Below are positions 1 to 64,000 of a stretch of DNA of 64,000 bases, piece after piece. The first letter of the stretch is position 1. Each line of letters starts with the position of its first letter. The position numbers and the translations under genes are program-made. Under the pieces are notes generated by a model. The model did not search any database. It was not told the DNA's origin and was given only the letters and a program-made list of their open reading frames with translations. The DNA is from Mycolicibacterium pulveris (lineage in GTDB: Bacteria > Actinomycetota > Actinomycetes > Mycobacteriales > Mycobacteriaceae), in the NCBI RefSeq assembly GCF_010725725.1, contig NZ_AP022599.1, forward strand, positions 2,542,001 through 2,606,000. The letters run 5' to 3'.

Positions 1-449
1 TGGGCCCGCCGCTGGAAGCCGCGCTCGGCAGGCTGCGGTTCAGCGGGCTCTACTTCCTCAGCGCGCTGGGTGGATCGGTGCTCGTGTATCTGTTGTCCCC
101 GGTGACCGCGGCCACCGCCGGCGCGTCCGGGGCGATATTCGGGCTGTTCGGCGCCACGTTCGTGGTGGGCAAACGGCTCAACCTCGACGTCCGCTGGGTG
201 GTCGCGATCATCGTGCTCAACCTGGTGTTCACGTTCATCATTCCGCTGTTCACCTCGGTCAACATCAGCTGGCAGGGCCACCTGGGCGGGTTGATCACCG
301 GCGCGGTGGTCGCCGGGGCCTACGCCTATGCGCCACCGAAGACGCGCAACGTGGTGCAGGCCTCGGTCACCGCCGCGCTGCTGCTCTTGTTCGCGGCGCT
401 GATCTGGTGGCGCACCGAATCCCTGCTGCAGTTGTTCGGGGTGGCCTGA
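1..449 (+). CDS. Rhomboid family intramembrane serine protease (3' part)
   Basis: The reading frame is open from base 3 and ends at TGA 447-449, so only the C-terminal ~148 residues are present and the start lies outside the window. The visible part is several hydrophobic segments. It carries the rhomboid GASG motif (GASGAIFGLFG) with the nucleophilic serine in one helix, and the partner histidine in GHLGGLITG in a later helix. These two form the Ser-His dyad that cuts substrates within the membrane. The order and spacing of the motifs are normal for the family. Substrate unknown. M. tuberculosis has such a protein (Rv0110) in the same general region as fusA2 and treS, which fits this window, but orthology is inferred. 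Confidence 0.9.
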   Translation, partial: GPPLEAALGRLRFSGLYFLSALGGSVLVYLLSPVTAATAGASGAIFGLFGATFVVGKRLNLDVRWVVAIIVLNLVFTFIIPLFTSVNISWQGHLGGLITGAVVAGAYAYAPPKTRNVVQASVTAALLLLFAALIWWRTESLLQLFGVA

Positions 450-519
450 CCGCGGAACCGTCGCCCGGCGTTTCCCGGAGGATCACCGCGTCGTCACCGC
501 GACCTGTCAGCGTTGACCC

Positions 520-981
520 GTGTGGGCCGAACCGACGCCCCGTGTTCTCGGGGCGGTCGAGCGGTTTCACCGGTTCTGCGTGCGAGTGGTCGCCTGTCTG
601 CCGTTCGGGTTGAATTCTGTTGTCGCGCCGACTTTTCTGGGTTTCTGCCTGATCAACGGCTTCACATTCGGGGTCGATTTGGCGTTGTTGACCGGGCTGC
701 ACGGCGGCCTGGGGGTCGCGCTGCCGGTCGCCTACGCCGGCGCCTTCGCGCTGAGCTACGCCCTGAACCGGGTGTTCAACTTCCGGTCGCACGCCCCGGT
801 GGGCCCGCAGTTCGCCGGTTACGTCGTGGTCGTGGTGGTCAACTACCTGGCGTTCATCCTCGGGCTGACCAGCGCCCTGACGGCGCTGGGTGTGGAGTAC
901 CACCTGGCGCGGATCGCGGCAGGCGGCGGCGAGGCGGTGTACATGTACAGCGCGATGCGGTGGCTGATCTTCCGGCGGTAA
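520..981 (+). CDS. GtrA-like small polytopic membrane protein
   Basis: The protein has 153 residues with four predicted hydrophobic helices (about residues 30-55, 60-85, 98-120 and 125-145) and a basic loop reading NRVFNFRS after helix 2. This pattern, with the FNF/RS signature, is typical of the GtrA/DPMS1 family. Members of that family are thought to flip or help transfer polyprenyl-linked sugars across the membrane. The start is a GTG with a weak ribosome site, so it could lie a little further in. It is 16 bases from the esterase gene downstream and may be co-transcribed with it. The donor lipid or sugar cannot be told from the sequence. Confidence 0.75.
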   Translation: MWAEPTPRVLGAVERFHRFCVRVVACLPFGLNSVVAPTFLGFCLINGFTFGVDLALLTGLHGGLGVALPVAYAGAFALSYALNRVFNFRSHAPVGPQFAGYVVVVVVNYLAFILGLTSALTALGVEYHLARIAAGGGEAVYMYSAMRWLIFRR

Positions 982-997
982 CCGGCAAGATGGGCCG

Positions 998-2158
998 GTG
1001 ATCGCGTACGTGCTGGCGGTGCCGCTGACCGTGGTCGCCGCGCTCGCCGTCGCGGGCACCCTGCTAAGCGACGTCCCGTACGTCGGCTTGGCGACCGCGT
1101 ACGTGCCCTGGTTCGTCATGTGGTTGATCGTGGCGGCCGCCGTCGGCGCGGTGTTGGCGGGCTACCGCTGGTGGCGCGGGCGCGGCTGGTTCGACGCGGC
1201 GCTGACGGTGGCGGCCGTGCTCGCGCTGGCGGGCGCATCGGTCATCACCGCGCGGATGACCGCCGCCGTCGAGGCCGCGGGCGCCGACATCGACCTGGTC
1301 GACATGTTCGGCATCGGGTCGGCCAATTCGGCACCACCCGACGACGAGGCGACCTATGCGACGTTCGACGGCGAGCCGCTGCGGGTCAGCATCTACCGTC
1401 CGGCCGGGTCGACGCGGACGTCGCGCGCGCCGGTGCTGGTCTACATTCACGGCGGCGGGTGGGTCGCAGGTGACCGGCACTCGCGCGGCACCGATCTGCG
1501 GTGGCTCGCCGACCAGGGCTGGCTGACCATCAGCGTCGAATACCCGCTGTCATCCGACGACCGCCACCTCGCCGACGTCACCCAGAGCCGGCTCGGCTGT
1601 GCGCTGGCCTGGGTGGCGGCCAACGCGCACAACTACGGCGGCGACCCGGCGCGGCTGTCGCTGTCCGGCCATTCCGCGGGCGGAAACCTGGCGATCAACA
1701 CCGCCTACCTGGCGGCCGCGGGCACCCTGTCGTCGTCGTGCGGGGGGCGGATACCGGCGGTACACGCGGTGTCGGTGATGTATCCCGCCGTCGACCCGGC
1801 CGGCATGTACCACAACCCCGACCCGGTGACGGGCAGCTACGCGCGCGACATGGTGACCGCCTACACCGGAGGGTCACCCGAGCAGTTTCCCGAACGCTAC
1901 CAACGCATTTTGTCGGCCAGCCACATCACCCCCGCCGCACCGCCGACGCGGATCATCCTGCCCGCCGCCGACCATCTGGTCCCGGTTGCCGGGACCTACC
2001 GCTTCGCCGAGCAGGCCACGGCGGCCGGCGTCGACGTCGACCTCGTCACCGTCCCGTACGCCGACCACGTGTTCGACGCCCGGCCCGGCAGCCTCGGCCA
2101 ACAGGCCTACCGGCAGCTGACCGCGCGCTGGCTGCGCGACCATGGACAGGGGCCCTGA
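998..2158 (+). CDS. Membrane-anchored alpha/beta hydrolase (esterase/lipase)
   Basis: The 386-residue protein starts with three hydrophobic segments (about residues 1-25, 30-55 and 65-90), followed by an alpha/beta-hydrolase domain. The domain has the oxyanion-hole motif HGGGW, the nucleophile elbow GHSAGGN, and late Asp and His candidates (PAADHLVP and YADHVFD). HGGGW with GxSAG is the hallmark of the hormone-sensitive-lipase / BD-FAE group, which hydrolyses short-chain esters. With the membrane segments, the catalytic domain is probably held at the outer face of the membrane. GTG start at 998. Substrate unknown. Confidence 0.85.
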   Translation: MIAYVLAVPLTVVAALAVAGTLLSDVPYVGLATAYVPWFVMWLIVAAAVGAVLAGYRWWRGRGWFDAALTVAAVLALAGASVITARMTAAVEAAGADIDLVDMFGIGSANSAPPDDEATYATFDGEPLRVSIYRPAGSTRTSRAPVLVYIHGGGWVAGDRHSRGTDLRWLADQGWLTISVEYPLSSDDRHLADVTQSRLGCALAWVAANAHNYGGDPARLSLSGHSAGGNLAINTAYLAAAGTLSSSCGGRIPAVHAVSVMYPAVDPAGMYHNPDPVTGSYARDMVTAYTGGSPEQFPERYQRILSASHITPAAPPTRIILPAADHLVPVAGTYRFAEQATAAGVDVDLVTVPYADHVFDARPGSLGQQAYRQLTARWLRDHGQGP

Positions 2159-2182
2159 CCCGCGAACCGGTAGGGAGGACGC

Positions 2183-2956
2183 ATGGACCCGCTCGACGAG
2201 CTCTACGCCGCCCCGCTCGAGGACTTCACCGCCGTGCGTGCCGAACTCGTCGCGGCCGCCAAGAAACGCGGCGCCACCGACGAGGCCAAGCGGATCTCGG
2301 CCGCGCGCAAACCCACCACCGCGGCCTGGGTGGTCAACCGGCTCGCACACGCCGACGACGCCGTGCCACGGCGCCTCACCGATCTCGGCGCACGGTTGCG
2401 CGAGGCGCACGCAGAGACGGACGGCGCCCGCATCCGCGAACTCACCGCCGAACAACGCCGGCTCATCGACGACCTGACCCGCGCGGCGTTCGAGGAGGCC
2501 GAGCTGCCCAAGCCGTCGGCGTCGCTGCGCGACGACGTCACCGCGACCCTGCAGGCCGCCGTCGCCGACCCCGATGTCGCGGCCAGGATCGGCCGACTGA
2601 CCAAGGCCGAACAGTGGTCGGGCTTCGGCGGGTTCGGCGACAGCGCTGCGGTCTTCACGCCGAAGACCGAACCCAAACCCGCCAAGCGCGACAAGCCCGC
2701 CGCCACGGAGGATCGGCGCGAGCGCGACGAGGCCCGCGCCGAGTTGGCGGCCGCCGAACGCGCCAAGGCCGAGGCCGACGAAGCGCTGGCCGAACTGCAG
2801 TCCGACCTGGCGACCGCGCGGCTGCGGCACCACGATGCGCGTCGACGGCTGGATGAGGCCGAGGCGGCGCTGGCGGCCGCCGAAGACGCCTACGACAAGG
2901 GCAAACAGGCCAGCCGCGAGGCCGCTCAGCGGGTTCGGCGCGCCAATCGGCGCTGA
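2183..2956 (+). CDS. Conserved hypothetical coiled-coil protein
   Basis: A good ribosome site (GGGAGGA) precedes the ATG at 2183. The 257-residue product begins with an alpha-helical region containing a tryptophan-rich TTAAWVVNRLAH segment and then has a long Ala/Glu/Arg-rich stretch (about residues 170-255) with strong coiled-coil character. There is no signal peptide or membrane segment, so it is probably cytoplasmic. I recognise the general type from mycobacterial genomes but know of no function. It lies 24 bases after the esterase gene and 54 bases before the DUF4129 gene, so it may be transcribed with either. Confidence 0.75.
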   Translation: MDPLDELYAAPLEDFTAVRAELVAAAKKRGATDEAKRISAARKPTTAAWVVNRLAHADDAVPRRLTDLGARLREAHAETDGARIRELTAEQRRLIDDLTRAAFEEAELPKPSASLRDDVTATLQAAVADPDVAARIGRLTKAEQWSGFGGFGDSAAVFTPKTEPKPAKRDKPAATEDRRERDEARAELAAAERAKAEADEALAELQSDLATARLRHHDARRRLDEAEAALAAAEDAYDKGKQASREAAQRVRRANRR

Positions 2957-3010
2957 GCGGCGGTTACCGCGCCGAAATCGCGAGACTGCTGCCAGGATGG
3001 GGGCAGGGTC

Positions 3011-3985
3011 ATGGCCGGTTTCGACAAGGCGACACAGCGCGTGATCGCGGTCATCGCGCTCATGATCCTTGCCGCGTGGTCGCTGCGCGGATACGTCCCC
3101 GGCGCCGCCGAGCGCTCCGTCGAGCGCGGACCACCGGAGAGCAACCCCGCCGCGCTGGCCGCGGTCGTCGCGATGCTGACCGCGGCGGTGGCGATCATCG
3201 GTTTCGCGATCATCGTGCGGTTGCGCGACCGGCGACCGAGGCCGCCGTCGGCGGGGGCGCTGCCGCGAAGCCCTGGCACGATGGGTCGGCCGACGTGGCG
3301 GTTCTCGTTGATCGCGCTGGCCGCCGTCATCGCGTGGCTGCTGCTGATCGTGGTGTTGAGCCGGGTCGCGGGCCCGGAGCCGATCGAACCGCCACCGCAT
3401 GCCGGGCCAGACACCGATCCGGCCCCGGGCGTGACCAGCTCACCAGCGCGGCTGCCCGACGAGGTCGACGGCGACGGCTCGGGCGGCTCGGGTGTGGTCG
3501 AGTACCTGATCCCGCCGATGCTGATCCTGATGGGCCTGGTGATGCTCGGCACGGCGATCGCGGCGCGGCGCCAACGACGCGGCGGGCAACCCGACGCGTT
3601 CGCCGACGAGTACCTTTCGGCTCCCGCCGCGCGGAAAGCCACCGATTCACTCGCCCGCGCCGCCGAGATCGGGCTGGCCGAGATCGGTGACCTCAGCCGC
3701 GAGCCGCGCGAGGCGATCATCGCCTGCTACGCCGCGATGGAGCGCGAGCTGACCCGGGTGCCCGGCGCCGTCCCGCAGGACTGCGACACCCCCACCGAGG
3801 TGCTGGCCCGCGCGGTCGACCGCCACGCGTTGCCCGCAGACAGCGCAACCGAACTGGTGGAGCTGTTCGAGGAGGCCCGGTTCTCCCCGCATGTGATGAC
3901 CGAGGCGCACCGGGACGCGGCGGTGCGGGTGCTGCACCGGGTGCTTGCCGAGTTGGCTGAGCGCGTTCCGGAGGTACCGGCATGA
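3011..3985 (+). CDS. DUF4129-domain membrane protein of the moxR operon
   Basis: The 324-residue product has an N-terminal membrane helix (about residues 10-28), two or three further helices (about 50-70, 95-118 and 160-182), and a soluble C-terminal DUF4129-type domain (about 205-320). The domain contains the patterns IIACYAAME and PTEVLARAV expected of the family. DUF4129 proteins typically sit with MoxR ATPases and DUF58 proteins, as here. The 3' end overlaps the next gene by 4 bases (ATGA), which implies translational coupling. Length and order match M. tuberculosis Rv3166c beside moxR3. The biochemical role is unknown; a part in an envelope-linked maturation machine is inference from context. 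Confidence 0.85.
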   Translation: MAGFDKATQRVIAVIALMILAAWSLRGYVPGAAERSVERGPPESNPAALAAVVAMLTAAVAIIGFAIIVRLRDRRPRPPSAGALPRSPGTMGRPTWRFSLIALAAVIAWLLLIVVLSRVAGPEPIEPPPHAGPDTDPAPGVTSSPARLPDEVDGDGSGGSGVVEYLIPPMLILMGLVMLGTAIAARRQRRGGQPDAFADEYLSAPAARKATDSLARAAEIGLAEIGDLSREPREAIIACYAAMERELTRVPGAVPQDCDTPTEVLARAVDRHALPADSATELVELFEEARFSPHVMTEAHRDAAVRVLHRVLAELAERVPEVPA

Positions 3986-4467
3986 AAAAGCTTGCCGCAG
4001 CGGGGTTTCTGTTGGTCGTCGGCGCCGAGCTGATGGTGTTGGCCGCGCCCGACCGCAGCATGGCGCTCGTCATCTCGGGAATCGCGTTGGCGGTGGCGCT
4101 GCTTGGGTTGCGGTGGTACCTGACCCGTGAAGCGGTCTCCGGCGCGGACGAGGAACCCATCGACGATGCCGCCGAGGCGCTGCGGCGCTGGATGTCTCGT
4201 ACCGAGACGCTGATCAGCAGGGCGGACTCGACCCGGAGGGACTGGGATCGCCACCTGCGGCCCATGCTTGCACGCCAGTTCGAGATGGCAACGGGGCAAA
4301 AGCGACTCAAGGACCGCGCGGCATATCACGCCACCGGGCAGATGCTCTTCGGCGCGCAACTGTGGGCATGGGTGGATCCGGAGAACATCGCGCGCAACGA
4401 TGCCAACGAACCCGCCCCCGGGCGCGCGGCGCTCGACGAGATCCTGCAACGGCTGGAGCGGATATGA
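3982..4467 (+). CDS. Two-helix membrane protein of the moxR operon
   Basis: The 161-residue product has two closely spaced N-terminal hydrophobic helices (about residues 5-22 and 27-46) joined by a short loop. A charged, mostly helical cytoplasmic region of about 110 residues follows. The start ATG overlaps the stop of the DUF4129 gene, and its own stop overlaps the moxR start (both ATGA). Length and position match M. tuberculosis Rv3165c. I recognise no catalytic motif. It may be an adaptor that brings MoxR to the membrane, which is inference only. Confidence 0.8.
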   Translation: MKKLAAAGFLLVVGAELMVLAAPDRSMALVISGIALAVALLGLRWYLTREAVSGADEEPIDDAAEALRRWMSRTETLISRADSTRRDWDRHLRPMLARQFEMATGQKRLKDRAAYHATGQMLFGAQLWAWVDPENIARNDANEPAPGRAALDEILQRLERI

Positions 4468-5429
4468 CCATGGGCCTCCCGGCGGCGACCACCACAGCCA
4501 ACTGCGAGACGGTGCTCGACGAGATCGGGCGCGTCGTCGTCGGCAAGCGTGGCGCGCTCACCCTCATCCTCACCACCGTGCTGGCCGGCGGGCACGTGCT
4601 CGTCGAGGACCTGCCCGGGCTCGGCAAGACCCTGATCGCGCGGTCGTTCGCCGCCGCGTTGGGCCTGCAGTTCAAGCGCGTTCAGTTCACCCCGGACCTG
4701 CTGCCCGCCGACCTGCTCGGCTCCACCGTCTACGACATGCAGTCGGGCCGGTTCGAGTTCCGCCCCGGACCCATCTTCACCAACCTCTTGCTGGCCGACG
4801 AGATCAACCGCACCCCACCCAAGACCCAGGCGGCGCTTCTGGAGGCGATGGCCGAACGCCAGGTGAGCATCGACGGCGTCACGCACAAACTTCCCGCCCC
4901 GTTCATCGTGCTGGCGACCGACAACCCCATCGAGTACGAGGGCACCTATCCGCTGCCCGAGGCGCAACTCGACCGGTTCACGATTCGCCTCGAGCTGAAC
5001 TATCTCTCTGAGCCGGAAGAGGTTTCGATGCTGCGCCGCCGCATCGACCGGGGCTCGACGGAGCCGACCGTGCGGCAGGTCGTCGACGCCGACGAACTGA
5101 TCGCCATGCGCGAGTCGGTCGAAGAGGTGACCGTACACGACGACGTGCTGCGCTACGTGGTGTCGCTGGCCGCCGCCACCCGCCAGCATCCGCAGATCGC
5201 CGTCGGCGCCAGCCCCCGCGCCGAACTCGACCTGGTCCAGCTGGCTCGCGCCCGCGCACTGCTGTTCGGCCGTGACTATGTCATCCCCGAAGACGTGAAA
5301 TCCCTTGCGGTTCCGGCGATCGCGCACCGCATCAGCCTGCGGCCGGAGATGTGGGTGCGCCGGGTGCACGGCAGCGACCTGGTGCAGGAACTGCTGCGAC
5401 GCCTGCCGGTGCCGCGGGCCGAGGCGTGA
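4464..5429 (+). CDS. moxR3: MoxR-family AAA+ ATPase
   Basis: I take the ATG at 4464, which overlaps the previous stop (ATGA), rather than an upstream in-frame start; this gives 321 residues, the usual MoxR length. Walker A is EDLPGLGKT (residues 48-56), Walker B is LLLADEINR, and the conserved ATDNPIEYEGTYPLPEAQLDRF region holds sensor 1 and the arginine finger. MoxR ATPases act as chaperones or metal-insertion and remodelling factors for partner proteins, usually encoded next door. Here the partners would be the DUF58 and membrane proteins of the operon. The symbol follows the likeness of the whole five-gene block to M. tuberculosis Rv3162c-Rv3166c; moxR paralogues are easily confused, so the number is less certain than the family. 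Confidence 0.92.
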   Translation: MTMGLPAATTTANCETVLDEIGRVVVGKRGALTLILTTVLAGGHVLVEDLPGLGKTLIARSFAAALGLQFKRVQFTPDLLPADLLGSTVYDMQSGRFEFRPGPIFTNLLLADEINRTPPKTQAALLEAMAERQVSIDGVTHKLPAPFIVLATDNPIEYEGTYPLPEAQLDRFTIRLELNYLSEPEEVSMLRRRIDRGSTEPTVRQVVDADELIAMRESVEEVTVHDDVLRYVVSLAAATRQHPQIAVGASPRAELDLVQLARARALLFGRDYVIPEDVKSLAVPAIAHRISLRPEMWVRRVHGSDLVQELLRRLPVPRAEA

Positions 5430-5435
5430 CGCGCC

Positions 5436-6689
5436 ATGCCCGAATGCCGCAGTACCGAAGCCGAATTGACCTGGCGCGCATCACCTCTCACGCAGGCACT
5501 GTTGACGTGCGCGGTGGTGGCATTCGTGGTGGCGGTCCTCGGCGGGTACTGGCAGCTGGTCGCGTTCGCGGCGCCGCTCGTCGGGGTGTTGTGCTCGATC
5601 GGCTGGCAGCGCCCGGTACCGTCGGCGCGGGTGCACGGCAGGCCCGGATCCCAGCGGTGTTTTGAGACCGAACGGGCGCGCGTCACGGTGTGGGCCGACG
5701 CCGAACCCGACCCGGTGAAGTTCGTGGTATCCGCACCCGACGGAATGCAGTGCGACGTCGTCGAAGTCGGCGCCGGGCAGCGGCAGACCGTCGAGGTGAC
5801 CGCGGACCGGTGGGGGCGCTACCCGATCCGGGCGCACCTGCGGGTCACCGCCCGCGGGGGCCTGCTCGAGGGCCGCGGCGTCGCTGACGCCGCCCACGTC
5901 TACGTCTTCCCCCAGGCCCCGCCGCAGTCGACGGCGATACCGCGCACCGAACTGCTCGACCGGCTGGGCACGCACCTGACCCGCCACATCGGGCCTGGCG
6001 TCGAGTACGCCGACGTGCGTCGCTACGTGCCCGGCGACCAGCTGCGCACGGTCAACTGGCCGGTCAGTGCCCGGCGCGGCAGCCTTCATGTCACCCAGCG
6101 GCTGACCGACCGCGCCGCCGACGTGGTGGTGCTCATCGACAACTATCCGCAGCCGGCGGGGCCCGCGACCGAAGCCACCGACCGCACCGCGCGGGGCGCG
6201 GTCCAGGTGGTGCAGAGCGCGCTGCGCGGCGGGGACCGCGCCGGGGTCGTCGCGTTGGGGGACAAGCAGCCGCGCTGGCTCGGCGCCGACATCGGGCGTC
6301 GCCAGTTCTACCGCGTGCTCGACGCCATGCTGGCCGTCGACGACGGTTTCGAGACCACCCCCGGCACGCTGGCACCGCGCGCGGCGGTTCCGCCCGGCGC
6401 GATCGTCGTCGCGTTCTCGACGATGCTCGACACCGAATTCGCCTTGGCGCTCATCGACTTACGCAAGCGTGGACACACCGTCGTTGCCGTGGACGTGCTG
6501 GAGAGCGCGCCCTTCGCCGACGACACCGACCGTCTGGTCGCGCGAATGTGGGCGCTACAACGTTCGTTCATGTATCGGGACATGGGCACCGTCGGTGTCG
6601 ACGTGGTCTCCTGGCGCGCGGTCGACACGCTGGACCAGGCGATGCAGCTGGTGCCCGACCATCGACGCCCGGTGCGGGGGCGGTGGTGA
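5436..6689 (+). CDS. DUF58-domain membrane protein
   Basis: The protein has 417 residues with two adjacent N-terminal helices (about residues 22-60), an Ig-like region, and a DUF58/vWA-like domain. The DUF58 signature lies around residues 195-220 (VEYADVRRYVPGDQLRTVNW). A vWA-type strand follows (DVVVLIDNYP), in which only part of the metal-site DxSxS motif is kept. DUF58 proteins are the standard partners of MoxR ATPases; this one starts 6 bases after moxR. It matches M. tuberculosis Rv3163c in length and place. The role is unknown, but it probably presents its vWA-like domain on the cytoplasmic side to MoxR. Confidence 0.88.
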   Translation: MPECRSTEAELTWRASPLTQALLTCAVVAFVVAVLGGYWQLVAFAAPLVGVLCSIGWQRPVPSARVHGRPGSQRCFETERARVTVWADAEPDPVKFVVSAPDGMQCDVVEVGAGQRQTVEVTADRWGRYPIRAHLRVTARGGLLEGRGVADAAHVYVFPQAPPQSTAIPRTELLDRLGTHLTRHIGPGVEYADVRRYVPGDQLRTVNWPVSARRGSLHVTQRLTDRAADVVVLIDNYPQPAGPATEATDRTARGAVQVVQSALRGGDRAGVVALGDKQPRWLGADIGRRQFYRVLDAMLAVDDGFETTPGTLAPRAAVPPGAIVVAFSTMLDTEFALALIDLRKRGHTVVAVDVLESAPFADDTDRLVARMWALQRSFMYRDMGTVGVDVVSWRAVDTLDQAMQLVPDHRRPVRGRW

Positions 6690-6690
6690 C

Positions 6691-7152
6691 ATGACCGGGG
6701 TCGTGCAGTCCCGCGCCGTCTCGGCGGGGTTCGGGTTGGTGATGGTCGCGGCCTCGGCGGTGCAGGCCGACGACGCCGCGTTGATGGTGGCCGGGATCGC
6801 CGTGCTGGCTGTGTTGGTGGGCAGCGTGTTTCGGCCCTGCGCGACACTGGCGGCGCTGTTGGCGGGTGCGGTGCTGGTGCTCTCGGACGCCGCGCCGATG
6901 CTGGCGTCGCTGTGCGGATTGGCGGCGGCCGGCTACCTGGTGCTGCGGCACGCGGACAACGTGACAGCACCCACGGTCGTTGGGGCGTTGGGGTTTACCA
7001 CCGTCGGTTTGGCCGCCGTCTCGATTCCCGTGGAGTTGCCGTGGGTGCCGCTGCTGGCCCCGGTCGCGATGCTGGCGCTGGTGGTGCTGGCCACCCGCCC
7101 GTTCTGGGTCGACGGGTTGGCCCGGGTTCGCGGCAGCACACGACGCCCGTGA
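6691..7152 (+). CDS. Hydrophobic membrane protein at the end of the moxR operon
   Basis: The ATG at 6691 follows the DUF58 stop by one base; an upstream in-frame start inside the DUF58 gene is rejected because it would add a long non-conserved tail. The 153-residue product is almost entirely hydrophobic, with about five membrane helices, and has no visible catalytic motif. Length and place match M. tuberculosis Rv3162c. It is the last gene of the block; a 101-base gap with an inverted repeat separates it from the MFS gene. Confidence 0.8.
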   Translation: MTGVVQSRAVSAGFGLVMVAASAVQADDAALMVAGIAVLAVLVGSVFRPCATLAALLAGAVLVLSDAAPMLASLCGLAAAGYLVLRHADNVTAPTVVGALGFTTVGLAAVSIPVELPWVPLLAPVAMLALVVLATRPFWVDGLARVRGSTRRP

Positions 7153-7181
7153 ACCCGCCCGGCCCGCTATCTTTCTAAGGT

Positions 7182-7213
7182 GCTTACGAGGTGGCAGTGG
7201 CGGCCGCGTAAGC
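7182..7213. promoter_or_regulatory. Inverted repeat upstream of the MFS transporter gene
   Basis: GCTTACG (7182-7188) and CGTAAGC (7207-7213) form a perfect 7-base inverted repeat with an 18-base spacer, in the gap before the MFS start. A possible -10 (TATCTT, 7168-7173) lies just upstream, so the repeat would fall in the 5' leader. It could be an operator or a leader hairpin; the sequence alone does not decide. Confidence 0.3.
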
Positions 7214-7253
7214 GAGATGATCAGCGGGACGCTTAAATTCAGGGAGCAGCGAC

Positions 7254-8555
7254 ATGCCGTCCGATGTGCGTAAGGCCATCACCGGGGCGTCGATCGGCAA
7301 CGCCGTCGAATGGTTCGACTTCGCGATCTACGGCTTCCTGGCGACGTTCATCGCGGCCAACTTCTTTCCCGAAGGCAACGAAACCGCCGCTCTGCTCAAC
7401 ACATTCGCGATCTTCGCCGCCGCCTTCTTCATGCGGCCGCTCGGCGGGTTCGTGTTCGGTCCGCTCGGCGACCGGATCGGGCGCCAGCGCGTGCTGGCCA
7501 TCGTGATCCTGCTGATGTCGGCCGCCACGGTGACCATCGGGCTGCTGCCGACGTATGCCTCGATCGGTGTCGCGGCCCCGCTGCTGCTGCTGGTGCTGCG
7601 CTGCCTGCAGGGGTTCTCGGCCGGCGGCGAGTACGGCGGCGGTGCGGTGTACCTGGCCGAGTTCGCGTCCGAGAAGCGCCGCGGGCTGACGGTCACGTTC
7701 ATGGCGTGGTCCGGGGTGCTGGGCTTTCTGCTCGGCTCGGCGACCGTGACGCTGCTGCAGGCGCTGCTGCCGACCGCCGCGATGGAGAGCTACGGGTGGC
7801 GTATCCCGTTCCTGATCGCCGGGCCGCTCGGCCTGGTCGGTCTGTACATCCGGCTGCGCCTCGACGACACCCCGCAGTTCGCCGAACTGAGCAAGACCGA
7901 CCGGGTGGCCAAGTCGCCGCTGCGTGAGGCCGTCACCACCGCGTGGCGGCCGATCCTTCAGGTGATCGGGTTGTTCATCGTGTTCAACGTGGGCTATTAC
8001 GTGGTGTTCACGTTCCTGCCCACCTACTTCATCAAGACGTTGGAGTTCTCCAAGACCAGCGCGTTCGTCTCGATGACGTTGGCCAGCCTGGTGGCGCTGA
8101 TCCTCATCCTGCCGCTGGCGGCGCTGTCCGACCGGATCGGCCGCAAACCCATGCTCGCCGGCGCCTCGGTGGCCTTCGCGGTGCTGGGCTATCCGCTGTT
8201 TCTGCTGCTGAACTCGGGGTCGCTGGTGGCCGCGGTGATCGCGCACTGCTGCCTGGCCGCGATCGAGTCCGTCTACGTGTCGGCCGCGGTCTCGGCCGGT
8301 GTCGAACTGTTCGCCACCACCGTGCGCTACAGCGGCTTCTCCATCGGCTACAACATCTGCGTCGCCGCGTTCGGCGGCACCACGCCATACGTGGTCACCT
8401 GGTTGACCGCCGAGACCGGCAACGACATCGCACCCGCCTTCTATCTGATCGTCGCGGCGGTCGTGTCGCTGGCCGCGGTGTCCACGATGCGCGAGACGGC
8501 CGCTCGCCCGCTCCCGCAGACCACCGATCAGCCGATGCCCGCTGCACTGCCTTAG
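7254..8555 (+). CDS. MFS transporter, metabolite:H+ symporter (MHS) type
   Basis: The 433-residue protein has 12 predicted helices. It opens with the MHS-type N-terminus [13 protein letters not shown] and carries the loop 2-3 signature [11 protein letters not shown], its repeat in the second half (LSDRIGRKP), and [14 protein letters not shown] in helix 4-5. These are typical of the ProP/KgtP/ShiA group, which takes up organic acids, osmolytes or similar metabolites with protons. The transported compound cannot be read from the sequence. A ribosome site (AGGGAG) precedes the ATG. It stands alone apart from the small gene that follows. Confidence 0.9.
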
Positions 8556-8565
8556 GGTTGTGGCC

Positions 8566-8841
8566 ATGAAGGTTCGGGTGTTGCCTTACGTCTCGGTGGA
8601 GATCGACGACCGTCTCCGCCACCGGCTGCGCGCCGCCGGCGACCGATTCCGGATCAGTATCCGGGCCTACCTGCGCAGCGCGGCCGACGACGTCGATGAG
8701 GCCAGCGACCGGGTCCGCGGGTTGTGCGACCGCGCGGTCACCCGGGTGGACACGGTCGTCGCCTCGGTCAACGACAAGATCGCCCCGACACCCGAGTCGC
8801 CGCCACACCTGCGCGTGGTCGGCGGTCGGGAAGCCAGTTAG
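8566..8841 (+). CDS. Small conserved hypothetical protein
   Basis: The ATG at 8566 gives 91 residues; a GTG six bases upstream in the same frame is less likely. The product is soluble and rich in Arg, Asp and Val, with helix-forming segments (for example DRLRHRLRAAGDRF) and no recognisable domain. It begins 10 bases after the MFS stop, so it is probably co-transcribed. Its last 4 bases overlap the stop of the convergent gene. Function unknown. Confidence 0.6.
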   Translation: MKVRVLPYVSVEIDDRLRHRLRAAGDRFRISIRAYLRSAADDVDEASDRVRGLCDRAVTRVDTVVASVNDKIAPTPESPPHLRVVGGREAS

Positions 8842-9182
8842 CCGGTTCGCGCGCCGCCGGTGCGGCTGCCGACGAAGAACCCGCCGACGAGGATCACGAG
8901 CCCGATGATCGCCACCGGAATGGCCCAGGTTCGCCGCTGGGACACCGCCGCCTCGCACTGCTCGACGTAGTCGGTGTGCGGAACCAGTTCGTTGATCACC
9001 GGCAGGTTGACCGGGTTGCGCTCGTCGATGTTGCGGGCCTCGGAGTAGTCCGCGACGATCGCGTTGCCGCAACCGACCTTCTGATTGTCGGGTCCCGCGG
9101 TCGATACGGGTACCAGAAGACCGATGACACCCACGACCAACACGATCGCACCTACCAGCAACACCAACCGTCGCATGTTCAT
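8838..9182 (-). CDS. Two-helix membrane protein, hypothetical
   Basis: The product is 114 residues. Hydrophobic helices lie at about residues 5-24 and 90-108, with a polar extracytoplasmic loop of about 60 residues between them. The loop has two cysteines (KVGCGNAI and VEQCEAA), which could pair outside the cell. This is a common architecture among small mycobacterial envelope proteins of unknown function. A second ATG two codons downstream is equally possible as the start. Confidence 0.65.
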   Translation of the reverse strand: MNMRRLVLLVGAIVLVVGVIGLLVPVSTAGPDNQKVGCGNAIVADYSEARNIDERNPVNLPVINELVPHTDYVEQCEAAVSQRRTWAIPVAIIGLVILVGGFFVGSRTGGARTG

Positions 9183-9317
9183 GATCGATCAATGCCCACT
9201 CGGGCCGCGGCCGAAACTTTCCGGCCGTCGACGCGGTCACACCGCCCGCACGGCCCAGCGGCGAATATGGTCTGCTTGTTCAGTGCGCCGACCGTGGTCT
9301 GAAGGGAGTGGAACGCC

Positions 9318-10214
9318 TTGGTAAGCCATGGTCTGGCCGTGCTCCTGGCCCTGCTGGCCGCGGTGTTCCTCGCGATCGGCATCGTGGTCCGCCAGCGCGC
9401 CACCATGGACGTCGCCCCCGAGCACAGCGTGAGCAGCGTGATGGTGCTCACCCTGCTGCGCAGGCCGCTGTGGTGGGCGGGCACCGCAGCGGCGGTCACC
9501 GGGTTCTGCTTTCAGGCGTTCGCGCTGGTGTTCGGCTCGTTGTTGCTGGTCCAGCCCATCCTGGTGTCCGCGCTGCTGTTCGCCCTGCCGCTGAGCGCCC
9601 GGCTCGCCGATCGCCGCGTCACCCGCAGCGAATGGCTGTGGGCGTCGATGCTGACCGTCTCCCTGGCCGTGTTCGTCGTGCTGGCCAAGACCCGCCCCGG
9701 TGACTACGAGGCCTCCGCGCCGCTGACGGCGGTCGTCGCGGTGGTGTGCGTCGCCGCCGTGACGGCATGCGTGGTGGTCGCGGTCCGCAACCCCGGTTGG
9801 CGACGCGCGGTGCTGCTGGCCGTCGCGGTCGGCGTGCTGTTCGGCGTCGTCGCGGTGCTCACCAAGGTGGTCATGCACATCCTCACCCACAACGGGCTAT
9901 GGGCCGTGCTCAGCACGCCGATACCGTATCTGCTTGTGCTGCTGGGGGTTATCGCGGTGTTCCTGCAGCAGTCCGCCTTCCATGCCGGCTCCTTGCAGAC
10001 CTCGGTGCCGACGATGCTGGTGCTCGAACCCGTCATCGCCGTGGTACTCGGCGCGGTGGTACTCGGTGAGCACATGACCGTGGACGGCGTCAAGGCCGTG
10101 GCGATCACCATCGCGGTCGTGGCGATGACGGCGTCGACCATCGCACTCGGCCGCGACGAGGGCGCGATCGAGGAGGAACTCGAGGCCGCCGCAGCGGTCG
10201 GCCGCCCGAACTAG
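9318..10214 (+). CDS. DMT/EamA-type membrane transporter
   Basis: A ribosome site (GAAGGGAG, 9301-9308) sits nine bases before a TTG start. The 298-residue protein has about nine to ten helices in two EamA-like halves. The second half ends with the typical LVLEPVIAVVLGAVVLGEH pattern of drug/metabolite transporters. It matches the DMT family of mycobacteria whose members are annotated as multidrug or metabolite exporters; the substrate is not deducible. The gene ends 4 bases inside the convergent ANTAR gene. Confidence 0.8.
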   Translation: MVSHGLAVLLALLAAVFLAIGIVVRQRATMDVAPEHSVSSVMVLTLLRRPLWWAGTAAAVTGFCFQAFALVFGSLLLVQPILVSALLFALPLSARLADRRVTRSEWLWASMLTVSLAVFVVLAKTRPGDYEASAPLTAVVAVVCVAAVTACVVVAVRNPGWRRAVLLAVAVGVLFGVVAVLTKVVMHILTHNGLWAVLSTPIPYLLVLLGVIAVFLQQSAFHAGSLQTSVPTMLVLEPVIAVVLGAVVLGEHMTVDGVKAVAITIAVVAMTASTIALGRDEGAIEEELEAAAAVGRPN

Positions 10215-11023
10215 TCGTCGCGATCCTGTGGGCGCACGGACTCCGTCATCGCCGACCACAGCAGCCGGGCCGCGGTGCGCGCGGGCTGGTCGGGAGCGAT
10301 CCGCGTCGGCGTGCGCGGCTGCTCGGCCGGTGCGCCGCTGATGTGCTCGATCAGCGCCACCGCCAGCTCGCGCAGCTTGACGTTGAACTGCTGGCTGGCC
10401 CGGCGCAGGATGTTCCACGCCTGTTCGGCGTCGCAGCCGACCCGGCCCATCAGCGCGCCCTTGGCCTGTTCGATCGCGCCGCGCGACTGCAGCACCGACA
10501 GCAAATCGGAGAACACGGCGGCGTGCTTGGCGGCGGTCGAGACGAACGCGGCGGACACCAACTGCTCGTAGTTGATCAGCGTCGTCATGGTCGCGGCGGT
10601 GGCCGGTTCTGTCAGCGTGCAGGCCACCACGACGGTGGCGTCGTCCTGCCAGACGCCGGGCGCGGCGGCGGCGCCGTGGATGCGCTCCCAGCTGGCTCGA
10701 AGTTGCGGCTCGCGGGCGGTCATCGCGTCCAGCGTCAGATCGGGCCACCGCTCGTCGGTCCACAGGTCCAGCGACAGCACCGGAACCTGGTAGGAGAGCG
10801 CGTCGGCGACCGGCCCCCCGAGCCCGGACAGCTGGGCGCCCACGAGTTCCTCGCCGACCCCCAGCGCGGTGATCACCGACGGGCCCTCATCGCCGTGTTT
10901 GTCGTGCACGCACACGCTGATGCCGAGCGCGTCGGACAGATCCGCCTGCATGCGCTCGAGGATGCGCTGCAGGAGTGCGATCAACTGAGGGTGTTGCCGG
11001 GGATGAAATCGTGGTGCGGACAA
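10211..11023 (-). CDS. GAF-ANTAR RNA-binding antiterminator-type regulator
   Basis: The N-terminal part (about residues 20-165) has GAF-like character, including DALGISVCVHD and VLSLDLWTDERWP. The C-terminal part (about 175-235) is an ANTAR domain with the pattern LQSRGAIEQAKGALMGR followed by a three-helix segment rich in Ala and Arg. ANTAR domains bind paired hairpins in nascent RNA and prevent termination; in mycobacteria such proteins can be controlled by kinases or ligands. I choose the TTG at 11021-11023, just after the STAS stop (11038), giving 270 residues; a TTG at 10984 is the alternative. It forms a unit with the STAS gene upstream. Confidence 0.8.
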   Translation of the reverse strand: MSAPRFHPRQHPQLIALLQRILERMQADLSDALGISVCVHDKHGDEGPSVITALGVGEELVGAQLSGLGGPVADALSYQVPVLSLDLWTDERWPDLTLDAMTAREPQLRASWERIHGAAAAPGVWQDDATVVVACTLTEPATAATMTTLINYEQLVSAAFVSTAAKHAAVFSDLLSVLQSRGAIEQAKGALMGRVGCDAEQAWNILRRASQQFNVKLRELAVALIEHISGAPAEQPRTPTRIAPDQPARTAARLLWSAMTESVRPQDRDD

Positions 11024-11037
11024 TAGAATTGAGCCGA

Positions 11038-11349
11038 TCAGTCGACAACTTGAACCGTCGCGACCTGATCCAGACCGGAGATCTTGAGCAGCGTTGTGAT
11101 CGGGCCCTGCGCGGGCACCACCAGCGTGAGTTTGGTGCCGACCGCGACCGAGAACAGTTCCCGCAGAGCCGCACTGTCGCAATAGCTGACCCGCACCAGG
11201 TCGACGGTGATCGCGGCCTGGTGGGTGGCCGCGCGCGACAGTGCGGCGCCGAACTCGTCGATGTTGGCCAGATCGATCTCACCGGCTGCCGTGACGACCG
11301 GAGCCTGCTCGGCTTCGGCGGCGGTCAGCTGAAACTGCGCTTTGGTCAT
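11038..11349 (-). CDS. STAS-domain protein (anti-sigma factor antagonist type)
   Basis: The ATG at 11349 gives 103 residues, the usual size of a lone STAS domain. It has the fold pattern of RsbV/SpoIIAA: a beta strand (VVTAAGEIDL), helix, strand (AAITVDLVRVSYCDSAAL) and helices. The Asp-Ser pair in YCDSAAL is the usual phosphorylation site. In partner switching, the unphosphorylated form binds an anti-sigma kinase and frees its sigma factor; a PP2C phosphatase such as the one upstream would dephosphorylate it. It lies directly before the GAF-ANTAR gene, so the two may be co-expressed. Confidence 0.85.
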   Translation of the reverse strand: MTKAQFQLTAAEAEQAPVVTAAGEIDLANIDEFGAALSRAATHQAAITVDLVRVSYCDSAALRELFSVAVGTKLTLVVPAQGPITTLLKISGLDQVATVQVVD

Positions 11350-11500
11350 GGTGTCGGATGCGAGGCGGAACCGCTCAGGTGTTGGCCAGTGCCGAACGCT
11401 GGTCGGGTCATCGCACCTCCCGCAGACCGAAGTCACTGATCGCCGAAATGAAGTAATACCACGCCGACGGCGGTGGTGCGCTGGGCATTCTGATTTTCAT

Positions 11501-13705
11501 TCATCCGGGTAGCCGAAACGACATCTCGACCGTCGTGCCCGCCGGTGTGCCTGCCAGATCCACCCCGTCGCTGACCGCGCGCATCAACAGCAAACCCCGG
11601 CCCCTGGTGCCTGGATCTTCGGGCGGGGTCTTCCATGAACCCCCGTCGATGACGCTGATATGGACCGCGTTGGCGCGGATGTCGGCTTCCACCCGCATCC
11701 GGCCGGGATCGCGGCCGCGGTAGGCGTGTTCGACGCAGTTCGAGCATGCCTCGTTGACCACCAGCACGATGTCGTCGGCGAGCTGGGCGGGCACGCGGTT
11801 GCTGCCCAGCCATGCGGCCAGCCGGTGCCGCACCTCGCTGAGCCGGGTCGCCACCGCTTCGATGTCGATGCGTAGCGCTGCGGGGTCGCAGCGGTACAAC
11901 ACCATCGCGACGTCGTCGTCGAAGCCGTTGTCGGGCACCAACTTAGCCAGCAACGTGTCCGCGACGGTTTCGATGGGTTGCTCGGTGGTTTCGGCGAGCA
12001 CCTGTGCGAGGCGGTCGATCTGGTGGTCGATCGCCTCGTCGCGCCGTTCGACCAGCCCGTCGGTGTAGAGCATCAGCGTTGACCCCGGCGTCAGCGTACG
12101 GGTCGCCTGGGGACGCGGCTCGTCGCACTGCACCGCCAGCGGCACCGACCGACCGTCGGTCAGCAGCTCAGGCGACGACGAGCCCGCGACCAGCACCGGC
12201 GGCACGTGCCCCGCGCTGCTGTAGTGCACCGACTGGGTTTCGGTGTCGATGACCGCGACGAACACCGTCGTGCAGAACGCATCCGGGATCAGCTCGGCCA
12301 CCGAGTCGAGGTGTTCGAGCACCGTCGACGGCTCCGCACCGGTCAGCAACAGTGCCCTCGTGGAGGCCCGAAGCTGGCCCATCACCGCCGCGGCCGACAG
12401 GCCACGGCCGACGCAGTCGCCGACGACCACGCCGATCCGGTGCTCGGCGACGGGCAGCACGTCGTAGAAGTCGCCGCCGATCTCCAGCGGTGGGACCGCC
12501 GGTTCGTAACGCACGGCGAAACCGGCCGGAAGCGCGGTGGGCGCCAGCATAGAACGCTGCAGCGTCAGCGAGGTCTCCCTGGCGCTCTCGAACTGACGGA
12601 CGTGCTGCATCGCGAGACCGAGGTGGCCGACCAGGGCGCTGACCAGCCGCCGGTCCTCGGTGCTGACGACACGCGGATGTCGGTGCTCGAGGCAGACGAC
12701 GACGTCACGTGTGCTGGAGAGGACCGCGGCGAAGCCGCGCGTGGTTCCGGCGCTGGGCGCGGCGCCGACGGGGCTGACGGTCAGCGGCACCCAGTTGCGG
12801 GCGTCGTCGAACGTGCGGCGCCAGTCGGAATCCAGTTCCTCCCAACTCGACACGGCCGGGTCGCCGGCCACGTGCACCGCCGGGTCGCCTTCGGTCTGGG
12901 GCCAGACGACGGCGATCACCCGAGCGACGTCCAGCGCAGAAGCGCACTGCGCCAACGTGATCAGCAGCACTTCGTCGACGTTCTTGGCGACGCTGACCGC
13001 GGTGGCCAGCCGGGCCATCGCGGCGTCCCGTTCGGCCGCCGCGCGCGGCGCGGTGATGTCACGGATCGTGCCGACGTAGGCGGTGCGCTCCGATGCGTGC
13101 TCGGCGACCATGTTCATGCTGAGCGCCACCCACCGGTGTCGGCCGTCGCGGTGCCGGATCGCGATCTCGGCAGTGCCGGCACCCTGCCGGACCACCTCCA
13201 TCAGGTGTTCGTTCGCCGTGACCGGGTCCTGCACCCAGGGATGGGGCATCGGGTAGGGCAGGTCTTCGGCGTTGTAACCGGTGATGTCGGCGAACGCGTC
13301 GTTGATCTCCACGATGGTGCCGGTGTGGTCGGCGACGAAGAAGCCTTCCTGAAGCGAGTTCACCAGCGCGGTGCGGAACTCGTCACGATCGGCCAGGTCG
13401 TCGGCGCGGGCCCGCTGCTGGGCATAACGTCTTGTGCCGTCGAGGAATCCGCGGGTCGCCATGTCGATCGCCGCCAGCGTCTGCAGCAGGAACTGCAGCG
13501 CGCGACCGGTGGCCGCGTCGGTGTCACGGCCGATGTCGCTGACCAGTCGCGAGTGGTTCTCGATGATCTCGAGCACGCTCATCCGGTCGCGCAGCGCCTG
13601 GCGGCCGAGGTCGTGCCCGAGCGCCAGCGCTGCTTCCTCGCCGGTGCGCAGGTAGGTGTCGAGCGCTTCGGCGTAGCACGCGTAAAAGGTGTCGGGTTCG
13701 GTCAT
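11501..13705 (-). CDS. Multidomain PP2C phosphatase: RsbU_N, PAS, GAF, SpoIIE, HATPase
   Basis: The start ATG at 13705 overlaps the stop of the RsbT-like gene (ATGA), giving 734 residues. Domains in order: an RsbU N-terminal type domain (about 1-105), PAS (about 110-230; GFFVADHTGTIVEINDAF), GAF (about 235-400), a SpoIIE/PP2C phosphatase (about 415-600), and a GHKL ATPase resembling RsbW (about 610-730; NEACSNCVEHAYRGRD and GRGLLLMRAV). The phosphatase carries GGDFYDVL, VVGDCVGRG, YTDGLVER and DDDVAMVLY, the metal-binding aspartates. RsbU_N domains bind RsbT, which is encoded immediately upstream. The protein would sense a signal and reset a STAS switch, with its own kinase-like domain as the opposite activity. 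Confidence 0.9.
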   Translation of the reverse strand: MTEPDTFYACYAEALDTYLRTGEEAALALGHDLGRQALRDRMSVLEIIENHSRLVSDIGRDTDAATGRALQFLLQTLAAIDMATRGFLDGTRRYAQQRARADDLADRDEFRTALVNSLQEGFFVADHTGTIVEINDAFADITGYNAEDLPYPMPHPWVQDPVTANEHLMEVVRQGAGTAEIAIRHRDGRHRWVALSMNMVAEHASERTAYVGTIRDITAPRAAAERDAAMARLATAVSVAKNVDEVLLITLAQCASALDVARVIAVVWPQTEGDPAVHVAGDPAVSSWEELDSDWRRTFDDARNWVPLTVSPVGAAPSAGTTRGFAAVLSSTRDVVVCLEHRHPRVVSTEDRRLVSALVGHLGLAMQHVRQFESARETSLTLQRSMLAPTALPAGFAVRYEPAVPPLEIGGDFYDVLPVAEHRIGVVVGDCVGRGLSAAAVMGQLRASTRALLLTGAEPSTVLEHLDSVAELIPDAFCTTVFVAVIDTETQSVHYSSAGHVPPVLVAGSSSPELLTDGRSVPLAVQCDEPRPQATRTLTPGSTLMLYTDGLVERRDEAIDHQIDRLAQVLAETTEQPIETVADTLLAKLVPDNGFDDDVAMVLYRCDPAALRIDIEAVATRLSEVRHRLAAWLGSNRVPAQLADDIVLVVNEACSNCVEHAYRGRDPGRMRVEADIRANAVHISVIDGGSWKTPPEDPGTRGRGLLLMRAVSDGVDLAGTPAGTTVEMSFRLPG

Positions 13706-14133
13706 GGCGAGCCTCGGTGAGGTGCGTCGGGAACCCACTTCCACATCTCGATCAAGGTTCCCTTGCCGGGCTTGGATTCAACGTGTACGCGGTCCATCAG
13801 CCTGCGTGCGCCCGGCAGCCCCAGCCCCAGCCCGCGCCCGGTGGAGTAGCCGTCCTCCATCGCGCGTTCCACATCGGGGATCCCGGGTCCGTTGTCCTCG
13901 GCATGCACCACCAGCGCCTGCCTGCCGTCGCGGATCTGCACGCCGATACGGATCTCACCGCGGCCCGTGTAACTGATTATGTTGCGGGCGATCTCGGATA
14001 TCGCGGTGGCGATCATCGTGACGTCGGTCAGCGAGAACCCGAGTTTCCTGGCCAGCTCGTGCCCCGCCTGGCGGGCAGCGACGATGTCGTCGGGGTCGCC
14101 GATGGCAACGACGAAGTCAGCCGCCACTGTCAC
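13702..14133 (-). CDS. RsbT-like serine/threonine kinase (GHKL ATPase)
   Basis: The 143-residue protein has the GHKL motifs of small anti-sigma kinases. The N box is EIARNIISYTGRG, the G1 box is EDNGPGIPD, and the G2 box is GRGLGLGLPGARRLMD. The GLGLGLPG form and the size match RsbT rather than RsbW. RsbT phosphorylates stressosome STAS proteins and, once free, activates the phosphatase RsbU. Its coupling by a 4-base overlap to a gene with an RsbU_N domain fits this exactly. No RsbS or RsbR gene is next to it. The start is GTG at 14133. The 242-base gap upstream should contain divergent promoters for this gene and the STAS gene at 14376. Confidence 0.85.
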   Translation of the reverse strand: MTVAADFVVAIGDPDDIVAARQAGHELARKLGFSLTDVTMIATAISEIARNIISYTGRGEIRIGVQIRDGRQALVVHAEDNGPGIPDVERAMEDGYSTGRGLGLGLPGARRLMDRVHVESKPGKGTLIEMWKWVPDAPHRGSP

Positions 14134-14375
14134 TCGGTGTCAGCCGGCGGACTCGCCGTCCGCGGAATTCGTCCGGCCCCGCGCGGTCCAGGTCAACGGA
14201 CGGATCGGGCATCCAACCTCCCAGCTCAGCACTAACGGGCGCGCGCCCTACCGCGACACTAGCCTGCGGCCAGCTGACGCAACCGGTGAAGCATTGATCT
14301 ACGTTTGGTGGCCAAGCGTTAAGCTCTGCGCACTGCCGTCGCCAGAGGCGGCGCCCACGAGACGAAGGACCGCCG

Positions 14376-14741
14376 TTGCCAGGTAATGACCCGATCACCA
14401 CGTCGGTGACCCACCAGGATGGGGTCGCCGTCGTGTCGGTGAGCGGCGATGTCGACGTAGCCACGGTCGCCGCTCTCGAAGCGTCGATCAACGAGGCGTT
14501 GGCCGCCAAGCCCACCGCGCTGATCATCGATCTGTCCGACGTCGACTTCCTCGCATCGGCGGGCCTGCAGACCCTGGTGGCCACCAACGAAGCCGTCAAC
14601 AAAACCACCGCGTTCGCGGTCGTCGCCCACGGTTCCGCCACCAGCAGACCCATCCAGCTGACGGGCCTGGACCAGGTCTTCGCGCTGTATCCGACGCGGG
14701 CCGAAGCGCTCGCCGCGGTGGGCGCCGGATCGCAGAACTAG
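14376..14741 (+). CDS. STAS-domain anti-sigma factor antagonist
   Basis: A TTG start at 14376 follows a GAAGGAC ribosome site; the product has 121 residues. The STAS core runs from about residue 8 to 108 (VAVVSVSGDVDVATV and LIIDLSDVDFLASAGL). The serine in FLASAGL is the expected phosphorylation site. It is divergent from the RsbT-like/RsbU-type pair, which would be its kinase and phosphatase partners. It is the second STAS protein of the island, so two switches, or a substrate pair, are possible. Confidence 0.88.
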   Translation: MPGNDPITTSVTHQDGVAVVSVSGDVDVATVAALEASINEALAAKPTALIIDLSDVDFLASAGLQTLVATNEAVNKTTAFAVVAHGSATSRPIQLTGLDQVFALYPTRAEALAAVGAGSQN

Positions 14742-14827
14742 CCGACGCGCGCTCACCAGCACATTCCCGTAAAGTTTCGAACGTCGGGTGGTGATCTTGG
14801 TACGCCCCTGGCGCTGGGTCGGGACAG

Positions 14828-15130
14828 ATGGGACGAACTATGAGGCCAGGTCTGCTGAGGCGTCGTGTCGCGGCGTTTGCCGGCGGAACCGCGGTCGCGG
14901 CGATGGTGCTGCTGACCGCGTCGTGCGCCGGCGAAGAGGAGTCGACGCCGGACGACACCACCACGACAACCACGACCACCACCACGACACCGCCGGACAG
15001 CCCGCCGCCCGCTCCCGGCGAGCCCGGTGAGCCGACGGAGAAGGCGCCGCGCATCGATCCGGGCCCCAACCCGTTCTCGCCGACGGTGAAAGCACCACCC
15101 GCGCCGACGGCCATCCCCGGCGATCACTGA
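14828..15130 (+). CDS. Thr/Pro-rich putative lipoprotein
   Basis: The ATG at 14828 (or 14840) opens a product of 100 (or 96) residues. A basic N-terminus and a hydrophobic stretch lead to the lipobox-like LLTASC, predicting lipid attachment at that cysteine and export. The mature part is low complexity: DDTTT with eleven Thr in a row, then Pro/Gly/Glu-rich sequence. Such tails act as spacers in the cell wall and may carry O-mannose in mycobacteria; that is general knowledge, not shown here. The gene stands before the S53 peptidase gene with a 31-base gap and could be expressed with it. Confidence 0.65.
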   Translation: MGRTMRPGLLRRRVAAFAGGTAVAAMVLLTASCAGEEESTPDDTTTTTTTTTTTPPDSPPPAPGEPGEPTEKAPRIDPGPNPFSPTVKAPPAPTAIPGDH

Positions 15131-15161
15131 GCGCCGGTCTGATCGGCTCGGACCGAGGTCC

Positions 15162-16745
15162 GTGGGGGTGCGGCGGTTCGGCGTGCTCGCCCTTGTGGCG
15201 GCGAGCGTGTTGGTGTTCGCCTCCGACCTGAGTTCGACCGGCCCGCGCGCGGGCACCATCACCGGGCCGTACGCCTACCTGTTGGCGAGCTCGACCGATC
15301 TGGGGCCGTCCCGTGACGGCGACGCCCAACTGACCCTGGCCCTGCATCGCCGCGACCGGCCGGCCGCGGTGTTCGACTGGGCCGACCGCCACGACCTGTC
15401 CGTCGCGTGGCAGCCGGGGCACAACTGGGCGGTCGTGAAGGGACCGGCACAGCACCTGGCGCACGCGTTCGACGTCGAGGTGCACGACTACCGCGGCAGG
15501 CGCGGGCAGGTGTTCTACGCGTCCCCGCAGCAGCCGCGGGTTCCCGACGCGCTGCGCAGCGACGTCGACGGGCTCGGCAGGATTCTCGGCTATATCCCGC
15601 ACCACACCTCGCACCTGCCGATGGTGCCGTTGGACGTGCCCGACAAGGGGTTGTCACCGGCCGCGCTGAGGCACACCTACAACGTCGACCCGCTGACCGC
15701 CGAGGGCTACACCGGCAAGGGCATCACGATCGTGTTCTTCGCGTTCGACGGCTTCGAGCAGGCCGACCTCGACCTCTTCGCCGACACGTTCGGGCTGCCC
15801 CGGTTCACCCCGGAGGTAATCGGCGGCGAACTCGACGCCCCGCGCGGGGAGACCACCATGGATCTGCAGGTCGCCCACGCCGTCGCGCCCGACGCGCGCA
15901 AGGTCGTCGTCAGCGCCCGCCCGACCGTGGCCGGAGACGGCACGTTCGTCAAGGTCGGGGAGATGTTCGCCGACGCCGACCGGCGATACCCCGGCGCGGT
16001 GTGGAGCCTGTCGATCGGCTGGGGTTGCGACAAGCTGATCACCGCCGCCGACCTCGCGCCGGTGCGGTCGGCGTTGGCGGCCGCGCAGGCCAACGGCACC
16101 ACGGCGTTCAACGCCAGCGGCGACCTCGCCGGGCTGGAGTGCAAGGGCGGCGACGAGTGGTCCGCACCGCCCGGGGAGGACGACATCGGCCTGGACTCGG
16201 TGGCGTCGTTGCCGGAGATCACCGATGTCGGCGGCACGACGCTGTCCACCGACGCCGACGGCCGGTGGCTGGCCGAGCAGGCCTGGTTCGACGTGCCGCT
16301 GTCGGTGGGCACCGGCGGCGGGGTGTCGGCGTTGTTCGACCGGCCCGAATGGCAGCGCGGTGTGCTGCCCGACGAGAGCCCCGACCGCAGGCTGACACCG
16401 GATGTCGCCGCGGTGGCGGACCCGTTCACCGGCGTGCGCATCGTGTTCCAGCAGACCCCGCTCGTCGGCGGCGGCACCTCGCAGTCGGCGCCCATCTGGG
16501 CGGGCTTCGCCGCGGTGATGAACCAGTACCTGCTCGCCAACGGCGGGCAGGCCATCGGTGAGCTCAACCCCAAGCTGTATCGCATCGCGGCGGGCGCGGC
16601 GCTGCCGGCGTTCCGCGACGTGACGCTCGGCGGCAACGTGGTGGCCGACGCGGCGCCGGGCTACGACCTGGCGACCGGGCTGGGCACCCCCGATATCGCC
16701 AACCTGGTGCGTAACCTGTTGGCGTTGCAGGAGTCTGGGGCATGA
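15162..16745 (+). CDS. Secreted S53 (sedolisin/kumamolisin) serine peptidase
   Basis: The 527-residue product has an N-terminal signal/anchor helix (about residues 5-22) and a pro-kumamolisin activation domain (about 40-165). The peptidase domain (about 170-520) has the sedolisin Glu and Asp in GELDAPRGETTMDLQ, the oxyanion Asp in NASGDLAG, and the nucleophile in GGGTSQSAPIWAG. A Ca-site motif near the end reads PGYDLATGLGTP. These enzymes are acid-active endopeptidases that mature by cleaving their own pro-region. GTG start at 15162; a GTG two codons later is possible. The 3' end overlaps the zinc-ribbon gene by 4 bases, which ties the two together. Confidence 0.92.
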   Translation: MGVRRFGVLALVAASVLVFASDLSSTGPRAGTITGPYAYLLASSTDLGPSRDGDAQLTLALHRRDRPAAVFDWADRHDLSVAWQPGHNWAVVKGPAQHLAHAFDVEVHDYRGRRGQVFYASPQQPRVPDALRSDVDGLGRILGYIPHHTSHLPMVPLDVPDKGLSPAALRHTYNVDPLTAEGYTGKGITIVFFAFDGFEQADLDLFADTFGLPRFTPEVIGGELDAPRGETTMDLQVAHAVAPDARKVVVSARPTVAGDGTFVKVGEMFADADRRYPGAVWSLSIGWGCDKLITAADLAPVRSALAAAQANGTTAFNASGDLAGLECKGGDEWSAPPGEDDIGLDSVASLPEITDVGGTTLSTDADGRWLAEQAWFDVPLSVGTGGGVSALFDRPEWQRGVLPDESPDRRLTPDVAAVADPFTGVRIVFQQTPLVGGGTSQSAPIWAGFAAVMNQYLLANGGQAIGELNPKLYRIAAGAALPAFRDVTLGGNVVADAAPGYDLATGLGTPDIANLVRNLLALQESGA

Positions 16746-17938
16746 GCGATCCGGAGCAGGTGCCCACCACGGAGTGTCGGATATGTCAGACCGACGTCCC
16801 CGCGGGCCGGTACTGCGGGCTGTGCGGATGTCATCTGACCCCGCGCCGCGCCGAGGGGCCCGACTGGCTGCGGGTGCGCGACTTCGGCGCCGCCAGAGAC
16901 GAGCATCTGCTCCAGCCGGCGCTGACCAGCTCGCTGTTTCCGCATCTGCCGCAGCGCTCGCGCAGTGCATTCCGGTTGGGCCTCGCGGCGGTGCTGGCCA
17001 CGTTGGTCGCGTTCACGCTGCTTCGCCTGCCCGCCGCGTTGGTGACCGTCGCGGCGCTGGGCCTTCCGGTGTTGTTCCTGCTCTATCTGCGGGAGTCGGA
17101 TGCGTTCCGCGACTTCGGTGTTCGTACCCTGGCCGTCACGACGGTGCTGGGGGTCGGGCTGGGTTTGGGATGGGTGCTGCTGACCGAGGCGACCATCGCC
17201 CGCTCCTACGAACTGGGGCTGACCGGTGGCCCGGACTGGGACCGCATCCTGCGCGACGGCATCGCGGTACCGCTCGGCGGTGTGCTGCTCATGCTGCTGC
17301 CCGCGGTGATCGTGCGGCTGGCGCGGCCGCCGACCCGAGAAGCGTTGGACGGCTTCATCGTCGGTGCGCTCGGCGCGCTCACGTTCACTGCCGCGTCCAC
17401 GTTGGCGCATCTGGCGCCGCAGTTCGGGACGGGGGTGGTGAGCGGGCAGCCGATGGAGAGCCTGTTGGTGGAGGCCGGGATCCGGGGCGTGGCCGAACCG
17501 GTGACGGCGGCCACCGCGGGCGGGTTGATCGGTGCGGCACTGTGGTTTCGGCGTCCCCCGAGCAAGCAGAACCAGCGGCCCGTTCTGGTGCGCGCGGTGC
17601 TCGTCGGGTTCGCGGTCGCGGTGCTGACGGTGTGCCTTGCGCTCGGGGTGATCGATGCCGCCGCGCCCACGCAGCTGCTGATGTTGGGGTTGCATCTGCT
17701 GTTGGCCGCGGTCGCGTTGCTGTTGCTGCGCATCGGAATTCACCTGGCGTTGCTGCATGAGGCGCACGACGAGATCCAGGCCGATGAGCCGCTGCTGTGC
17801 CCACATTGCGGTCATGTGGTGCCCGATATGGCGTTCTGCCCGGCCTGCGGCGTGGCGACCCGCGCGTCGTCACGGTCGTCGCGCCGGTCCCGGCGTGCGG
17901 CACGCCCGGTTCGCGCGGCAGAGCCGGACGCCCCGTGA
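16742..17938 (+). CDS. Polytopic membrane protein with zinc ribbons at both ends
   Basis: The 398-residue protein starts with a zinc-ribbon-like segment (CRICQ...CGLCG, about residues 12-30) and ends with a second (CPHCGH...CPACG, about 355-375) followed by an Arg/Ser-rich tail. Between them are about nine hydrophobic helices, with some resemblance to the PrsW/YhfC type of membrane protein. Both ribbons should be on the cytoplasmic side. Start and stop both overlap neighbours (ATGA with the S53 gene, GTGA with the next), so it belongs to one operon. Function unknown; I see no protease signature that I could defend. Confidence 0.75.
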   Translation: MSDPEQVPTTECRICQTDVPAGRYCGLCGCHLTPRRAEGPDWLRVRDFGAARDEHLLQPALTSSLFPHLPQRSRSAFRLGLAAVLATLVAFTLLRLPAALVTVAALGLPVLFLLYLRESDAFRDFGVRTLAVTTVLGVGLGLGWVLLTEATIARSYELGLTGGPDWDRILRDGIAVPLGGVLLMLLPAVIVRLARPPTREALDGFIVGALGALTFTAASTLAHLAPQFGTGVVSGQPMESLLVEAGIRGVAEPVTAATAGGLIGAALWFRRPPSKQNQRPVLVRAVLVGFAVAVLTVCLALGVIDAAAPTQLLMLGLHLLLAAVALLLLRIGIHLALLHEAHDEIQADEPLLCPHCGHVVPDMAFCPACGVATRASSRSSRRSRRAARPVRAAEPDAP

Positions 17939-18663
17939 GCGCGCCGACGGATCTCTTTCCCGGATACGCGGTTCCGGCCGGCACCTACGCGGCCCCCGCG
18001 CCGCGGCGCACGTCGCGCAGACGGCTGGTGGTGACGTGGTTGCTGGCCATCGTCGTCGTGGCCGCGGGCCTGGTGGCGCTGTCCGCGGCGATCGACAAGC
18101 CCGCCGCACGGTATGTGTGCCCGCCGGACTGCGGACGACCGCCCACCGGCACCCCGGTGGAGGTCAACCCGCGCTTCACCGCACCCGACGGCGCGTTCTC
18201 GGTGAGCCACCCGGTGGAGAGTTCGGCGTATCGCATCACGACCGAACCCAGTGGGGTGACGGCGGAGTTCTTGGCGGGCGACGGCGGCGTGATGCGGTTG
18301 TTCAGCGAGCCGGCGGCCGGCCGATCGGCACAGGAGATCGCGAAAGCATTGGTGAAGGCCACCTTTCCCGACACCCGCACCGCGTACGAGATTCCCAACG
18401 CGATGGTGGGCTATCAGCCCGGCTACGGCGAGGTCGCCGACTGTTGGCCGCAGGGCGCCAACACCAGCTACGCGAGGATGCGGGTGATGGTGATGGCCGC
18501 GGTGAAGAACGATCTTGCGCTGGTGGCCGCCGCGGTGGGGCCCTATCACGAGTTCGGGCCGGACTTCGGATTCGGCAAACCGTCGGGGGCCAATCTCCAG
18601 ATCGCTTTGGATATGGGCAAATACGTCAACAGCTTCAGCTGGCGCGGCGACCCGCCACGGTAG
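17935..18663 (+). CDS. Single-pass membrane-anchored hypothetical protein
   Basis: I take the GTG at 17935 (GTGA overlap with the previous stop), giving 242 residues; an upstream in-frame start would lie inside the zinc-ribbon gene. A short Pro-rich cytoplasmic part is followed by a helix at about residues 30-52. The extracytoplasmic domain has a cysteine pair (VCPPDCG) close to the membrane and a globular part with FSVSHPVESSAYRI. It has no enzyme motif. It is the third gene of the S53 peptidase operon, so it may be a partner or target of that system, which is inference from position. Confidence 0.7.
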   Translation: MSAPTDLFPGYAVPAGTYAAPAPRRTSRRRLVVTWLLAIVVVAAGLVALSAAIDKPAARYVCPPDCGRPPTGTPVEVNPRFTAPDGAFSVSHPVESSAYRITTEPSGVTAEFLAGDGGVMRLFSEPAAGRSAQEIAKALVKATFPDTRTAYEIPNAMVGYQPGYGEVADCWPQGANTSYARMRVMVMAAVKNDLALVAAAVGPYHEFGPDFGFGKPSGANLQIALDMGKYVNSFSWRGDPPR

Positions 18664-18738
18664 ATGTCGCCGAAACGGACGAAATGGTCGATTCGTGGGG
18701 GAGAGAGAACCGACCAAAACGTCGGTCTCGGCGAGCTT

Positions 18739-18843
18739 CTAGACGGCGCCGTTGAACAGGCACAGCCAGGTGACCACCAGCGCGAAGAGCCCGAGCAGGA
18801 TGGTCACGACGAAATGGCGAAGCAGATGAGTCCGGTCTTGCAC
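18739..18843 (-). CDS. 34-residue single-helix membrane protein
   Basis: A GTG start at 18843 and a TAG stop at 18739-18741 delimit a 34-residue frame. It has a basic start (DRTHLLRH) and then about 19 hydrophobic residues (VVTILLGLFALVVTWLCLF) ending in NGAV. Nearly all third codon positions are G or C, as in real genes here. It lies 63 bases downstream of the fusA2 stop on the same strand, so it could be read from the same transcript. There is no clear ribosome site. Function unknown. Confidence 0.45.
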   Translation of the reverse strand: MQDRTHLLRHFVVTILLGLFALVVTWLCLFNGAV

Positions 18844-18866
18844 AGCGCCCGACGGTAGGAACGCCG

Positions 18867-18911
18867 CCTGAGAATGTCCTGACAGCCGCCGCAGAATCCG
18901 CTGTTCTCAGG
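18867..18911 (-). terminator. Stem-loop spanning the fusA2 stop codon
   Basis: CCTGAGAA (18867-18874) and TTCTCAGG (18904-18911) are perfect inverted repeats. Inside them a further short pair (ACAGC with GCTGT, read on the minus strand) allows a longer interrupted hairpin. It includes the fusA2 stop codon and precedes the small ORF at 18739-18843. There is no U-tract, so it may be an mRNA end or processing structure rather than a classical terminator. Confidence 0.35.
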
Positions 18912-21072
18912 CCGACGCCAGGACCTTGGCGGCGGCGTGCTCGGGCATCGGCTCATAGCGGGCGAAAGACCTGGTGAACGACCCGGCGCCGTGGGCCATC
19001 GAGCGCAGGTCGATGGCGTACCTGGTGAGTTCCACCTCGGGGATCTCGGCCCTGACCAGCGTGCGGTCGTCGTCGACCTTCTCGGTGCCCAGCACCCGGC
19101 CGCGACGGCCCGCCAGATCGCCCATCACGGTGCCCACCAGGTCGTCGGGCACCAGCACCGACACCTCGTCGACCGGTTCGAGCAGGTTCACCTTGGTGGC
19201 CGCGGCGGCCTCACGCAGCGCCAATGCGCCGGCCGTCTGAAACGCGAAGTCCGACGAGTCCACGCTGTGCGCCTTGCCGTCGAACAGGGTGACCCGGATG
19301 TCGACGACCGGATAGCCGGCGCCCACCCCCTTCTCCATCTGCGCCCGGATCCCCTTCTCGACGCTGGGAATGAACTGTCGCGGCACCGCGCCGCCGACCA
19401 CCTTGTCGACGAACTCGAACCCCGACCCCTCCGGCAGCGGCTCCACCTCGATGTCGCACACCGCGTACTGGCCGTGCCCGCCGGACTGCTTGACATGCCT
19501 GCCGTGCCCTTTGACCTTGCCGGCGAACGTTTCTCGCAGCGGCACCCGCAGCTCGACGGTGTCGACGGCGACCCCGTAGCGGCGCTGCAGCCCGTCGAGC
19601 ACCACGCCGGCGTGGGCCTCACCCATCGTCCACAGCACGATCTGGTGGGTCTCGCGGTTCTGCTCGATGCGCAGCGTGGGATCCTCGGCGGCGAGCCGCT
19701 GCAACCCGACCGACAGCTTGTCCTCGTCGGTCTTGGCGCGCGGCTGCACCGCGATCGGCAGCAGCGGCTCGGGCATGATCCACGGCTTGAGCACCAGCGG
19801 GTCCGACTTGTCCGACAGCGTGTCACCGGTTTCGGCGCGGCTCAGTCGTCCGATCGCGCAGATGTCGCCCGCGATCACCGACGCCGCGGGACGCTGCTGC
19901 TTGCCCAGCGGGAAGGACAGCGTCCCGATGCGCTCGTCCTCGTCGTGATCTTCGTGGCTGACGGCCGAGCCGTTGTGGCCCGGCTCGCCGAAGAACGACG
20001 TGAAGTGGCCCGACACGTGCACGGTCGCGTCCGGATTGATGGTGCCCGAGAACACCCGCACCAGGCTGACCCGGCCCACGTACGGGTCCGACGTCGTCTT
20101 GACGACCTCGGCCAGCAGCGGGCCCTTCGGGTCACAGGCCAGCCCCTCCCGCGGCTTGCCCTGCGGCGTGAACACCTCGGGCAGTTTGTGTTCGGGCGGC
20201 GGCGGGAAGGCGCTGGTGATGATCTCCAGCAGCTCCTGGGTGCCGACGCCGGTGCCGCTGCACGCCGGGATCACGGGGAAGAAGGAGCCGCGCGCGACGG
20301 CCTTCTCCAGATCGTCGATCAACACCGACTGGTCAATCTGCTCGCCGCCGAGATAGCGCTCCATGAGCGTCTCGTCCTCGGACTCCTCGATGATCCCCTC
20401 GATCAGGGTGCCCCGCATCTCCTCGATCGCGTCGGCGTAAGAGGCGTCGGGCTCGTGGGTATCGGTGCGCTCGCCGTCGGAATACTCGTAGTGCGTCTGC
20501 GTCAGCAACCCGATCAGGCCCGTGCACGGCGAATTCGCGGGCAGATACAGCGGCAGCACCTTGTCCCCGAACGCCTGCTGGATGCCGGCCAGCGCGGTGT
20601 CGTAGTCGGCGCGGGCGTGATCGAGCTTGGTGATCACCACCGCGCGCGGCATGCCGACCTGGCTGCACTCCTGCCACAGCGCTTTGGTCGGCTCGTCGAC
20701 GTGTTCGTTGGCCGCGATCACGAACAGCGCACAGTCCGCGGCGCGCAGGCCGGCGCGCAGTTCACCGACGAAGTCGGCGTAGCCGGGGGTGTCGATGAGG
20801 TTGACCTTGATGCCGTCGTGCTTCAGCGACGCCAGCGCCAGCCCGACCGAGCGCTGCTGGGCGATCTCGGCCTCGTCGAAGTCGCACACCGTGGTGCCTT
20901 CCACGACCGAGCCGGCCCGGTTGAGTACTCCGGAAGCGACGAGCAGGGCTTCGACGAGTGTGGTCTTGCCGCCACCCGATGGGCCCACCAGCACCACGTT
21001 TCGGATGGCGGCCGGACTGTCCGCGGTGGGGGCGGCTCCGGCACCACCGGAAGTTGTCGTCTTGTCAGCCAT
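18907..21072 (-). CDS. fusA2: EF-G-like translational GTPase paralogue FusA2
   Basis: The ATG at 21072, preceded by AGGAGG, gives 721 residues, normal for this paralogue (M. tuberculosis Rv0120c). The GTPase domain is N-terminal: G1 GPSGGGKTT (about 28-36), G3 DTPGYADF (about 94-101), G4 TKLD. EF-G domains II to V follow, with the domain IV pattern near GHGRHVKQSGGHGQYA. In canonical EF-G the G3 box is DTPGH and the His helps GTP hydrolysis; here residue 98 is Tyr. The protein is therefore not simply a second housekeeping EF-G. Its true role is not known to me. A PPOX-type gene lies upstream on the same strand, as in M. tuberculosis. Confidence 0.93.
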   Translation of the reverse strand: MADKTTTSGGAGAAPTADSPAAIRNVVLVGPSGGGKTTLVEALLVASGVLNRAGSVVEGTTVCDFDEAEIAQQRSVGLALASLKHDGIKVNLIDTPGYADFVGELRAGLRAADCALFVIAANEHVDEPTKALWQECSQVGMPRAVVITKLDHARADYDTALAGIQQAFGDKVLPLYLPANSPCTGLIGLLTQTHYEYSDGERTDTHEPDASYADAIEEMRGTLIEGIIEESEDETLMERYLGGEQIDQSVLIDDLEKAVARGSFFPVIPACSGTGVGTQELLEIITSAFPPPPEHKLPEVFTPQGKPREGLACDPKGPLLAEVVKTTSDPYVGRVSLVRVFSGTINPDATVHVSGHFTSFFGEPGHNGSAVSHEDHDEDERIGTLSFPLGKQQRPAASVIAGDICAIGRLSRAETGDTLSDKSDPLVLKPWIMPEPLLPIAVQPRAKTDEDKLSVGLQRLAAEDPTLRIEQNRETHQIVLWTMGEAHAGVVLDGLQRRYGVAVDTVELRVPLRETFAGKVKGHGRHVKQSGGHGQYAVCDIEVEPLPEGSGFEFVDKVVGGAVPRQFIPSVEKGIRAQMEKGVGAGYPVVDIRVTLFDGKAHSVDSSDFAFQTAGALALREAAAATKVNLLEPVDEVSVLVPDDLVGTVMGDLAGRRGRVLGTEKVDDDRTLVRAEIPEVELTRYAIDLRSMAHGAGSFTRSFARYEPMPEHAAAKVLASA

Positions 21073-21279
21073 GGCAGTGCCTCCTGACGGTGGTGTGTAC
21101 CCCACCATTCCCCGAACCGACACCGAGCACAAGGGATCCGGCGACTTTTGCGGCGTGGGGCGTTTACCGCTGTGCCGTCGACAGGTTCAGCGCGTCGATT
21201 TCTTCACCAGGGTCGTGCTCAAGGGCCGTCGGGCAGCCCTCACGCAGAAGTCGGCGCCCGAGTGGGCAGGCGTGAGGCT

Positions 21280-21690
21280 TCAGGCGCGCCAGGACGTCCA
21301 CCGGTCGACGGCCACGGTCACCACCGGCCCGTCCAACGCAATCCGTTGGTACTGAGGGTATTTGCTGCGCAGCAGCGCATAGCCGACGGCAAGAGCCTCG
21401 CCGCTGTAGTGCACCTCGGCCAGTCCGTCGGCGCGCACCCACCACAGCTGCGTCCAGTCCTCGTCGTAATGATCGACCAGCATGCTCACCCGGGGGTTGG
21501 CCTCGATGTTGGTCAGTCGCCGCAGCCGTTGGGTGGACTTCCGCTTGGCGTCGACGGCCGTGTAGACGACGCCGTTGTGCACGCCGAACACCACGGGCAC
21601 CAGGTGTGGCGCGCCGTTGGCCCCGACGGTGGCCAGCATCGCCACCGGCGACTCCCCGAACATGGCCGCGGCGTCCTCGAATTCGGCCAT
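21280..21690 (-). CDS. PPOX-class F420-dependent oxidoreductase family protein
   Basis: The 136-residue protein has the split-barrel flavin/F420-binding fold of the pyridoxamine-phosphate-oxidase-like family. It shows the early strands [20 protein letters not shown] and the basic segment [11 protein letters not shown] that in such proteins contacts the cofactor phosphates. It matches the TIGR03668 type (M. tuberculosis Rv0121c), which also lies beside fusA2. Mycobacterial members generally use F420 rather than FMN, but the cofactor is not proven by sequence. The 207 bases between this gene and fusA2 hold nothing I recognise. Confidence 0.85.
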
Positions 21691-21721
21691 GGGCCCAGCC
21701 TATTCCAGGCTGCGCCAAGCG

Positions 21722-22177
21722 CTAGGGCCGTCGCGGTGCGACGCTGATCGGCCTGCGCGTCTCCTTGGTGCGCGTCACCCCGAACTCGGGTTCCTTGGTG
21801 ACCCGCGTCGGCGACGCCACCTCGGCGGTGCGCGCCGGCGGCGGTACGACGGGCTGGGCGGTCACCTCGGCGGGCGCAGGGGGCGGCGCGACCGGGGGCG
21901 GCGGCGCGGACGGTCCGGCGCTGGTGGCGACGGGCGCCGACGACGGGGCGGGGCGCGGCGCGGACGTCGCGGTCGGACCCTGCTCGACGACGACGTCGGC
22001 GTCGGACCCGTCGAACAGCAGCAACGCCCCCGACACGACGATGGCCACCGCCGCGGCGGCCACCGCGAACAGCGCCGCCATCGCCTGCCTGCCTCGATAC
22101 CACGGCGTGGGAACGGGTTCGAAGCGCCAGGTGCTCGGGTCGAAGGCGTCGAACGACGCGACCTCGCGCTCAGCCAT
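21722..22177 (-). CDS. Membrane-anchored Pro/Ala-rich hypothetical protein
   Basis: The 151-residue product has a soluble start (DAFDPSTWRFEPVPTPWYRGR), one membrane helix at about residues 32-55, and an extracytoplasmic tail of about 95 residues. The tail is dominated by Pro, Ala, Ser and Val (APPPPVAPPPAP), which suggests a wall-spanning, extended segment. The N-terminal motif with Trp/Tyr residues before the helix is the only part that looks conserved. No enzyme motif. Function unknown. Confidence 0.65.
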   Translation of the reverse strand: MAEREVASFDAFDPSTWRFEPVPTPWYRGRQAMAALFAVAAAAVAIVVSGALLLFDGSDADVVVEQGPTATSAPRPAPSSAPVATSAGPSAPPPPVAPPPAPAEVTAQPVVPPPARTAEVASPTRVTKEPEFGVTRTKETRRPISVAPRRP

Positions 22178-22282
22178 CCACCGATGCTATCGCCGGTATG
22201 AGCACCGTCGACGGCCGTCGCGCAGCATCCGCGACCGCGATAGGGTGCGAGCGCGCTCACCCGACTCGGAAGGTTGGCAACG

Positions 22283-23407
22283 ATGAAATCACGCCTGGCG
22301 GCCGTCACCGCGTCCGCGCTCCTGCTCGTCGGCTCGGCGGCCTGCGCCCCACCGGAGAAGGACAGCGGAGGGGAGCAGACGCAGTCCGGGGTCAAGGCCG
22401 GCGAGGCCACCTCGGCGGCCGATTTCGGCGGCATGGACGGGCTCATCGAGGCGGCCAAGAAGGAAGGTGAGCTCAACGTCATTGCGCTGCCGCCGGATTG
22501 GGCTAACTACGGCACCATCATCTCGACCTTCGAGGACAAGTACGGCATCAAGGTGAACTCGTTGCAGCCCAACGCCTCCAGCCAGGAGGAGATCAACGCG
22601 GCCACCCAGCAGAAGGGCAGATCGACCGCGCCCGACGTCTTCGACCTCGGTCAGGCGGTCGCGCTGGCCAACACCTCGATGTTCGCGCCCTATCGGGTCA
22701 CCACCTTCGACGACGTCCCGGCGGCCTTCAAGGACCGCGAGGGCACCTGGGTCAACGACTACGGCGGCTACATGTCGATCGGGTATGACTCGGCCAAGGT
22801 GCCCGAGGTGACCAGCGTCGACGACCTGCTCAAGCCGGAGTTCCGGGGCAAGGTCGCGCTCAACGGCGATCCCACCCAGGCCGGCGCGGCCTACTCCGGG
22901 GTGCTGATGGTGGCGCTGTCGCAGGGCGGTTCGGTCGACGACATCGCTCCGGGCGTCGAGTTCTTCCGCAAGCTGAACCAGGCGGGCAACTTCCTGCCGG
23001 TCGACCCGACGCCGGCCACCATCGAATCGGGCCAGACGCCGGTGGTGATCGACTGGAACTACCTCAACGCCGCGCAGAGCCAGAAGTTGCCGTCCTGGCG
23101 GGTGTTCGTGCCGCCGTAGTACCCCGTCGCGGGCTACTACTACCAGGCGATCAACAAGGACGCCCCGCACCCGGCCGCGGCCCGGCTCTGGCAGGAGTTC
23201 CTCTTCAGCGACGAGGGCCAGAACCTGTTCGCCGCCGGCGGGGTCCGGCCCGCGCGCGCCGACAACATGATGACCGACGGCACCCTCGATTCGGCCGCGG
23301 CCGCGACCCTGCCCATCATCGACGGACCGGTCACGGTGCCCAGCCCGGAGGAGACCGAGAAGGCGACCGCTTATCTGGCCGAGCACTGGGCCGGCGCGGT
23401 CGGCTGA
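22283..23407 (+). pseudogene. ABC importer substrate-binding protein gene with in-frame TAG
   Basis: The ATG at 22283 has a good ribosome site (GGAAGG). The frame encodes a lipoprotein signal (LLVGSAAC) and a periplasmic binding domain of the PotD/AfuA type (GELNVIALPPDWANYG). TAG at 23117-23119 interrupts it at codon 279. The same frame then continues for 95 codons with clear family sequence (YYYQAINKDAPHPAAARLW and FLFSDEGQNLF) to TGA at 23405-23407. There is no frameshift, so one base change explains it. The truncated product would lack the last quarter of the domain and probably not fold. A sequencing error or stop readthrough are the alternatives. Two permeases and an ATPase follow in an intact operon. 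Confidence 0.85.
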
Positions 23408-23414
23408 CCGTCCC

Positions 23415-24275
23415 ATGCCGGGACCAGCGATGCGCAGGCGATTCGGCGAGGCGCTGCCGCTGTTGCCGTTTCTGGCGATCGTGGTGACGTTTCTTCTCGT
23501 CCCGACCGTGACGGTGATCGTCAACGCGTTCTTCGCCGACGGGGCGTTCTCGCTTGGCCAGATCCAGGCGCTGTTCTCGGGGGCGGCGCTGGCGGCGCTG
23601 TCCAAGAGCCTGCTGCTGTCGGGTAGCACGGCGATCATCGGCGCGGTGTTCGGCACGGTGCTGGCCTGGTTGATCGCCAGCAGCCCACCCACCTCGATGG
23701 TGCGTCGCGGTGTGCTCTCGGTGTGCAGTGTGCTGGCTCAATTCGGCGGCGTGGCGCTGGCTTTCGCGTTTCTGGCGACGGTGGGCCTCAACGGTGTGCT
23801 GACGCTGTGGCTGCAGCAGGCGTTCGGCTGGAACCTGGCGGGCTCGGGCTGGCTGTACAGCCTGACCGGGCTGATCCTGGTGTACTCCTACTTCCAGATC
23901 CCGTTGATGGTGCTGGTTTTCCTGCCTGCGCTCGACGGGCTGCGGGTGCAGTGGCGGGAAGCGGCGGTCAGCCTCGGCGCAACGCGGTGGCAGTACTTCC
24001 GTTGGGTCGCGGTGCCGCTGTTGACGCCCGCGTTCCTCGGCGCGACGCTGTTGTTGTTCGCCAACGCCTTTGCCGCGTACGCGACGGCGGCCGCGCTGGT
24101 CAGCCAGGGCAGCCCGATCGTGCCGCTGCTGATCCGGGCGGCGCTGACCAGTGAGGTGGTGCTCGGCCAGTCGGGGTTCGCCTACGCGCTGGCGCTCGAG
24201 ATGGTGGTGGTCGTGGCGGTGGTGATGGTGGCCTACAACATGCTGGTGCGACGCAGCGCGCGGTGGCTGCGATGA
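23415..24275 (+). CDS. ABC importer permease, first subunit
   Basis: The 286-residue protein has six predicted helices and the EAA motif of binding-protein-dependent permeases (REAAVSLGATRWQYFRWVAVPLL, about residues 180-200), which docks the ATPase. It belongs to the polyamine / Fe(III) / 2-aminoethylphosphonate group of type I importers. It starts 7 bases after the end of the binding-protein gene, and its stop overlaps the next permease (ATGA). Substrate not determined. Confidence 0.9.
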   Translation: MPGPAMRRRFGEALPLLPFLAIVVTFLLVPTVTVIVNAFFADGAFSLGQIQALFSGAALAALSKSLLLSGSTAIIGAVFGTVLAWLIASSPPTSMVRRGVLSVCSVLAQFGGVALAFAFLATVGLNGVLTLWLQQAFGWNLAGSGWLYSLTGLILVYSYFQIPLMVLVFLPALDGLRVQWREAAVSLGATRWQYFRWVAVPLLTPAFLGATLLLFANAFAAYATAAALVSQGSPIVPLLIRAALTSEVVLGQSGFAYALALEMVVVVAVVMVAYNMLVRRSARWLR

Positions 24276-25063
24276 GCCGGACGACGCTGGGCCGCAAGCT
24301 CATTCGGGCGCTGCTGTGGCTGCTGTTCGGGACGTTCTTCCTGTTCCCGCTCTACGCGATGGCCGACTTCTCCACCCGCGATCTCGTCGCGGGCGGGCGA
24401 ACCTTGCGCGCATGGGCCAACCTGATCACCGACGACGCGCTGTACTCGGCGATCGTGATATCCCTGCTGCTGGCGGTGTTCACCGTCACGGCGATGCTGG
24501 TGCTGCTGGTGCCGACGATGATCTGGGTGCGGCTACGCGCACCGTGGGCCAAGGGCATGGTGGAATTCCTGTGCCTGTTGCCGTTGACCATCCCGGCGCT
24601 GGTGATCGTCGTGGGCCTGCGCAACGTGTATCTGTGGGTGACCTATCTTCTCGGCGAATCCGCCCTGACGCTGACGTTCGTCTACGTCGTGCTGGTGTTG
24701 CCGTTCGCCTACCGCGCGCTGGACGCGGCGCTGTCGGCGATCGACCTGCAGACGCTCACCGAGGCCGCCCGGTCGCTGGGTGCCGGGTGGACCGCCACGA
24801 TCCTTCGCGTCGTGGTGCCGAACATCTGGTCGGGGATCCTGTCCGCGGCGTTCATCTCGATCGCGGTGGTGCTGGGCGAGTACACCATCGCGTCGCTGTC
24901 CGGCTTTGAGACGTTGCAGGTGCAGATCGTGGCGATCGGCAAGAACGACGGCCCGACCTCGGTGGCCGCGTCACTGGCCGTGCTCTTGTTGGGTTTCGTT
25001 CTGCTGCTCGCGCTTTCGCTGCTGACCCGCGGGCGGCGGCGCGTCGAGGGTGTGCTGCCGTGA
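24272..25063 (+). CDS. ABC importer permease, second subunit
   Basis: I use the ATG at 24272, which overlaps the previous stop; this gives 263 residues. Six helices and the EAA loop EAARSLGAGWTATILRVVVPNIW (about residues 165-190) identify it as the partner permease, PotC/PotI-like. It should form a heterodimer with the product of the preceding gene. It overlaps the ATPase gene by 4 bases (GTGA), so all three genes are translationally coupled. Confidence 0.9.
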   Translation: MSRTTLGRKLIRALLWLLFGTFFLFPLYAMADFSTRDLVAGGRTLRAWANLITDDALYSAIVISLLLAVFTVTAMLVLLVPTMIWVRLRAPWAKGMVEFLCLLPLTIPALVIVVGLRNVYLWVTYLLGESALTLTFVYVVLVLPFAYRALDAALSAIDLQTLTEAARSLGAGWTATILRVVVPNIWSGILSAAFISIAVVLGEYTIASLSGFETLQVQIVAIGKNDGPTSVAASLAVLLLGFVLLLALSLLTRGRRRVEGVLP

Positions 25064-26094
25064 GCGTCTCGGTCGACTTCACCGACGTCACCCGCAGCTA
25101 CGGCGCCGTCAAGGCACTCGACGGTTTCACGCTGCACATCGCACCCGGGGAACTCATCGCCCTGCTGGGGCCCTCGGGCTGCGGCAAGACCACCGCGCTC
25201 CGCATCCTGGCCGGCCTGGACGACGCCACGTCGGGTTCCGTTGCCGTCGACGGGCGCGACATCAGCGACGTTCCGGCGAACAAGCGCGACATGGGCATGG
25301 TGTTTCAGGCCTATAGCCTGTTCCCGCACCTGACCGTGCTCGACAACGTCGCGTTCGGGCTCACGATGCGCGGAAACTCCAAGAGACAACGGCTTTCTCG
25401 GGCCGCCGACATGCTCGACATGGTCGGGTTGGCCGAGCACCGCGACAAGTTCACCAGCGAACTGTCGGGCGGTCAGCAGCAGCGGGTCGCGCTGGCCCGC
25501 GCGCTGGCGATCGCGCCGCGCGTGCTGTTGCTCGACGAACCGCTCTCGGCGCTGGACGCCAAGGTGCGTGCCGCGCTGCGCGACGAGATCCGGCGAGTGC
25601 AACTCGAGGTCGGCACGACGACGGTGTTCGTCACGCACGATCAGGAGGAGGCGCTGGCCGTCGCCGACCGGGTCGGCGTGATGAGCCAGGGCAGGCTCGA
25701 ACAACTGGCACCGCCTGCCGAGGTGTACGCCCGCCCGGCGACACCGTTCGTCGCCGAGTTCGTCGGGCTCACCAACAAGGTGCCCGCACAGGTGTCGGGC
25801 GGACACGCGCACGTGCTCGGCGTCTCGGTGCCCACCCTGCCGGGCTCGGTGACCTCCGGGCCCGGGCTGGCGATGGTGCGTCCCGAGGCGATCACCGTCG
25901 TCGCCGACCCCGCGGGCACGGCGACCGTCACCTCGGTGGCCTTCCTCGGGCCGATCTCGCGGGTATATCTCACGCTGCCCGACGGCCTGGTGCTCAGCGC
26001 GCAGATGGCCAGCGCGCAGGCGCGGGCGTTGACGCCCGGTGACGCGGTGAGCATCGGCGTCGAATCCGGCGGGGTGCTGGTGGTGCCCGCCTGA
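25060..26094 (+). CDS. ABC importer ATP-binding protein
   Basis: The 344-residue ATPase has every expected motif: Walker A GPSGCGKTT (about residues 38-46), Q-loop VFQAYSLFPH, signature LSGGQQQRVALARAL, Walker B VLLLDEPLSALD, and H-loop FVTHDQEEA. A C-terminal TOBE-type domain follows (about 240-344). This layout is that of PotA/FbpC/CysA-type importers. It is the last gene of the operon and ends directly next to the convergent MarR gene. ATPase and permeases look intact although the binding-protein gene is interrupted. Confidence 0.95.
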   Translation: MSVSVDFTDVTRSYGAVKALDGFTLHIAPGELIALLGPSGCGKTTALRILAGLDDATSGSVAVDGRDISDVPANKRDMGMVFQAYSLFPHLTVLDNVAFGLTMRGNSKRQRLSRAADMLDMVGLAEHRDKFTSELSGGQQQRVALARALAIAPRVLLLDEPLSALDAKVRAALRDEIRRVQLEVGTTTVFVTHDQEEALAVADRVGVMSQGRLEQLAPPAEVYARPATPFVAEFVGLTNKVPAQVSGGHAHVLGVSVPTLPGSVTSGPGLAMVRPEAITVVADPAGTATVTSVAFLGPISRVYLTLPDGLVLSAQMASAQARALTPGDAVSIGVESGGVLVVPA

Positions 26095-26607
26095 TCAGGT
26101 CGTGCGGGGCCACATCAAGGCGAGAAGCCGGGCCTCGTCCTCGGGTTCGCCTGCCGCCGAGGCGAACGCCCCCATCGCCGCGCCGACCGCGCTGCGTTCG
26201 GCGGGCGTCATCGTGCGAAGCACCCGTTCGATCTCCTCGCGCCGCCGCTGGGTCAGCTTGTCGACCAGCCGCTGCCCGGCCGGGGTCAGCGTCAACGTGA
26301 TGTTGCGCCGGTCGATGGCCGATTCCCGCCGGTTGAGCAGGCCCGCCTGGATGAGCCGTTCACAGGTTCGGCTGGCATTGGACGGGTTGACCGCCAGCCC
26401 GGCGGCGACCGCCCCGAGGTTCAACGGGCCCCGGGTGTGCACCATCACCAGCACCCGCAGCTGCGGCACGGTGACGAGTTCCTCGACACCGGCGAGCGAG
26501 GCTGCGACCATGCCGACGATCGCCCGAGACGCCCGCAGCACCTCGTCGACCTGGCCGGCCAACGCGTCCTCGCCGCTGTCGGTCGGGGTGTCGGGTACTG
26601 AAGTCAT
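26095..26607 (-). CDS. MarR-family transcriptional regulator
   Basis: The ATG at 26607 gives 170 residues. The winged helix-turn-helix lies at about residues 55-120: the recognition region is AGLAVNPSNASRTCERLIQAGLL and the wing is ESAIDRRNITLTLTPAGQRLV, both standard for MarR. C-terminal helices would form the dimer interface. It is divergent from the lipoprotein gene that starts 90 bases away, and convergent with the ABC operon. Either could be its target; the sequence shows no obvious operator. Confidence 0.88.
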   Translation of the reverse strand: MTSVPDTPTDSGEDALAGQVDEVLRASRAIVGMVAASLAGVEELVTVPQLRVLVMVHTRGPLNLGAVAAGLAVNPSNASRTCERLIQAGLLNRRESAIDRRNITLTLTPAGQRLVDKLTQRRREEIERVLRTMTPAERSAVGAAMGAFASAAGEPEDEARLLALMWPRTT

Positions 26608-26696
26608 ACCGAGGATCCTGCCGACAAGGGTTGCGCCGACGCAACTGGAAGTGGGCAAGATGTGCGGGTGACGATGCTGACCCGAACTGGCGGGAA

Positions 26697-27146
26697 ATGA
26701 CACGGTCGACTGGCACGATCACCGCGGCGGGCGCAGCAGTGCTGCTGCTGGGGCTCGGGGCGTGCGCCGAACCGGCGCCGCCCACCGGCACGCCGCCTGC
26801 GACCAGTTCCGCCGACAGCCGGCCGCTGGGCGCGTCCACCAGCGGTCAGGCCCCCGCTCCGACGCTGACCGTCGACGATGTGCTCCGCGCGCTCAGCCGC
26901 GCCGGGTTGCCCGCTCCGCATCCGGTGGACACCACCGCGCAGGAGTGCGGCGCCGCGCAGTGTGAACAGTCCGTGGTCACCGACACGCTGCGGGTCAAGT
27001 CGTTCGCGTCCCCGGCGTTGGCGGCACAGTTCGCCGTGCCGCGCGGGCTCAAACACATTGGCCCGGTGACGGTTTCGTTCCCACCGCATATGCCGAAACC
27101 CGAGCAGCAGCGGTACTGGTCGGTGATTATCGCGCTGGTGCGCTGA
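26697..27146 (+). CDS. Putative lipoprotein, hypothetical
   Basis: The ATG at 26697 gives 149 residues with a signal sequence and a lipobox (LLGLGAC), so the mature protein should be lipidated and exported. A Pro/Thr/Ser-rich linker (about residues 25-60) leads to a small globular domain with two cysteines (QECGAAQCEQ) that could form a disulfide. The domain contains VKSFASPALAAQFA, a pattern I have seen in small mycobacterial envelope proteins without known function. An upstream in-frame start would add a tail lacking a signal and is rejected. It is divergent from the MarR gene. Confidence 0.7.
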   Translation: MTRSTGTITAAGAAVLLLGLGACAEPAPPTGTPPATSSADSRPLGASTSGQAPAPTLTVDDVLRALSRAGLPAPHPVDTTAQECGAAQCEQSVVTDTLRVKSFASPALAAQFAVPRGLKHIGPVTVSFPPHMPKPEQQRYWSVIIALVR

Positions 27147-27147
27147 G

Positions 27148-27717
27148 CTAGACGTCCTTGACCGGTTCGATGCCCAGGTCGCGATAGGTGACCAGCGCGA
27201 CGAACGGCACCCCGCGCTTGGCGAAGCGGGCCGAGGCGACGTCGCCGCGGTCCACCATCGGGATGACCCCGGTGACGACGGCCCCTGCGGCGGTCACCCG
27301 GTCGAACGCGATCTCGGTTGAGCCGCCGGTGCTGATCACGTCGTCGACCAGCAGCACCCGGGTGCCCGGCTGTAGCCGGGTCCCTTCGATCCACTGCTCC
27401 CGGCCCCGCTTCTTCTGTTCCTTGCGCACCGAGAACCACGCCTTGCCGGTCACCATCGCCACACCGTGTGCGAGCGGGTCGGCGCCCATCGTCAGCCCGC
27501 CCACCGCGTCGAACTCGATGCCGTGGCCGGCGGCCAGGTCGGCGACCGCGCGGCTGACGATCGTGAGCCGTTCGCCGGTGTCGATCGCGTACTTGCCGTC
27601 GATGTAATCGTGGCTGAGCTGGCCGCTGGCCAGTTTGAACGGCTCGGCGCGGTGCTCGTAGCCGCGGGTGCGGATGAGGTCGAAAGCCGCTTGCCAGGTG
27701 TCGGGGCGCCGGGACAT
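27148..27717 (-). CDS. Orotate phosphoribosyltransferase-like PRTase
   Basis: The 189-residue protein carries the PRPP-binding loop [14 protein letters not shown] (about residues 120-133) and an early [16 protein letters not shown] segment like that of PyrE. PyrE joins orotate and PRPP in pyrimidine synthesis. The protein lies outside a pyrimidine operon, so it may be the main PyrE, a paralogue, or a salvage enzyme. I leave the symbol open. The flexible-loop basic segment is present ([12 protein letters not shown]), so catalysis looks possible. It follows the HugZ-like gene on the same strand with a 14-base gap. Confidence 0.85.
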
Positions 27718-27731
27718 GGGGTGATGGTATT

Positions 27732-28532
27732 TCAGGGCTGCCGGGCCCGGCGGGCCAGCTCGACGGCGGCCGAACGCAATTCGTCGGCCGAATCGATGGG
27801 GGCGGCGTAGCCGACCCGGGTGTAGGCGACCCCCCGGTCGGTGGTGACGCGCAGGTCCAACCCGTAGCGGTCGGCGCCGGTGCAGGTCGCGGCGACGGTG
27901 TCGGGGTAGCCGCCCAGCACCTTGGCCATCGCGACCAGCGTGTCGGCGTGGTCGGCGTTGAGGTGAGCGACGGCGCCTGCGGCATGGGGTGCGACGGGAT
28001 CCGGTTCGGCCGCGGCGTAGGCCTCACCCGTCGCCGAGTCCATCCGCCCGTATCCGCCGACCCAGCGGACCCGGTTGACCCGCAGCACCCACAGCGTGAA
28101 GTCGCTGTAGTCGATGTAGTACTTGGCCGACGCGACGGCCGACAGGTGCGCCTGGCGGGCCGCGGCCAGTTCGTCGCCCGTGGGGATCTCGGCGACTCCC
28201 GCCAGGGTGACCCTGCCGCTGGCCAGCGGGTCGGGTTCGGCGTCGGGTGCGACGATCGCGATGCTGGCCCTCGGGTCGTGGCCCAGGTTGCGGCCGTGCT
28301 CGGCGAGGTTGGAGACACACAGCACCGGAGCGCCGCCGAGCAGCCCGTAGGTCACGAACGACGCCCACGGGTCGCCGTCGACTGTCAGGGTCGCCAGCGT
28401 GCCGACGTTGGTGGAGGCGGCGATCGTGCGGGCCTCCTCGGCCGCGGACGGGCGAGCGGCGTTCACCACGTCTGTCAGCGGGGGAGGAACCGAGGGCGCG
28501 TCGCCCGGGTCGCCGTGATCACGGAGGGCCAC
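27732..28532 (-). CDS. HugZ-like split-barrel protein with DUF2470 domain
   Basis: The 266-residue protein combines a pyridoxamine-phosphate-oxidase-like split barrel (about residues 20-170; [20 protein letters not shown]) with a C-terminal DUF2470-type domain (about 185-260; [19 protein letters not shown]). This is the architecture of HugZ-type proteins, some of which degrade haem or bind haem and flavin. The HLNADHAD histidines fit that family. Whether it acts on haem here is not shown. It is divergent from treS with a 60-base gap that should contain both promoters. Confidence 0.82.
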
Positions 28533-28592
28533 GTCGGCACCTTACCGCCCAACAGGTTCAATCCCGGCGGACTGGGTACGTTTGAACTCGGT

Positions 28593-30395
28593 ATGGATCA
28601 GCGCAGCGGTGTCAACGAACACGACCCGTCCGAAGGCAGCCATGTCGAGGAGGGTCCGGACGGCAGGACCGTCGAGCACCCCACCGCCGAGGACTTTGGC
28701 CACGCCCGGGTGCTGCCCGAGGACCGCACGTGGTTCAAGCGCGCGGTCTTCTACGAGGTGTTGGTGCGTGCCTTCTACGACTCCAACGCCGACGGCATCG
28801 GGGATCTTCGCGGGCTGACCGAACAGCTCGACTATGTGAAGTGGCTTGGCGTGGACTGCCTTTGGCTGCCGCCGTTCTACGACTCGCCGCTGCGCGACGG
28901 CGGCTACGACATCCGCGACTTCTACAAGGTGCTTCCCGAGTTCGGCACCGTCGACGACTTCGTCGACCTGCTGGACGCCGCGCACCGCCGCGGCATCCGG
29001 GTCATCACCGACCTCGTGATGAACCACACCTCGGACTCGCACGCGTGGTTTCAGGAATCGCGCAGGGATCCCGACGGCCCCTACGGCGACTACTACGTGT
29101 GGAGCGACACCAGCGAGAAGTACAAGGACGCCCGGATCATCTTCGTCGACACCGAGGAGTCCAACTGGACGTTCGACCCGGTGCGCAGGCAGTTCTACTG
29201 GCACCGGTTCTTCTCGCACCAGCCCGACCTGAACTACGACAACCCGGCCGTGCAGGAGGCGATGCTCGACGTCCTGCGGTTCTGGCTCGACCTCGGCATC
29301 GACGGTTTCCGGCTGGACGCGGTGCCTTATCTGTTCGAGCGCGAAAACACCAACTGCGAGAACCTCCCCGAGACGCACGCCTTCCTGAAGCGCTGCCGCA
29401 AGGTGATCGACGACGAGTATCCCGGCCGGGTGCTGCTGGCCGAGGCCAATCAATGGCCCGCCGACGTGGTCGAGTACTTCGGCGACCCCGCAACCGGCGG
29501 CGACGAGTGCCACATGGCGTTCCACTTCCCGCTGATGCCAAGGATTTTCATGGCGGTGCGGCGCGAATCACGCTTTCCGATCAGCGAGATCCTCGCGCAG
29601 ACACCCGACATCCCGGAGATGGCGCAGTGGGCCATCTTCCTGCGCAACCACGACGAGCTGACGCTGGAGATGGTCACCGACGAAGAACGCGACTACATGT
29701 ACACCGAGTACGCCAAGGATCCGCGGATGAAAGCCAACGTCGGCATCCGCCGGCGCCTGGCGCCGTTGCTGGAGAACGACCGCAACCAGATCGAGCTGTT
29801 CACCGCGCTGCTGTTGAGCCTGCCGGGCTCGCCGATGCTGTATTACGGCGACGAGATCGGCATGGGCGACATCATCTGGCTCGGCGACCGCGACGGGGTG
29901 CGCACCCCGATGCAGTGGACACCGGACCGCAACGCCGGTTTCTCCACCGCCACGCCGGGACGGCTGTATCTGCCGCCGAACCAGGACGCGATCTACGGAT
30001 ACCAGGCGGTCAACGTCGAAGCCCAGCGGGATGTCTCGAACTCGCTGCTGAACTGGACGCGCACCATGCTGGCCGTGCGTCGTCGCCACGAGGCGTTCGC
30101 CATCGGCACCTTCCACGAACTCGGCGGCTCGAACCCGTCGGTGCTGACCTATGTCCGGGAGATCAACCGCGATGACGGCACCGACACGGTGCTCTGCGTG
30201 AACAACCTGTCTCGGTTTCCGCAGCCCATCGAGCTGAATCTGCAGGCCTACAGTGGGTACACCCCCATCGAGATGACCGGATACGTCGAGTTCCCGTCGA
30301 TCGGTCAGCTGCCATATCTGCTGACCCTGCCCGGCCATGGGTTCTACTGGTTCTCGTTGCGTGCGCCCGAACCCGAACCGAAAGACCAGCCATGA
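28593..30395 (+). CDS. treS: Trehalose synthase (maltose alpha-D-glucosyltransferase)
   Basis: The ATG at 28593 gives 600 residues, as in M. tuberculosis TreS. It is a GH13 enzyme that interconverts trehalose and maltose without cofactors. The catalytic residues are all present: nucleophile Asp242 (GFRLDAV), acid/base Glu284 (LLAEAN) and transition-state Asp354 (FLRNHDEL). The N-terminal [20 protein letters not shown] and [13 protein letters not shown] segments are typical. The stop overlaps the mak start (ATGA). TreS and maltokinase form a complex in mycobacteria that channels trehalose to maltose 1-phosphate for alpha-glucan synthesis by GlgE. An upstream in-frame start would run through the HugZ-like gene and is rejected. 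Confidence 0.97.
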
Positions 30396-31747
30396 CCCTG
30401 CCGTTCGACGAGTGGCTACCGCAGCAACGGTGGTACGCCGGACGCAACCGCGAGTTGGCGTCCGCCGAACCCGCCGTGGTGGTGGCACTGCCCAGCCGTG
30501 TCGAGTCGGGCTCCCAGCTGGACCTCGAGCTCATGCTGCTCGAGGTCGCCTACACCGACGGCCCGACCGAGCGATACCAGGTGCTGGTCCACTGGAACGC
30601 CAACCCGATCGAGGAGTACGCCGATCAGGCGCGGATCGGCCGCGACGGCGAACGCACCGCGTACGACGCGCTGTACGACCCGGTCGCCGCTCGGGCACTG
30701 CTGGCGCTCATCGACAGCTCGGCCACGGTGGGCGATGTGCGGTTCAGCAAGGAGCCCGGCGTCGAGCTGCCGCTGGCGGCGGCGCCGCGGCTGTCGAGCG
30801 CCGAACAGAGCAACACCAGCGTGGTGTTCGAAGAGCACGCCATCCTCAAGGTGTTTCGGCGCATCACCCCGGGCGTCAACCCCGACATCGAGCTGAACCG
30901 GGTGCTGGCCACCGCGGGCAACCCGCACGTGGCCCGGCTGCTCGGCGCGTACGAAACCCGCTGGGACGGCGAACCGTACGCGCTCGGCATGGTCGCCGAG
31001 TTCGCGGCCAACTCCGCCGAGGGCTGGGACATGGCGATGACCAGCACCCGCGACCTGTTCGCCGAAGGCGACCTGTACGCCGACGAGGTCGGCGGCGACT
31101 TCGCCGCCGAGTCCTACCGGCTCGGCGAGGCGGTGGCGTCGGTGCACGCGACGCTGGCCGCGGAACTGGGCACGTCGACCGTTCCCTTCCCGACGGACAC
31201 CATGGTCAAGCGGCTGCGCTCGGCGGCGGAGGCGGTTCCCGAGCTGCAGCAGTACGTGTCGTTGATCGAAGAGCGCTACCACAAGCTCACCGACGAACCC
31301 GTCACCGTGCAGCGCATCCACGGCGACCTGCATCTCGGTCAGGTGCTGCGCACCCCGGAACGCTGGTTGCTCATCGACTTCGAGGGGGAGCCCGGCCAGC
31401 CGCTCGAGGAGCGCCGCCGCGCCGACTCGCCGCTGCGTGACGTCGCCGGAATCCTGCGATCCTTCGAATACGCCGCCTACCACCGGCTGATGGATCAGAC
31501 GTCGAGCTCAGGCGCCGAGGACCGGGACCGCCAGCTGGCCGCCCGCGCGCGCGAGTGGGTGGACCGCAACGCCGCGTCGTTCTGCGCCGGGTACGCCGAG
31601 GTCGCCGGGGCGGATCCGCGCGAATCGGCGGCGCTGCTCGCCGCCTACGAGCTGGACAAGGCCGTCTACGAAGCCACCTACGAGGTGCGGCATCGCCCGA
31701 GCTGGCTTCCGATACCGCTCAAGTCGATCGCCCGGATCGTGGGTTAA
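30392..31747 (+). CDS. mak: Maltokinase (ATP:maltose 1-phosphotransferase)
   Basis: The 451-residue protein has a kinase fold related to aminoglycoside phosphotransferases. The catalytic loop is [12 protein letters not shown] (about residues 305-318) and the metal-binding [17 protein letters not shown] follows, both standard for Mak/Pep2. It phosphorylates maltose made by TreS; the product is the GlgE substrate. The N-terminal cap domain (about 1-110) starts with [16 protein letters not shown], the usual Mak opening. It is coupled to treS by a 4-base overlap. Its stop shares TTAA with the stop of the convergent glycoside hydrolase gene. Confidence 0.96.
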
Positions 31748-32817
31748 GCCAGGCTGCGCATCACGTCGGCGGCCGGCTTGGGCGTCCAGTCCGTGCGGTA
31801 GACGCCGTAGTTGTCCTGCGGGTTGGGGCTGCCGGTGGCGCGGTCCCTGGTGGTGTAGATGAACGCGGGCCCGGCGCCGTCGAGCGTGCGCCACGTGACG
31901 ATGAAGTCGCGGATACGCTCGGCCTGGGTGGCCTCGTCGACCTTCGACGTCGCCTCACCGAACTCCGTGGCCCAGATCTGCTTGCCCCCGTCACCGTTGG
32001 CGGCCATCTGCTGGCGCAGCGCGTTGTACAGGCCGCGCGGCGAGTTGGCCTGACCGGTCGAGAACCGGGACGCGGCGTTGTTGGTGAACAGGTACGGGTG
32101 AAACGCCAGCGCATCGAAGAAGCCCTTCGCCCCCGCGGCGTACATCCGCTCGACGTAGGTCACCGGGTTCATCGTGACCGAGAAGAAGTTGATGGTCGGG
32201 CTGAGCCCGCCCGCGACGACGGTGGCGTTGGGGTCGGCCGCCTTGATCGCCGGATAGGCGGCCTTGAGCAGGTCGGCGAACCGGTCGGGCTGCGGGCCCT
32301 GCGGACCCGCCCAGAACTGCACGGCGTTCTGCTCGTTCCACAGCTCGTACGCGGCGATCCGCCCGGCGAAGTGCGACGCCATCGCGCCCGCGAAGGCCCC
32401 GTACGCCTCGGCCGCCGCCGGCGGCGCGGCGATGGCGGGCCCGCCGCCGGTGGCCCAACCGGGCGTGGAGTTCAGCAGCGCGACGACGGCGATGCCCCGC
32501 GCGTTGGCGGCGTTGACGATGAGGTCGGCCTGGCCCCAGTTCCACTCGCCGGGGTTCGGCTCGATGCCCGCCCACGGCATCATGATGCGCGCGCTGCGCA
32601 CGCCGGTGTCGACCATCAGATCCAGCTGGCGGTTCACGTCGTCGGGCGACAGGAACCACAGCCACGAGTCAGCAAACCCCAGCGAGGATACGGCCGCCGT
32701 CTCGGTGACGGGAATGCTGCGGCTGTGGCCCGAGTCGGGACGGAGCATGTGGGTGAGGCTCGCGGACACCAGCACCACGGCCGCCAGCGCGACGACCGCC
32801 TTGAAGAGTTTGCGCAC
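31744..32817 (-). CDS. Exported cellulase-family glycoside hydrolase (GH39/GH5-like)
   Basis: I choose the GTG at 32817, which follows a strong GGAGATAGGGGA site; the frame continues far upstream but without family sequence. The 357-residue protein has a signal/anchor helix (about residues 4-24). Its TIM-barrel domain contains the acid/base Glu in [10 protein letters not shown] and the probable nucleophile Glu in [10 protein letters not shown]. This clan GH-A pattern is shared by GH5 and GH39 enzymes, which cut beta-glycosidic bonds. The position beside treS-mak does not itself link it to alpha-glucan. Substrate unknown; it probably works outside the cell or at the envelope. Confidence 0.85.
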
Positions 32818-32963
32818 GATTCCCCTATCTCCGGCCCGGTCTTGGTGATGTATCGGGATTGCCCAGCAAAAAGTTAACCAAAACCCCGCCGCCGGGATTC
32901 GGGCGGACGACGATGCAGATGCGATTGACGGGCCCGCAGATTTCCGGGCGCGGAGGCAAACTC

Positions 32964-33524
32964 CTATCTGCGGAGCATGAGGTCGAGAACGCGCTCGCCC
33001 AGCGGCGCCGGCACGTCCCGCCTGGACCCCGACCCGTGCAGCAGGCCGACACCGGCGGCGAACAACACCGTCGAGCGCAGGTCGGCCTCGTCCGGTTCGA
33101 ACCCGTAGTCGATGAACGCCTGCCGCACCGCGCACCGCACGCGCCGGTCGCTGTGCTGAACGCTTGCCAGCACGGACTCGTCGGTCAACGCCCAGATCCG
33201 CATCGCGCGTTCGAGCGCCCAGTGCTCGGGCCGCATCAGCGTCCGCAACATCGTGGCCAGCCGCTTCCGTGGATCGGGTTCGGCGCTTTCCTCGAACCGG
33301 CGTCGTTGTTCGTCGTGCAGGTCCCCCCAGGCCTGCGCGAGCGAGGCCCGATACTCCCGCATATCGGTGAAATGCCAGTAGAAACTGCCCTTGGTGACCG
33401 AGAGCCGATCGCACAGCCGGCCGATGCGCAGCGCGGCCGGTCCCCCCTCCGCCAGAACCGCGAATCCGGCCTGAATCCAGTCGTCGGCCGTCACTCGCCG
33501 GCCAGCACCGGTCGGCGCCGTCAT
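32964..33524 (-). CDS. TetR-family transcriptional regulator
   Basis: The 186-residue protein has an N-terminal helix-turn-helix (about residues 12-58) with the TetR pattern IGRLCDRLSVTKGSFYWHFTD. The rest is an all-helical ligand and dimer domain (about 70-186). Its target is probably local. A palindrome lies 175 bases upstream (33699-33716), and the glycoside hydrolase gene follows on the same strand 146 bases downstream. Neither link is proven. Confidence 0.9.
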   Translation of the reverse strand: MTAPTGAGRRVTADDWIQAGFAVLAEGGPAALRIGRLCDRLSVTKGSFYWHFTDMREYRASLAQAWGDLHDEQRRRFEESAEPDPRKRLATMLRTLMRPEHWALERAMRIWALTDESVLASVQHSDRRVRCAVRQAFIDYGFEPDEADLRSTVLFAAGVGLLHGSGSRRDVPAPLGERVLDLMLRR

Positions 33525-33698
33525 GGGGGCAGCATACGCCGCTAATTGACACCAGCGATGATTTTGTTTTGAGGCAACCGCGGCCGCCTGGTAGGCGCCG
33601 CCGCCCGTCGGCTCCTACTCCGGCCCGCCCGACCGGAGGCACATGTGATCAAGGCCCGTGCCAGCGCGGCGGCCACGGTTGCTATGAGCGCGACCATA

Positions 33699-33716
33699 CC
33701 ATACAGGCTGGTATGG
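33699..33716. promoter_or_regulatory. Palindrome, candidate TetR operator
   Basis: CCATAC (33699-33704) and GTATGG (33711-33716) flank AGGCTG as a perfect dyad, next to an extra CATACC copy (33695-33700). On the minus strand the repeat reads TATGGTATGGT, which could double as a -10 element for the TetR gene at 33524. It sits in the 294-base gap 33525-33818, where I see no convincing gene. Confidence 0.4.
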
Positions 33717-33818
33717 AAAGTGAAAGTTCGATCCGGAAGTCCGCTGGCGCGCAACGTTTCTGACGCACGCTTCGGATACGGAGTTTAACCGTGGCGGCAG
33801 TGGGGCAACCGGAGGGGC

Positions 33819-34094
33819 GTGGAGCCCGAGAACCCCGAGAACATGGAATTCGACGCGTCACCCAACGACACCGGCGGGGTCGAGGACACTCTGCGCCCGA
33901 TGGAGGCGACGGATTCAGACGACGTCCGAAACGAGGACGGCGACGAGGTCGTCGATCCACCGGAGCAGTGGGCCGCCGCCGACCACATCGCTGCCGAGCC
34001 CGAAGGTGAGTCGCTCGACGAGAAGTTGGCCGCCGAGCGACCCGAGGACGGCAGCTCCGAGGACGACGGCTCGATCTTCCCCGTGGTCGAGTAA
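33819..34094 (+). CDS. Small acidic protein, DUF5709-like
   Basis: A GGAGGGG ribosome site precedes the GTG at 33819; an ATG eight codons later is an alternative. The 91-residue product is very acidic (Asp/Glu about a third of residues) with no hydrophobic segment. The segment EPEGESLDEKLAAERPE resembles the repeated pattern of DUF5709 proteins of mycobacteria. Probably cytoplasmic and largely disordered. Function unknown. It ends 8 bases before the convergent glgX stop. Confidence 0.6.
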   Translation: MEPENPENMEFDASPNDTGGVEDTLRPMEATDSDDVRNEDGDEVVDPPEQWAAADHIAAEPEGESLDEKLAAERPEDGSSEDDGSIFPVVE

Positions 34095-34102
34095 CGCCCG
34101 CG

Positions 34103-36229
<2,127 letters not shown>

Positions 36230-36339
36230 AATTGCACGCTCCAGTGATCAGTTGACGAGACGATACGGGGAATGCCCAATCGGGCCGCATCGCAATCGCG
36301 AAAGCTCGAACGTGCTCGACCGTGAGGAATGCTGAGACG

Positions 36340-37140
36340 ATGCGCACGTATCGGACGTTGCTGACCGCTGTGGACGGCGGCGTGGCGACCATCACCCTGA
36401 ACCGGCCGCGGCAGCGGAACGCGGTCGGCGACGGCATGCGGGAGGAACTCGCCGACGCGTATCGCAGCTGCGAGCGTGACGACCGGATCCGGGCGGTGGT
36501 GCTGACCGGCACCCCGCCGGCGTTCTGCGCGGGCGCGGACCTGTCGTCGGGCGAAGACACGTTCGCCCGGCCCGGCGAGGGCTTCAGCGCGGCGGGCATC
36601 GACGTGCCCGCATGGACGCTGAGCAAGCCGGTGATCGCCGCCGTGAACGGACACGCCATCGGGCTGGGGTTGACCCTGGCGTTGCAGTGCGACATCCGGT
36701 TCTTCGCCGCCGACGCCCGTTACGGGGTGGTTCAGGTGCGACGCGGCGTGGTCGGTGACGCCTACTCCCACTGGGTGCTGCCGCGGCTGGTCGGCATCGC
36801 CAACGCCGCCGAGATCCTGTTGACCGGAGCCACTTTCGACGGTCGACGCGCGGTCGAGCTGGGGCTGGGCAGCCGGGTCCTGGACGCCGACGACGTCCTC
36901 GCCGCCGCGCTCGAAATGGCGCACGACATCGCCGACAACACCGCACCGATGTCGGTGGCCGCCAGCAAGCGGCTGCTGTGGGACTCGTTCGATCTGGACC
37001 GCGCCGCCGTCGGTCGCCGCGAAACCGAGATCCACCTGCGGCTGATGGCGCACGACGACGCGCGTGAAGGGGTGCGCGCGCACCTGGCCGGGCGGCCGCC
37101 GCGGTGGACGGGAAGGCCGGTGGACCCCACCGTCGGATAG
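36340..37140 (+). CDS. Enoyl-CoA hydratase/isomerase family protein
   Basis: The ATG at 36340 gives 266 residues; a GTG six codons upstream is possible. It is a crotonase-fold protein with the CoA-binding and oxyanion regions GAD(L)SSG at about residue 65 and NGHAIGLGLTLALQCD at about 102-118. The glutamates used by true hydratases are not clear: the second usual Glu position falls in VQVRRGVVGD. It may therefore be a hydratase, isomerase or another crotonase. It is followed by the cobalamin riboswitch and is not part of the metE transcript. Paralogue number (echA) cannot be assigned. Confidence 0.88.
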   Translation: MRTYRTLLTAVDGGVATITLNRPRQRNAVGDGMREELADAYRSCERDDRIRAVVLTGTPPAFCAGADLSSGEDTFARPGEGFSAAGIDVPAWTLSKPVIAAVNGHAIGLGLTLALQCDIRFFAADARYGVVQVRRGVVGDAYSHWVLPRLVGIANAAEILLTGATFDGRRAVELGLGSRVLDADDVLAAALEMAHDIADNTAPMSVAASKRLLWDSFDLDRAAVGRRETEIHLRLMAHDDAREGVRAHLAGRPPRWTGRPVDPTVG

Positions 37141-37179
37141 GCTGGACCATGCAGCTGGTCTGCCGACGCCGAGGTTTGG

Positions 37180-37366
37180 CGGCGGCATCGAGCCACCCGC
37201 CTCGACGAGATGGGTGGCGAGAGGGAACCCGGTGGGAATCCGGGACTGTCCCGCAGCGGTGTACAGGAACGACCGCCGTCAACGGCACTGGCCCATCGGG
37301 CTGGGAAGCGACGGTCAGTAGGGGCACTTCGGTGCGCGCCTGTGAGTCCGAAGACCTGCCAGCTGT
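37180..37366 (+). ncRNA. Cobalamin (B12) riboswitch upstream of metE
   Basis: The conserved core is clear: GAGGGAACCCGGTG then GGAATCCGGGACTG and TCCCGCAGCGGTGTA (37221-37264), and the 3' B12 box GAGTCCGAAGACCTGCC (37344-37360). Order and spacing fit the Cbl family. With adenosylcobalamin bound it should shut down metE, the B12-independent methionine synthase, when B12 is available for MetH. Outer limits are estimates. Confidence 0.93.
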
Positions 37367-37387
37367 ACCGGACGCGCCGCGTCCGGT
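37367..37387 (+). promoter_or_regulatory. Perfect hairpin after the B12 box (expression platform)
   Basis: ACCGGACGCG and CGCGTCCGGT form a 10-base perfect stem around one central base, starting a few bases after the B12 box. There is no U-run after it, so it may act as a U-less or Rho-linked terminator, or compete with the aptamer for pairing, rather than as a classic terminator. About 100 bases then separate it from the metE start. Confidence 0.6.
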
Positions 37388-37486
37388 GGTTCATCGCCTC
37401 GCGGAATGGGCAGTGGCCGAAGCGGTGTAGCCGCGTTCGGTACGCGTCCCCCGGCGATGACCATCACGCCGTAAAGAGGACGAAGC

Positions 37487-39769
37487 ATGACCGCAACACC
37501 TTTCACCGCCACCATTCTCGGATCGCCCCGCATCGGCCCGAACCGGGAACTCAAGCGTGCCCTGGAGAAATACTGGGCGGGCAGCATCGAGCGGGCCGAA
37601 CTCGAAGCCGTGGCCGCGACGCTGCGCCGCCAGACCGCCGAATCGCTTGCCGCAGCGGGGTTGGACTCCATTCCGGTGAACACGTTCTCCTACTACGACC
37701 ACGTGCTCGACACCGCGGCGATGCTGGGTGCGCTTCCGGCACGCGTCGCCGACATCGCCGACGATCTCGACCGCTACTTCGCGGCGGCCCGTGGCACCGA
37801 CGAGATCGCCCCGCTCGAGATGACCAAGTGGTTCGACACCAACTACCACTACATCGTTCCCGAGCTGGCGCCCGGCACCCGGTTCTCGCTCAACCCCGCC
37901 AAAGTGCTGGCCGAGCTGAAAGAAGCCAGCGCGCTTGATGTTCCGGCCCGGCCGGTCGTCGTCGGCCCGATCACGTTCCTGGCATTGTCGAAAGCGGTGG
38001 ACGGCCCCAGTAACATGATCGCACCTATCGAGCGCCTCGACGAGCTCGTCGCCGTCTACGCCGAACTGCTGCAGCTGCTCGCCGATGAGGGTGTCGGCTG
38101 GGTGCAGCTCGACGAGCCCGTGTTGGTGACCGACATTCTGGATAACGTCGCGGAGTTGGCGGACCGCACGTACGCAACGCTCGGCCGCGTGGCCAGGCGG
38201 CCGTCGCTGTTCGTGGCGACCTACTTCGGCGAATTCACCGACGCACTGCCCGCGCTGGCCCGCACCCCGGTGGAGGCGATCGGCGTCGACCTGGTAGCCG
38301 GGGGAGTGTCCGCGGTGGCCGCGGTTCCCGAGTTGGCAGGCAAGACACTGGTGGCCGGCGTCGTCGACGGCCGCAACGTGTGGCGCACCGATCTGGAGAA
38401 CGCGCTGGCTGCACTGGCCAAGCTGTCGGGATCGGCTGGCAGCGTGGCGGTTTCGACGTCATGCTCGACGCTGCACGTACCCTACTCGCTGGACGCCGAG
38501 GACGACATCGACCCCGCGGTGCGCGGCTGGCTGGCGTTCGGCGCCGAGAAGGTCACCGAGGTGGTGACGCTGGCGCGGGGGCTCCGCGACGGCCGCGACG
38601 CGATCGAGGCCGAAGTCGCCGCCTCCAACGCAGCGATCGCATCTCGGCGCTCGGACCCGCGCTTGACCAACAAGCCTGTGCGGTCACGGATCTCGTCGAT
38701 CACCGCGTCGGGGTCCCAGCGGGGACCCGCCCAGGCGCGGCGGGCCGCGCAGAACGAGCGGCTGAACCTGCCGCTTCTGCCGACGACGACCATCGGGTCC
38801 TATCCGCAGACGCCGGCCATCCGCGGGGCCCGTGCCCAGCTGCGCTCCGGCAAGATCGACCGCACCGAATACGAGCGGCGGATGAAGGCCGAGATCGCCG
38901 ATGTGATCCGGCTTCAGGAAGAACTAGGCATCGATGTGCTGGTGCACGGCGAGCCTGAGCGCAACGACATGGTGCAGTATTTCGCCGAGCAGCTCGACGG
39001 CTTCCTGGCGACCCAGAACGGGTGGGTGCAGTCCTACGGCAGCCGGTGCGTGCGCCCGCCGATTCTGTTCGGCGACGTGGCGCGGCCGAAACCGATGACC
39101 GTGGACTGGATCATTTACGCGCAGTCGCTGACCGACAAGCCGGTCAAGGGAATGCTCACCGGCCCGGTGACCATCCTCGCGTGGTCGTTCGTGCGGGACG
39201 ACCAGCCGCTGGCCGACACCGCCGCGCAGGTGGCGCTGGCGATCCGCGACGAGACGGTGGACCTGCAGACCGCGGGCATCACGATCATCCAGGTGGACGA
39301 GCCCGCGCTCCGGGAGCTGTTGCCGCTGCGCAGCAAGGACCAGGACGCCTACCTGAAGTGGGCCGTGGACGCGTTCCGGCTCGCCACCTCGGGCGTCAGC
39401 GACACCACCCAGATCCACACTCACCTGTGCTACTCGGAGTTCGGCGAGATCATCGGCGCGATAGCCGATCTCGACGCCGATGTCACCTCGATCGAAGCGG
39501 CACGGTCGCACATGGAGGTGTTGGACGACCTGAACGCCGCCGGGTTCGCCAACAGCGTCGGGCCCGGCGTATACGACATCCACTCACCGCGGGTGCCCAG
39601 CACCGAGGAGATCGCCGACAAGCTGCGCGAGGCGTTGCGTGCGGTTCCCGCAGAACGGCTTTGGGTCAACCCGGATTGTGGGCTCAAGACCCGCCAGCCG
39701 GACGAGGTGACCGCGTCGCTGCGCAACATGGTGGCGGCCGCACACCAGGTGCGCGCCGAGATCAGCTGA
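37487..39769 (+). CDS. metE: Cobalamin-independent methionine synthase
   Basis: The 760-residue enzyme transfers the methyl group of 5-methyltetrahydropteroyltri-L-glutamate to homocysteine, the last step of methionine synthesis, in the cytoplasm. The C-terminal barrel has the zinc ligands His646 and Cys648 ([11 protein letters not shown]), a Glu near 670, and Cys731 (NPDCGLKTR). The N-terminal barrel starts with [18 protein letters not shown]. Length and motif spacing are normal. A ribosome site (AGAGGACGA) precedes the ATG. Control by the riboswitch upstream is expected. The 3' end overlaps pncA by 8 bases (convergent). Confidence 0.97.
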
Positions 39770-40313
39770 TCTGTACGCCCGCGGCGCGCAGGTCCCCGAC
39801 GGCTTGTTCGGTCGTTTCCGGTGCCACACCGGCGGTGTAGTCCAGCAGTACCCGCGTGGTGAAACCGGCCTCGGCCGCGTCGGCGGCGGTGGCCCGCACA
39901 CAGTGGTCGGTGGCGATTCCGACCACGTCGACCTCGTCGACACCGCGTTGCCGGAGCCAGTCGGCGAGCGGAGTGCCGTCGTCGTCGGTCCCCTCGAAGC
40001 CGCTGTAGGCCGCCGAGTAGTGGCCCTTGCGGAACACGGCTTCCACGGGGCCGGCGTCGAAGCCCGGATGGAATTGCGCGCCCGGCGTGTCGGCGACGCA
40101 GTGGCGCGGCCAGGACACCTTGTAGTCGGGGTTGTCGGAGAAGTGCTCGCCCGGGTCGATGTGAAAGTCCTTGGTGGCCACGATGTGCGCGTAGTCGGAC
40201 CGGTCGGCAAGCAATTGGGTCACCTTGCGTGCCACCTCGGCACCCCCGGTCACGGCCAGCGAGCCGCCCTCGCAGAAGTCGTTCTGCACATCGACGATGA
40301 TCAGCGCTTTCAT
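39762..40313 (-). CDS. pncA: Nicotinamidase/pyrazinamidase
   Basis: The 183-residue protein is close in length to M. tuberculosis PncA (186). It hydrolyses nicotinamide to nicotinate for NAD salvage and also activates pyrazinamide. The catalytic triad is visible: Asp8 (IIVDVQNDF), Lys in FRKG (about 95) and Cys in ATDHCVR (about 137). The metal site is in [11 protein letters not shown] (Asp and two His), with another His in SWPRHC. All key residues are intact. The ATG at 40313 is followed at 21 bases on the other side by the end of the membrane operon, so the two are separate units or weakly linked. Confidence 0.95.
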
Positions 40314-40333
40314 ACTTCAACCGTAGCGCCGAT

Positions 40334-41632
40334 TCAGCCGCCGAAGAGCAGATACAGCCCGGTGAAGGTGTAGCCGACCATCACCAGCATCATCGCCAGC
40401 TGACCGGTCAGCTGATGGCCCGCGGGCAGCAGGCGCAGCGCGCGGTCGTGGGCGGCGATCACGCCTGCGACGTGGCCGGCCAGCACGCAGCCGACCTTGA
40501 TGGTGGCCAGCAGCGAAGGATGAAGGGACAGTACGTAGTTGACCTCAGCATCCAGGCCGAACAGCAGGATGATCGTCTGCTGGCCGCGTTCCACCAGATA
40601 GGTCAGGTAGTGCGCGAACACGTAGCCGATCACGATCGGGATCAGCGAATGCGCCATCTGCCCGGGCAGCGCACGGCGTTGCGGGCGGTCGACGCCTCCC
40701 GTCGCGACGGCCGCCGACCAGAACGTCGCGGCGACCACCCCGATGAACAGCAGCAGGCCCGCAGTCTGGATCGCGGTGGCGGTCAGGGCGGACGTGGCGT
40801 ACTCGTCGACGAGGTTGCGCCAGCGTGGCTGCGCCGAAAAGCTGTCGAACGCCGTCGATCCCAGCAGCACCGCCAAGATCGCGACGACGCCGGGCCGGAT
40901 CGGCAGCGACGGCAGATTGTCGAACGGGTTGCCCAGCGCGACCAGGCCGGTGCGGGGATCGCGCCGCCACGGCGACAGCCGCGACACAGTGATGCTGTAC
41001 ACCTCGAACGGGTCGGCGCGGCCGTACCAGCGCGGACCGAACAGCAGCCCACCGGCCAAGGTGACGACCAGATAGATCAGTAGCCAAATCCTGATGGCGC
41101 CAAGCGATCCGGGGTCGGGGCTGGCGAGCTCGAGCCACACGAACGCGAACAGGCCCAGCGCTGCAGGCCAGTAGCCCAGCGCCGCCGGATAGGCGCGGCC
41201 CAGCGAGCGCCAGCCCAGCAGCCGGTGCACTGCCCGAACCGGTGAGATCGCCCGCCACACCGGCCCGGCCACCAGCGACAGCGCCACCAGACCCACCCAC
41301 AGCAGCACGTAGAACACACCGGGCAGCGGATTGACCGCGTCCTGCGGCCCGATGATCGACGCCACCGCCACCCATACGGCGAACAGCAGCCCGGCCAGCG
41401 CGACGGCCCACCGAGTGACCGGGGCGTCGATCACCGTCGTCACCCAGCGCGGCAACGGACGCGCCGGCTTGTCGGGATCGAATCGGGATCGGCGCCATGC
41501 GAACGCGACGACCGCGAACGTGAACGTCAACGTCCACGCCGCACCGATCAGTGCGTAGGTGAACGGGATCGGCAGATCGGTCGAGCCGCCAAGGCCGTGC
41601 GCGAGCACGACCAGCGGCGGGCCGGTGCTCAC
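40334..41632 (-). CDS. Polytopic membrane protein, last gene of the cupredoxin operon
   Basis: I take the GTG at 41632 (GTGA overlap with the lipoprotein stop), giving 432 residues; upstream extension would be out of operon context. About 11 hydrophobic helices are visible. The N-terminus has VVLAHGLGGSTDLPIPF, and the middle has a soluble loop (RADPFEVYSITVSRLSPWRRDP). Histidines lie within or next to late helices (MAHSLIPIVIGYVFAHYLTYL and AGHVAGVIAAHDRALRLLP). Such membrane His pairs could bind metal or haem, but no known family is certain. Position in one operon with a cupredoxin-like lipoprotein suggests a metal or redox role, as inference only. Confidence 0.8.
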   Translation of the reverse strand: MSTGPPLVVLAHGLGGSTDLPIPFTYALIGAAWTLTFTFAVVAFAWRRSRFDPDKPARPLPRWVTTVIDAPVTRWAVALAGLLFAVWVAVASIIGPQDAVNPLPGVFYVLLWVGLVALSLVAGPVWRAISPVRAVHRLLGWRSLGRAYPAALGYWPAALGLFAFVWLELASPDPGSLGAIRIWLLIYLVVTLAGGLLFGPRWYGRADPFEVYSITVSRLSPWRRDPRTGLVALGNPFDNLPSLPIRPGVVAILAVLLGSTAFDSFSAQPRWRNLVDEYATSALTATAIQTAGLLLFIGVVAATFWSAAVATGGVDRPQRRALPGQMAHSLIPIVIGYVFAHYLTYLVERGQQTIILLFGLDAEVNYVLSLHPSLLATIKVGCVLAGHVAGVIAAHDRALRLLPAGHQLTGQLAMMLVMVGYTFTGLYLLFGG

Positions 41633-42045
41633 CGCACCTGGATGGTCGCGACGATCTTGTTCGCGTCGTGCAGCTCCACTTCGACCCGGCCGGGAATGTC
41701 GACGGTGAACTGGAACTGCTGGCCCGGTTCGGGCTTGATCTGGAAGGTGTGCTCGGGGGTGGAGTGCACGTGCAGTTCGTCGGGGGCGTCGCTGTTGACC
41801 CTGACCACGATCGGCTGGCCGACCTTCGCCTCGAGCTGTTCGTTTGTGGGATCGACCTGTCCGCCCTCGATGGTGATGTCCAGGGTGACGCGGTCGGGCG
41901 GGCGCTGTTGGTCGGTCATGTCCGACGGGCTGATCGTCGACTCGGGCGGCGACGTGCCCTCCGCGGTGTCGCTGCCTTCGGAACTGCATCCGGCGGCGAC
42001 GAGAGCGGCGGTGGCCAGGACGAGAAGTGCCTTACGACTGATCAC
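41629..42045 (-). CDS. Cupredoxin-like lipoprotein
   Basis: The 138-residue protein has a signal and lipobox (LVAAGC) and should be lipidated on the outer membrane face. After a Ser/Thr-rich linker (about 20-50) comes a small beta domain (about 52-138) with the cupredoxin pattern GQPIVVRVNSDAPDELHVHS and a late PGRVEVELHD strand. Typical cupredoxin copper ligands are only partly seen: the His pair in LHVHS could bind metal, but there is no clear Cys-x-His-x-Met end. It may bind copper or have lost it. It overlaps the small membrane gene upstream by 14 bases and the next gene by 4. Confidence 0.82.
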   Translation of the reverse strand: MISRKALLVLATAALVAAGCSSEGSDTAEGTSPPESTISPSDMTDQQRPPDRVTLDITIEGGQVDPTNEQLEAKVGQPIVVRVNSDAPDELHVHSTPEHTFQIKPEPGQQFQFTVDIPGRVEVELHDANKIVATIQVR

Positions 42046-42199
42046 GATCCTCCATCTTCGTTTGCGGCTTGCGGCGGTTCTTCACCGCTATGTAAGCAAC
42101 GACGGCGGCGACCACGATCGCCGGGGCGAAGGCCGGCACGGCGAGCCAGATCGGGTGATCGGCGAGGATGACGACGTTCGGGTCGTTGGACACCGTCAC
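42032..42199 (-). CDS. 55-residue single-helix membrane protein
   Basis: A GTG at 42199 overlaps the stop of the large membrane gene (GTGA), and the frame ends at 42032. The product starts VTVSNDPNVVILADHPIW, then has one helix (about residues 18-38; VPAFAPAIVVAAVVAYIAV) and a basic tail (KNRRKPQTK). The N-terminus should be outside and the tail inside. It sits between two operon members with overlaps on both sides, which supports a real, co-translated subunit. No known family. Confidence 0.75.
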   Translation of the reverse strand: MTVSNDPNVVILADHPIWLAVPAFAPAIVVAAVVAYIAVKNRRKPQTKMEDRDQS

Positions 42200-44040
42200 G
42201 CCTGGGCCGTTGGTCGCAACTCCGCCTCGCTGCCGCTCGGTTCGGACTTGTTGAGCCGGCCGGCACCCCAAGTGACCCCGGCGATCATGACCAGCGTGCA
42301 GAACAGCACGATCAGGCAGCCGATGAGCCACAGCGCTTCGGGGATGTCGGGGCTGCGCTCGCGCTGCAGGATCGTGATCTCGGCGACGAACGGGCGCGTC
42401 GTCGTCGCCTCGGCGGGCACCTCCGGCGCACCGATGCCCGGGTCGGCGGCCAGATAGATCGGCACAGCGGCCAACGTCTTGCCGTCGTGCACGCGCAGCA
42501 GCGTCTTCCACGAGCCCGACGCCGGCATCGGCTCGGTCGAGCGGAAGTGACCGGGGCCCACCGTTTCCAGGTGGTCGATGAACAGGCCGCGTTGGTTGGC
42601 GATGCCGCCCTGCCAGCCCAGTACAGACACCCAGTTGGGGTTGTCGCTGAGCAGATTCGCGGGCGTGAGCTGAATGTCGGCGGTCACCTGCCGCTGCTCA
42701 CCCAAGCTCGGTGCCTCGGTGAGAGTGATTGTGGCGGTTGCGCTTTCGGGCACGTCGTAGCGTAGCCCGTTGGCGGTGGCGGCGCCGATGACGACGACTG
42801 TGAGCGCGACCAGCCCGACCCCGATTGCGCGTGCAGGCAACGGCTGATCACACAGCACCATGCCGAGCAGCGCGCCGCAGGCGCCGGTGAGCACCGCCAC
42901 GGGCACCGCCATCACCAGGGCCTCGGGCCACAGGCTCGTCTGCCACGGGTACGGATAGACGGCGTTGATCCACAGCGATTCCAGCCAGAGTCCGACCGTG
43001 CCGATCGCCAGACCGCCGACGAGCCCGAAGACGACCGGCCGCTTGAGCAGCGGGGTCAGCGCGATCAACTCCACGAGGACGGCCGCACCGAGGTAGAGCG
43101 GGAACCAGCTGTTGGGCGCGTCGAGCACCGGCCCGACCGCAAAGGAGACCAGGCCGCGTAGCCCGATGGCGAGCAGCGCGGCCAGGATGGCCGCCCCGCG
43201 CCCCATGAACAGCCGTGCGGCGACCAGCGCGAAGGCGGCGGCCGCGGCGATCAGCATGGGTTGGAACACCTGGCGGAACTGTTGTACGCCGAAGTCGAAC
43301 TCGATCTGGTACACCGACATGCCGATGAGGACCCCGGCGAAGGCCAGGTACTGCACGAACTTCAGCCCGATGCCGTCGCGGGGCTTTTCGTCGCCCATCG
43401 CGTGTCGACCCTCGTGCTCGAGGTACAGGGCCGCAAGGGTGGAGAAGCCGGCACCGCCGATCATCATCAAATGTGTCGGCCCCCAAAGGGTTACGTCCTG
43501 ACCGAAGATCCGATGCCAGACGTCGTCGAGCGGGAACCCCAGAAGCGCATACAAGCCGCAGCCGGCCATCACGATGCCGCCGACCGGCGCGTACCAGGTA
43601 TCGGTGATCCGGACCGCCGACGGGCCGGGTTTGTCTTCAGGTCCGCCGAGGGGCAGCACCATCGCCAGGCAGCCGGCGACGAAGATGAAGAACAGGCCGG
43701 CCAGGATGAAGTAGTGCGCGGGGTTGGCCAGCGGGCCCTCGTCGCGGCCCGCGCCGATGTGCAGGCTGACGTCCCAGATGAAGCCGAACAGCGCGCAGAT
43801 GATCGCGGTGATGAACAGCGCGATGGGCAGCGCCACCCACGGCGGGCGTTTGAAGCGGCGTCCCGACCAGTCGGCGAGGCGGGTGAGCCAGGTGATCTTG
43901 CGGCTGCGATGCAGCCAGCCGATCCACAGCAGCAATGCCGTCACCACGGCCGCGAAGATCGACAAGCCGATGACTTCGTTGAGTGCGGCACCGCCGCCCT
44001 CGTCCTGCGCGACGAGGGAAATTTCCGTCATGTCCGTCAT
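42196..44040 (-). CDS. Large polytopic membrane protein with extracytoplasmic domain
   Basis: The 614-residue protein has about 12-13 helices. After roughly residue 445 comes an extracytoplasmic beta-type domain (about 450-570; TATITLTEAPSLGEQRQV and SGSWKTLLRVHDGKTLAAVP) and one last helix (about 580-600). The beta domain resembles FixH/CopC-like folds in strand pattern only. Histidines are spaced through the helices (NPAHYFILAG, DVWHRIFGQD, GPTHLMMIGG). It is the first gene of the four-gene operon. I do not recognise the family. A metal, redox or small-molecule role is inferred from the cupredoxin-like partner. A second ATG three codons inside is an alternative start. Confidence 0.8.
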   Translation of the reverse strand: MTDMTEISLVAQDEGGGAALNEVIGLSIFAAVVTALLLWIGWLHRSRKITWLTRLADWSGRRFKRPPWVALPIALFITAIICALFGFIWDVSLHIGAGRDEGPLANPAHYFILAGLFFIFVAGCLAMVLPLGGPEDKPGPSAVRITDTWYAPVGGIVMAGCGLYALLGFPLDDVWHRIFGQDVTLWGPTHLMMIGGAGFSTLAALYLEHEGRHAMGDEKPRDGIGLKFVQYLAFAGVLIGMSVYQIEFDFGVQQFRQVFQPMLIAAAAAFALVAARLFMGRGAAILAALLAIGLRGLVSFAVGPVLDAPNSWFPLYLGAAVLVELIALTPLLKRPVVFGLVGGLAIGTVGLWLESLWINAVYPYPWQTSLWPEALVMAVPVAVLTGACGALLGMVLCDQPLPARAIGVGLVALTVVVIGAATANGLRYDVPESATATITLTEAPSLGEQRQVTADIQLTPANLLSDNPNWVSVLGWQGGIANQRGLFIDHLETVGPGHFRSTEPMPASGSWKTLLRVHDGKTLAAVPIYLAADPGIGAPEVPAEATTTRPFVAEITILQRERSPDIPEALWLIGCLIVLFCTLVMIAGVTWGAGRLNKSEPSGSEAELRPTAQA

Positions 44041-44123
44041 GTGCCCTACCCGGTGGATGTCGGAGGAAACTTCTTACTCCGCAGTAATGTTGCCAGAATT
44101 CCGTACGGCCAAACCCGGCTCCA

Positions 44124-45605
44124 TCAGGCCACCACCCGGAAGGTCTGAAGTGACGGATCGGCGGCGTCCGGAAGGTTCATCCCGGCCCGCAGGCCGGTAC
44201 GCAGGTAGTCGATGACAGCCATGTTGAGCCGCTCACCCGGGACGACGGCGGGTATGCCGGGCGGGTAGGGGGTGATCTGCTCGGCGGCGATGCGGCCCTC
44301 TGCCTTGTCGGCGGGTACGGCTTCGGTGCGGCCGAAGAACGCGTCGCGGGGCAACTCGACGGTCTCCAACTCGATCTCCTCGGGCGAGGGCAGGCGCACC
44401 TGTGGCGGCTTGTCGAGGTCGTTGGCGGCCTTGCGCCACGCCCACAGCGAGTCCAGCAGCCGTTCGCAGGTTGGTTTGGCGTCGGCGAACGACATGGTGG
44501 CCAGGATGCGTCGATGGTCGCTCATGCCGAGGTCGATCTGACGGTGTTCACGTAGCCAGTCGGCGGCCTGGTAGCCCGATGTTCCTGCGCCGGACACGTC
44601 GATCAGCACTTGTAGGCGGTCGAGGTCGTGCGAGGCTTCGACGCCGAGAAGTTCGGCGTCGAGGACCTCGATGTCGGGGATGAGTTCGATGTCGTCGCGC
44701 AGGCCGCCGACCAATTCGATTGCGGCGCCGAGGAGATCGTGGCCGTGCTCGACCATCTGCCTGCGCCAGCCGTCCATGGCGGCGTAGATCGGCACGCTGG
44801 GGCTGGTGGTCATGAGCAGGTCGGCGCATGCGGACAGGCGCGTCTGGTCGATCAGATCGCCCTGCAGGTGGAAGACCGATCCCTGTTCGAACCCGGCACC
44901 CATCTTGTGCACGCTCACGACGCAGACGTCGGCGCCGGCGTCCATCGCCCAGGTGGGCAGATCCTCGTGGAACGGCAGGTGAGCGCCCCATGCCTCGTCG
45001 ACGATGAGCGGCTTACCGCGGTCGTGGCATACGCGGGCGATCGCGGCGATGTCGGCGCAGGTGCCGTAAGGGCTGGGGCTGACGACGAGGGCGCCGGCGG
45101 CGTCGGGGTGGGCGTCCCAGGCCCGTTCGAACTCCTCGGGTGACGGCGGATGGGAGATGTGTTGGTGGGCGTCCCAGCGCGGGGTGACCCAGCGTGGTTG
45201 CACGCCGGAGAAGATCAGCCCCGCGACGATCGACTTGTGACTGTCACGGGGGACGATCAGGCTTCCGCCGGAAGACCCGGTGGATTGGTCCGGGCCGCCG
45301 GCGACGGCCATCATCGCCGCTTTCACCGACAGCGAACTGCCGCAGGTGGAAAACCAGGCCACCTCGGCGCCGACGGCCTCGGCCATCAGTTCCTCGGCGT
45401 GCTGGAGGTACTTGTTGCTCGAGCGGCGGTCATCGAGGCCGCCGTTGGCGAGCAAGTCGTCCCGGAAGGCTTCGGGGCCGAGCACGCCGAGCACGCGGTC
45501 GTCGACGCCGCGGCCCTGGCGGTGACCGGGTGGGGTGAAGCCGTAGCGGTCGCGCTTGCGGTAGTCGACCAGAGCATCCAAGAGGGGCGCTTCGGATTGG
45601 TCCAT
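44124..45605 (-). CDS. Orn/Lys/Arg decarboxylase-type PLP enzyme
   Basis: The 493-residue protein has the fold-type I decarboxylase pattern. The N-terminal region is PPGHRQGRG, the substrate and PLP region is STCGSSLSVKAAM, the aspartate that supports PLP is in LIVDEAWGAH, and the PLP lysine is in VVSVHKMGAGFEQGS. A C-terminal domain (about 380-493) includes ITPYPPGIPAVVPGE, standard for these enzymes. Known members act on Lys, Orn or Arg. The protein is of short length, without the N-terminal wing domain of inducible forms. Substrate unclear. The gene lies 83 bases upstream of the membrane/cupredoxin operon in transcript direction. Confidence 0.9.
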   Translation of the reverse strand: MDQSEAPLLDALVDYRKRDRYGFTPPGHRQGRGVDDRVLGVLGPEAFRDDLLANGGLDDRRSSNKYLQHAEELMAEAVGAEVAWFSTCGSSLSVKAAMMAVAGGPDQSTGSSGGSLIVPRDSHKSIVAGLIFSGVQPRWVTPRWDAHQHISHPPSPEEFERAWDAHPDAAGALVVSPSPYGTCADIAAIARVCHDRGKPLIVDEAWGAHLPFHEDLPTWAMDAGADVCVVSVHKMGAGFEQGSVFHLQGDLIDQTRLSACADLLMTTSPSVPIYAAMDGWRRQMVEHGHDLLGAAIELVGGLRDDIELIPDIEVLDAELLGVEASHDLDRLQVLIDVSGAGTSGYQAADWLREHRQIDLGMSDHRRILATMSFADAKPTCERLLDSLWAWRKAANDLDKPPQVRLPSPEEIELETVELPRDAFFGRTEAVPADKAEGRIAAEQITPYPPGIPAVVPGERLNMAVIDYLRTGLRAGMNLPDAADPSLQTFRVVA

Positions 45606-45622
45606 ATCGGCCGGTTACCCAG

Positions 45623-46801
45623 TTACGGGGTGAGCACCACCTTGACCATGCCGTCCTCCTTCTTCTGGAAGGTTTCGTACGCGCCGGGTGCGGCCTCGAG
45701 CGGCAGCCGGTGGGTGGCGAACTGTTCGACGCCGAGCGGATCCTCGGCGGTGAGCAGCGGCATGATGTCGGGCACCCACCGTTTGACGTTGGCCTGGCCC
45801 ATGCGGAGCTGAATCTGCTTGTCGAACAACGTCATCATGTTGATGGGGTCGGCTGCGCCGCCGTAGACGCCGGACAGTGAGATGGTGCCGCCGCGGCGTA
45901 CCAGCGAGATCGCGGAGTTGAGTGCGGCGAGGCGGTCGACGCCGGCGTGCTTCATGACGACCCGCCCCACCGGGGACGGCAGGAAACCGCTGGCGGTCTG
46001 CGCGGCTTCGGCGATCGGGGAGCCGTGGGCTTCCATCCCGACGGCATCGATGACCGAGTCGGCACCGCGGCCCTGGGTGTGACTCTTGACGATCTCGTCG
46101 GCGTCGTCGTGGCGCAGATCGATGATCTCCTCGCAGTAGTCGCGGGCCCGGTCGAGGCGCTCATCGACCAAGTCCACGCCGATCACCTTGCAGCGGTTGC
46201 GATGTGAGGCGATGCGGCAAGCCATGGATCCGATCGGGCCGAGGCCGAGGACCACCAGAGTGCCGCCGTCGGGCACCGCGGCGTACTCGACGGCCTGCCA
46301 GGCGGTGGGCAGCACATCAGAGAGGTAGACGTAGCGTTCGTCAGGCCCGTCGACGGGCACCTTGATGTGGGTGTACTGGGCTTGCGGAACGCGTAGGTAT
46401 TCGGCTTGGCCGCCGGCGACCTCGCCGTAGAGCTTGGAGTAGCCGAAGAGGGCGGCGCCGGTGCCCTGGTCGCGGTTCTGGGTGGTCTCGCATTGGCTCT
46501 GCAGTCCTTGGTCGCACATGAAGCAGTGGCCGCAGGAGATGTTGAACGGGATGACCACGCGGTCGCCGACTTTCAAGCCGTCGACATCGCGGCCGACCTC
46601 CTCGACCACGCCCATCGCCTCGTGCCCGAGGATGTCGCCCTCGCTCATGAACGCGCCGAGCACTTCGTACAGATGCAGGTCCGACCCGCAGATATTGGTG
46701 CTGGTGACGCGGATGATCGCGTCGTTGGGTTCCTTGATCGTCGGGTCGGGCACGTTATCGACGGAGACCTTCCGTCGGCCTTGCCAGGTCACTGCGCGCA
46801 T
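45623..46801 (-). CDS. Zinc-dependent alcohol dehydrogenase (MDR)
   Basis: The ATG at 46801 gives 392 residues; an upstream in-frame ATG would add a non-family tail. It is a medium-chain dehydrogenase with the catalytic zinc residues CGSDLH and GHEAMG and the structural zinc cluster CGHCFMCDQGLQSQC. The NAD-binding turn is GLGPIGSMA. The length and FNISCGHC pattern resemble the glutathione-independent formaldehyde dehydrogenase branch. Substrate and cofactor choice are not certain. It starts 17 bases before the decarboxylase gene in gene order and could share its transcript. Confidence 0.92.
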   Translation of the reverse strand: MRAVTWQGRRKVSVDNVPDPTIKEPNDAIIRVTSTNICGSDLHLYEVLGAFMSEGDILGHEAMGVVEEVGRDVDGLKVGDRVVIPFNISCGHCFMCDQGLQSQCETTQNRDQGTGAALFGYSKLYGEVAGGQAEYLRVPQAQYTHIKVPVDGPDERYVYLSDVLPTAWQAVEYAAVPDGGTLVVLGLGPIGSMACRIASHRNRCKVIGVDLVDERLDRARDYCEEIIDLRHDDADEIVKSHTQGRGADSVIDAVGMEAHGSPIAEAAQTASGFLPSPVGRVVMKHAGVDRLAALNSAISLVRRGGTISLSGVYGGAADPINMMTLFDKQIQLRMGQANVKRWVPDIMPLLTAEDPLGVEQFATHRLPLEAAPGAYETFQKKEDGMVKVVLTP

Positions 46802-47070
46802 GGGCGTCCTCCTCGAAGTCGTGCTAGAGGCGTGCCCGTTGAGGCGGAAGCCAAACACCTGACGGCCGGCGAGGCGTTTCGGTTGCCTGTCCGGCGTCGA
46901 TTTCTACCGCAGGGTTGTGGCGGCGGGGCGATCGCGACCGTGGCGCAGATTTCGCGGCGGGATGTGCGACGCGGTGCGACTGTGGAATCGCCCTCATGGT
47001 GAGTGGTGCACTTGCCTCCGCGAACGCGATGCTCGGGGAATCGCCGTCAGGAGAAGGGCATCCGTGGAAC

Positions 47071-48759
47071 TCAGGGGTACGACGGTGGAGTCGCCGCGTT
47101 GAGCTTGCGTTCGGTGTTGATGCGTGTGGTGGTGTCGGCGGCGCGGGTGCGTCGTCGGCGGGGCATCTTCAGGTGGCGTTGGGCTGAAGATGGTGGGGGT
47201 GGGTGTGCGGGTGGGGGTAGGTCGGCGGTGGTGGTGTCCCAGTGTGGGAACAGCATGCGGCTGAGCGGGCGGGTGGTGTAGGTGTGTCCGCTGGGGGCTC
47301 TCCACACGATGGTGCCGTCAGCAAGCTGTGTGTCTTGCCAGCCGCAGAACGTTTTGAGCAAGTGATGTAGGCGGCATAAGCATTTGGTGTTGGAGGGGTG
47401 GGTGCGCCCGGTCGGGTAGGGGATGGTGTGGTCGATGTCGCAGTGTTGGGCGGGGCGGTCACAGCCGGGGAAGCGACAGGTCAGATCGCGCATGCGGATG
47501 AAGCGTTGGCAGGCCCGCGGGGGTCGATAGCCGGGGTCGGCGATGTCCTCGGGGCGATACACGTTGCGCACGGTGGCGCCGTTGGCGACTAGTTCGGCCA
47601 ACAATGCTGGGGGGATCACCCCGCCACCGCCGAGGATGATCGCCGCCGCAGCGCCCGGTTCGGGCTCATCGACCGACCCGCCGGCCGGTGGATTTGGTGT
47701 CGCCGACGCATCCGCGGTGGGCTCATCATCCACCGGAGGTGGCGGCTCATAGTCCACCGAGGGTGGCGGCTCGTCGTCGACCGGCCGTGGTGGTGGCTCG
47801 TCGTTGACCGGCGGCTCGTCGTTGGCCGGTGGTGTGGGTTCGTCGGTGGGGGTGGGTGGATCGGGTCTGCGCGATTCGGGCTTGGCGGTGGTGTTCTCAG
47901 ACCCATCGACGTCTTCGGTGTTGGTAGCGGTGCGGGAGCTGGCGGTGGTCTTGGTGGGGGTGGTGGTGATGGCGTGGATGACGATGGCGGTGGCGCGGGG
48001 GTCGGGGGCCCCGGCGCGTGGGCACTGTGGGCTGTTGCAGTGGCAGGCTAGTTGGTCGGCGCCGGCGGCGATCGCGCCGAGGGCGGCGGCGCGGCGTTGG
48101 CCGGCGCTGCGCGGATCCGCCTCGCACACGCTGGTGCTCAGCTCGCGGATGCGTTGTTGTAGCAGCGCGGCGTCGGGGGCGGTCAGCCGGCCGTAGACGG
48201 AGGCGGTGCCGGTGGCGTCATCGGGCTTGCCGATCTGCACATCGCAGTTGCGCGCGGCTTCATGAAAGCGTCGCCGGGCATCGGGGTCATGGGTTTCCAC
48301 GATGGCGTCGATGGCCAAGTCCAGGCGCTGCTGGGATAGCGCGCCCCACCCGCGGGCGTGCTGGGCGATCGCGGCATCGATACGGGCGGCCAACTCGGCG
48401 CTGATCACCAGGTGGGTGCGCCAGGTGATGGTGGACACCAACGCCGCGCTGATGGCCCCGGCGCTGAACAGGGCGGCGACCTTGGGTAGCCGGTCGCGCA
48501 GGCTCAGCCCGATGGCCAGTTGTTGTTTGGCGCGGTGATGGCTGATGCCCATGGCCGCGGACACTTCGGCGGCCGCGCACGCCCACAGATCCACCAACCA
48601 CTGTTGGCGTTCGTCGTCTTCGGGTTCGGTGGCACGCGCGGCCAGCTCCCCGACCGCGGCCAGCCGCCGCGCCGCGGCCTGGGCCTCCGCACGGGTGCAG
48701 GCCTGGATCTCAGCTACCAGATCGGCCTCCTCGACCGACCGAAACTCCGAACCGAACAT
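47071..48759 (-). CDS. DUF222/HNH endonuclease-signature protein (REP13E12 type)
   Basis: The ATG at 48759 gives 562 residues. The N-terminal half (about 1-275) is a DUF222-like helical domain. A linker rich in Pro, Asp and Glu follows (about 300-350). The C-terminal part has the HNH pattern: CRFPGCDRPAQHCDIDHTIPY, then the HNH Asn and His in PSNTKCLCRLHH. The zinc-binding cysteines are present. These genes occur in many copies in mycobacteria (REP13E12 in M. tuberculosis) and are often linked to phage or repeats; the biological role is uncertain. No flanking direct repeats or integrase are visible, so mobility is not shown. Confidence 0.88.
   Translation of the reverse strand: MFGSEFRSVEEADLVAEIQACTRAEAQAAARRLAAVGELAARATEPEDDERQQWLVDLWACAAAEVSAAMGISHHRAKQQLAIGLSLRDRLPKVAALFSAGAISAALVSTITWRTHLVISAELAARIDAAIAQHARGWGALSQQRLDLAIDAIVETHDPDARRRFHEAARNCDVQIGKPDDATGTASVYGRLTAPDAALLQQRIRELSTSVCEADPRSAGQRRAAALGAIAAGADQLACHCNSPQCPRAGAPDPRATAIVIHAITTTPTKTTASSRTATNTEDVDGSENTTAKPESRRPDPPTPTDEPTPPANDEPPVNDEPPPRPVDDEPPPSVDYEPPPPVDDEPTADASATPNPPAGGSVDEPEPGAAAAIILGGGGVIPPALLAELVANGATVRNVYRPEDIADPGYRPPRACQRFIRMRDLTCRFPGCDRPAQHCDIDHTIPYPTGRTHPSNTKCLCRLHHLLKTFCGWQDTQLADGTIVWRAPSGHTYTTRPLSRMLFPHWDTTTADLPPPAHPPPPSSAQRHLKMPRRRRTRAADTTTRINTERKLNAATPPSYP
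47717..47850 (-). repeat. Tandem Pro/Asp/Glu-coding repeat in the HNH gene linker
   Basis: The linker encodes repeated units of the form (V/S)DDEPPP and NDEPP, about six to seven imperfect copies of 15-24 bases. The units are in frame, so change in copy number would keep the reading frame. It links the DUF222 and HNH domains and is expected to be flexible. Confidence 0.65.
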
Positions 48760-48818
48760 ACGTTCGATACTGCCAGAGAGGTCCGACAAAATGGGCGCGC
48801 CGTCGTACAGGGTTCGTT

Positions 48819-51032
48819 TCAGACGCTGGCACTTGCAGCGATCGCGTCCGCCGACAGGACGCTCAGGTGTTGCCAATAGATCCAATCGGCGATCGCGGCA
48901 CGTTGGCTGGCTTCATCGGTTGCGATGTGCGCGTCGTGGAGCGCCAACTCCTGGGCATGCTCCGCGTAGGTGACAAAGGCTGCCAGCTGAACCTGTCCGC
49001 GGTCGGGCGCATTGCTAAGGAGCGGTCGAAATACTTCGAACCACAACTCCGCGCGTTGATCTTGGGGCGCTTCGGTGTCTGTGGGCGCTGGAGGCAATAC
49101 GTCGGACAGGCCACCGCCGCTAATGGCGGCGAGCCTAGTTGCGGCATCGGCGGCGATCACCTGCAAGCGGCGACGGCCTTTCATTTCGCCGCTCTGCGGT
49201 ATGTCGTCGGGCCGCAGAACAATTTTGGGTGCGCCGGGATCGAAGCCCTTGAACTGGTCCTCGGTGGCGATGACCGCTCGCAGTTCAGTGTTGTGGTGCT
49301 GTGCCCAACCATGCAGCGCCAGAATCGGATACGTAGCCCAGGTGCCGCGGATGGTAGCCGGGATGGACTCATCTGCTGACGCCATTTTCACCGGGTCCGG
49401 CAGGTTGACGCCCTCGGGTATGTAGCCCAGTCCGTAGTTGTTGGCGACGACGATGGTGCCATCCTTGGCGAGGCCGGTGATCCAAAAGAACCCGATATCG
49501 TTGATCCCCAGGTTGAGAGCTGCGGCGATGCGATGGGCGACTTGGACCGGATCAGTTGCCGAGGGTCGCCGTAGTGTCGCGGCAGCGATGGCCTCACGCT
49601 GTGCACGTGCCGCCGATACCGGTACCGGTGCGGGCGCACCGACAGTGCTCGAACCCGCTGCGGCCGCAGCCGGAGCGACGCTGGGCCCGGCAGTTGCCGG
49701 AGTAGCGGGTGCCGCCGGTGGAGGCGTCGGCGGTGGACCCAACGGGACAGCACCTCCCGGCGCGGCACCGCTGCCGGGCGCGGGTGTGAGGGGCGCCGGG
49801 GCGGTGACGCCAGCGCCGGCGCTGGCAGGCGAGGTTGGTGCGGGTGGAGGGGTTGCCGTCGGAGTATCGGCTACCAGGGGTGCATTGAGCGGTTGAGCGG
49901 TGGGCGCGGCCCCCATCGGAGCTGCGGCTGGCTGTGGAGGTGGAATCGACGTCTGCGCTGCGGTTTTCGCCGCGGCATCCGCCATCGAGCGTTGAAACTC
50001 CACGAGCTGTGTCTGTTGATTAGCCGCTGCTGCAGCAGGATTCGAGGTGATCGGCGGGCTGGAGGTGGACGTCGATGGTGCCGATGTGCTCGACAACGGA
50101 CTCGCCGATGTGCCGACGCTGGGCGCGGATGGTGCGACGGAAGCGCCTGGGGTGCTGGGGATTACGGGTGCTACAGGGGCCACTTCAATAGGAGCGCCTG
50201 GGCCGGCTTCCGGTGGGATGGGCGGCGACGGATCAGCCACAACTTCGTCGCCACCCACACCCGACAAACCACTACGGGAAGGTACGGGGCCAGAGTCTTC
50301 GGCCGGCACTTTGGGCGGCAGGTTTGTGTGCACTTCCTTCCCGCCGACGCCCGCCAGGGCGCCATCTGCCGGCAGAGCGTTAGGTGGTGGTGTACGCGTC
50401 AATACCGGTGGCGTGGTTTTCAACTCATCTCCGCCGACACCGGACAAATGGCTAACGAGAACGACTCGAGTGCCTGAAGTGTCGGCTGCAGCGCCAAGTT
50501 GGGACTCGTTGCCTGCTGTGCCATTTATGCTGTCGATAGATGGCGATGCCTTCCCCGAGACGAGCGAAGCCGCCAAAGCGACGATGTCGAGGTTCTCGTT
50601 ACGGGTTGATTCCACGACCGCATCGACTGCCGACTTCTTCTCCGACTCCAAGCCATCTCCACGCAGAATGATGTCAATCAATTCGTGTGCGAGATCGACG
50701 TTATCGATGATGCCGTTCTTCGCACTCGTCACAGAGATGACGCTGTCACGATAGAGCTGTTCGGAGGCGTCGAGCTTGCCCTTGACCGCCTGTATATCGG
50801 CGATCCGCTTATCGAGCGCAGCGTTAGCGGATATCGCCCCTCCCCCTGACCAGAGGCCGACTCCGCCGAACATTGCACTGCGTTCTTGTCTTGCGGCATC
50901 AAGCTGTGCGCCAAGAGTATTCGAGACTATGCCGATTGCATCTGCGCATGCGTGCAGTACATCTTCGTCTACGTCAGGCCATGCCGGTGGCGCTGCCATC
51001 CCGTACGGATCGTTTGGTCGCGAGATACCCAT
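48819..51032 (-). CDS. ESX-associated protein with DUF5631/DUF5632-type C-terminus (Rv3899c/Rv2082-like)
   Basis: The ATG at 51032 gives 737 residues (M. tuberculosis Rv2082 is of similar size). The N-terminal 150 residues are helical and contain WSGGGAISANAALDKRI, a WxG-like pattern common in type VII-linked proteins. The middle (about 200-510) is Pro/Ala/Ser/Thr-rich and holds three GVGG repeats. The C-terminal part (about 515-735) has DPVQVAHRIAAALN, GLAKDGTIVVANNYGLGYIPEGV and STIRGTWATYPILALHGWAQH-like segments that I recognise from the Rv3899c family. It is the last gene of the cassette. Function unknown; export or a role in ESX effector handling is inferred. Start uncertain: a second ATG lies at 50999. 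Confidence 0.8.
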   Translation of the reverse strand: MGISRPNDPYGMAAPPAWPDVDEDVLHACADAIGIVSNTLGAQLDAARQERSAMFGGVGLWSGGGAISANAALDKRIADIQAVKGKLDASEQLYRDSVISVTSAKNGIIDNVDLAHELIDIILRGDGLESEKKSAVDAVVESTRNENLDIVALAASLVSGKASPSIDSINGTAGNESQLGAAADTSGTRVVLVSHLSGVGGDELKTTPPVLTRTPPPNALPADGALAGVGGKEVHTNLPPKVPAEDSGPVPSRSGLSGVGGDEVVADPSPPIPPEAGPGAPIEVAPVAPVIPSTPGASVAPSAPSVGTSASPLSSTSAPSTSTSSPPITSNPAAAAANQQTQLVEFQRSMADAAAKTAAQTSIPPPQPAAAPMGAAPTAQPLNAPLVADTPTATPPPAPTSPASAGAGVTAPAPLTPAPGSGAAPGGAVPLGPPPTPPPAAPATPATAGPSVAPAAAAAGSSTVGAPAPVPVSAARAQREAIAAATLRRPSATDPVQVAHRIAAALNLGINDIGFFWITGLAKDGTIVVANNYGLGYIPEGVNLPDPVKMASADESIPATIRGTWATYPILALHGWAQHHNTELRAVIATEDQFKGFDPGAPKIVLRPDDIPQSGEMKGRRRLQVIAADAATRLAAISGGGLSDVLPPAPTDTEAPQDQRAELWFEVFRPLLSNAPDRGQVQLAAFVTYAEHAQELALHDAHIATDEASQRAAIADWIYWQHLSVLSADAIAASASV

Positions 51033-51176
51033 CGTTAAGTCACGCGCACTCGATGAAGGGATCGTTAAGACTGTGCGGCGACCATCGCGATGTCGTTGTG
51101 CGCCATGGCCAGCCAACCAGCCGCCGTGCACGTTTAGGGGCAGTAAGACTGGATGGCTCAACCGTCCTTTGCTCCA

Positions 51177-52253
51177 TTACGCACCCGCCGCCTTGCATGC
51201 ATCGAATATCGCGTTGGTGAGGTCGACAGCCACTCCAGAGAGGTAAGAATCGGCTGACGTGTAAGTAGGCAGCGCTTCGACAAACGCACGGCGGTACTGC
51301 GCAGCGAGGACTGCGAAATCCTCCAGTGTTGCGCTCTCGCTACGGCGACCCAGATCCTCTACGTCATCGGCGAATGTGCTAATCACTGTCTTAAGTGAAT
51401 CGGCAACCGAGCGCTGCTCCGGATTCCATTCAGCAAAAGGTTTACTCGCGTCGATTGTGCCCCAAGCGGTGGTGTCAGCTTGGAACCGACGTAGTAAGCC
51501 TTCCCACTCCCCGCATGTTGGATCCGGCGCTGTTAAGAACTGTTCCGGGTTGTTGGGATTCTGAATCGCTGCAATTCGAGATGGTGGATCGGGAGCTGGA
51601 AGCAGAGGCGCCCACGCTTGAGCAGTGCCGTAGGTGATCGCGGCACACAAGTTCGCCAAAGCCGACGATGTGTCAGCAGCGACGATGGCTAGATAATTGT
51701 CGACGGGCTCGTAAGTGGGAATGGCGTTTCCGTAAGCGCGCGCATATGCAATGAACTGCTCGTAGAGTTTGCGGATCACGCGATGAGGTGTGATCTCGAC
51801 CAGCCGTGTCGATTGGTCTGCTGCTGCGATCATGGCCCGCCCCACCGCGTCGTACTGCGTGCGCTGTTCGGTTGTCCATTGCTCGGCGGAGATGGAACGG
51901 TCGATGCTGTCCCATCCGTTATGTTGCGCCTGAGCAAGCGTGCTGTTGATCGGTGTCCACGCTGCGCACGTCGGGTCTTCGGTGATGACGTTGGCGGGGC
52001 CTTTGTCGTCGGCGCTCGCTAGGCTAAATGTGTTGGCCGACGAATTCGAGTCGTCGCTGCCGTCGTCCTTCGTCACCGAAATCGTCACTGCCACGGTCAC
52101 TCCGATGACCGCTAGCAATGCTACGGCTCCCAGTGCCCACTTCCAGCCGTTGCCCCGCTTCTTTGGCGGCGGGCCCGGTGCCCATTGCTGCTGCGGTGGC
52201 CACGGCGGCTGCTGCGGAGGATACGGCGGACCCCCGGGCGGCGGATGACTCAC
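51177..52253 (-). CDS. Membrane-anchored protein with two copies of one domain
   Basis: A GTG at 52253 overlaps the stop of the EspC-like gene (GTGA). The 358-residue product has a Pro/Gln-rich cytoplasmic tail (about 1-35), one helix (about 38-62), and an extracytoplasmic region made of two homologous halves of about 120 residues. Both begin DPTC (TEDPTCAAW; APDPTCGEW), pass through a SIxAEQW / FAEWNPEQR motif and a YxxAFVEALPTY / YAxAYGNAIPTY motif, and end with a Cys near LCAA or DACKAA. Each half so has a Cys pair. The architecture suggests a duplicated disulfide-stabilised domain facing the wall. It is the middle gene of the ESX-associated cassette. No known family beyond that. Confidence 0.8.
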   Translation of the reverse strand: MSHPPPGGPPYPPQQPPWPPQQQWAPGPPPKKRGNGWKWALGAVALLAVIGVTVAVTISVTKDDGSDDSNSSANTFSLASADDKGPANVITEDPTCAAWTPINSTLAQAQHNGWDSIDRSISAEQWTTEQRTQYDAVGRAMIAAADQSTRLVEITPHRVIRKLYEQFIAYARAYGNAIPTYEPVDNYLAIVAADTSSALANLCAAITYGTAQAWAPLLPAPDPPSRIAAIQNPNNPEQFLTAPDPTCGEWEGLLRRFQADTTAWGTIDASKPFAEWNPEQRSVADSLKTVISTFADDVEDLGRRSESATLEDFAVLAAQYRRAFVEALPTYTSADSYLSGVAVDLTNAIFDACKAAGA

Positions 52254-53023
52254 AGTGCAATCTCCGGCGCCGCCTCAGCCGGGCGCGTCGGCGCTGGCTT
52301 CGGTGGCACCTCCGGCGCCTGCGGTTCCACCTCCTGTACCGGCGCCCCCGGCGTCCGCTCACCACCGGTGCCCGGCGCCGCTACCTCGACCCGGGGTTCC
52401 TCTGCCTCTGGCAGCTCTTCGTCCGTCGTCGACTCCGAAACCGACTCGCGCCCTTCGTATTTCAGGTCATCCTCCGTGCCCGCCATCTCCGACACCTGAC
52501 CGACCTGCTGCACGGCACTCTGCAGCCCCTGCATCATCGCCGCCGGAATCGCGCCTGCCATACCGGCCAATTGCATCGGAATCTGAGCCGCCTGCTGCGC
52601 CAATTGCATTGGCATCTGCATCATCTGGCCCATCTGGCCCATCTGGCCGGCCTGCTCAGCCGCACCAGCACCTGAGCCGCCGCCCACCCCACCACTCGTG
52701 GATCCTGCTTGAGTCTGCGCGCCGTCCAACTCGCCCACGCGCTTCAGAATCTCTTCGGCAAGCTGCCGGTCGGCCGCGTCGTACATACCCGCCGCGGTCA
52801 ATACATTCTGCGCGTAGCGCATCAGCTCCTCTTTGGTCACCGGCAACTGAGCCAGCACCGGGTCCACCACTTCGGCCACCTTGCCCGCAATCGCGACCGA
52901 CAGCGCGTCGCCACCCGATGGACTGAACGAGGCCGGCGGAGGCGGGATCGCCGCCGCCAGCGCCTGCAGCCTGTTGCCAGCCTCAAGCACCAGCTGCGCA
53001 TCGATCCGCAAAGTCTCAGTCAT
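52250..53023 (-). CDS. EspC-like (DUF2580-type) ESX substrate-like protein
   Basis: The ATG at 53023 gives 257 residues. The first ~100 residues are helical and start MTETLRIDAQLVLEAGNRL, resembling EspC/DUF2580 proteins, small type VII secretion substrates. The next part is Gln/Met-rich (GQMGQMGQMMQMPMQL) and then Pro/Glu-rich and acidic to the C-terminus. The Met/Gln-rich core could be an amphipathic or oligomer-forming helix. No WxG motif is evident, so type VII export is inferred from fold and operon context. A second start further upstream is unlikely. A 22-codon ORF (53016-53084) overlaps its start by 8 bases. Confidence 0.7.
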   Translation of the reverse strand: MTETLRIDAQLVLEAGNRLQALAAAIPPPPASFSPSGGDALSVAIAGKVAEVVDPVLAQLPVTKEELMRYAQNVLTAAGMYDAADRQLAEEILKRVGELDGAQTQAGSTSGGVGGGSGAGAAEQAGQMGQMGQMMQMPMQLAQQAAQIPMQLAGMAGAIPAAMMQGLQSAVQQVGQVSEMAGTEDDLKYEGRESVSESTTDEELPEAEEPRVEVAAPGTGGERTPGAPVQEVEPQAPEVPPKPAPTRPAEAAPEIAL

Positions 53024-53084
53024 CGATACCCCGCACAGCCGCCATCTCGGCGCCGAGTTGATTGGCAAGCCCGTCAGGCGTCAC

Positions 53085-53516
53085 CTCGGAAATGCTACCG
53101 GAACAGCAACCCCTTCAATTGCACGAATTTTGAGGCCCGAAGCGCGGTCCACGCCAACCCACAACACCGTGGTCTACCAGCTAGAACTTGTGAACTGCCA
53201 CGTAGAAGAGTTACTAGTCCAGCCGTTCCCACGCCCGGACTGTGCCAGTAATAGCGTCCACAGGCCCGCGCACCAGCAAACAATGTGACGGCTTAAAGCG
53301 CGATGGGGCAGTAGTGGGCCGCGGCGCGCCGAAGGTGACAAAATCCAACCAACAGGTAGTCACACCAGCCACAACTGCCTCAGAAAAAACATCAGATGAT
53401 ATCTCGGCGCGCCTCGGACCGTTTGCCTGACCTCCGGTATTTAATGGCTTCGTAGAGGGCACTGCGTTATGGTGGAGCCCTGATCAGCAACCTATATCGA
53501 CACAGGAGTCAGTTCC
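53085..53516. other. Low-GC intergenic region
   Basis: This stretch of 432 bases is visibly richer in A and T than the surrounding DNA. The minus strand holds a frame (53214-53462, 82 codons) whose codons are not typical of the window, and I do not accept it as a gene. Possible promoter elements for the EspC-like gene and for the small ORF at 53517 (TATATC, 53493-53498) are in it. I see no tRNA or insertion sequence. Confidence 0.6.
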
Positions 53517-53657
53517 GTGTACCTCAACCCGCTTTCTCGGTCACGGGTGAGTCGAATCGCCTGGTCACTTTTCCGTCATCCCTTGAAGAGCCGTGGTTTT
53601 CCCGCGAAGGCTGAGCGCCTGATCACCCGCGACGAACTCCTTCGGTACGGCTTCTAG
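53517..53657 (+). CDS. 46-residue basic small protein
   Basis: AGGAG sits about eight bases before a GTG at 53517, and the frame ends with TAG at 53655-53657. The product (MYLNPLSRSRVSRIAW start, ELLRYGF end) has 46 residues with about ten Arg/Lys and no membrane helix. A -10-like TATATC is about 20 bases upstream of the GTG. No family is known to me. It stands alone, facing the LLM oxidoreductase gene. The ribosome site and isolation in an otherwise empty region argue for a real gene, but the small size leaves doubt. Confidence 0.45.
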   Translation: MYLNPLSRSRVSRIAWSLFRHPLKSRGFPAKAERLITRDELLRYGF

Positions 53658-53732
53658 CGAACTCGCCAGTCACGGCCCTTTGGTGGCGGCCGGTCGTGAA
53701 TCGCTCGTTTGCCGGCCGTTACCTGATTGTGA

Positions 53733-54587
53733 TCATTGCCCGTCGAGTAGGCCTGAGGTCCTGATCTCTTGCGCCAACGGCTCCAGAACCCGGGAATCGT
53801 GCGGCGGTGGCAGGTAGACGATCGCGAGGTCCAGGCCCTCTTTCCCCAGCTCCGCGGCCTCCTCGATGACCTCGCCGTAGTTGTGGTCCGGGTTCAGCCG
53901 GACATGGGCCGACAGCATGATCTCGCTGGGATCGCGACCGATGTCCGCGCAGTGCGCGGCCAACACATCGCGTTTGCGTGCGAACACATCCGGGGGCCCG
54001 CCAACGAAATTCCAGTGCTGCGCGTACTTGGCCGTGATCTTGAGCGTGCGCTTCTCCCCGTTGCCGCCGATGCAGATCGGCGGGTGCGGCTGCTGCGGCC
54101 CCTTCGGTTCGTTGCGCGCATCTTTGCGTTGGTAGAACTTGCCGTCGAACGTCGTGGTCTCCTGGCTCAGCAGCCCGGGGAGCACCTCGCAGGCTTCCTC
54201 GAAACGATCGAAGCGCTCCTTGATGGTGCCCAACTCGATGCCGTAGGCACCGGACTCCTCTTCGTTCCAGCCTGCCCCGATGCCGAGTTCCAGTCGGCCG
54301 TTGGAAATGATGTCCAGCGACGCGGCCATATTGGCGAGGACCGCCGGATGGCGGTAGTGAATACCGGTCGCCAGCGTCCCGAGCCGCAGGCGCTTGGTTG
54401 CCTGCGCCAGCGCCGTCAGCGTGATCCAGCCTTCCATGCACGGGCCGGTCGAGTCGGAGAAGATCGGGTAGAAGTGGTCGAAAGTCCAACCGGACTCAAA
54501 GATCTCGATGTCGTCGGCGGCCTGCCAGACTGCCAGCATGTCCGCCCAAGTGGTGTTCTGCGGGGAGGTTTTGAATGCGAAGCGCAC
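53733..54587 (-). CDS. LLM-class (luciferase-like) F420-dependent oxidoreductase
   Basis: The 284-residue protein has the luciferase-like barrel: an N-terminal strand MRFAFKTSPQNTTW, the loop ESGWTFDHFYP, and the pattern GTLATGIHYRHPAVLANMAASLDIISNGRLELGIGAGWNEEE. The last of these is diagnostic for F420-dependent members. In mycobacteria such enzymes reduce or oxidise diverse substrates with F420; the substrate is not deducible. It is 20 bases downstream of the antiporter gene on the same strand and may be co-transcribed. Confidence 0.9.
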   Translation of the reverse strand: MRFAFKTSPQNTTWADMLAVWQAADDIEIFESGWTFDHFYPIFSDSTGPCMEGWITLTALAQATKRLRLGTLATGIHYRHPAVLANMAASLDIISNGRLELGIGAGWNEEESGAYGIELGTIKERFDRFEEACEVLPGLLSQETTTFDGKFYQRKDARNEPKGPQQPHPPICIGGNGEKRTLKITAKYAQHWNFVGGPPDVFARKRDVLAAHCADIGRDPSEIMLSAHVRLNPDHNYGEVIEEAAELGKEGLDLAIVYLPPPHDSRVLEPLAQEIRTSGLLDGQ

Positions 54588-54607
54588 CTCGTCGAGCGTA
54601 GTGGCAG

Positions 54608-56104
54608 TTATCCGGCTTCACCGTACTCGTCGAACCAGTGGGCGAGCTTTCCGCGACGGCTGACTGCCCGCAGCCTCCGTTCGGTGGCCTCCCGTGTCTT
54701 GCTCGTGGTGACGATGAGCAGTTCATCGCCGATCGCGAGCCGGGTGTCGGGCTGTGGCACGAACGTGTGTCCGTCGCGGATGATCAACGTGATCACGCTG
54801 GGATCGGGTAACCGCAGTTCGCGCACGGTGACATTGTGCAGGCGCGACGGTGCGTGCACCGTCATCGTGAGCAGTTCGGCCTCGAGCACGTCTAGCGGAG
54901 CCGATTCCACCTGAATCTCGCGGGTGGCCTCCTTCGAAATCAGCCCCAACCGTCGGGCCACCAGCCCCAGGCTGGGCCCCTGCACCAGGGTGAACACCAC
55001 GACGAGGATGAACACGATGTTGAGCAGCCGAAGGCTGTCGGGAACTCCGCCGACGATCGGAAACGTCGCCAACACGATGGGTACCGCGCCCCGCAGGCCC
55101 GCCCAGGACACGAAAAGCTGTTCGCGCCAAGGTATTCGGAAACCGGCGAGTGAGATCGCGACGGACAACGGCCGCGCGATCAACAACAGGACAAGCCCGA
55201 TGGCGATCGCGGGCAGCACCTCGGCGGCCAGATCGCCCGGGTCCACCAGCAGACCGAGCAACACGAACAGGCCGATCTGCGCGAGCCAGGCGAGTCCCTC
55301 GGCGAACGAACGGGTAGCCGAGCGGTGCGGGAGCCCCGAATTGGCGAGCACCAGTCCAGCCACGTACGCGGCGAGGAACCCGCTGGCGTGTGCCGCGCCC
55401 GCCGTCGCAAAGGCCACCATGCCGAGGCCGAACGCCGCGAGCGGATACAACCCGGAAGCGGGAAGCGCGATCCGGCGCAGACCGAAAGCACCCACCACGC
55501 CGGCGACCACGCCGATCACGCCCCCTGCGGCCAACTCGTAGGCCACCTCCACGAGCGTGTGCACCGGAGACAGTTCCAGCGGTGCGGCGCTGAACAACAG
55601 CACCAGGATGACGGCCGGGGCGTCGTTGAAGCCCGACTCGGCTTCGAGCAATCCCGCGACGCGGCGCGGCAGGGGCACGACCCGCAGGACCGAGAACACC
55701 GCGGCCGCATCGGTCGACGAGACGATCGCGCCCAGCAGCAACGCCAGTTGCCAGTCCATGTCCAGCAGGAGATGGGCGCCCGCCGCAGTGACGATCATGG
55801 TGACGCCGACGCCGACGGTGGCCAGCACGCCCGCGGGCGCCAAAACCTTGCGGATGTCGGCGAAATGGGTGGTCAGGCCACCCTCGATGAGGATGATCGC
55901 CAGCGCCACAGTGCCCAGATGGTCGGCGAGCAGGTAGTTGTCGAACTGCAGTCCCAGCCCGTCCTCGCCGACGATGACGCCGACGGCCAAGAACAGCAGC
56001 AGGCTCGGTAAGCCGATGCGGCTGGCCGCCCGCGTGGCGACGATACTGGCCAACAGCACGAGTCCACCCGCGAGCAGCACCAGGTACAGCTGATGCAGCG
56101 TCAT
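54608..56104 (-). CDS. NhaP2/CPA-type cation:proton antiporter with TrkA-C domain
   Basis: The ATG at 56104, after GGGGAAGAG, gives 498 residues; an in-frame upstream ATG would add a non-hydrophobic tail. About 12 helices form a CPA-type transport domain with the ion-site motif SSTDAAAVF and ESGFNDAPAV (conserved Asp residues, about 130-180). A soluble C-terminal TrkA-C/RCK domain follows (about 405-485), with a LHNVTVRELRLPDPSV segment that would bind a regulator. K+ or Na+ in exchange for H+ is expected; the ion is not certain. It is divergent from the TrkA-type gene. Confidence 0.9.
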   Translation of the reverse strand: MTLHQLYLVLLAGGLVLLASIVATRAASRIGLPSLLLFLAVGVIVGEDGLGLQFDNYLLADHLGTVALAIILIEGGLTTHFADIRKVLAPAGVLATVGVGVTMIVTAAGAHLLLDMDWQLALLLGAIVSSTDAAAVFSVLRVVPLPRRVAGLLEAESGFNDAPAVILVLLFSAAPLELSPVHTLVEVAYELAAGGVIGVVAGVVGAFGLRRIALPASGLYPLAAFGLGMVAFATAGAAHASGFLAAYVAGLVLANSGLPHRSATRSFAEGLAWLAQIGLFVLLGLLVDPGDLAAEVLPAIAIGLVLLLIARPLSVAISLAGFRIPWREQLFVSWAGLRGAVPIVLATFPIVGGVPDSLRLLNIVFILVVVFTLVQGPSLGLVARRLGLISKEATREIQVESAPLDVLEAELLTMTVHAPSRLHNVTVRELRLPDPSVITLIIRDGHTFVPQPDTRLAIGDELLIVTTSKTREATERRLRAVSRRGKLAHWFDEYGEAG

Positions 56105-56246
56105 CTCTTCCCCGTTCGGGACCGGGTGGCTGGTGCGATGTGCAGTCAACACCTACCACGGCAGTTGGATAAGTCAGTATGAACTGGTGTTCCGCCCCTG
56201 GAAGCGCGCCGCCGAAGCGTCAAGTGGCGCCGAGGAACGCCGGTCG

Positions 56247-56942
56247 ATGCGCATCGGCATCACGGGTGCGGGAGCGGTCGGCCGCTCCGTCGCCCAGGAG
56301 CTGATCGACTACGGGCACAAGGTCTTGCTGATCGAGCACCGAGTCGGGCACTACGAGCCGCACACGGTGCCCGACGCCGACTGGATGCTGGCCGACGCCT
56401 GCGAGCTGGCGGTGCTGCAAGAGGCGGGGATCCAGACCTGCGATGTGGTGATCGCCGCGACGGGCGACGACAAAGCGAACCTGACCACGTCGCTGCTGGC
56501 CAAGACCGAGTTCGGGGTGGCCCGGGTGATCGCGCGCGTCAACGACATGCGCAACCAGTGGTTGTTTACCGAGGCGTGGGGCGTCGATCTCGCGGTATCC
56601 GCACCGGCGGCCCTGGTCGGTGCGATTGAGGGCGCGATCGACATCGGGCATGTGATTCGGTTGATGGAACTGCGGCAGGGTCAGGTCAGCTTGGCCAAAC
56701 TGACGCTGCCCGAAGGGGATCCGTTGGTGGGTCGGCGGATGGCGGAGTTGCCGATGTTGGAGAACAGCGCGCTGGCGGTCGTCATCCGGGAAAGCGGGAT
56801 TGTTGTCCCGACGCCCGACGATGTCCTGGAAGCCGGCGACGAGATGCTCTTTGTCGTCGGCGGCGGCCTGGCGAACCAGGTCTCCGCGCTTGTTCAGGGC
56901 GCCATCGAACCCCTCGGCGACCAGGCTCACCCCGCCGGCTGA
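56247..56942 (+). CDS. TrkA-type potassium uptake regulatory protein
   Basis: The ATG at 56247 gives 231 residues. The N-terminal domain has the NAD(H)-binding glycine motif GAGAVGRSVA (about 7-16) and the Asp/Glu at the end of the second strand (LLIEH). The C-terminal TrkA-C domain (about 140-220) contains LTLPEGDPLVGRRMAELP. It would sense nucleotide and gate a Trk/Ktr-type or antiporter partner. M. tuberculosis has a pair, ceoB/ceoC; only one gene is here. The divergent antiporter with its own TrkA-C domain may be the partner. Confidence 0.9.
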   Translation: MRIGITGAGAVGRSVAQELIDYGHKVLLIEHRVGHYEPHTVPDADWMLADACELAVLQEAGIQTCDVVIAATGDDKANLTTSLLAKTEFGVARVIARVNDMRNQWLFTEAWGVDLAVSAPAALVGAIEGAIDIGHVIRLMELRQGQVSLAKLTLPEGDPLVGRRMAELPMLENSALAVVIRESGIVVPTPDDVLEAGDEMLFVVGGGLANQVSALVQGAIEPLGDQAHPAG

Positions 56943-56975
56943 TCGATTTTCCGGCCTCCGAACTATCTGATAAAG

Positions 56976-57001
56976 TTTTCAACTAATAAATTTGTCGAAA
57001 C
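56976..57001. promoter_or_regulatory. AT-rich imperfect dyad upstream of the ArsR-type gene
   Basis: TTTTCAAC (56976-56983) and GTCGAAAC (56994-57001) form an imperfect dyad (6 of 8 positions) around an AT-rich spacer, within an 80-base AT-rich gap before the first gene of the hyc-like operon. The homologous M. tuberculosis regulator Rv0081 controls its own operon, so an operator is expected here. Confidence 0.35.
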
Positions 57002-57023
57002 GTCATTTTTTCAGGAGTCCAGG

Positions 57024-57359
57024 GTGGAGCCGCTCTACAAGCTCAAGGGTGATTTTTTCAAGACCCTCGGTCATCCGGCCCGTGTCCTGATTCTGGAGCT
57101 GCTGGTCGAAAAGGACCGCTCCGTGGGTGAACTGCAGCCGGAGGTCGGCTTGGAACCCTCGAACCTGTCGCAACAGCTGGGCGTGTTACGTCGGGCCGGG
57201 GTCGTGACGGCCCGCAAGGAGGGCAACAGCGTCATCTACTCCATCGCCTCACCGGACATCGCCGAGCTGCTCGCGGTCGCACGCAAGGTGCTGACCACGG
57301 TGCTCAGTGACCGTGTCGCCGTCCTGGAGGACCTTCGTGCCGACACCGGGGGTGAGTAA
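57024..57359 (+). CDS. ArsR/SmtB-type regulator (Rv0081-like)
   Basis: AGGAG (57013-57017) precedes the GTG at 57024. The 111-residue protein has the winged helix of ArsR regulators: KTLGHPARVLILELLVEKD, recognition helix EPSNLSQQLGVLRRAGVV and wing ARKEGNSVIYSI. The metal-binding CVC motif of many ArsR proteins is absent; there is no cysteine. It corresponds to M. tuberculosis Rv0081, a redox/hypoxia hub that represses its own operon. Its stop overlaps the next ATG by one base. Confidence 0.93.
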   Translation: MEPLYKLKGDFFKTLGHPARVLILELLVEKDRSVGELQPEVGLEPSNLSQQLGVLRRAGVVTARKEGNSVIYSIASPDIAELLAVARKVLTTVLSDRVAVLEDLRADTGGE

Positions 57360-57838
57360 TGAGCTGGCTGCGCAAGATATTTCGCATCGGGCGCATCGTC
57401 GCGCCGAAACCGCCGGCACCGGAGCAGACGGTCGAACCGCCTGCGGGCGTGCGGGGTTCGGTGCAGATCCGCCACGTCGACGCGGGTTCCTGCAACGGCT
57501 GTGAGGTGGAGATCGGCGGAGCGTTCGGCCCGCTCTACGACGCCGAGCAGTACGGGGCACGCCTGGTGGCCTCCCCTCGGCACGCCGACGCCCTGCTGGT
57601 CACCGGCGTCGTCACCCGCAACATGGCCGAACCACTTCGCAACACCGTCGAGGCCACCCCCAAACCGCGGGTTGTCATCGCGTGTGGTGACTGCGCCCTG
57701 AACCGGGGCGTCTTCGCTGACGCCTACGGGGTGGTCGGTGCGGTCGGCGACGTGGTGCCTGTCGACGTCGAGATACCGGGCTGTCCGCCCACCCCCGATC
57801 AGATCGTCGCCGCTCTGCGATCGGTGACCGGCAAGTGA
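57359..57838 (+). CDS. NuoB/HycG-type [4Fe-4S] small subunit (Rv0082-like)
   Basis: The 159-residue protein has the proximal iron-sulfur cluster ligands of complex I subunit B and hydrogenase small subunits: CNGCE (about residues 46-50), CGDCAL (about 106) and GCPPTP (about 140). The CxxC form at the start is that of group 4 hydrogenases rather than the CC of NuoB. It passes electrons between the large subunit and the donor. Start ATG at 57359; end overlaps the next gene by 4 bases. Confidence 0.92.
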   Translation: MSWLRKIFRIGRIVAPKPPAPEQTVEPPAGVRGSVQIRHVDAGSCNGCEVEIGGAFGPLYDAEQYGARLVASPRHADALLVTGVVTRNMAEPLRNTVEATPKPRVVIACGDCALNRGVFADAYGVVGAVGDVVPVDVEIPGCPPTPDQIVAALRSVTGK

Positions 57839-59799
57839 CCGCTACGCTGGCGGCTCCATCAGGGAGCATGCGAAAATCGGTGTCCCGCAGCGGCTTCAGT
57901 GTCACCACAGGACTGAGCACCTCGGCCGTCGGCGCCATCGGGGTGTGGCTGGGCCTGATCGCCGTGTTCGGCCCCGCCCGTGACGTGCGCATCGGCTGGT
58001 TGCTGCCGTTGGCCGGGGTGCAGCTGCACCTTGATCCGCTCGGCGGGTTCTTCATGGCGTTGACCGGCGCGGTCGCGGTGCCGGTCGGAATCTACGCGAT
58101 CGGATACGCACACGAGCTGAGCCGCACCGCGATGACCGTGCTTCCCCTGTTCGTGGCCGCCATGCTGCTGGTGCCCGCGGCGGGTTCGGTGACGACGTTC
58201 TTGTTCGCCTGGGAGCTGATGGCCATCGCCTCGCTGGTCCTGGTGCTCACCGACCACACCCGGCCCCGGGTGCGTTCGGCGGCACTGGTTTACGCGGTGA
58301 TGACCCAACTCGGGTTCGTCGCGATCCTGGTCGGCCTCATGGTGCTGTCCGCGGCGGGCGGCGCGGACCGCTTCGCGGACCTGGGCGGTATGTCCGAAGG
58401 CACGCGGACGACGGTCTTCCTGCTCACGCTCGCCGGCTTCGGCTCGAAGGCCGGTCTGGTACCGCTGCACGCCTGGTTGCCGCGGGCCCACCCCGAAGCG
58501 CCGAGCCCGGTGTCGGCGTTGATGAGCGCGGCGATGGTGAGCCTCGGCATTTACGGCATCGTGCGCATCGACCTGCAGCTGCTCGGACCTGGACCCCGCT
58601 GGTGGGCGCTGACGCTGCTGGCCGTCGGGGCGGCGTCGGCGCTCTACGGCGTGCTGCAGGCTTCGGTGGCGACGGATCTCAAACGGCTGCTTGCGTATTC
58701 GACGACCGAAAACATGGGTCTGATCACCTTGGGGCTGGGTGCGGCGACGTTGTTCGCCGACGCCGGTGCGGGCGCGCCTGCGACGATCGCGATGACCGCG
58801 GCCGTGCTGCATCTGCTCGCGCACGCGGCGTTCAAGTGCCTGGCGTTCTTGGCCGCGGGGTCGGTGCTGTCCGTGACCGGGCTGCGTGATCTCGACCGGC
58901 TCGGCGGGTTGGCGCGGCGGATGCCTGCGACGACCGCGCTTTTCGGCGTGGCGGCCCTCGGGGCGTCCGGGTTGCCGCTCGGCGCCGGGTTCGTCAGCGA
59001 GTGGCTGCTGCTGCAGTCGCTGATCCGCGCACCGGGCAACGACGTGGTGGTCTCGCTGATGGGCCCGCTGGCCATGGGGGCGGTCGCGTTGACGGCGGGC
59101 CTCGGGGTGGCCACCATGGTCAAGGCGTTCGGCATCGGCTTCCTGGCCCGGCCGCGTTCCGAACCAGCGTCCGCGGCAAAGGAATCCCCGCGCACGATGG
59201 TCGTCGCCATGACCATCGCGGCCGTCGGCTGCGCGATGATCGCCGTACTGCCGGGGTTGGTCGCGCCCGCACTGAGACGTGTGCTCGAGACGCTGCCGGC
59301 CGCGAAGAGTGTCGACTTCACCGATTTCGGCATTCTGATCCAACTTCCTGGTGTTCCGGGATCGCTTGCGCCCGCGGTGATCGCCGGCGCGCTCGTGCTC
59401 GCAATCCTGGCCGTGGTGGTGGCCAGCCAGTGGCGATCCCGCCGCCGACCCGCCGCCGAACGGCTACCGTTGTGGGCGTGCGGCGCGGGCGATCTGACCG
59501 CCCGAATGCAATACACCGCAACGTCGTTCGCCGAACCGCTGCAGCGGGTGTTCGACGACGTCCTTCGGCCCGACACCGCCATCGAGGTCACCCCGACCGC
59601 TGAGTCGCGGTACATGGCCGACCGCGTCACGTACCGGAACCGGATCGGCGACGCGATCGAGGAGCGGCTCTACACACCGGTCGTGCGCGCGGTGGCGGCC
59701 GTCGCCGCGGTGGTCCGTCGCGCACACACCGGCAGCGTCCACCTCTACCTCGCCTACGGCGCGCTGGGTGTGCTGATAATCCTGGTGGTGGCCAAATGA
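57835..59799 (+). CDS. HyfB-type antiporter-like membrane subunit (Rv0083-like)
   Basis: The 654-residue protein has about 14-16 helices and the NuoL/HyfB proton-translocation region. It includes the helix 5 Glu in FAWELMAIA, the helix 7 Lys in AGFGSKAGLVPLHAWLPRAHPEAP, and the broken-helix segment LLAYSTTENMG. The C-terminal soluble region is longer than in NuoL. It should pump or conduct protons or Na+ in the complex. GTG start at 57835, overlapping the small-subunit stop. Confidence 0.92.
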   Translation: MTATLAAPSGSMRKSVSRSGFSVTTGLSTSAVGAIGVWLGLIAVFGPARDVRIGWLLPLAGVQLHLDPLGGFFMALTGAVAVPVGIYAIGYAHELSRTAMTVLPLFVAAMLLVPAAGSVTTFLFAWELMAIASLVLVLTDHTRPRVRSAALVYAVMTQLGFVAILVGLMVLSAAGGADRFADLGGMSEGTRTTVFLLTLAGFGSKAGLVPLHAWLPRAHPEAPSPVSALMSAAMVSLGIYGIVRIDLQLLGPGPRWWALTLLAVGAASALYGVLQASVATDLKRLLAYSTTENMGLITLGLGAATLFADAGAGAPATIAMTAAVLHLLAHAAFKCLAFLAAGSVLSVTGLRDLDRLGGLARRMPATTALFGVAALGASGLPLGAGFVSEWLLLQSLIRAPGNDVVVSLMGPLAMGAVALTAGLGVATMVKAFGIGFLARPRSEPASAAKESPRTMVVAMTIAAVGCAMIAVLPGLVAPALRRVLETLPAAKSVDFTDFGILIQLPGVPGSLAPAVIAGALVLAILAVVVASQWRSRRRPAAERLPLWACGAGDLTARMQYTATSFAEPLQRVFDDVLRPDTAIEVTPTAESRYMADRVTYRNRIGDAIEERLYTPVVRAVAAVAAVVRRAHTGSVHLYLAYGALGVLIILVVAK

Positions 59800-60758
59800 G
59801 CCTGATGTCATATCTTGCGGGCGTCGCCCAACTCGCCACCGTCGCCCTGGGTGCGCCGTTGGTGATCGGGTTGATGCGCCAGGTCCGCGCACGCTGGGAA
59901 GGCCGCGCAGGCGCCGGGGTGCTGCAGCCGTGGCGGGATCTGCGCAAACAGCTTGGCAAACAACAGATCACGCCCGAGGGCACCACGCTGATCTTCGCCG
60001 CCGCGCCGTTCGTGCTCGCCGGCACCACGCTCCTGATCGCAGCGATCGCCCCGGTGGTGGCCACCGGGTCGCCGCTTGATTCCAGCGCCGATCTGTTCGC
60101 CGTCGTCGGGCTGTTGTTCCTGGGCACGGTCGCGCTCACCCTCGCAGGCATCGACACCGGTACCTCGTTCGGCGGCATGGGCGCCAGCCGCGAGACCACC
60201 ATCGCCGCTCTGGTGGAGCCGACGATCCTGCTGGCGGTCTTCGCATTGTCGATCCCGGCCGGATCGGCGAATCTGGGTGCACTGGTGGCCAATACGTTGG
60301 ACAACCCGGGCCAGGTGGTGTCGCTGTCCGGTGTGTTGGCGTTCGCCGCGCTGGTGGTGGTGATCATCGCGGAAACGGGCCGGTTGCCGGTGGACAACCC
60401 CGCCACCCACCTCGAGCTGACGATGGTGCACGAGGCGATGGTCCTCGAATACGCCGGGCCGAAACTGGCCCTGGTGGAGTGGGCATCGGCGATGCGGCTG
60501 ACCGTGTTGCTGGCGCTGTTGGCGAACCTGTTCCTGCCGTGGGGAATTGCCGGTGACCAGCCAACCGCACTTGCGGTGGCAGTCGGGGTGGTCGCCGTCG
60601 CGGTGAAGGTCGGGGTGCTGGCGCTGCTGCTGGCCAGCGTCGAGGTGTTCATCGCCAAGTTGCGGCTGTTCCGGGTGCCCGAACTGCTGGCCGGCTCTTT
60701 CCTGCTTGCGTTGCTCGCGGTGACCGCGGCCAGCTTCTTCATGGTGGGGGCCGCATGA
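59796..60758 (+). CDS. hycD: HycD/NuoH-type membrane subunit (Rv0084-like)
   Basis: The 320-residue protein has eight helices and the NuoH/HycD quinone-site-like region, with [26 protein letters not shown] near the start and [18 protein letters not shown] (about residues 190-210) holding the conserved acidic residues. It anchors the soluble arm in the membrane and links the redox reaction to ion movement. ATGA overlaps at both ends. Corresponds to M. tuberculosis hycD. Confidence 0.93.
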
Positions 60759-61417
60759 TCGACTCGAACTTCATCACGCTCATAGGGTTCGCCGCGGGCG
60801 GGCTCACGCTGGCCGCGGTGCTCATCGTGTGGCGGCGTGACCTGCGTGCCATCGTCCGCCTGTTGGCATGGCAGGGCGTGGCGCTGGCCGCGATTCCGGT
60901 GGTGCGCGGTCTGCACGACGCCGAGCTCGCGATGGTGGTGGTCGGCGCCGCGGTGCTGGTGCTGCGCGCCGGGGTGCTGCCCTGGCTGCTCGCCCGTGCG
61001 CTGGCCGCCGAGCAGGAGGCGCAGCGTGAGGCGACCCCGCTGGTGAACACGGCCACCTCGCTGCTGATCGCGGGGGTGTTGACCATCGTGGCGTTCGCGA
61101 TCACCCGCCCGCTGGTCGACCTGGCGCCCGACCCCGTAGTCAACGCTGTTCCCGCGGCGTTCGCGGTGATCCTCATCGCGTTGTTCGTGATGGCAACGAG
61201 GCGACACGCCGTGTCCCAGGCGGCCGGTTTTCTCATGCTGGACAACGGGATAACTGCTGTGGCCTTCCTGCTGACCGCTGGTGTACCGCTGATCGTGGAA
61301 CTCGGCGCGTCGCTGGACGTGCTGTTCGTGGTGTTGATCATCGGGGTTCTGACCGGCCGGTTGCGGCGGGCATTCGGCGGTGCCGACCTCGACCGCCTGC
61401 AGGAGCTGCGGGACTGA
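60755..61417 (+). CDS. hycP: HyfE/HycP-type membrane subunit (Rv0085-like)
   Basis: The 220-residue protein has about six helices and is related to HyfE / NuoK-type subunits, with one conserved acidic helix pattern ([16 protein letters not shown]). It probably forms part of the ion channel beside the larger antiporter-like proteins. Overlaps on both sides (4 bases and 1 base) show tight coupling. The role within the complex is inferred from family and place. Confidence 0.87.
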
Positions 61418-62886
61418 TGACCACACTTCTGCTCGCGCCCGTCCTCGTGCCTGCCGCCGCGGCGGTGGTGAATCTCCTTGCCGGATGGCGGCGTTGGACC
61501 GCGGCGCTGTCGTTGGTCTCGGCCGCCACGGTGCTGGTCTGCGGCATCGTGCTCGCCACCCGGGTCGGTTCGGCCCCGCACTTGGCGCTGGGCGGCCTGC
61601 TGCGCGCCGACGCGCTGTCGGTCACCATGCTGATCGTCATCGGAGTGGTGGCCACCCTGTCGACATGGGCCAGCATCGGCTACATCGGCGCCGAACTCGG
61701 ACACGGTCACACCGACGCCGGCGGCGCCCGGCTCTACGGCGTGCTCACCCCGGCGTTCATCGCGTCGATGGCACTTGCGGTGAGCGCCAACAACATCGGG
61801 GTGATCTGGGTCGCTGTGGAGGCCACCACCGTCGTCACCGCGTTCCTTGTCGGGCACCGCCGCACCCGCGCCGCGCTGGAGGCGACGTGGAAGTACGTGA
61901 TGATCTGCTCCGTGGGCATCGCGGTGGCGCTGCTGGGCACCGTCCTGATGTACTTCGCCGCTCAGCACGCGGGCGCACCGGAGGCGCAGGCGCTCAACCT
62001 AGACGTGCTCGCGGCGTACGCGGCCGGACTCGATCCCGGTGTGGCGCGGCTCGCGGGCGGGCTGCTGCTCATCGGTTACGGTGCCAAAGCCGGCCTGTTC
62101 CCGTTCCACACCTGGCTCGCCGACGCGCACAGCCAGGCCCCGGCACCGGTGTCGGCGTTGATGAGCGGTGTGCTTCTGGCCGTGGCGTTCTCGGTGCTGT
62201 TGCGCATCAAACCGGTCATCGATGCCGCGACCGGGCCCGGCTTCCTGCGCACCGGGCTGATCGTGCTCGGCCTGATGACGCTGCTCATCTCCGCGCTGAT
62301 GCTGGTGGTCACCGGCGACGTCAAGCGCATGCTCGCCTACTCGTCGATGGAGAACATGGGGCTGATCGCGATCGCCGCCGCGGCAGGCACACCGCTGGCG
62401 ATCGCGGGCCTGCTGCTGCACGTTTTCGCCCACGGTGTCGGCAAGACCGTGCTGTTCCTGGCCGGCGGTCAGCTGCAGATGGCGCACGACTCCACCGCGA
62501 TCCGCGACATCAGCGGTGTGGTGCGCCGCTCCCGGATAATCGGCGGGTCGTTCTCGGTCGGATTGATTGTGCTGCTCGGACTGCCACCGTTCGCGATGTT
62601 CGCCAGTGAACTCGCCATCGCGCGCTCGCTCGCCGACGCCGGCTTGGGCTGGGCACTTGCCGCGGCGATGCTCTTGGTCGCGGTCGCGTTCACGGCGCTC
62701 GTGCGCAATTCGGGGCGCATGCTGCTCGGGACGGCACCCGCCGGCGCGCCCGCGATCGCCGTGCCCGGCTCGGTGGCGGCGGCGCTGGTGGTGGGCGTGG
62801 CGGTATCGATCGTCCTTGGTATCACGGCGGGTCCGCTCACGGAGCTGTTCGCCGACGCCGCAACCCTGCTCGGAGGGTTGCGATGA
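61417..62886 (+). CDS. hycQ: HyfF-type antiporter-like membrane subunit (Rv0086-like)
   Basis: The 489-residue protein has about 14 helices. The antiporter core includes the helix 5 Glu in WVAVEATTVVTAFLVGHR, the Lys in YGAKAGLFPFHTWLADAHSQAPAP and the segment MLAYSSMENMG. It is the second antiporter-like subunit of the complex, so the complex could move ions at two sites. It overlaps the large-subunit gene by 4 bases. Confidence 0.93.
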   Translation: MTTLLLAPVLVPAAAAVVNLLAGWRRWTAALSLVSAATVLVCGIVLATRVGSAPHLALGGLLRADALSVTMLIVIGVVATLSTWASIGYIGAELGHGHTDAGGARLYGVLTPAFIASMALAVSANNIGVIWVAVEATTVVTAFLVGHRRTRAALEATWKYVMICSVGIAVALLGTVLMYFAAQHAGAPEAQALNLDVLAAYAAGLDPGVARLAGGLLLIGYGAKAGLFPFHTWLADAHSQAPAPVSALMSGVLLAVAFSVLLRIKPVIDAATGPGFLRTGLIVLGLMTLLISALMLVVTGDVKRMLAYSSMENMGLIAIAAAAGTPLAIAGLLLHVFAHGVGKTVLFLAGGQLQMAHDSTAIRDISGVVRRSRIIGGSFSVGLIVLLGLPPFAMFASELAIARSLADAGLGWALAAAMLLVAVAFTALVRNSGRMLLGTAPAGAPAIAVPGSVAAALVVGVAVSIVLGITAGPLTELFADAATLLGGLR

Positions 62887-64000
62887 GAAGCTATGTACGC
62901 CATCGCATCTCGCGAGAGCTCCTGCGGGATAGGGCCGAGGAGCTCTTCGGGTCGGGATTCCGGCTCGCGCTGGTGGCCGGCCACGACGACGGCGACGGTG
63001 CGCTACGGGCGGTGTACTTGTTCCTCGCCGGTCATCCCGACCGTCGGGTGGAACTCGAATGCGTCCTGCCGCCAGGCGATCCCGAAGTGCCGTCGCTGGC
63101 ATACCTGTCGTTTCCGGCCAGCCGGTTCGAGCGGGAAATGGCCGACCTGTACGGGATCCGCCCGGTTGGACATCCGCGCCCCCGCCGGTTGGTCCGGCAC
63201 GCGCACTGGCCGCAGGATTGGCATCCCATGCGCCAAGACGCCGGCCCGCCACCGGAATTCGAGCCGAGGGGGCGTTTTCCGTTCGTCACCGTGGAGGGTA
63301 CGGGCGTGTACGAGATCCCGGTGGGGCCGGTGCACGCCGGACTGATCGAGCCGGGCCACTTCCGGTTCTCGGTGGTCGGCGAGACGGTGCTGCGGCTCAA
63401 GGCCCGGCTGTGGTTCGTGCACCGCGGCGTGGAGAAGCTGTTCGAGGGCACACCCGCCGACGGGGGAGTGGCGCTGGCCGAACGGGTCAGCGGCGACACC
63501 TCGGCCGGCCACGCGCTGGCCCACAGCCTCGCCGTCGAGGACGCCCTCGGCATCACGCTTCCCGACGCCGCACACCGGCTTCGAGCCCTCGTCGTCGAAC
63601 TGGAGCGGCTCTACAACCACGCCACCGACCTCGGCGCGCTGGCCAACGACGTCTCACTCGGGATCGCCAACACCCACGCGCTGCGGATCAAGGAACGCCT
63701 GCTGCGCCTCAACGCCGAGGTGACGGGCCACCGTCTGCTGCGGGGCGCCATCCGCCCCGGCGGAGTGGTGTTGCGCACGCTGCCCGACCGCGTCGTGCTG
63801 CGGGAAATCGCGGCCGACCTGGCAGAGGTGGCCGAGCTGACCCTGCGCAACAACGTCGTCTACGACCGGTTCGCCGGGACCTCGGTGCTCGCCAAGGACG
63901 ACGCGCGGGCTCTGGGATGTCTCGGCTACGCCGCCAGGGCCAGCGGGGTCCGCACCGATGCCCGCGTCGACCACCCGACCACCGAACTCCCGGTCACCGA
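62883..64000 (+). CDS. hycE: HycE-type large subunit, NuoC-NuoD fusion (Rv0087-like), 3' end missing
   Basis: The gene runs off the window; about 372 residues are visible. The N-terminal ~120 residues match the NuoC 30-kDa domain (SRFEREMADLYGI and HWPQDWHPMRQD). The NuoD/hydrogenase-like domain follows (PVGPVHAGLIEPGHFRFSVVGE). In NiFe hydrogenases the first nickel-ligand motif reads RxCGxC; here the segment is ERVSGDTSAGH, with Ser203 and Thr206 where the cysteines should be. So at least half the NiFe site is absent. The second motif would lie beyond base 64000. The protein should act in electron transfer or quinone-type chemistry, not H2 turnover. Confidence 0.93.
   Translation, partial: MRSYVRHRISRELLRDRAEELFGSGFRLALVAGHDDGDGALRAVYLFLAGHPDRRVELECVLPPGDPEVPSLAYLSFPASRFEREMADLYGIRPVGHPRPRRLVRHAHWPQDWHPMRQDAGPPPEFEPRGRFPFVTVEGTGVYEIPVGPVHAGLIEPGHFRFSVVGETVLRLKARLWFVHRGVEKLFEGTPADGGVALAERVSGDTSAGHALAHSLAVEDALGITLPDAAHRLRALVVELERLYNHATDLGALANDVSLGIANTHALRIKERLLRLNAEVTGHRLLRGAIRPGGVVLRTLPDRVVLREIAADLAEVAELTLRNNVVYDRFAGTSVLAKDDARALGCLGYAARASGVRTDARVDHPTTELPVT

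What the first reader, a model, noticed from the sequence alone, without database searches (positions are those of the whole stretch)
57024..64000. hyc-like operon encodes an Ehr-type complex without the first NiFe cysteine pair
All membrane and electron-transfer subunits of a group 4 hydrogenase-like complex are present and their cluster or ion-path motifs look intact. In the large subunit the L1 motif RxCGxC is ERVSGDTSAGH (Ser203 and Thr206 in place of Cys). Proteins lacking these ligands are known as energy-converting hydrogenase-related (Ehr) complexes, with unknown substrate. No ferredoxin-like subunit or formate dehydrogenase gene is in the operon part that is visible. An ArsR regulator without cysteines controls it, so the inducing signal is also open.
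Basis: partly seen in the sequence, partly recalled or inferred. Interest (0 to 1): 0.75.

Follow-up and report, generated by a model that had tools for sequence, protein, structure and literature searches.

The report
Hydrogenase-like pump without its metal site
A mycobacterial gene cluster that resembles a hydrogen-making membrane enzyme has lost every residue that would hold the nickel-iron centre, so it is a complex I-like membrane machine of the little-understood Ehr family, already recognised in the tuberculosis bacterium, and some distant relatives seem to have lost their electron-carrying centres as well.

Summary
Window 57024-64000 carries ArsR plus six hydrogenase/complex I-like subunit genes. 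Read past the window end, the large subunit (492 aa) lacks both Ni-Fe cysteine pairs, not only the first: RVSGDTSAGH and terminal NKSFNLSYAGNDL, no tail. 42 of 42 mycobacterial loci examined agree; none of 120 listed homologues has CGxC/CYxC. 11 of 60 tested carrier Mycobacterium genomes lack HypD and HypF, so no Ni-Fe site is expected there. The identity is not new: PMC6728331 already calls the M. tuberculosis orthologue EHR and not a functional hydrogenase. New to me: in 80 named loci the pocket switches as one unit (CxxC with ELCYxC, or SGx with xSYxG/A; one intermediate), while the membrane arm barely changes. 14 of 62 non-mycobacterial Cys-less loci also lost the [4Fe-4S] ligands of the NuoB-like subunit, and five of these lie beside F-type ATP synthase genes. 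Mycobacteria keep that cluster (42 of 42), so my best reading is a one-cluster, electron-driven ion pump; a machine that needs no electrons is the boldest reading left open. Nothing was measured.

The parts
56964..56984 (+). Conserved element TATCTGATAAAGTTTTCAACT upstream of arsR, candidate promoter/operator
   Evidence: Read; a similar TGATAAAkTyTTCAAyT-like stretch seen by eye in 13 of the 14 mycobacterial upstream regions printed (not in L129). No exact 7+7 inverted repeat here. Function inferred.
57024..57359 (+). ArsR/SmtB-family regulator without cysteine, orthologue of Rv0081 (orthology inferred)
   Evidence: Pfam HTH_5 39.2 bits, NCBIfam HTH_metalloreg 81.4 bits over cut-off; 0 Cys in 41 of 42 mycobacterial copies and 9 of 9 distant ones
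57359..57838 (+). HyfI/HycG/NuoB-like small subunit (EhrS) with one [4Fe-4S] site: C45, C48, C112, C142
   Evidence: Oxidored_q6 106.1 bits; alignment to E. coli HycG and P. furiosus MbhJ; CCCC in 42 of 42 mycobacterial loci
57835..59799 (+). HyfB/HycC/NuoL-like antiporter-type subunit; E127, K205, H330, K334, E389, C549
   Evidence: Proton_antipo_M 188.9 bits; alignment to 7z0s_C; E127, K205, H330 and K334 invariant in all six groups compared, E389 at least 94%, C549 variable outside mycobacteria
59796..60758 (+). HyfC/HycD/NuoH-like membrane anchor; E228 separates SGD-type from four-Cys complexes
   Evidence: NADHdh 136.6 bits; 7z0s_D 144.8 bits
60755..61417 (+). HyfE-like membrane subunit (EhrC)
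   Evidence: NCBIfam PRK11492 58.4 bits, below its cut-off of 136; present in 42 of 42 mycobacterial loci
61417..62886 (+). HyfF-like antiporter-type subunit; E135, K224, H339, K343
   Evidence: Proton_antipo_M 150.5 bits; best solved match MBS subunit 6u8y_H
62883..64000 (+). HycE/NuoCD-like large subunit (EhrL), part inside the window; the gene runs on to window-equivalent 64361
63480..63512 (+). Former L1 Ni-Fe motif, ERVSGDTSAGH (S203 and T206 in place of Cys)

Best explanation
It is an Ehr complex: a six-subunit member of the complex I / group 4 hydrogenase superfamily whose large subunit has no Ni-Fe site, so that it should not make or use H2 (shown by sequence; identity about 0.97). How it most likely works (inferred, about 0.45): a small low-potential carrier such as a ferredoxin docks on the exposed face of HyfI, where HycF sits in formate hydrogenlyase; one electron at a time passes to the single [4Fe-4S] cluster (C45, C48, C112, C142); the acceptor, most likely menaquinone or another small oxidant, binds in the remodelled pocket under the cluster, lined by E156, S203, D205, R433, N484, S486, D491 of HycE and perhaps E228 of HyfC; its reduction moves the beta1-beta2 loop and the HyfC carboxylate chain and drives ion translocation through HyfF and HyfB. 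ArsR turns the operon on under a signal that is probably not a metal bound by cysteine, in M. tuberculosis linked to hypoxia.
Against: No donor gene is in the operon, and by crude ORF clustering no neighbour outside the block recurs in more than 15 of 42 loci. The quinone residues of complex I are not there: T. thermophilus H38 aligns with I155 and Y87 with G204 (residue roles from PMC7684303, passages), and the canopy Asp529 of HycE, said to be strictly conserved in complex I, is N484 (PMC9474812, passages). Fourteen relatives with the same pocket have no complete set of cluster ligands. Nothing was measured.
Confidence: 0.5

Rival explanations
1. Non-redox machine: the SGD/NKSFNxSYxGNDL pocket does not use electrons. 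The complex is an ion-translocating device (for example Na+ or K+/H+ exchange, or ion movement coupled to hydration, hydrolysis or binding of a small solute in the pocket); the cluster, where kept, is structural or a redox gate.
For: 14 of 62 non-mycobacterial SGD-type loci have a NuoB-like subunit with at most one of four cluster cysteines (TCDD, DCDD, DTDN, SEGD, TEGN) but the same HycE pocket, and 13 of the 14 have all six subunits (L172 is cut by its contig); four of these NuoB-like proteins were scanned and all hit Oxidored_q6. All 20 four-Cys loci keep CCCC. Five cluster-less loci lie beside or between F-type ATP synthase genes. In this window a K+/H+ antiporter and a TrkA-type protein flank the operon.
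Against: All 42 mycobacterial loci keep the four cluster cysteines. K+/H+ antiporter and TrkA genes are beside the operon in only 6 of 42 mycobacterial loci. Cluster-less relatives may have changed function; most are metagenome bins.
Confidence: 0.22
2. Disulfide or polysulfide reductase working at the proximal cluster, like P. furiosus MBS.
For: MBS is a neighbour in the superfamily that lost two of the four Ni-Fe cysteines and reduces polysulfide at its proximal cluster (PMC7684303, passages); HyfF's best solved match is MBS subunit 6u8y_H; the intermediate L152 keeps two cysteines, as MBS does.
Against: MBS works because one cluster iron has no cysteine; here the CxxC spacing and all four ligands match MbhJ and HycG. 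E156 of the beta1-beta2 loop is kept, while MbhL E21 is reported absent in MBS, although PMC9474812 notes one acidic residue on that loop of MbsL.
Confidence: 0.1
3. Part of a formate dehydrogenase-Ehr chain (formate to quinone or protons).
For: FDH-Ehr was proposed for other phyla (PMC6349859, passages) and Ehr subunits are more abundant with formate than with hydrogen in Geobacter sulfurreducens (PMC7894505, passages).
Against: No ferredoxin-like ORF by motif scan near the operon; no FDH gene seen in the operon, and no neighbour recurs beyond 15 of 42 loci by crude clustering. FDH elsewhere in the genome was not searched.
Confidence: 0.08
4. True [NiFe]-hydrogenase or formate hydrogenlyase, as annotated in M. 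tuberculosis.
For: Subunit homology to Hyc/Hyf; called a putative [NiFe]-hydrogenase complex in PMC6901956 (passage).
Against: No ligands, no tail, no HypD or HypF in 11 of 60 tested carriers.
Confidence: 0.01
5. Decaying remnant of a hydrogenase.
For: Loss of catalytic ligands.
Against: Open frames and a fixed new motif in 42 of 42 loci, dN/dS 0.15-0.26, spread over bacteria and archaea.
Confidence: 0.01

Closest known systems
Ehr (energy-converting hydrogenase-related) complexes, including the M. tuberculosis Rv0081-Rv0087 locus
   Same: Same subunit set, no Ni-Fe ligands; the M. tuberculosis locus has this gene order as recalled and as listed in PMC6901956 (passage), and is already called EHR in print (PMC6728331). 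Nitrospira moscoviensis (L150) and archaeal Nitrososphaeraceae/Thaumarchaeota records (L161, L133) share the SGD motif.
   Different: Nothing defining. The mycobacterial form has a Cys-free ArsR and no ferredoxin subunit.
E. coli formate hydrogenlyase / hydrogenase-4 (HycE, HyfG and partners)
   Different: All four Ni-Fe cysteines, canopy Asp529, C-terminal tail, HycF and HycB equivalents absent.
P. furiosus MBS (sulfane sulfur reductase)
   Same: Complex I-like machine that moved away from Ni-Fe.
   Different: MBS keeps two Ni-Fe cysteines and has a three-Cys cluster; here none of the former and four of the latter.
Four-Cys EhrL (Desulfotomaculum, Negativicutes, Bryobacterales records here; D. 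ruminis Desru_3264 in PMC3569383)
   Same: Same NKSF family motif and nearly the same membrane arm; 5 of 20 share the ArsR neighbour.
   Different: CxxC/ELCYxC pocket instead of SGx/xSYxG.
Respiratory complex I
   Different: Quinone residues H38/Y87 not conserved; no N-module or NuoI gene in the operon.

Membership tests
Ehr complex | Subunits homologous to group 4 hydrogenase / complex I, with antiporter-like subunits | tested here: met
Ehr complex | Large subunit lacks the Ni-Fe-coordinating cysteines | tested here: met
   S203, T206, S486, G489
Ehr complex | No hydrogenase activity; couples a cytoplasmic reaction to charge movement | not testable with these tools
   Needs biochemistry
Group 4 [NiFe]-hydrogenase / FHL | L1 CxxC and L2 CxxC ligands | tested here: not met
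   0 of 4 ligands (last column extended by eye); 42 of 42 mycobacterial loci without them
Group 4 [NiFe]-hydrogenase / FHL | C-terminal tail after L2 (4a type) | tested here: not met
   Ends ...GNDL; the six group 4a relatives carry a tail. Removal of the tail in maturation is recalled
Group 4 [NiFe]-hydrogenase / FHL | Hyp maturation machinery in carrier genomes | tested here: not met
   HypD absent in 11 of 60 tested carrier Mycobacterium genomes, HypF in the same 11 (in three of them only 150 of 181-188 HypF candidates were scored). The window's genome has both, near its other hydrogenase
Group 4 [NiFe]-hydrogenase / FHL | HycF/NuoI-like two-cluster subunit | tested here: not met
   No CxxCxxCxxxC stretch on the operon strand near the operon. 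Motif scan only; an unlinked gene elsewhere was not searched
MBS sulfane sulfur reductase | Proximal cluster with three cysteines from a shortened loop | tested here: not met
   CxxC spacing and four ligands as in MbhJ/HycG
Complex I | Quinone head-group residues (T. thermophilus H38, Y87) | tested here: not met
   Aligned with I155 and G204

The most novel reading that the evidence does not exclude
The Cys-less Ehr branch is a non-redox offshoot of complex I: an ion-translocating machine whose peripheral arm keeps the hydrogenase fold but performs a reaction without electrons in an SGD/NKSFNxSYxGNDL pocket. In some lineages every recognised redox centre has gone (no Ni-Fe, no complete proximal-cluster site) and the machine's genes sit with those of the F-type ATP synthase; the mycobacterial Hyc complex would be a member in which the last cluster survives as a structural or sensing part.
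Probability: 0.2. Interest if true: 0.9.

Novelty: new member of a known kind. Interest (0 to 1): 0.45.

Why it matters
M. tuberculosis carries this operon under a hypoxia-linked regulator (PMC6901956, passage), and hycP/hycQ were reported as needed for optimal growth (PMC2799521, passage), yet some papers whose passages I saw still describe it as a putative hydrogenase or formate hydrogenlyase. Showing that both ligand pairs are gone, that carriers without HypD/HypF keep it intact, and that the switch is confined to a few residues, mainly at the old Ni-Fe pocket, makes the question sharp: what replaced H2 chemistry? The relatives with no recognised redox centre, five of them beside ATP synthase genes, offer a way to ask whether a complex I-type machine can run without electrons at all.

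Tried and rejected
Sequencing error or pseudogene: rejected by 120 listed homologues, 42 loci and dN/dS. Hydrogenase/FHL: rejected. Partner gene by neighbourhood: none found. In the 42 mycobacterial loci the most frequent cluster outside the block (15 of 42) is a minus-strand ORF overlapping HycE, read as a shadow frame; the next is in 11 of 42. My ORF callers are crude and missed real subunits, so subunit presence was taken from tblastn. In some searches the best tblastn hit was taken per subunit, so where a gene lies off the contig a paralogue can stand in (L172: HyfB is off its contig, so its HyfB row can only be the HyfF paralogue).

K+/H+ antiporter and TrkA as a functional partner: beside the operon in only 6 of 42 mycobacterial loci, so not general. 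DosR box (consensus recalled): 0 matches in the window with up to 3 mismatches. Inverted-repeat operator: none with exact 7-base arms upstream of this arsR. Paper searches on Ehr with complex I terms gave mostly unrelated hits. Most subscription journals are not in the library; He et al. 2011 was not held, and Marreiros et al. 2013, which named Ehr, was seen only as a citation.

Tree direction (four-Cys ancestral or not) is unresolved: 5 changes between the two states on a quick tree with 35 of 112 inner branches open.
Full report
What is there. The window lies at 2542001-2606000 of a one-contig 5.48 Mb genome. Its named closest homologues are Mycobacterium/Mycolicibacterium proteins, so I treat it as a Mycobacterium. 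From 57024 a regulator and six subunit genes follow on the + strand with overlaps or gaps of a few bases: ArsR, HyfI/NuoB-like, HyfB, HyfC, HyfE, HyfF and a HycE/NuoCD-like fusion that starts at 62883 and, read beyond the window, stops at window-equivalent 64361. This is the order of M. tuberculosis Rv0081-Rv0087 as listed in PMC6901956 (passage) and as I recall it.

Independent test of 'no hydrogenase'. HypD, needed for the Fe(CN)2CO unit (recalled), is missing in 11 of 60 tested carrier Mycobacterium genomes, and HypF is missing in the same 11 (in G317, G357 and G457 only 150 of 181-188 first-look candidates were scored). These 11 genomes are listed as 99-100% complete. The other 49, the window's genome included, have HypD; here HypD and HypF lie close to another large-subunit hydrogenase gene at 124 kb. 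Median pairwise dN/dS for the seven genes is 0.15-0.26 over 824-861 pairs with dS below 1.5 (pairs are not independent).

What is already known. PMC6728331 (passage read) says that the M. [quoted passage not shown] PMC3569383 (passage) says that in most Ehr complexes the Ni-Fe cysteines are absent and that one in Desulfotomaculum ruminis has all four. PMC10284858 and PMC10432482 (passages) report Ehr in Nitrospira and ammonia-oxidising archaea with unknown function. PMC3087520 (passages) lists Rv0082-Rv0087 as horizontally acquired.

Two pocket states. The scan is biased: one of its two patterns, NKSFN[LQ]SY, fits only the Cys-less state, so the proportions mean little. By motif, 15 have CxxC in L1 and all 15 have ELCYxC in L2; 64 have SGD (60), SGT (3) or SGV (1) and all 64 have xSYxG or, in L170, xSYxA; one (L152, SGIC with ELSYAC) keeps one cysteine in each. 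No other mixture occurs among the 80. Adding the unnamed loci, 112 SGD-type and 20 four-Cys complexes differ cleanly (at least 85% against at most 10%) at eight HycE positions (198, 203, 205, 256, 484, 486, 489, 492), one in HyfI (63) and two in HyfC (214, 228), and at none in HyfB, HyfF or HyfE. The pump seems to have stayed while the chemistry at the pocket changed. On a quick tree of 115 rows (12 of the 42 mycobacterial ones), with the motif columns left out, cysteine against no cysteine needs 5 changes; deep branches are weak.

Stepwise loss of the electron path. Ferredoxin-like motifs fused to the small subunit were found in 10 of 20 four-Cys loci and 6 of 71 SGD-type loci, and a separate ferredoxin-like ORF nearby in 4 more SGD-type loci (domains confirmed in L045 and L173). 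Most SGD-type loci, mycobacteria included, show only the proximal cluster. In 14 of 62 non-mycobacterial SGD-type loci with a small subunit found, at most one of the four cluster cysteines remains (TCDD 6, DCDD 3, DTDN 3, SEGD 1, TEGN 1); 47 have CCCC and one (L179) PCCC. Among the other Cys-free pocket types L057 and L058 read DEDS and DDDS, L049 and L050 CCPS, L060 CCCN, L052 CCCC. Four-Cys loci keep CCCC in 20 of 20. NuoB was not found in 7 of 140 loci searched. All six subunits are recognisable in 13 of the 14 (L172 is cut by its contig), the pocket motif is the same, and key membrane residues are kept (E127, K205, H330, K334 of HyfB in all 16 cluster-less rows, L057 and L058 included; the L172 row can only be its HyfF paralogue). 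Most of these loci come from metagenome bins. In five of them (L148, L157 Magasanikbacteria, L166, L171 Moraniibacteriota, L177 Daviesbacteria) atpD and atpC, and in four also atpG, lie directly upstream (L148, L157, L166, L171) or on both sides on the other strand (L177); no other of the 140 loci scanned has atpD at E 1e-10 (families confirmed on representatives). Chance placement of all five among 16 of 140 would be 1e-5, but the loci are related and of unequal length, so this is only a guide.

Mechanism. Since mycobacteria keep the cluster in 42 of 42 loci, I favour a one-cluster redox pump with a soluble donor and a small acceptor, most likely menaquinone, in the changed pocket. The complex I quinone residues are absent (H38 aligns with I155, Y87 with G204) and the canopy Asp of HycE is N484, so the acceptor site would be new. 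The alternative that the pocket works without electrons is supported by the cluster-less relatives and is my novel case. An MBS-like reductase is less likely because the cluster has four cysteines with hydrogenase spacing.

Regulation. It has no cysteine in 41 of 42 mycobacterial copies and in those 9 distant ones, so a thiol or cysteine-metal signal is unlikely. A conserved AT-rich stretch lies 40-60 bases upstream of its start.

Noticed in passing
L148, L157, L166, L170, L171, L172, L177, L180, L181, L189, L190, L195, L047, L048: Ehr operons whose NuoB-like subunit lost three or four cluster cysteines, i.e. complex I-like complexes with no recognised redox centre; among them five records titled as candidate-phyla bacteria (Magasanik-, Levy-, Moranii-, Davies-, Staskawiczbacteria), one Methanosarcina and one Altiarchaeales.
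   Followed up: partly
L148:684-2686, L157:1-3114, L166:1-2214, L171:163-3153, L177:1848-2276 and 15181-19417: F-type ATP synthase genes directly beside these cluster-less Ehr operons.
   Followed up: partly
   Followed up: no
L051, L053, L054 (genomes G191, G083, G223): Four-Cys, tail-less large subunits in genomes where HypD and HypF were not found: a possible four-Cys site without Ni-Fe maturation.
   Followed up: partly
L152:4406-5824: Intermediate with one cysteine left in each motif (SGIC / ELSYAC); MBS also keeps two of the four.
   Followed up: no
window 54608-56942: Divergent K+/H+ antiporter (NCBIfam PRK05326 over cut-off) and TrkA-type protein beside the operon; the pair is beside it in 6 of 42 mycobacterial loci.
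   Followed up: partly
L129 (G376:C3:471081-472535): One same-genus genome has a divergent copy (65% identity) that groups with L043 and Nonomuraea rows rather than other mycobacteria (support 93 and 90), suggesting a separate transfer.
   Followed up: no
L190:3874-19293: A second set of Ehr membrane-subunit genes follows the first operon in tandem in an Altiarchaeales record, cut by the end of the stretch.
   Followed up: no
L003:10286-14920: 1544-aa protein with repeated VCBS/cadherin-like stretches (by eye) downstream of the operon.
   Followed up: no
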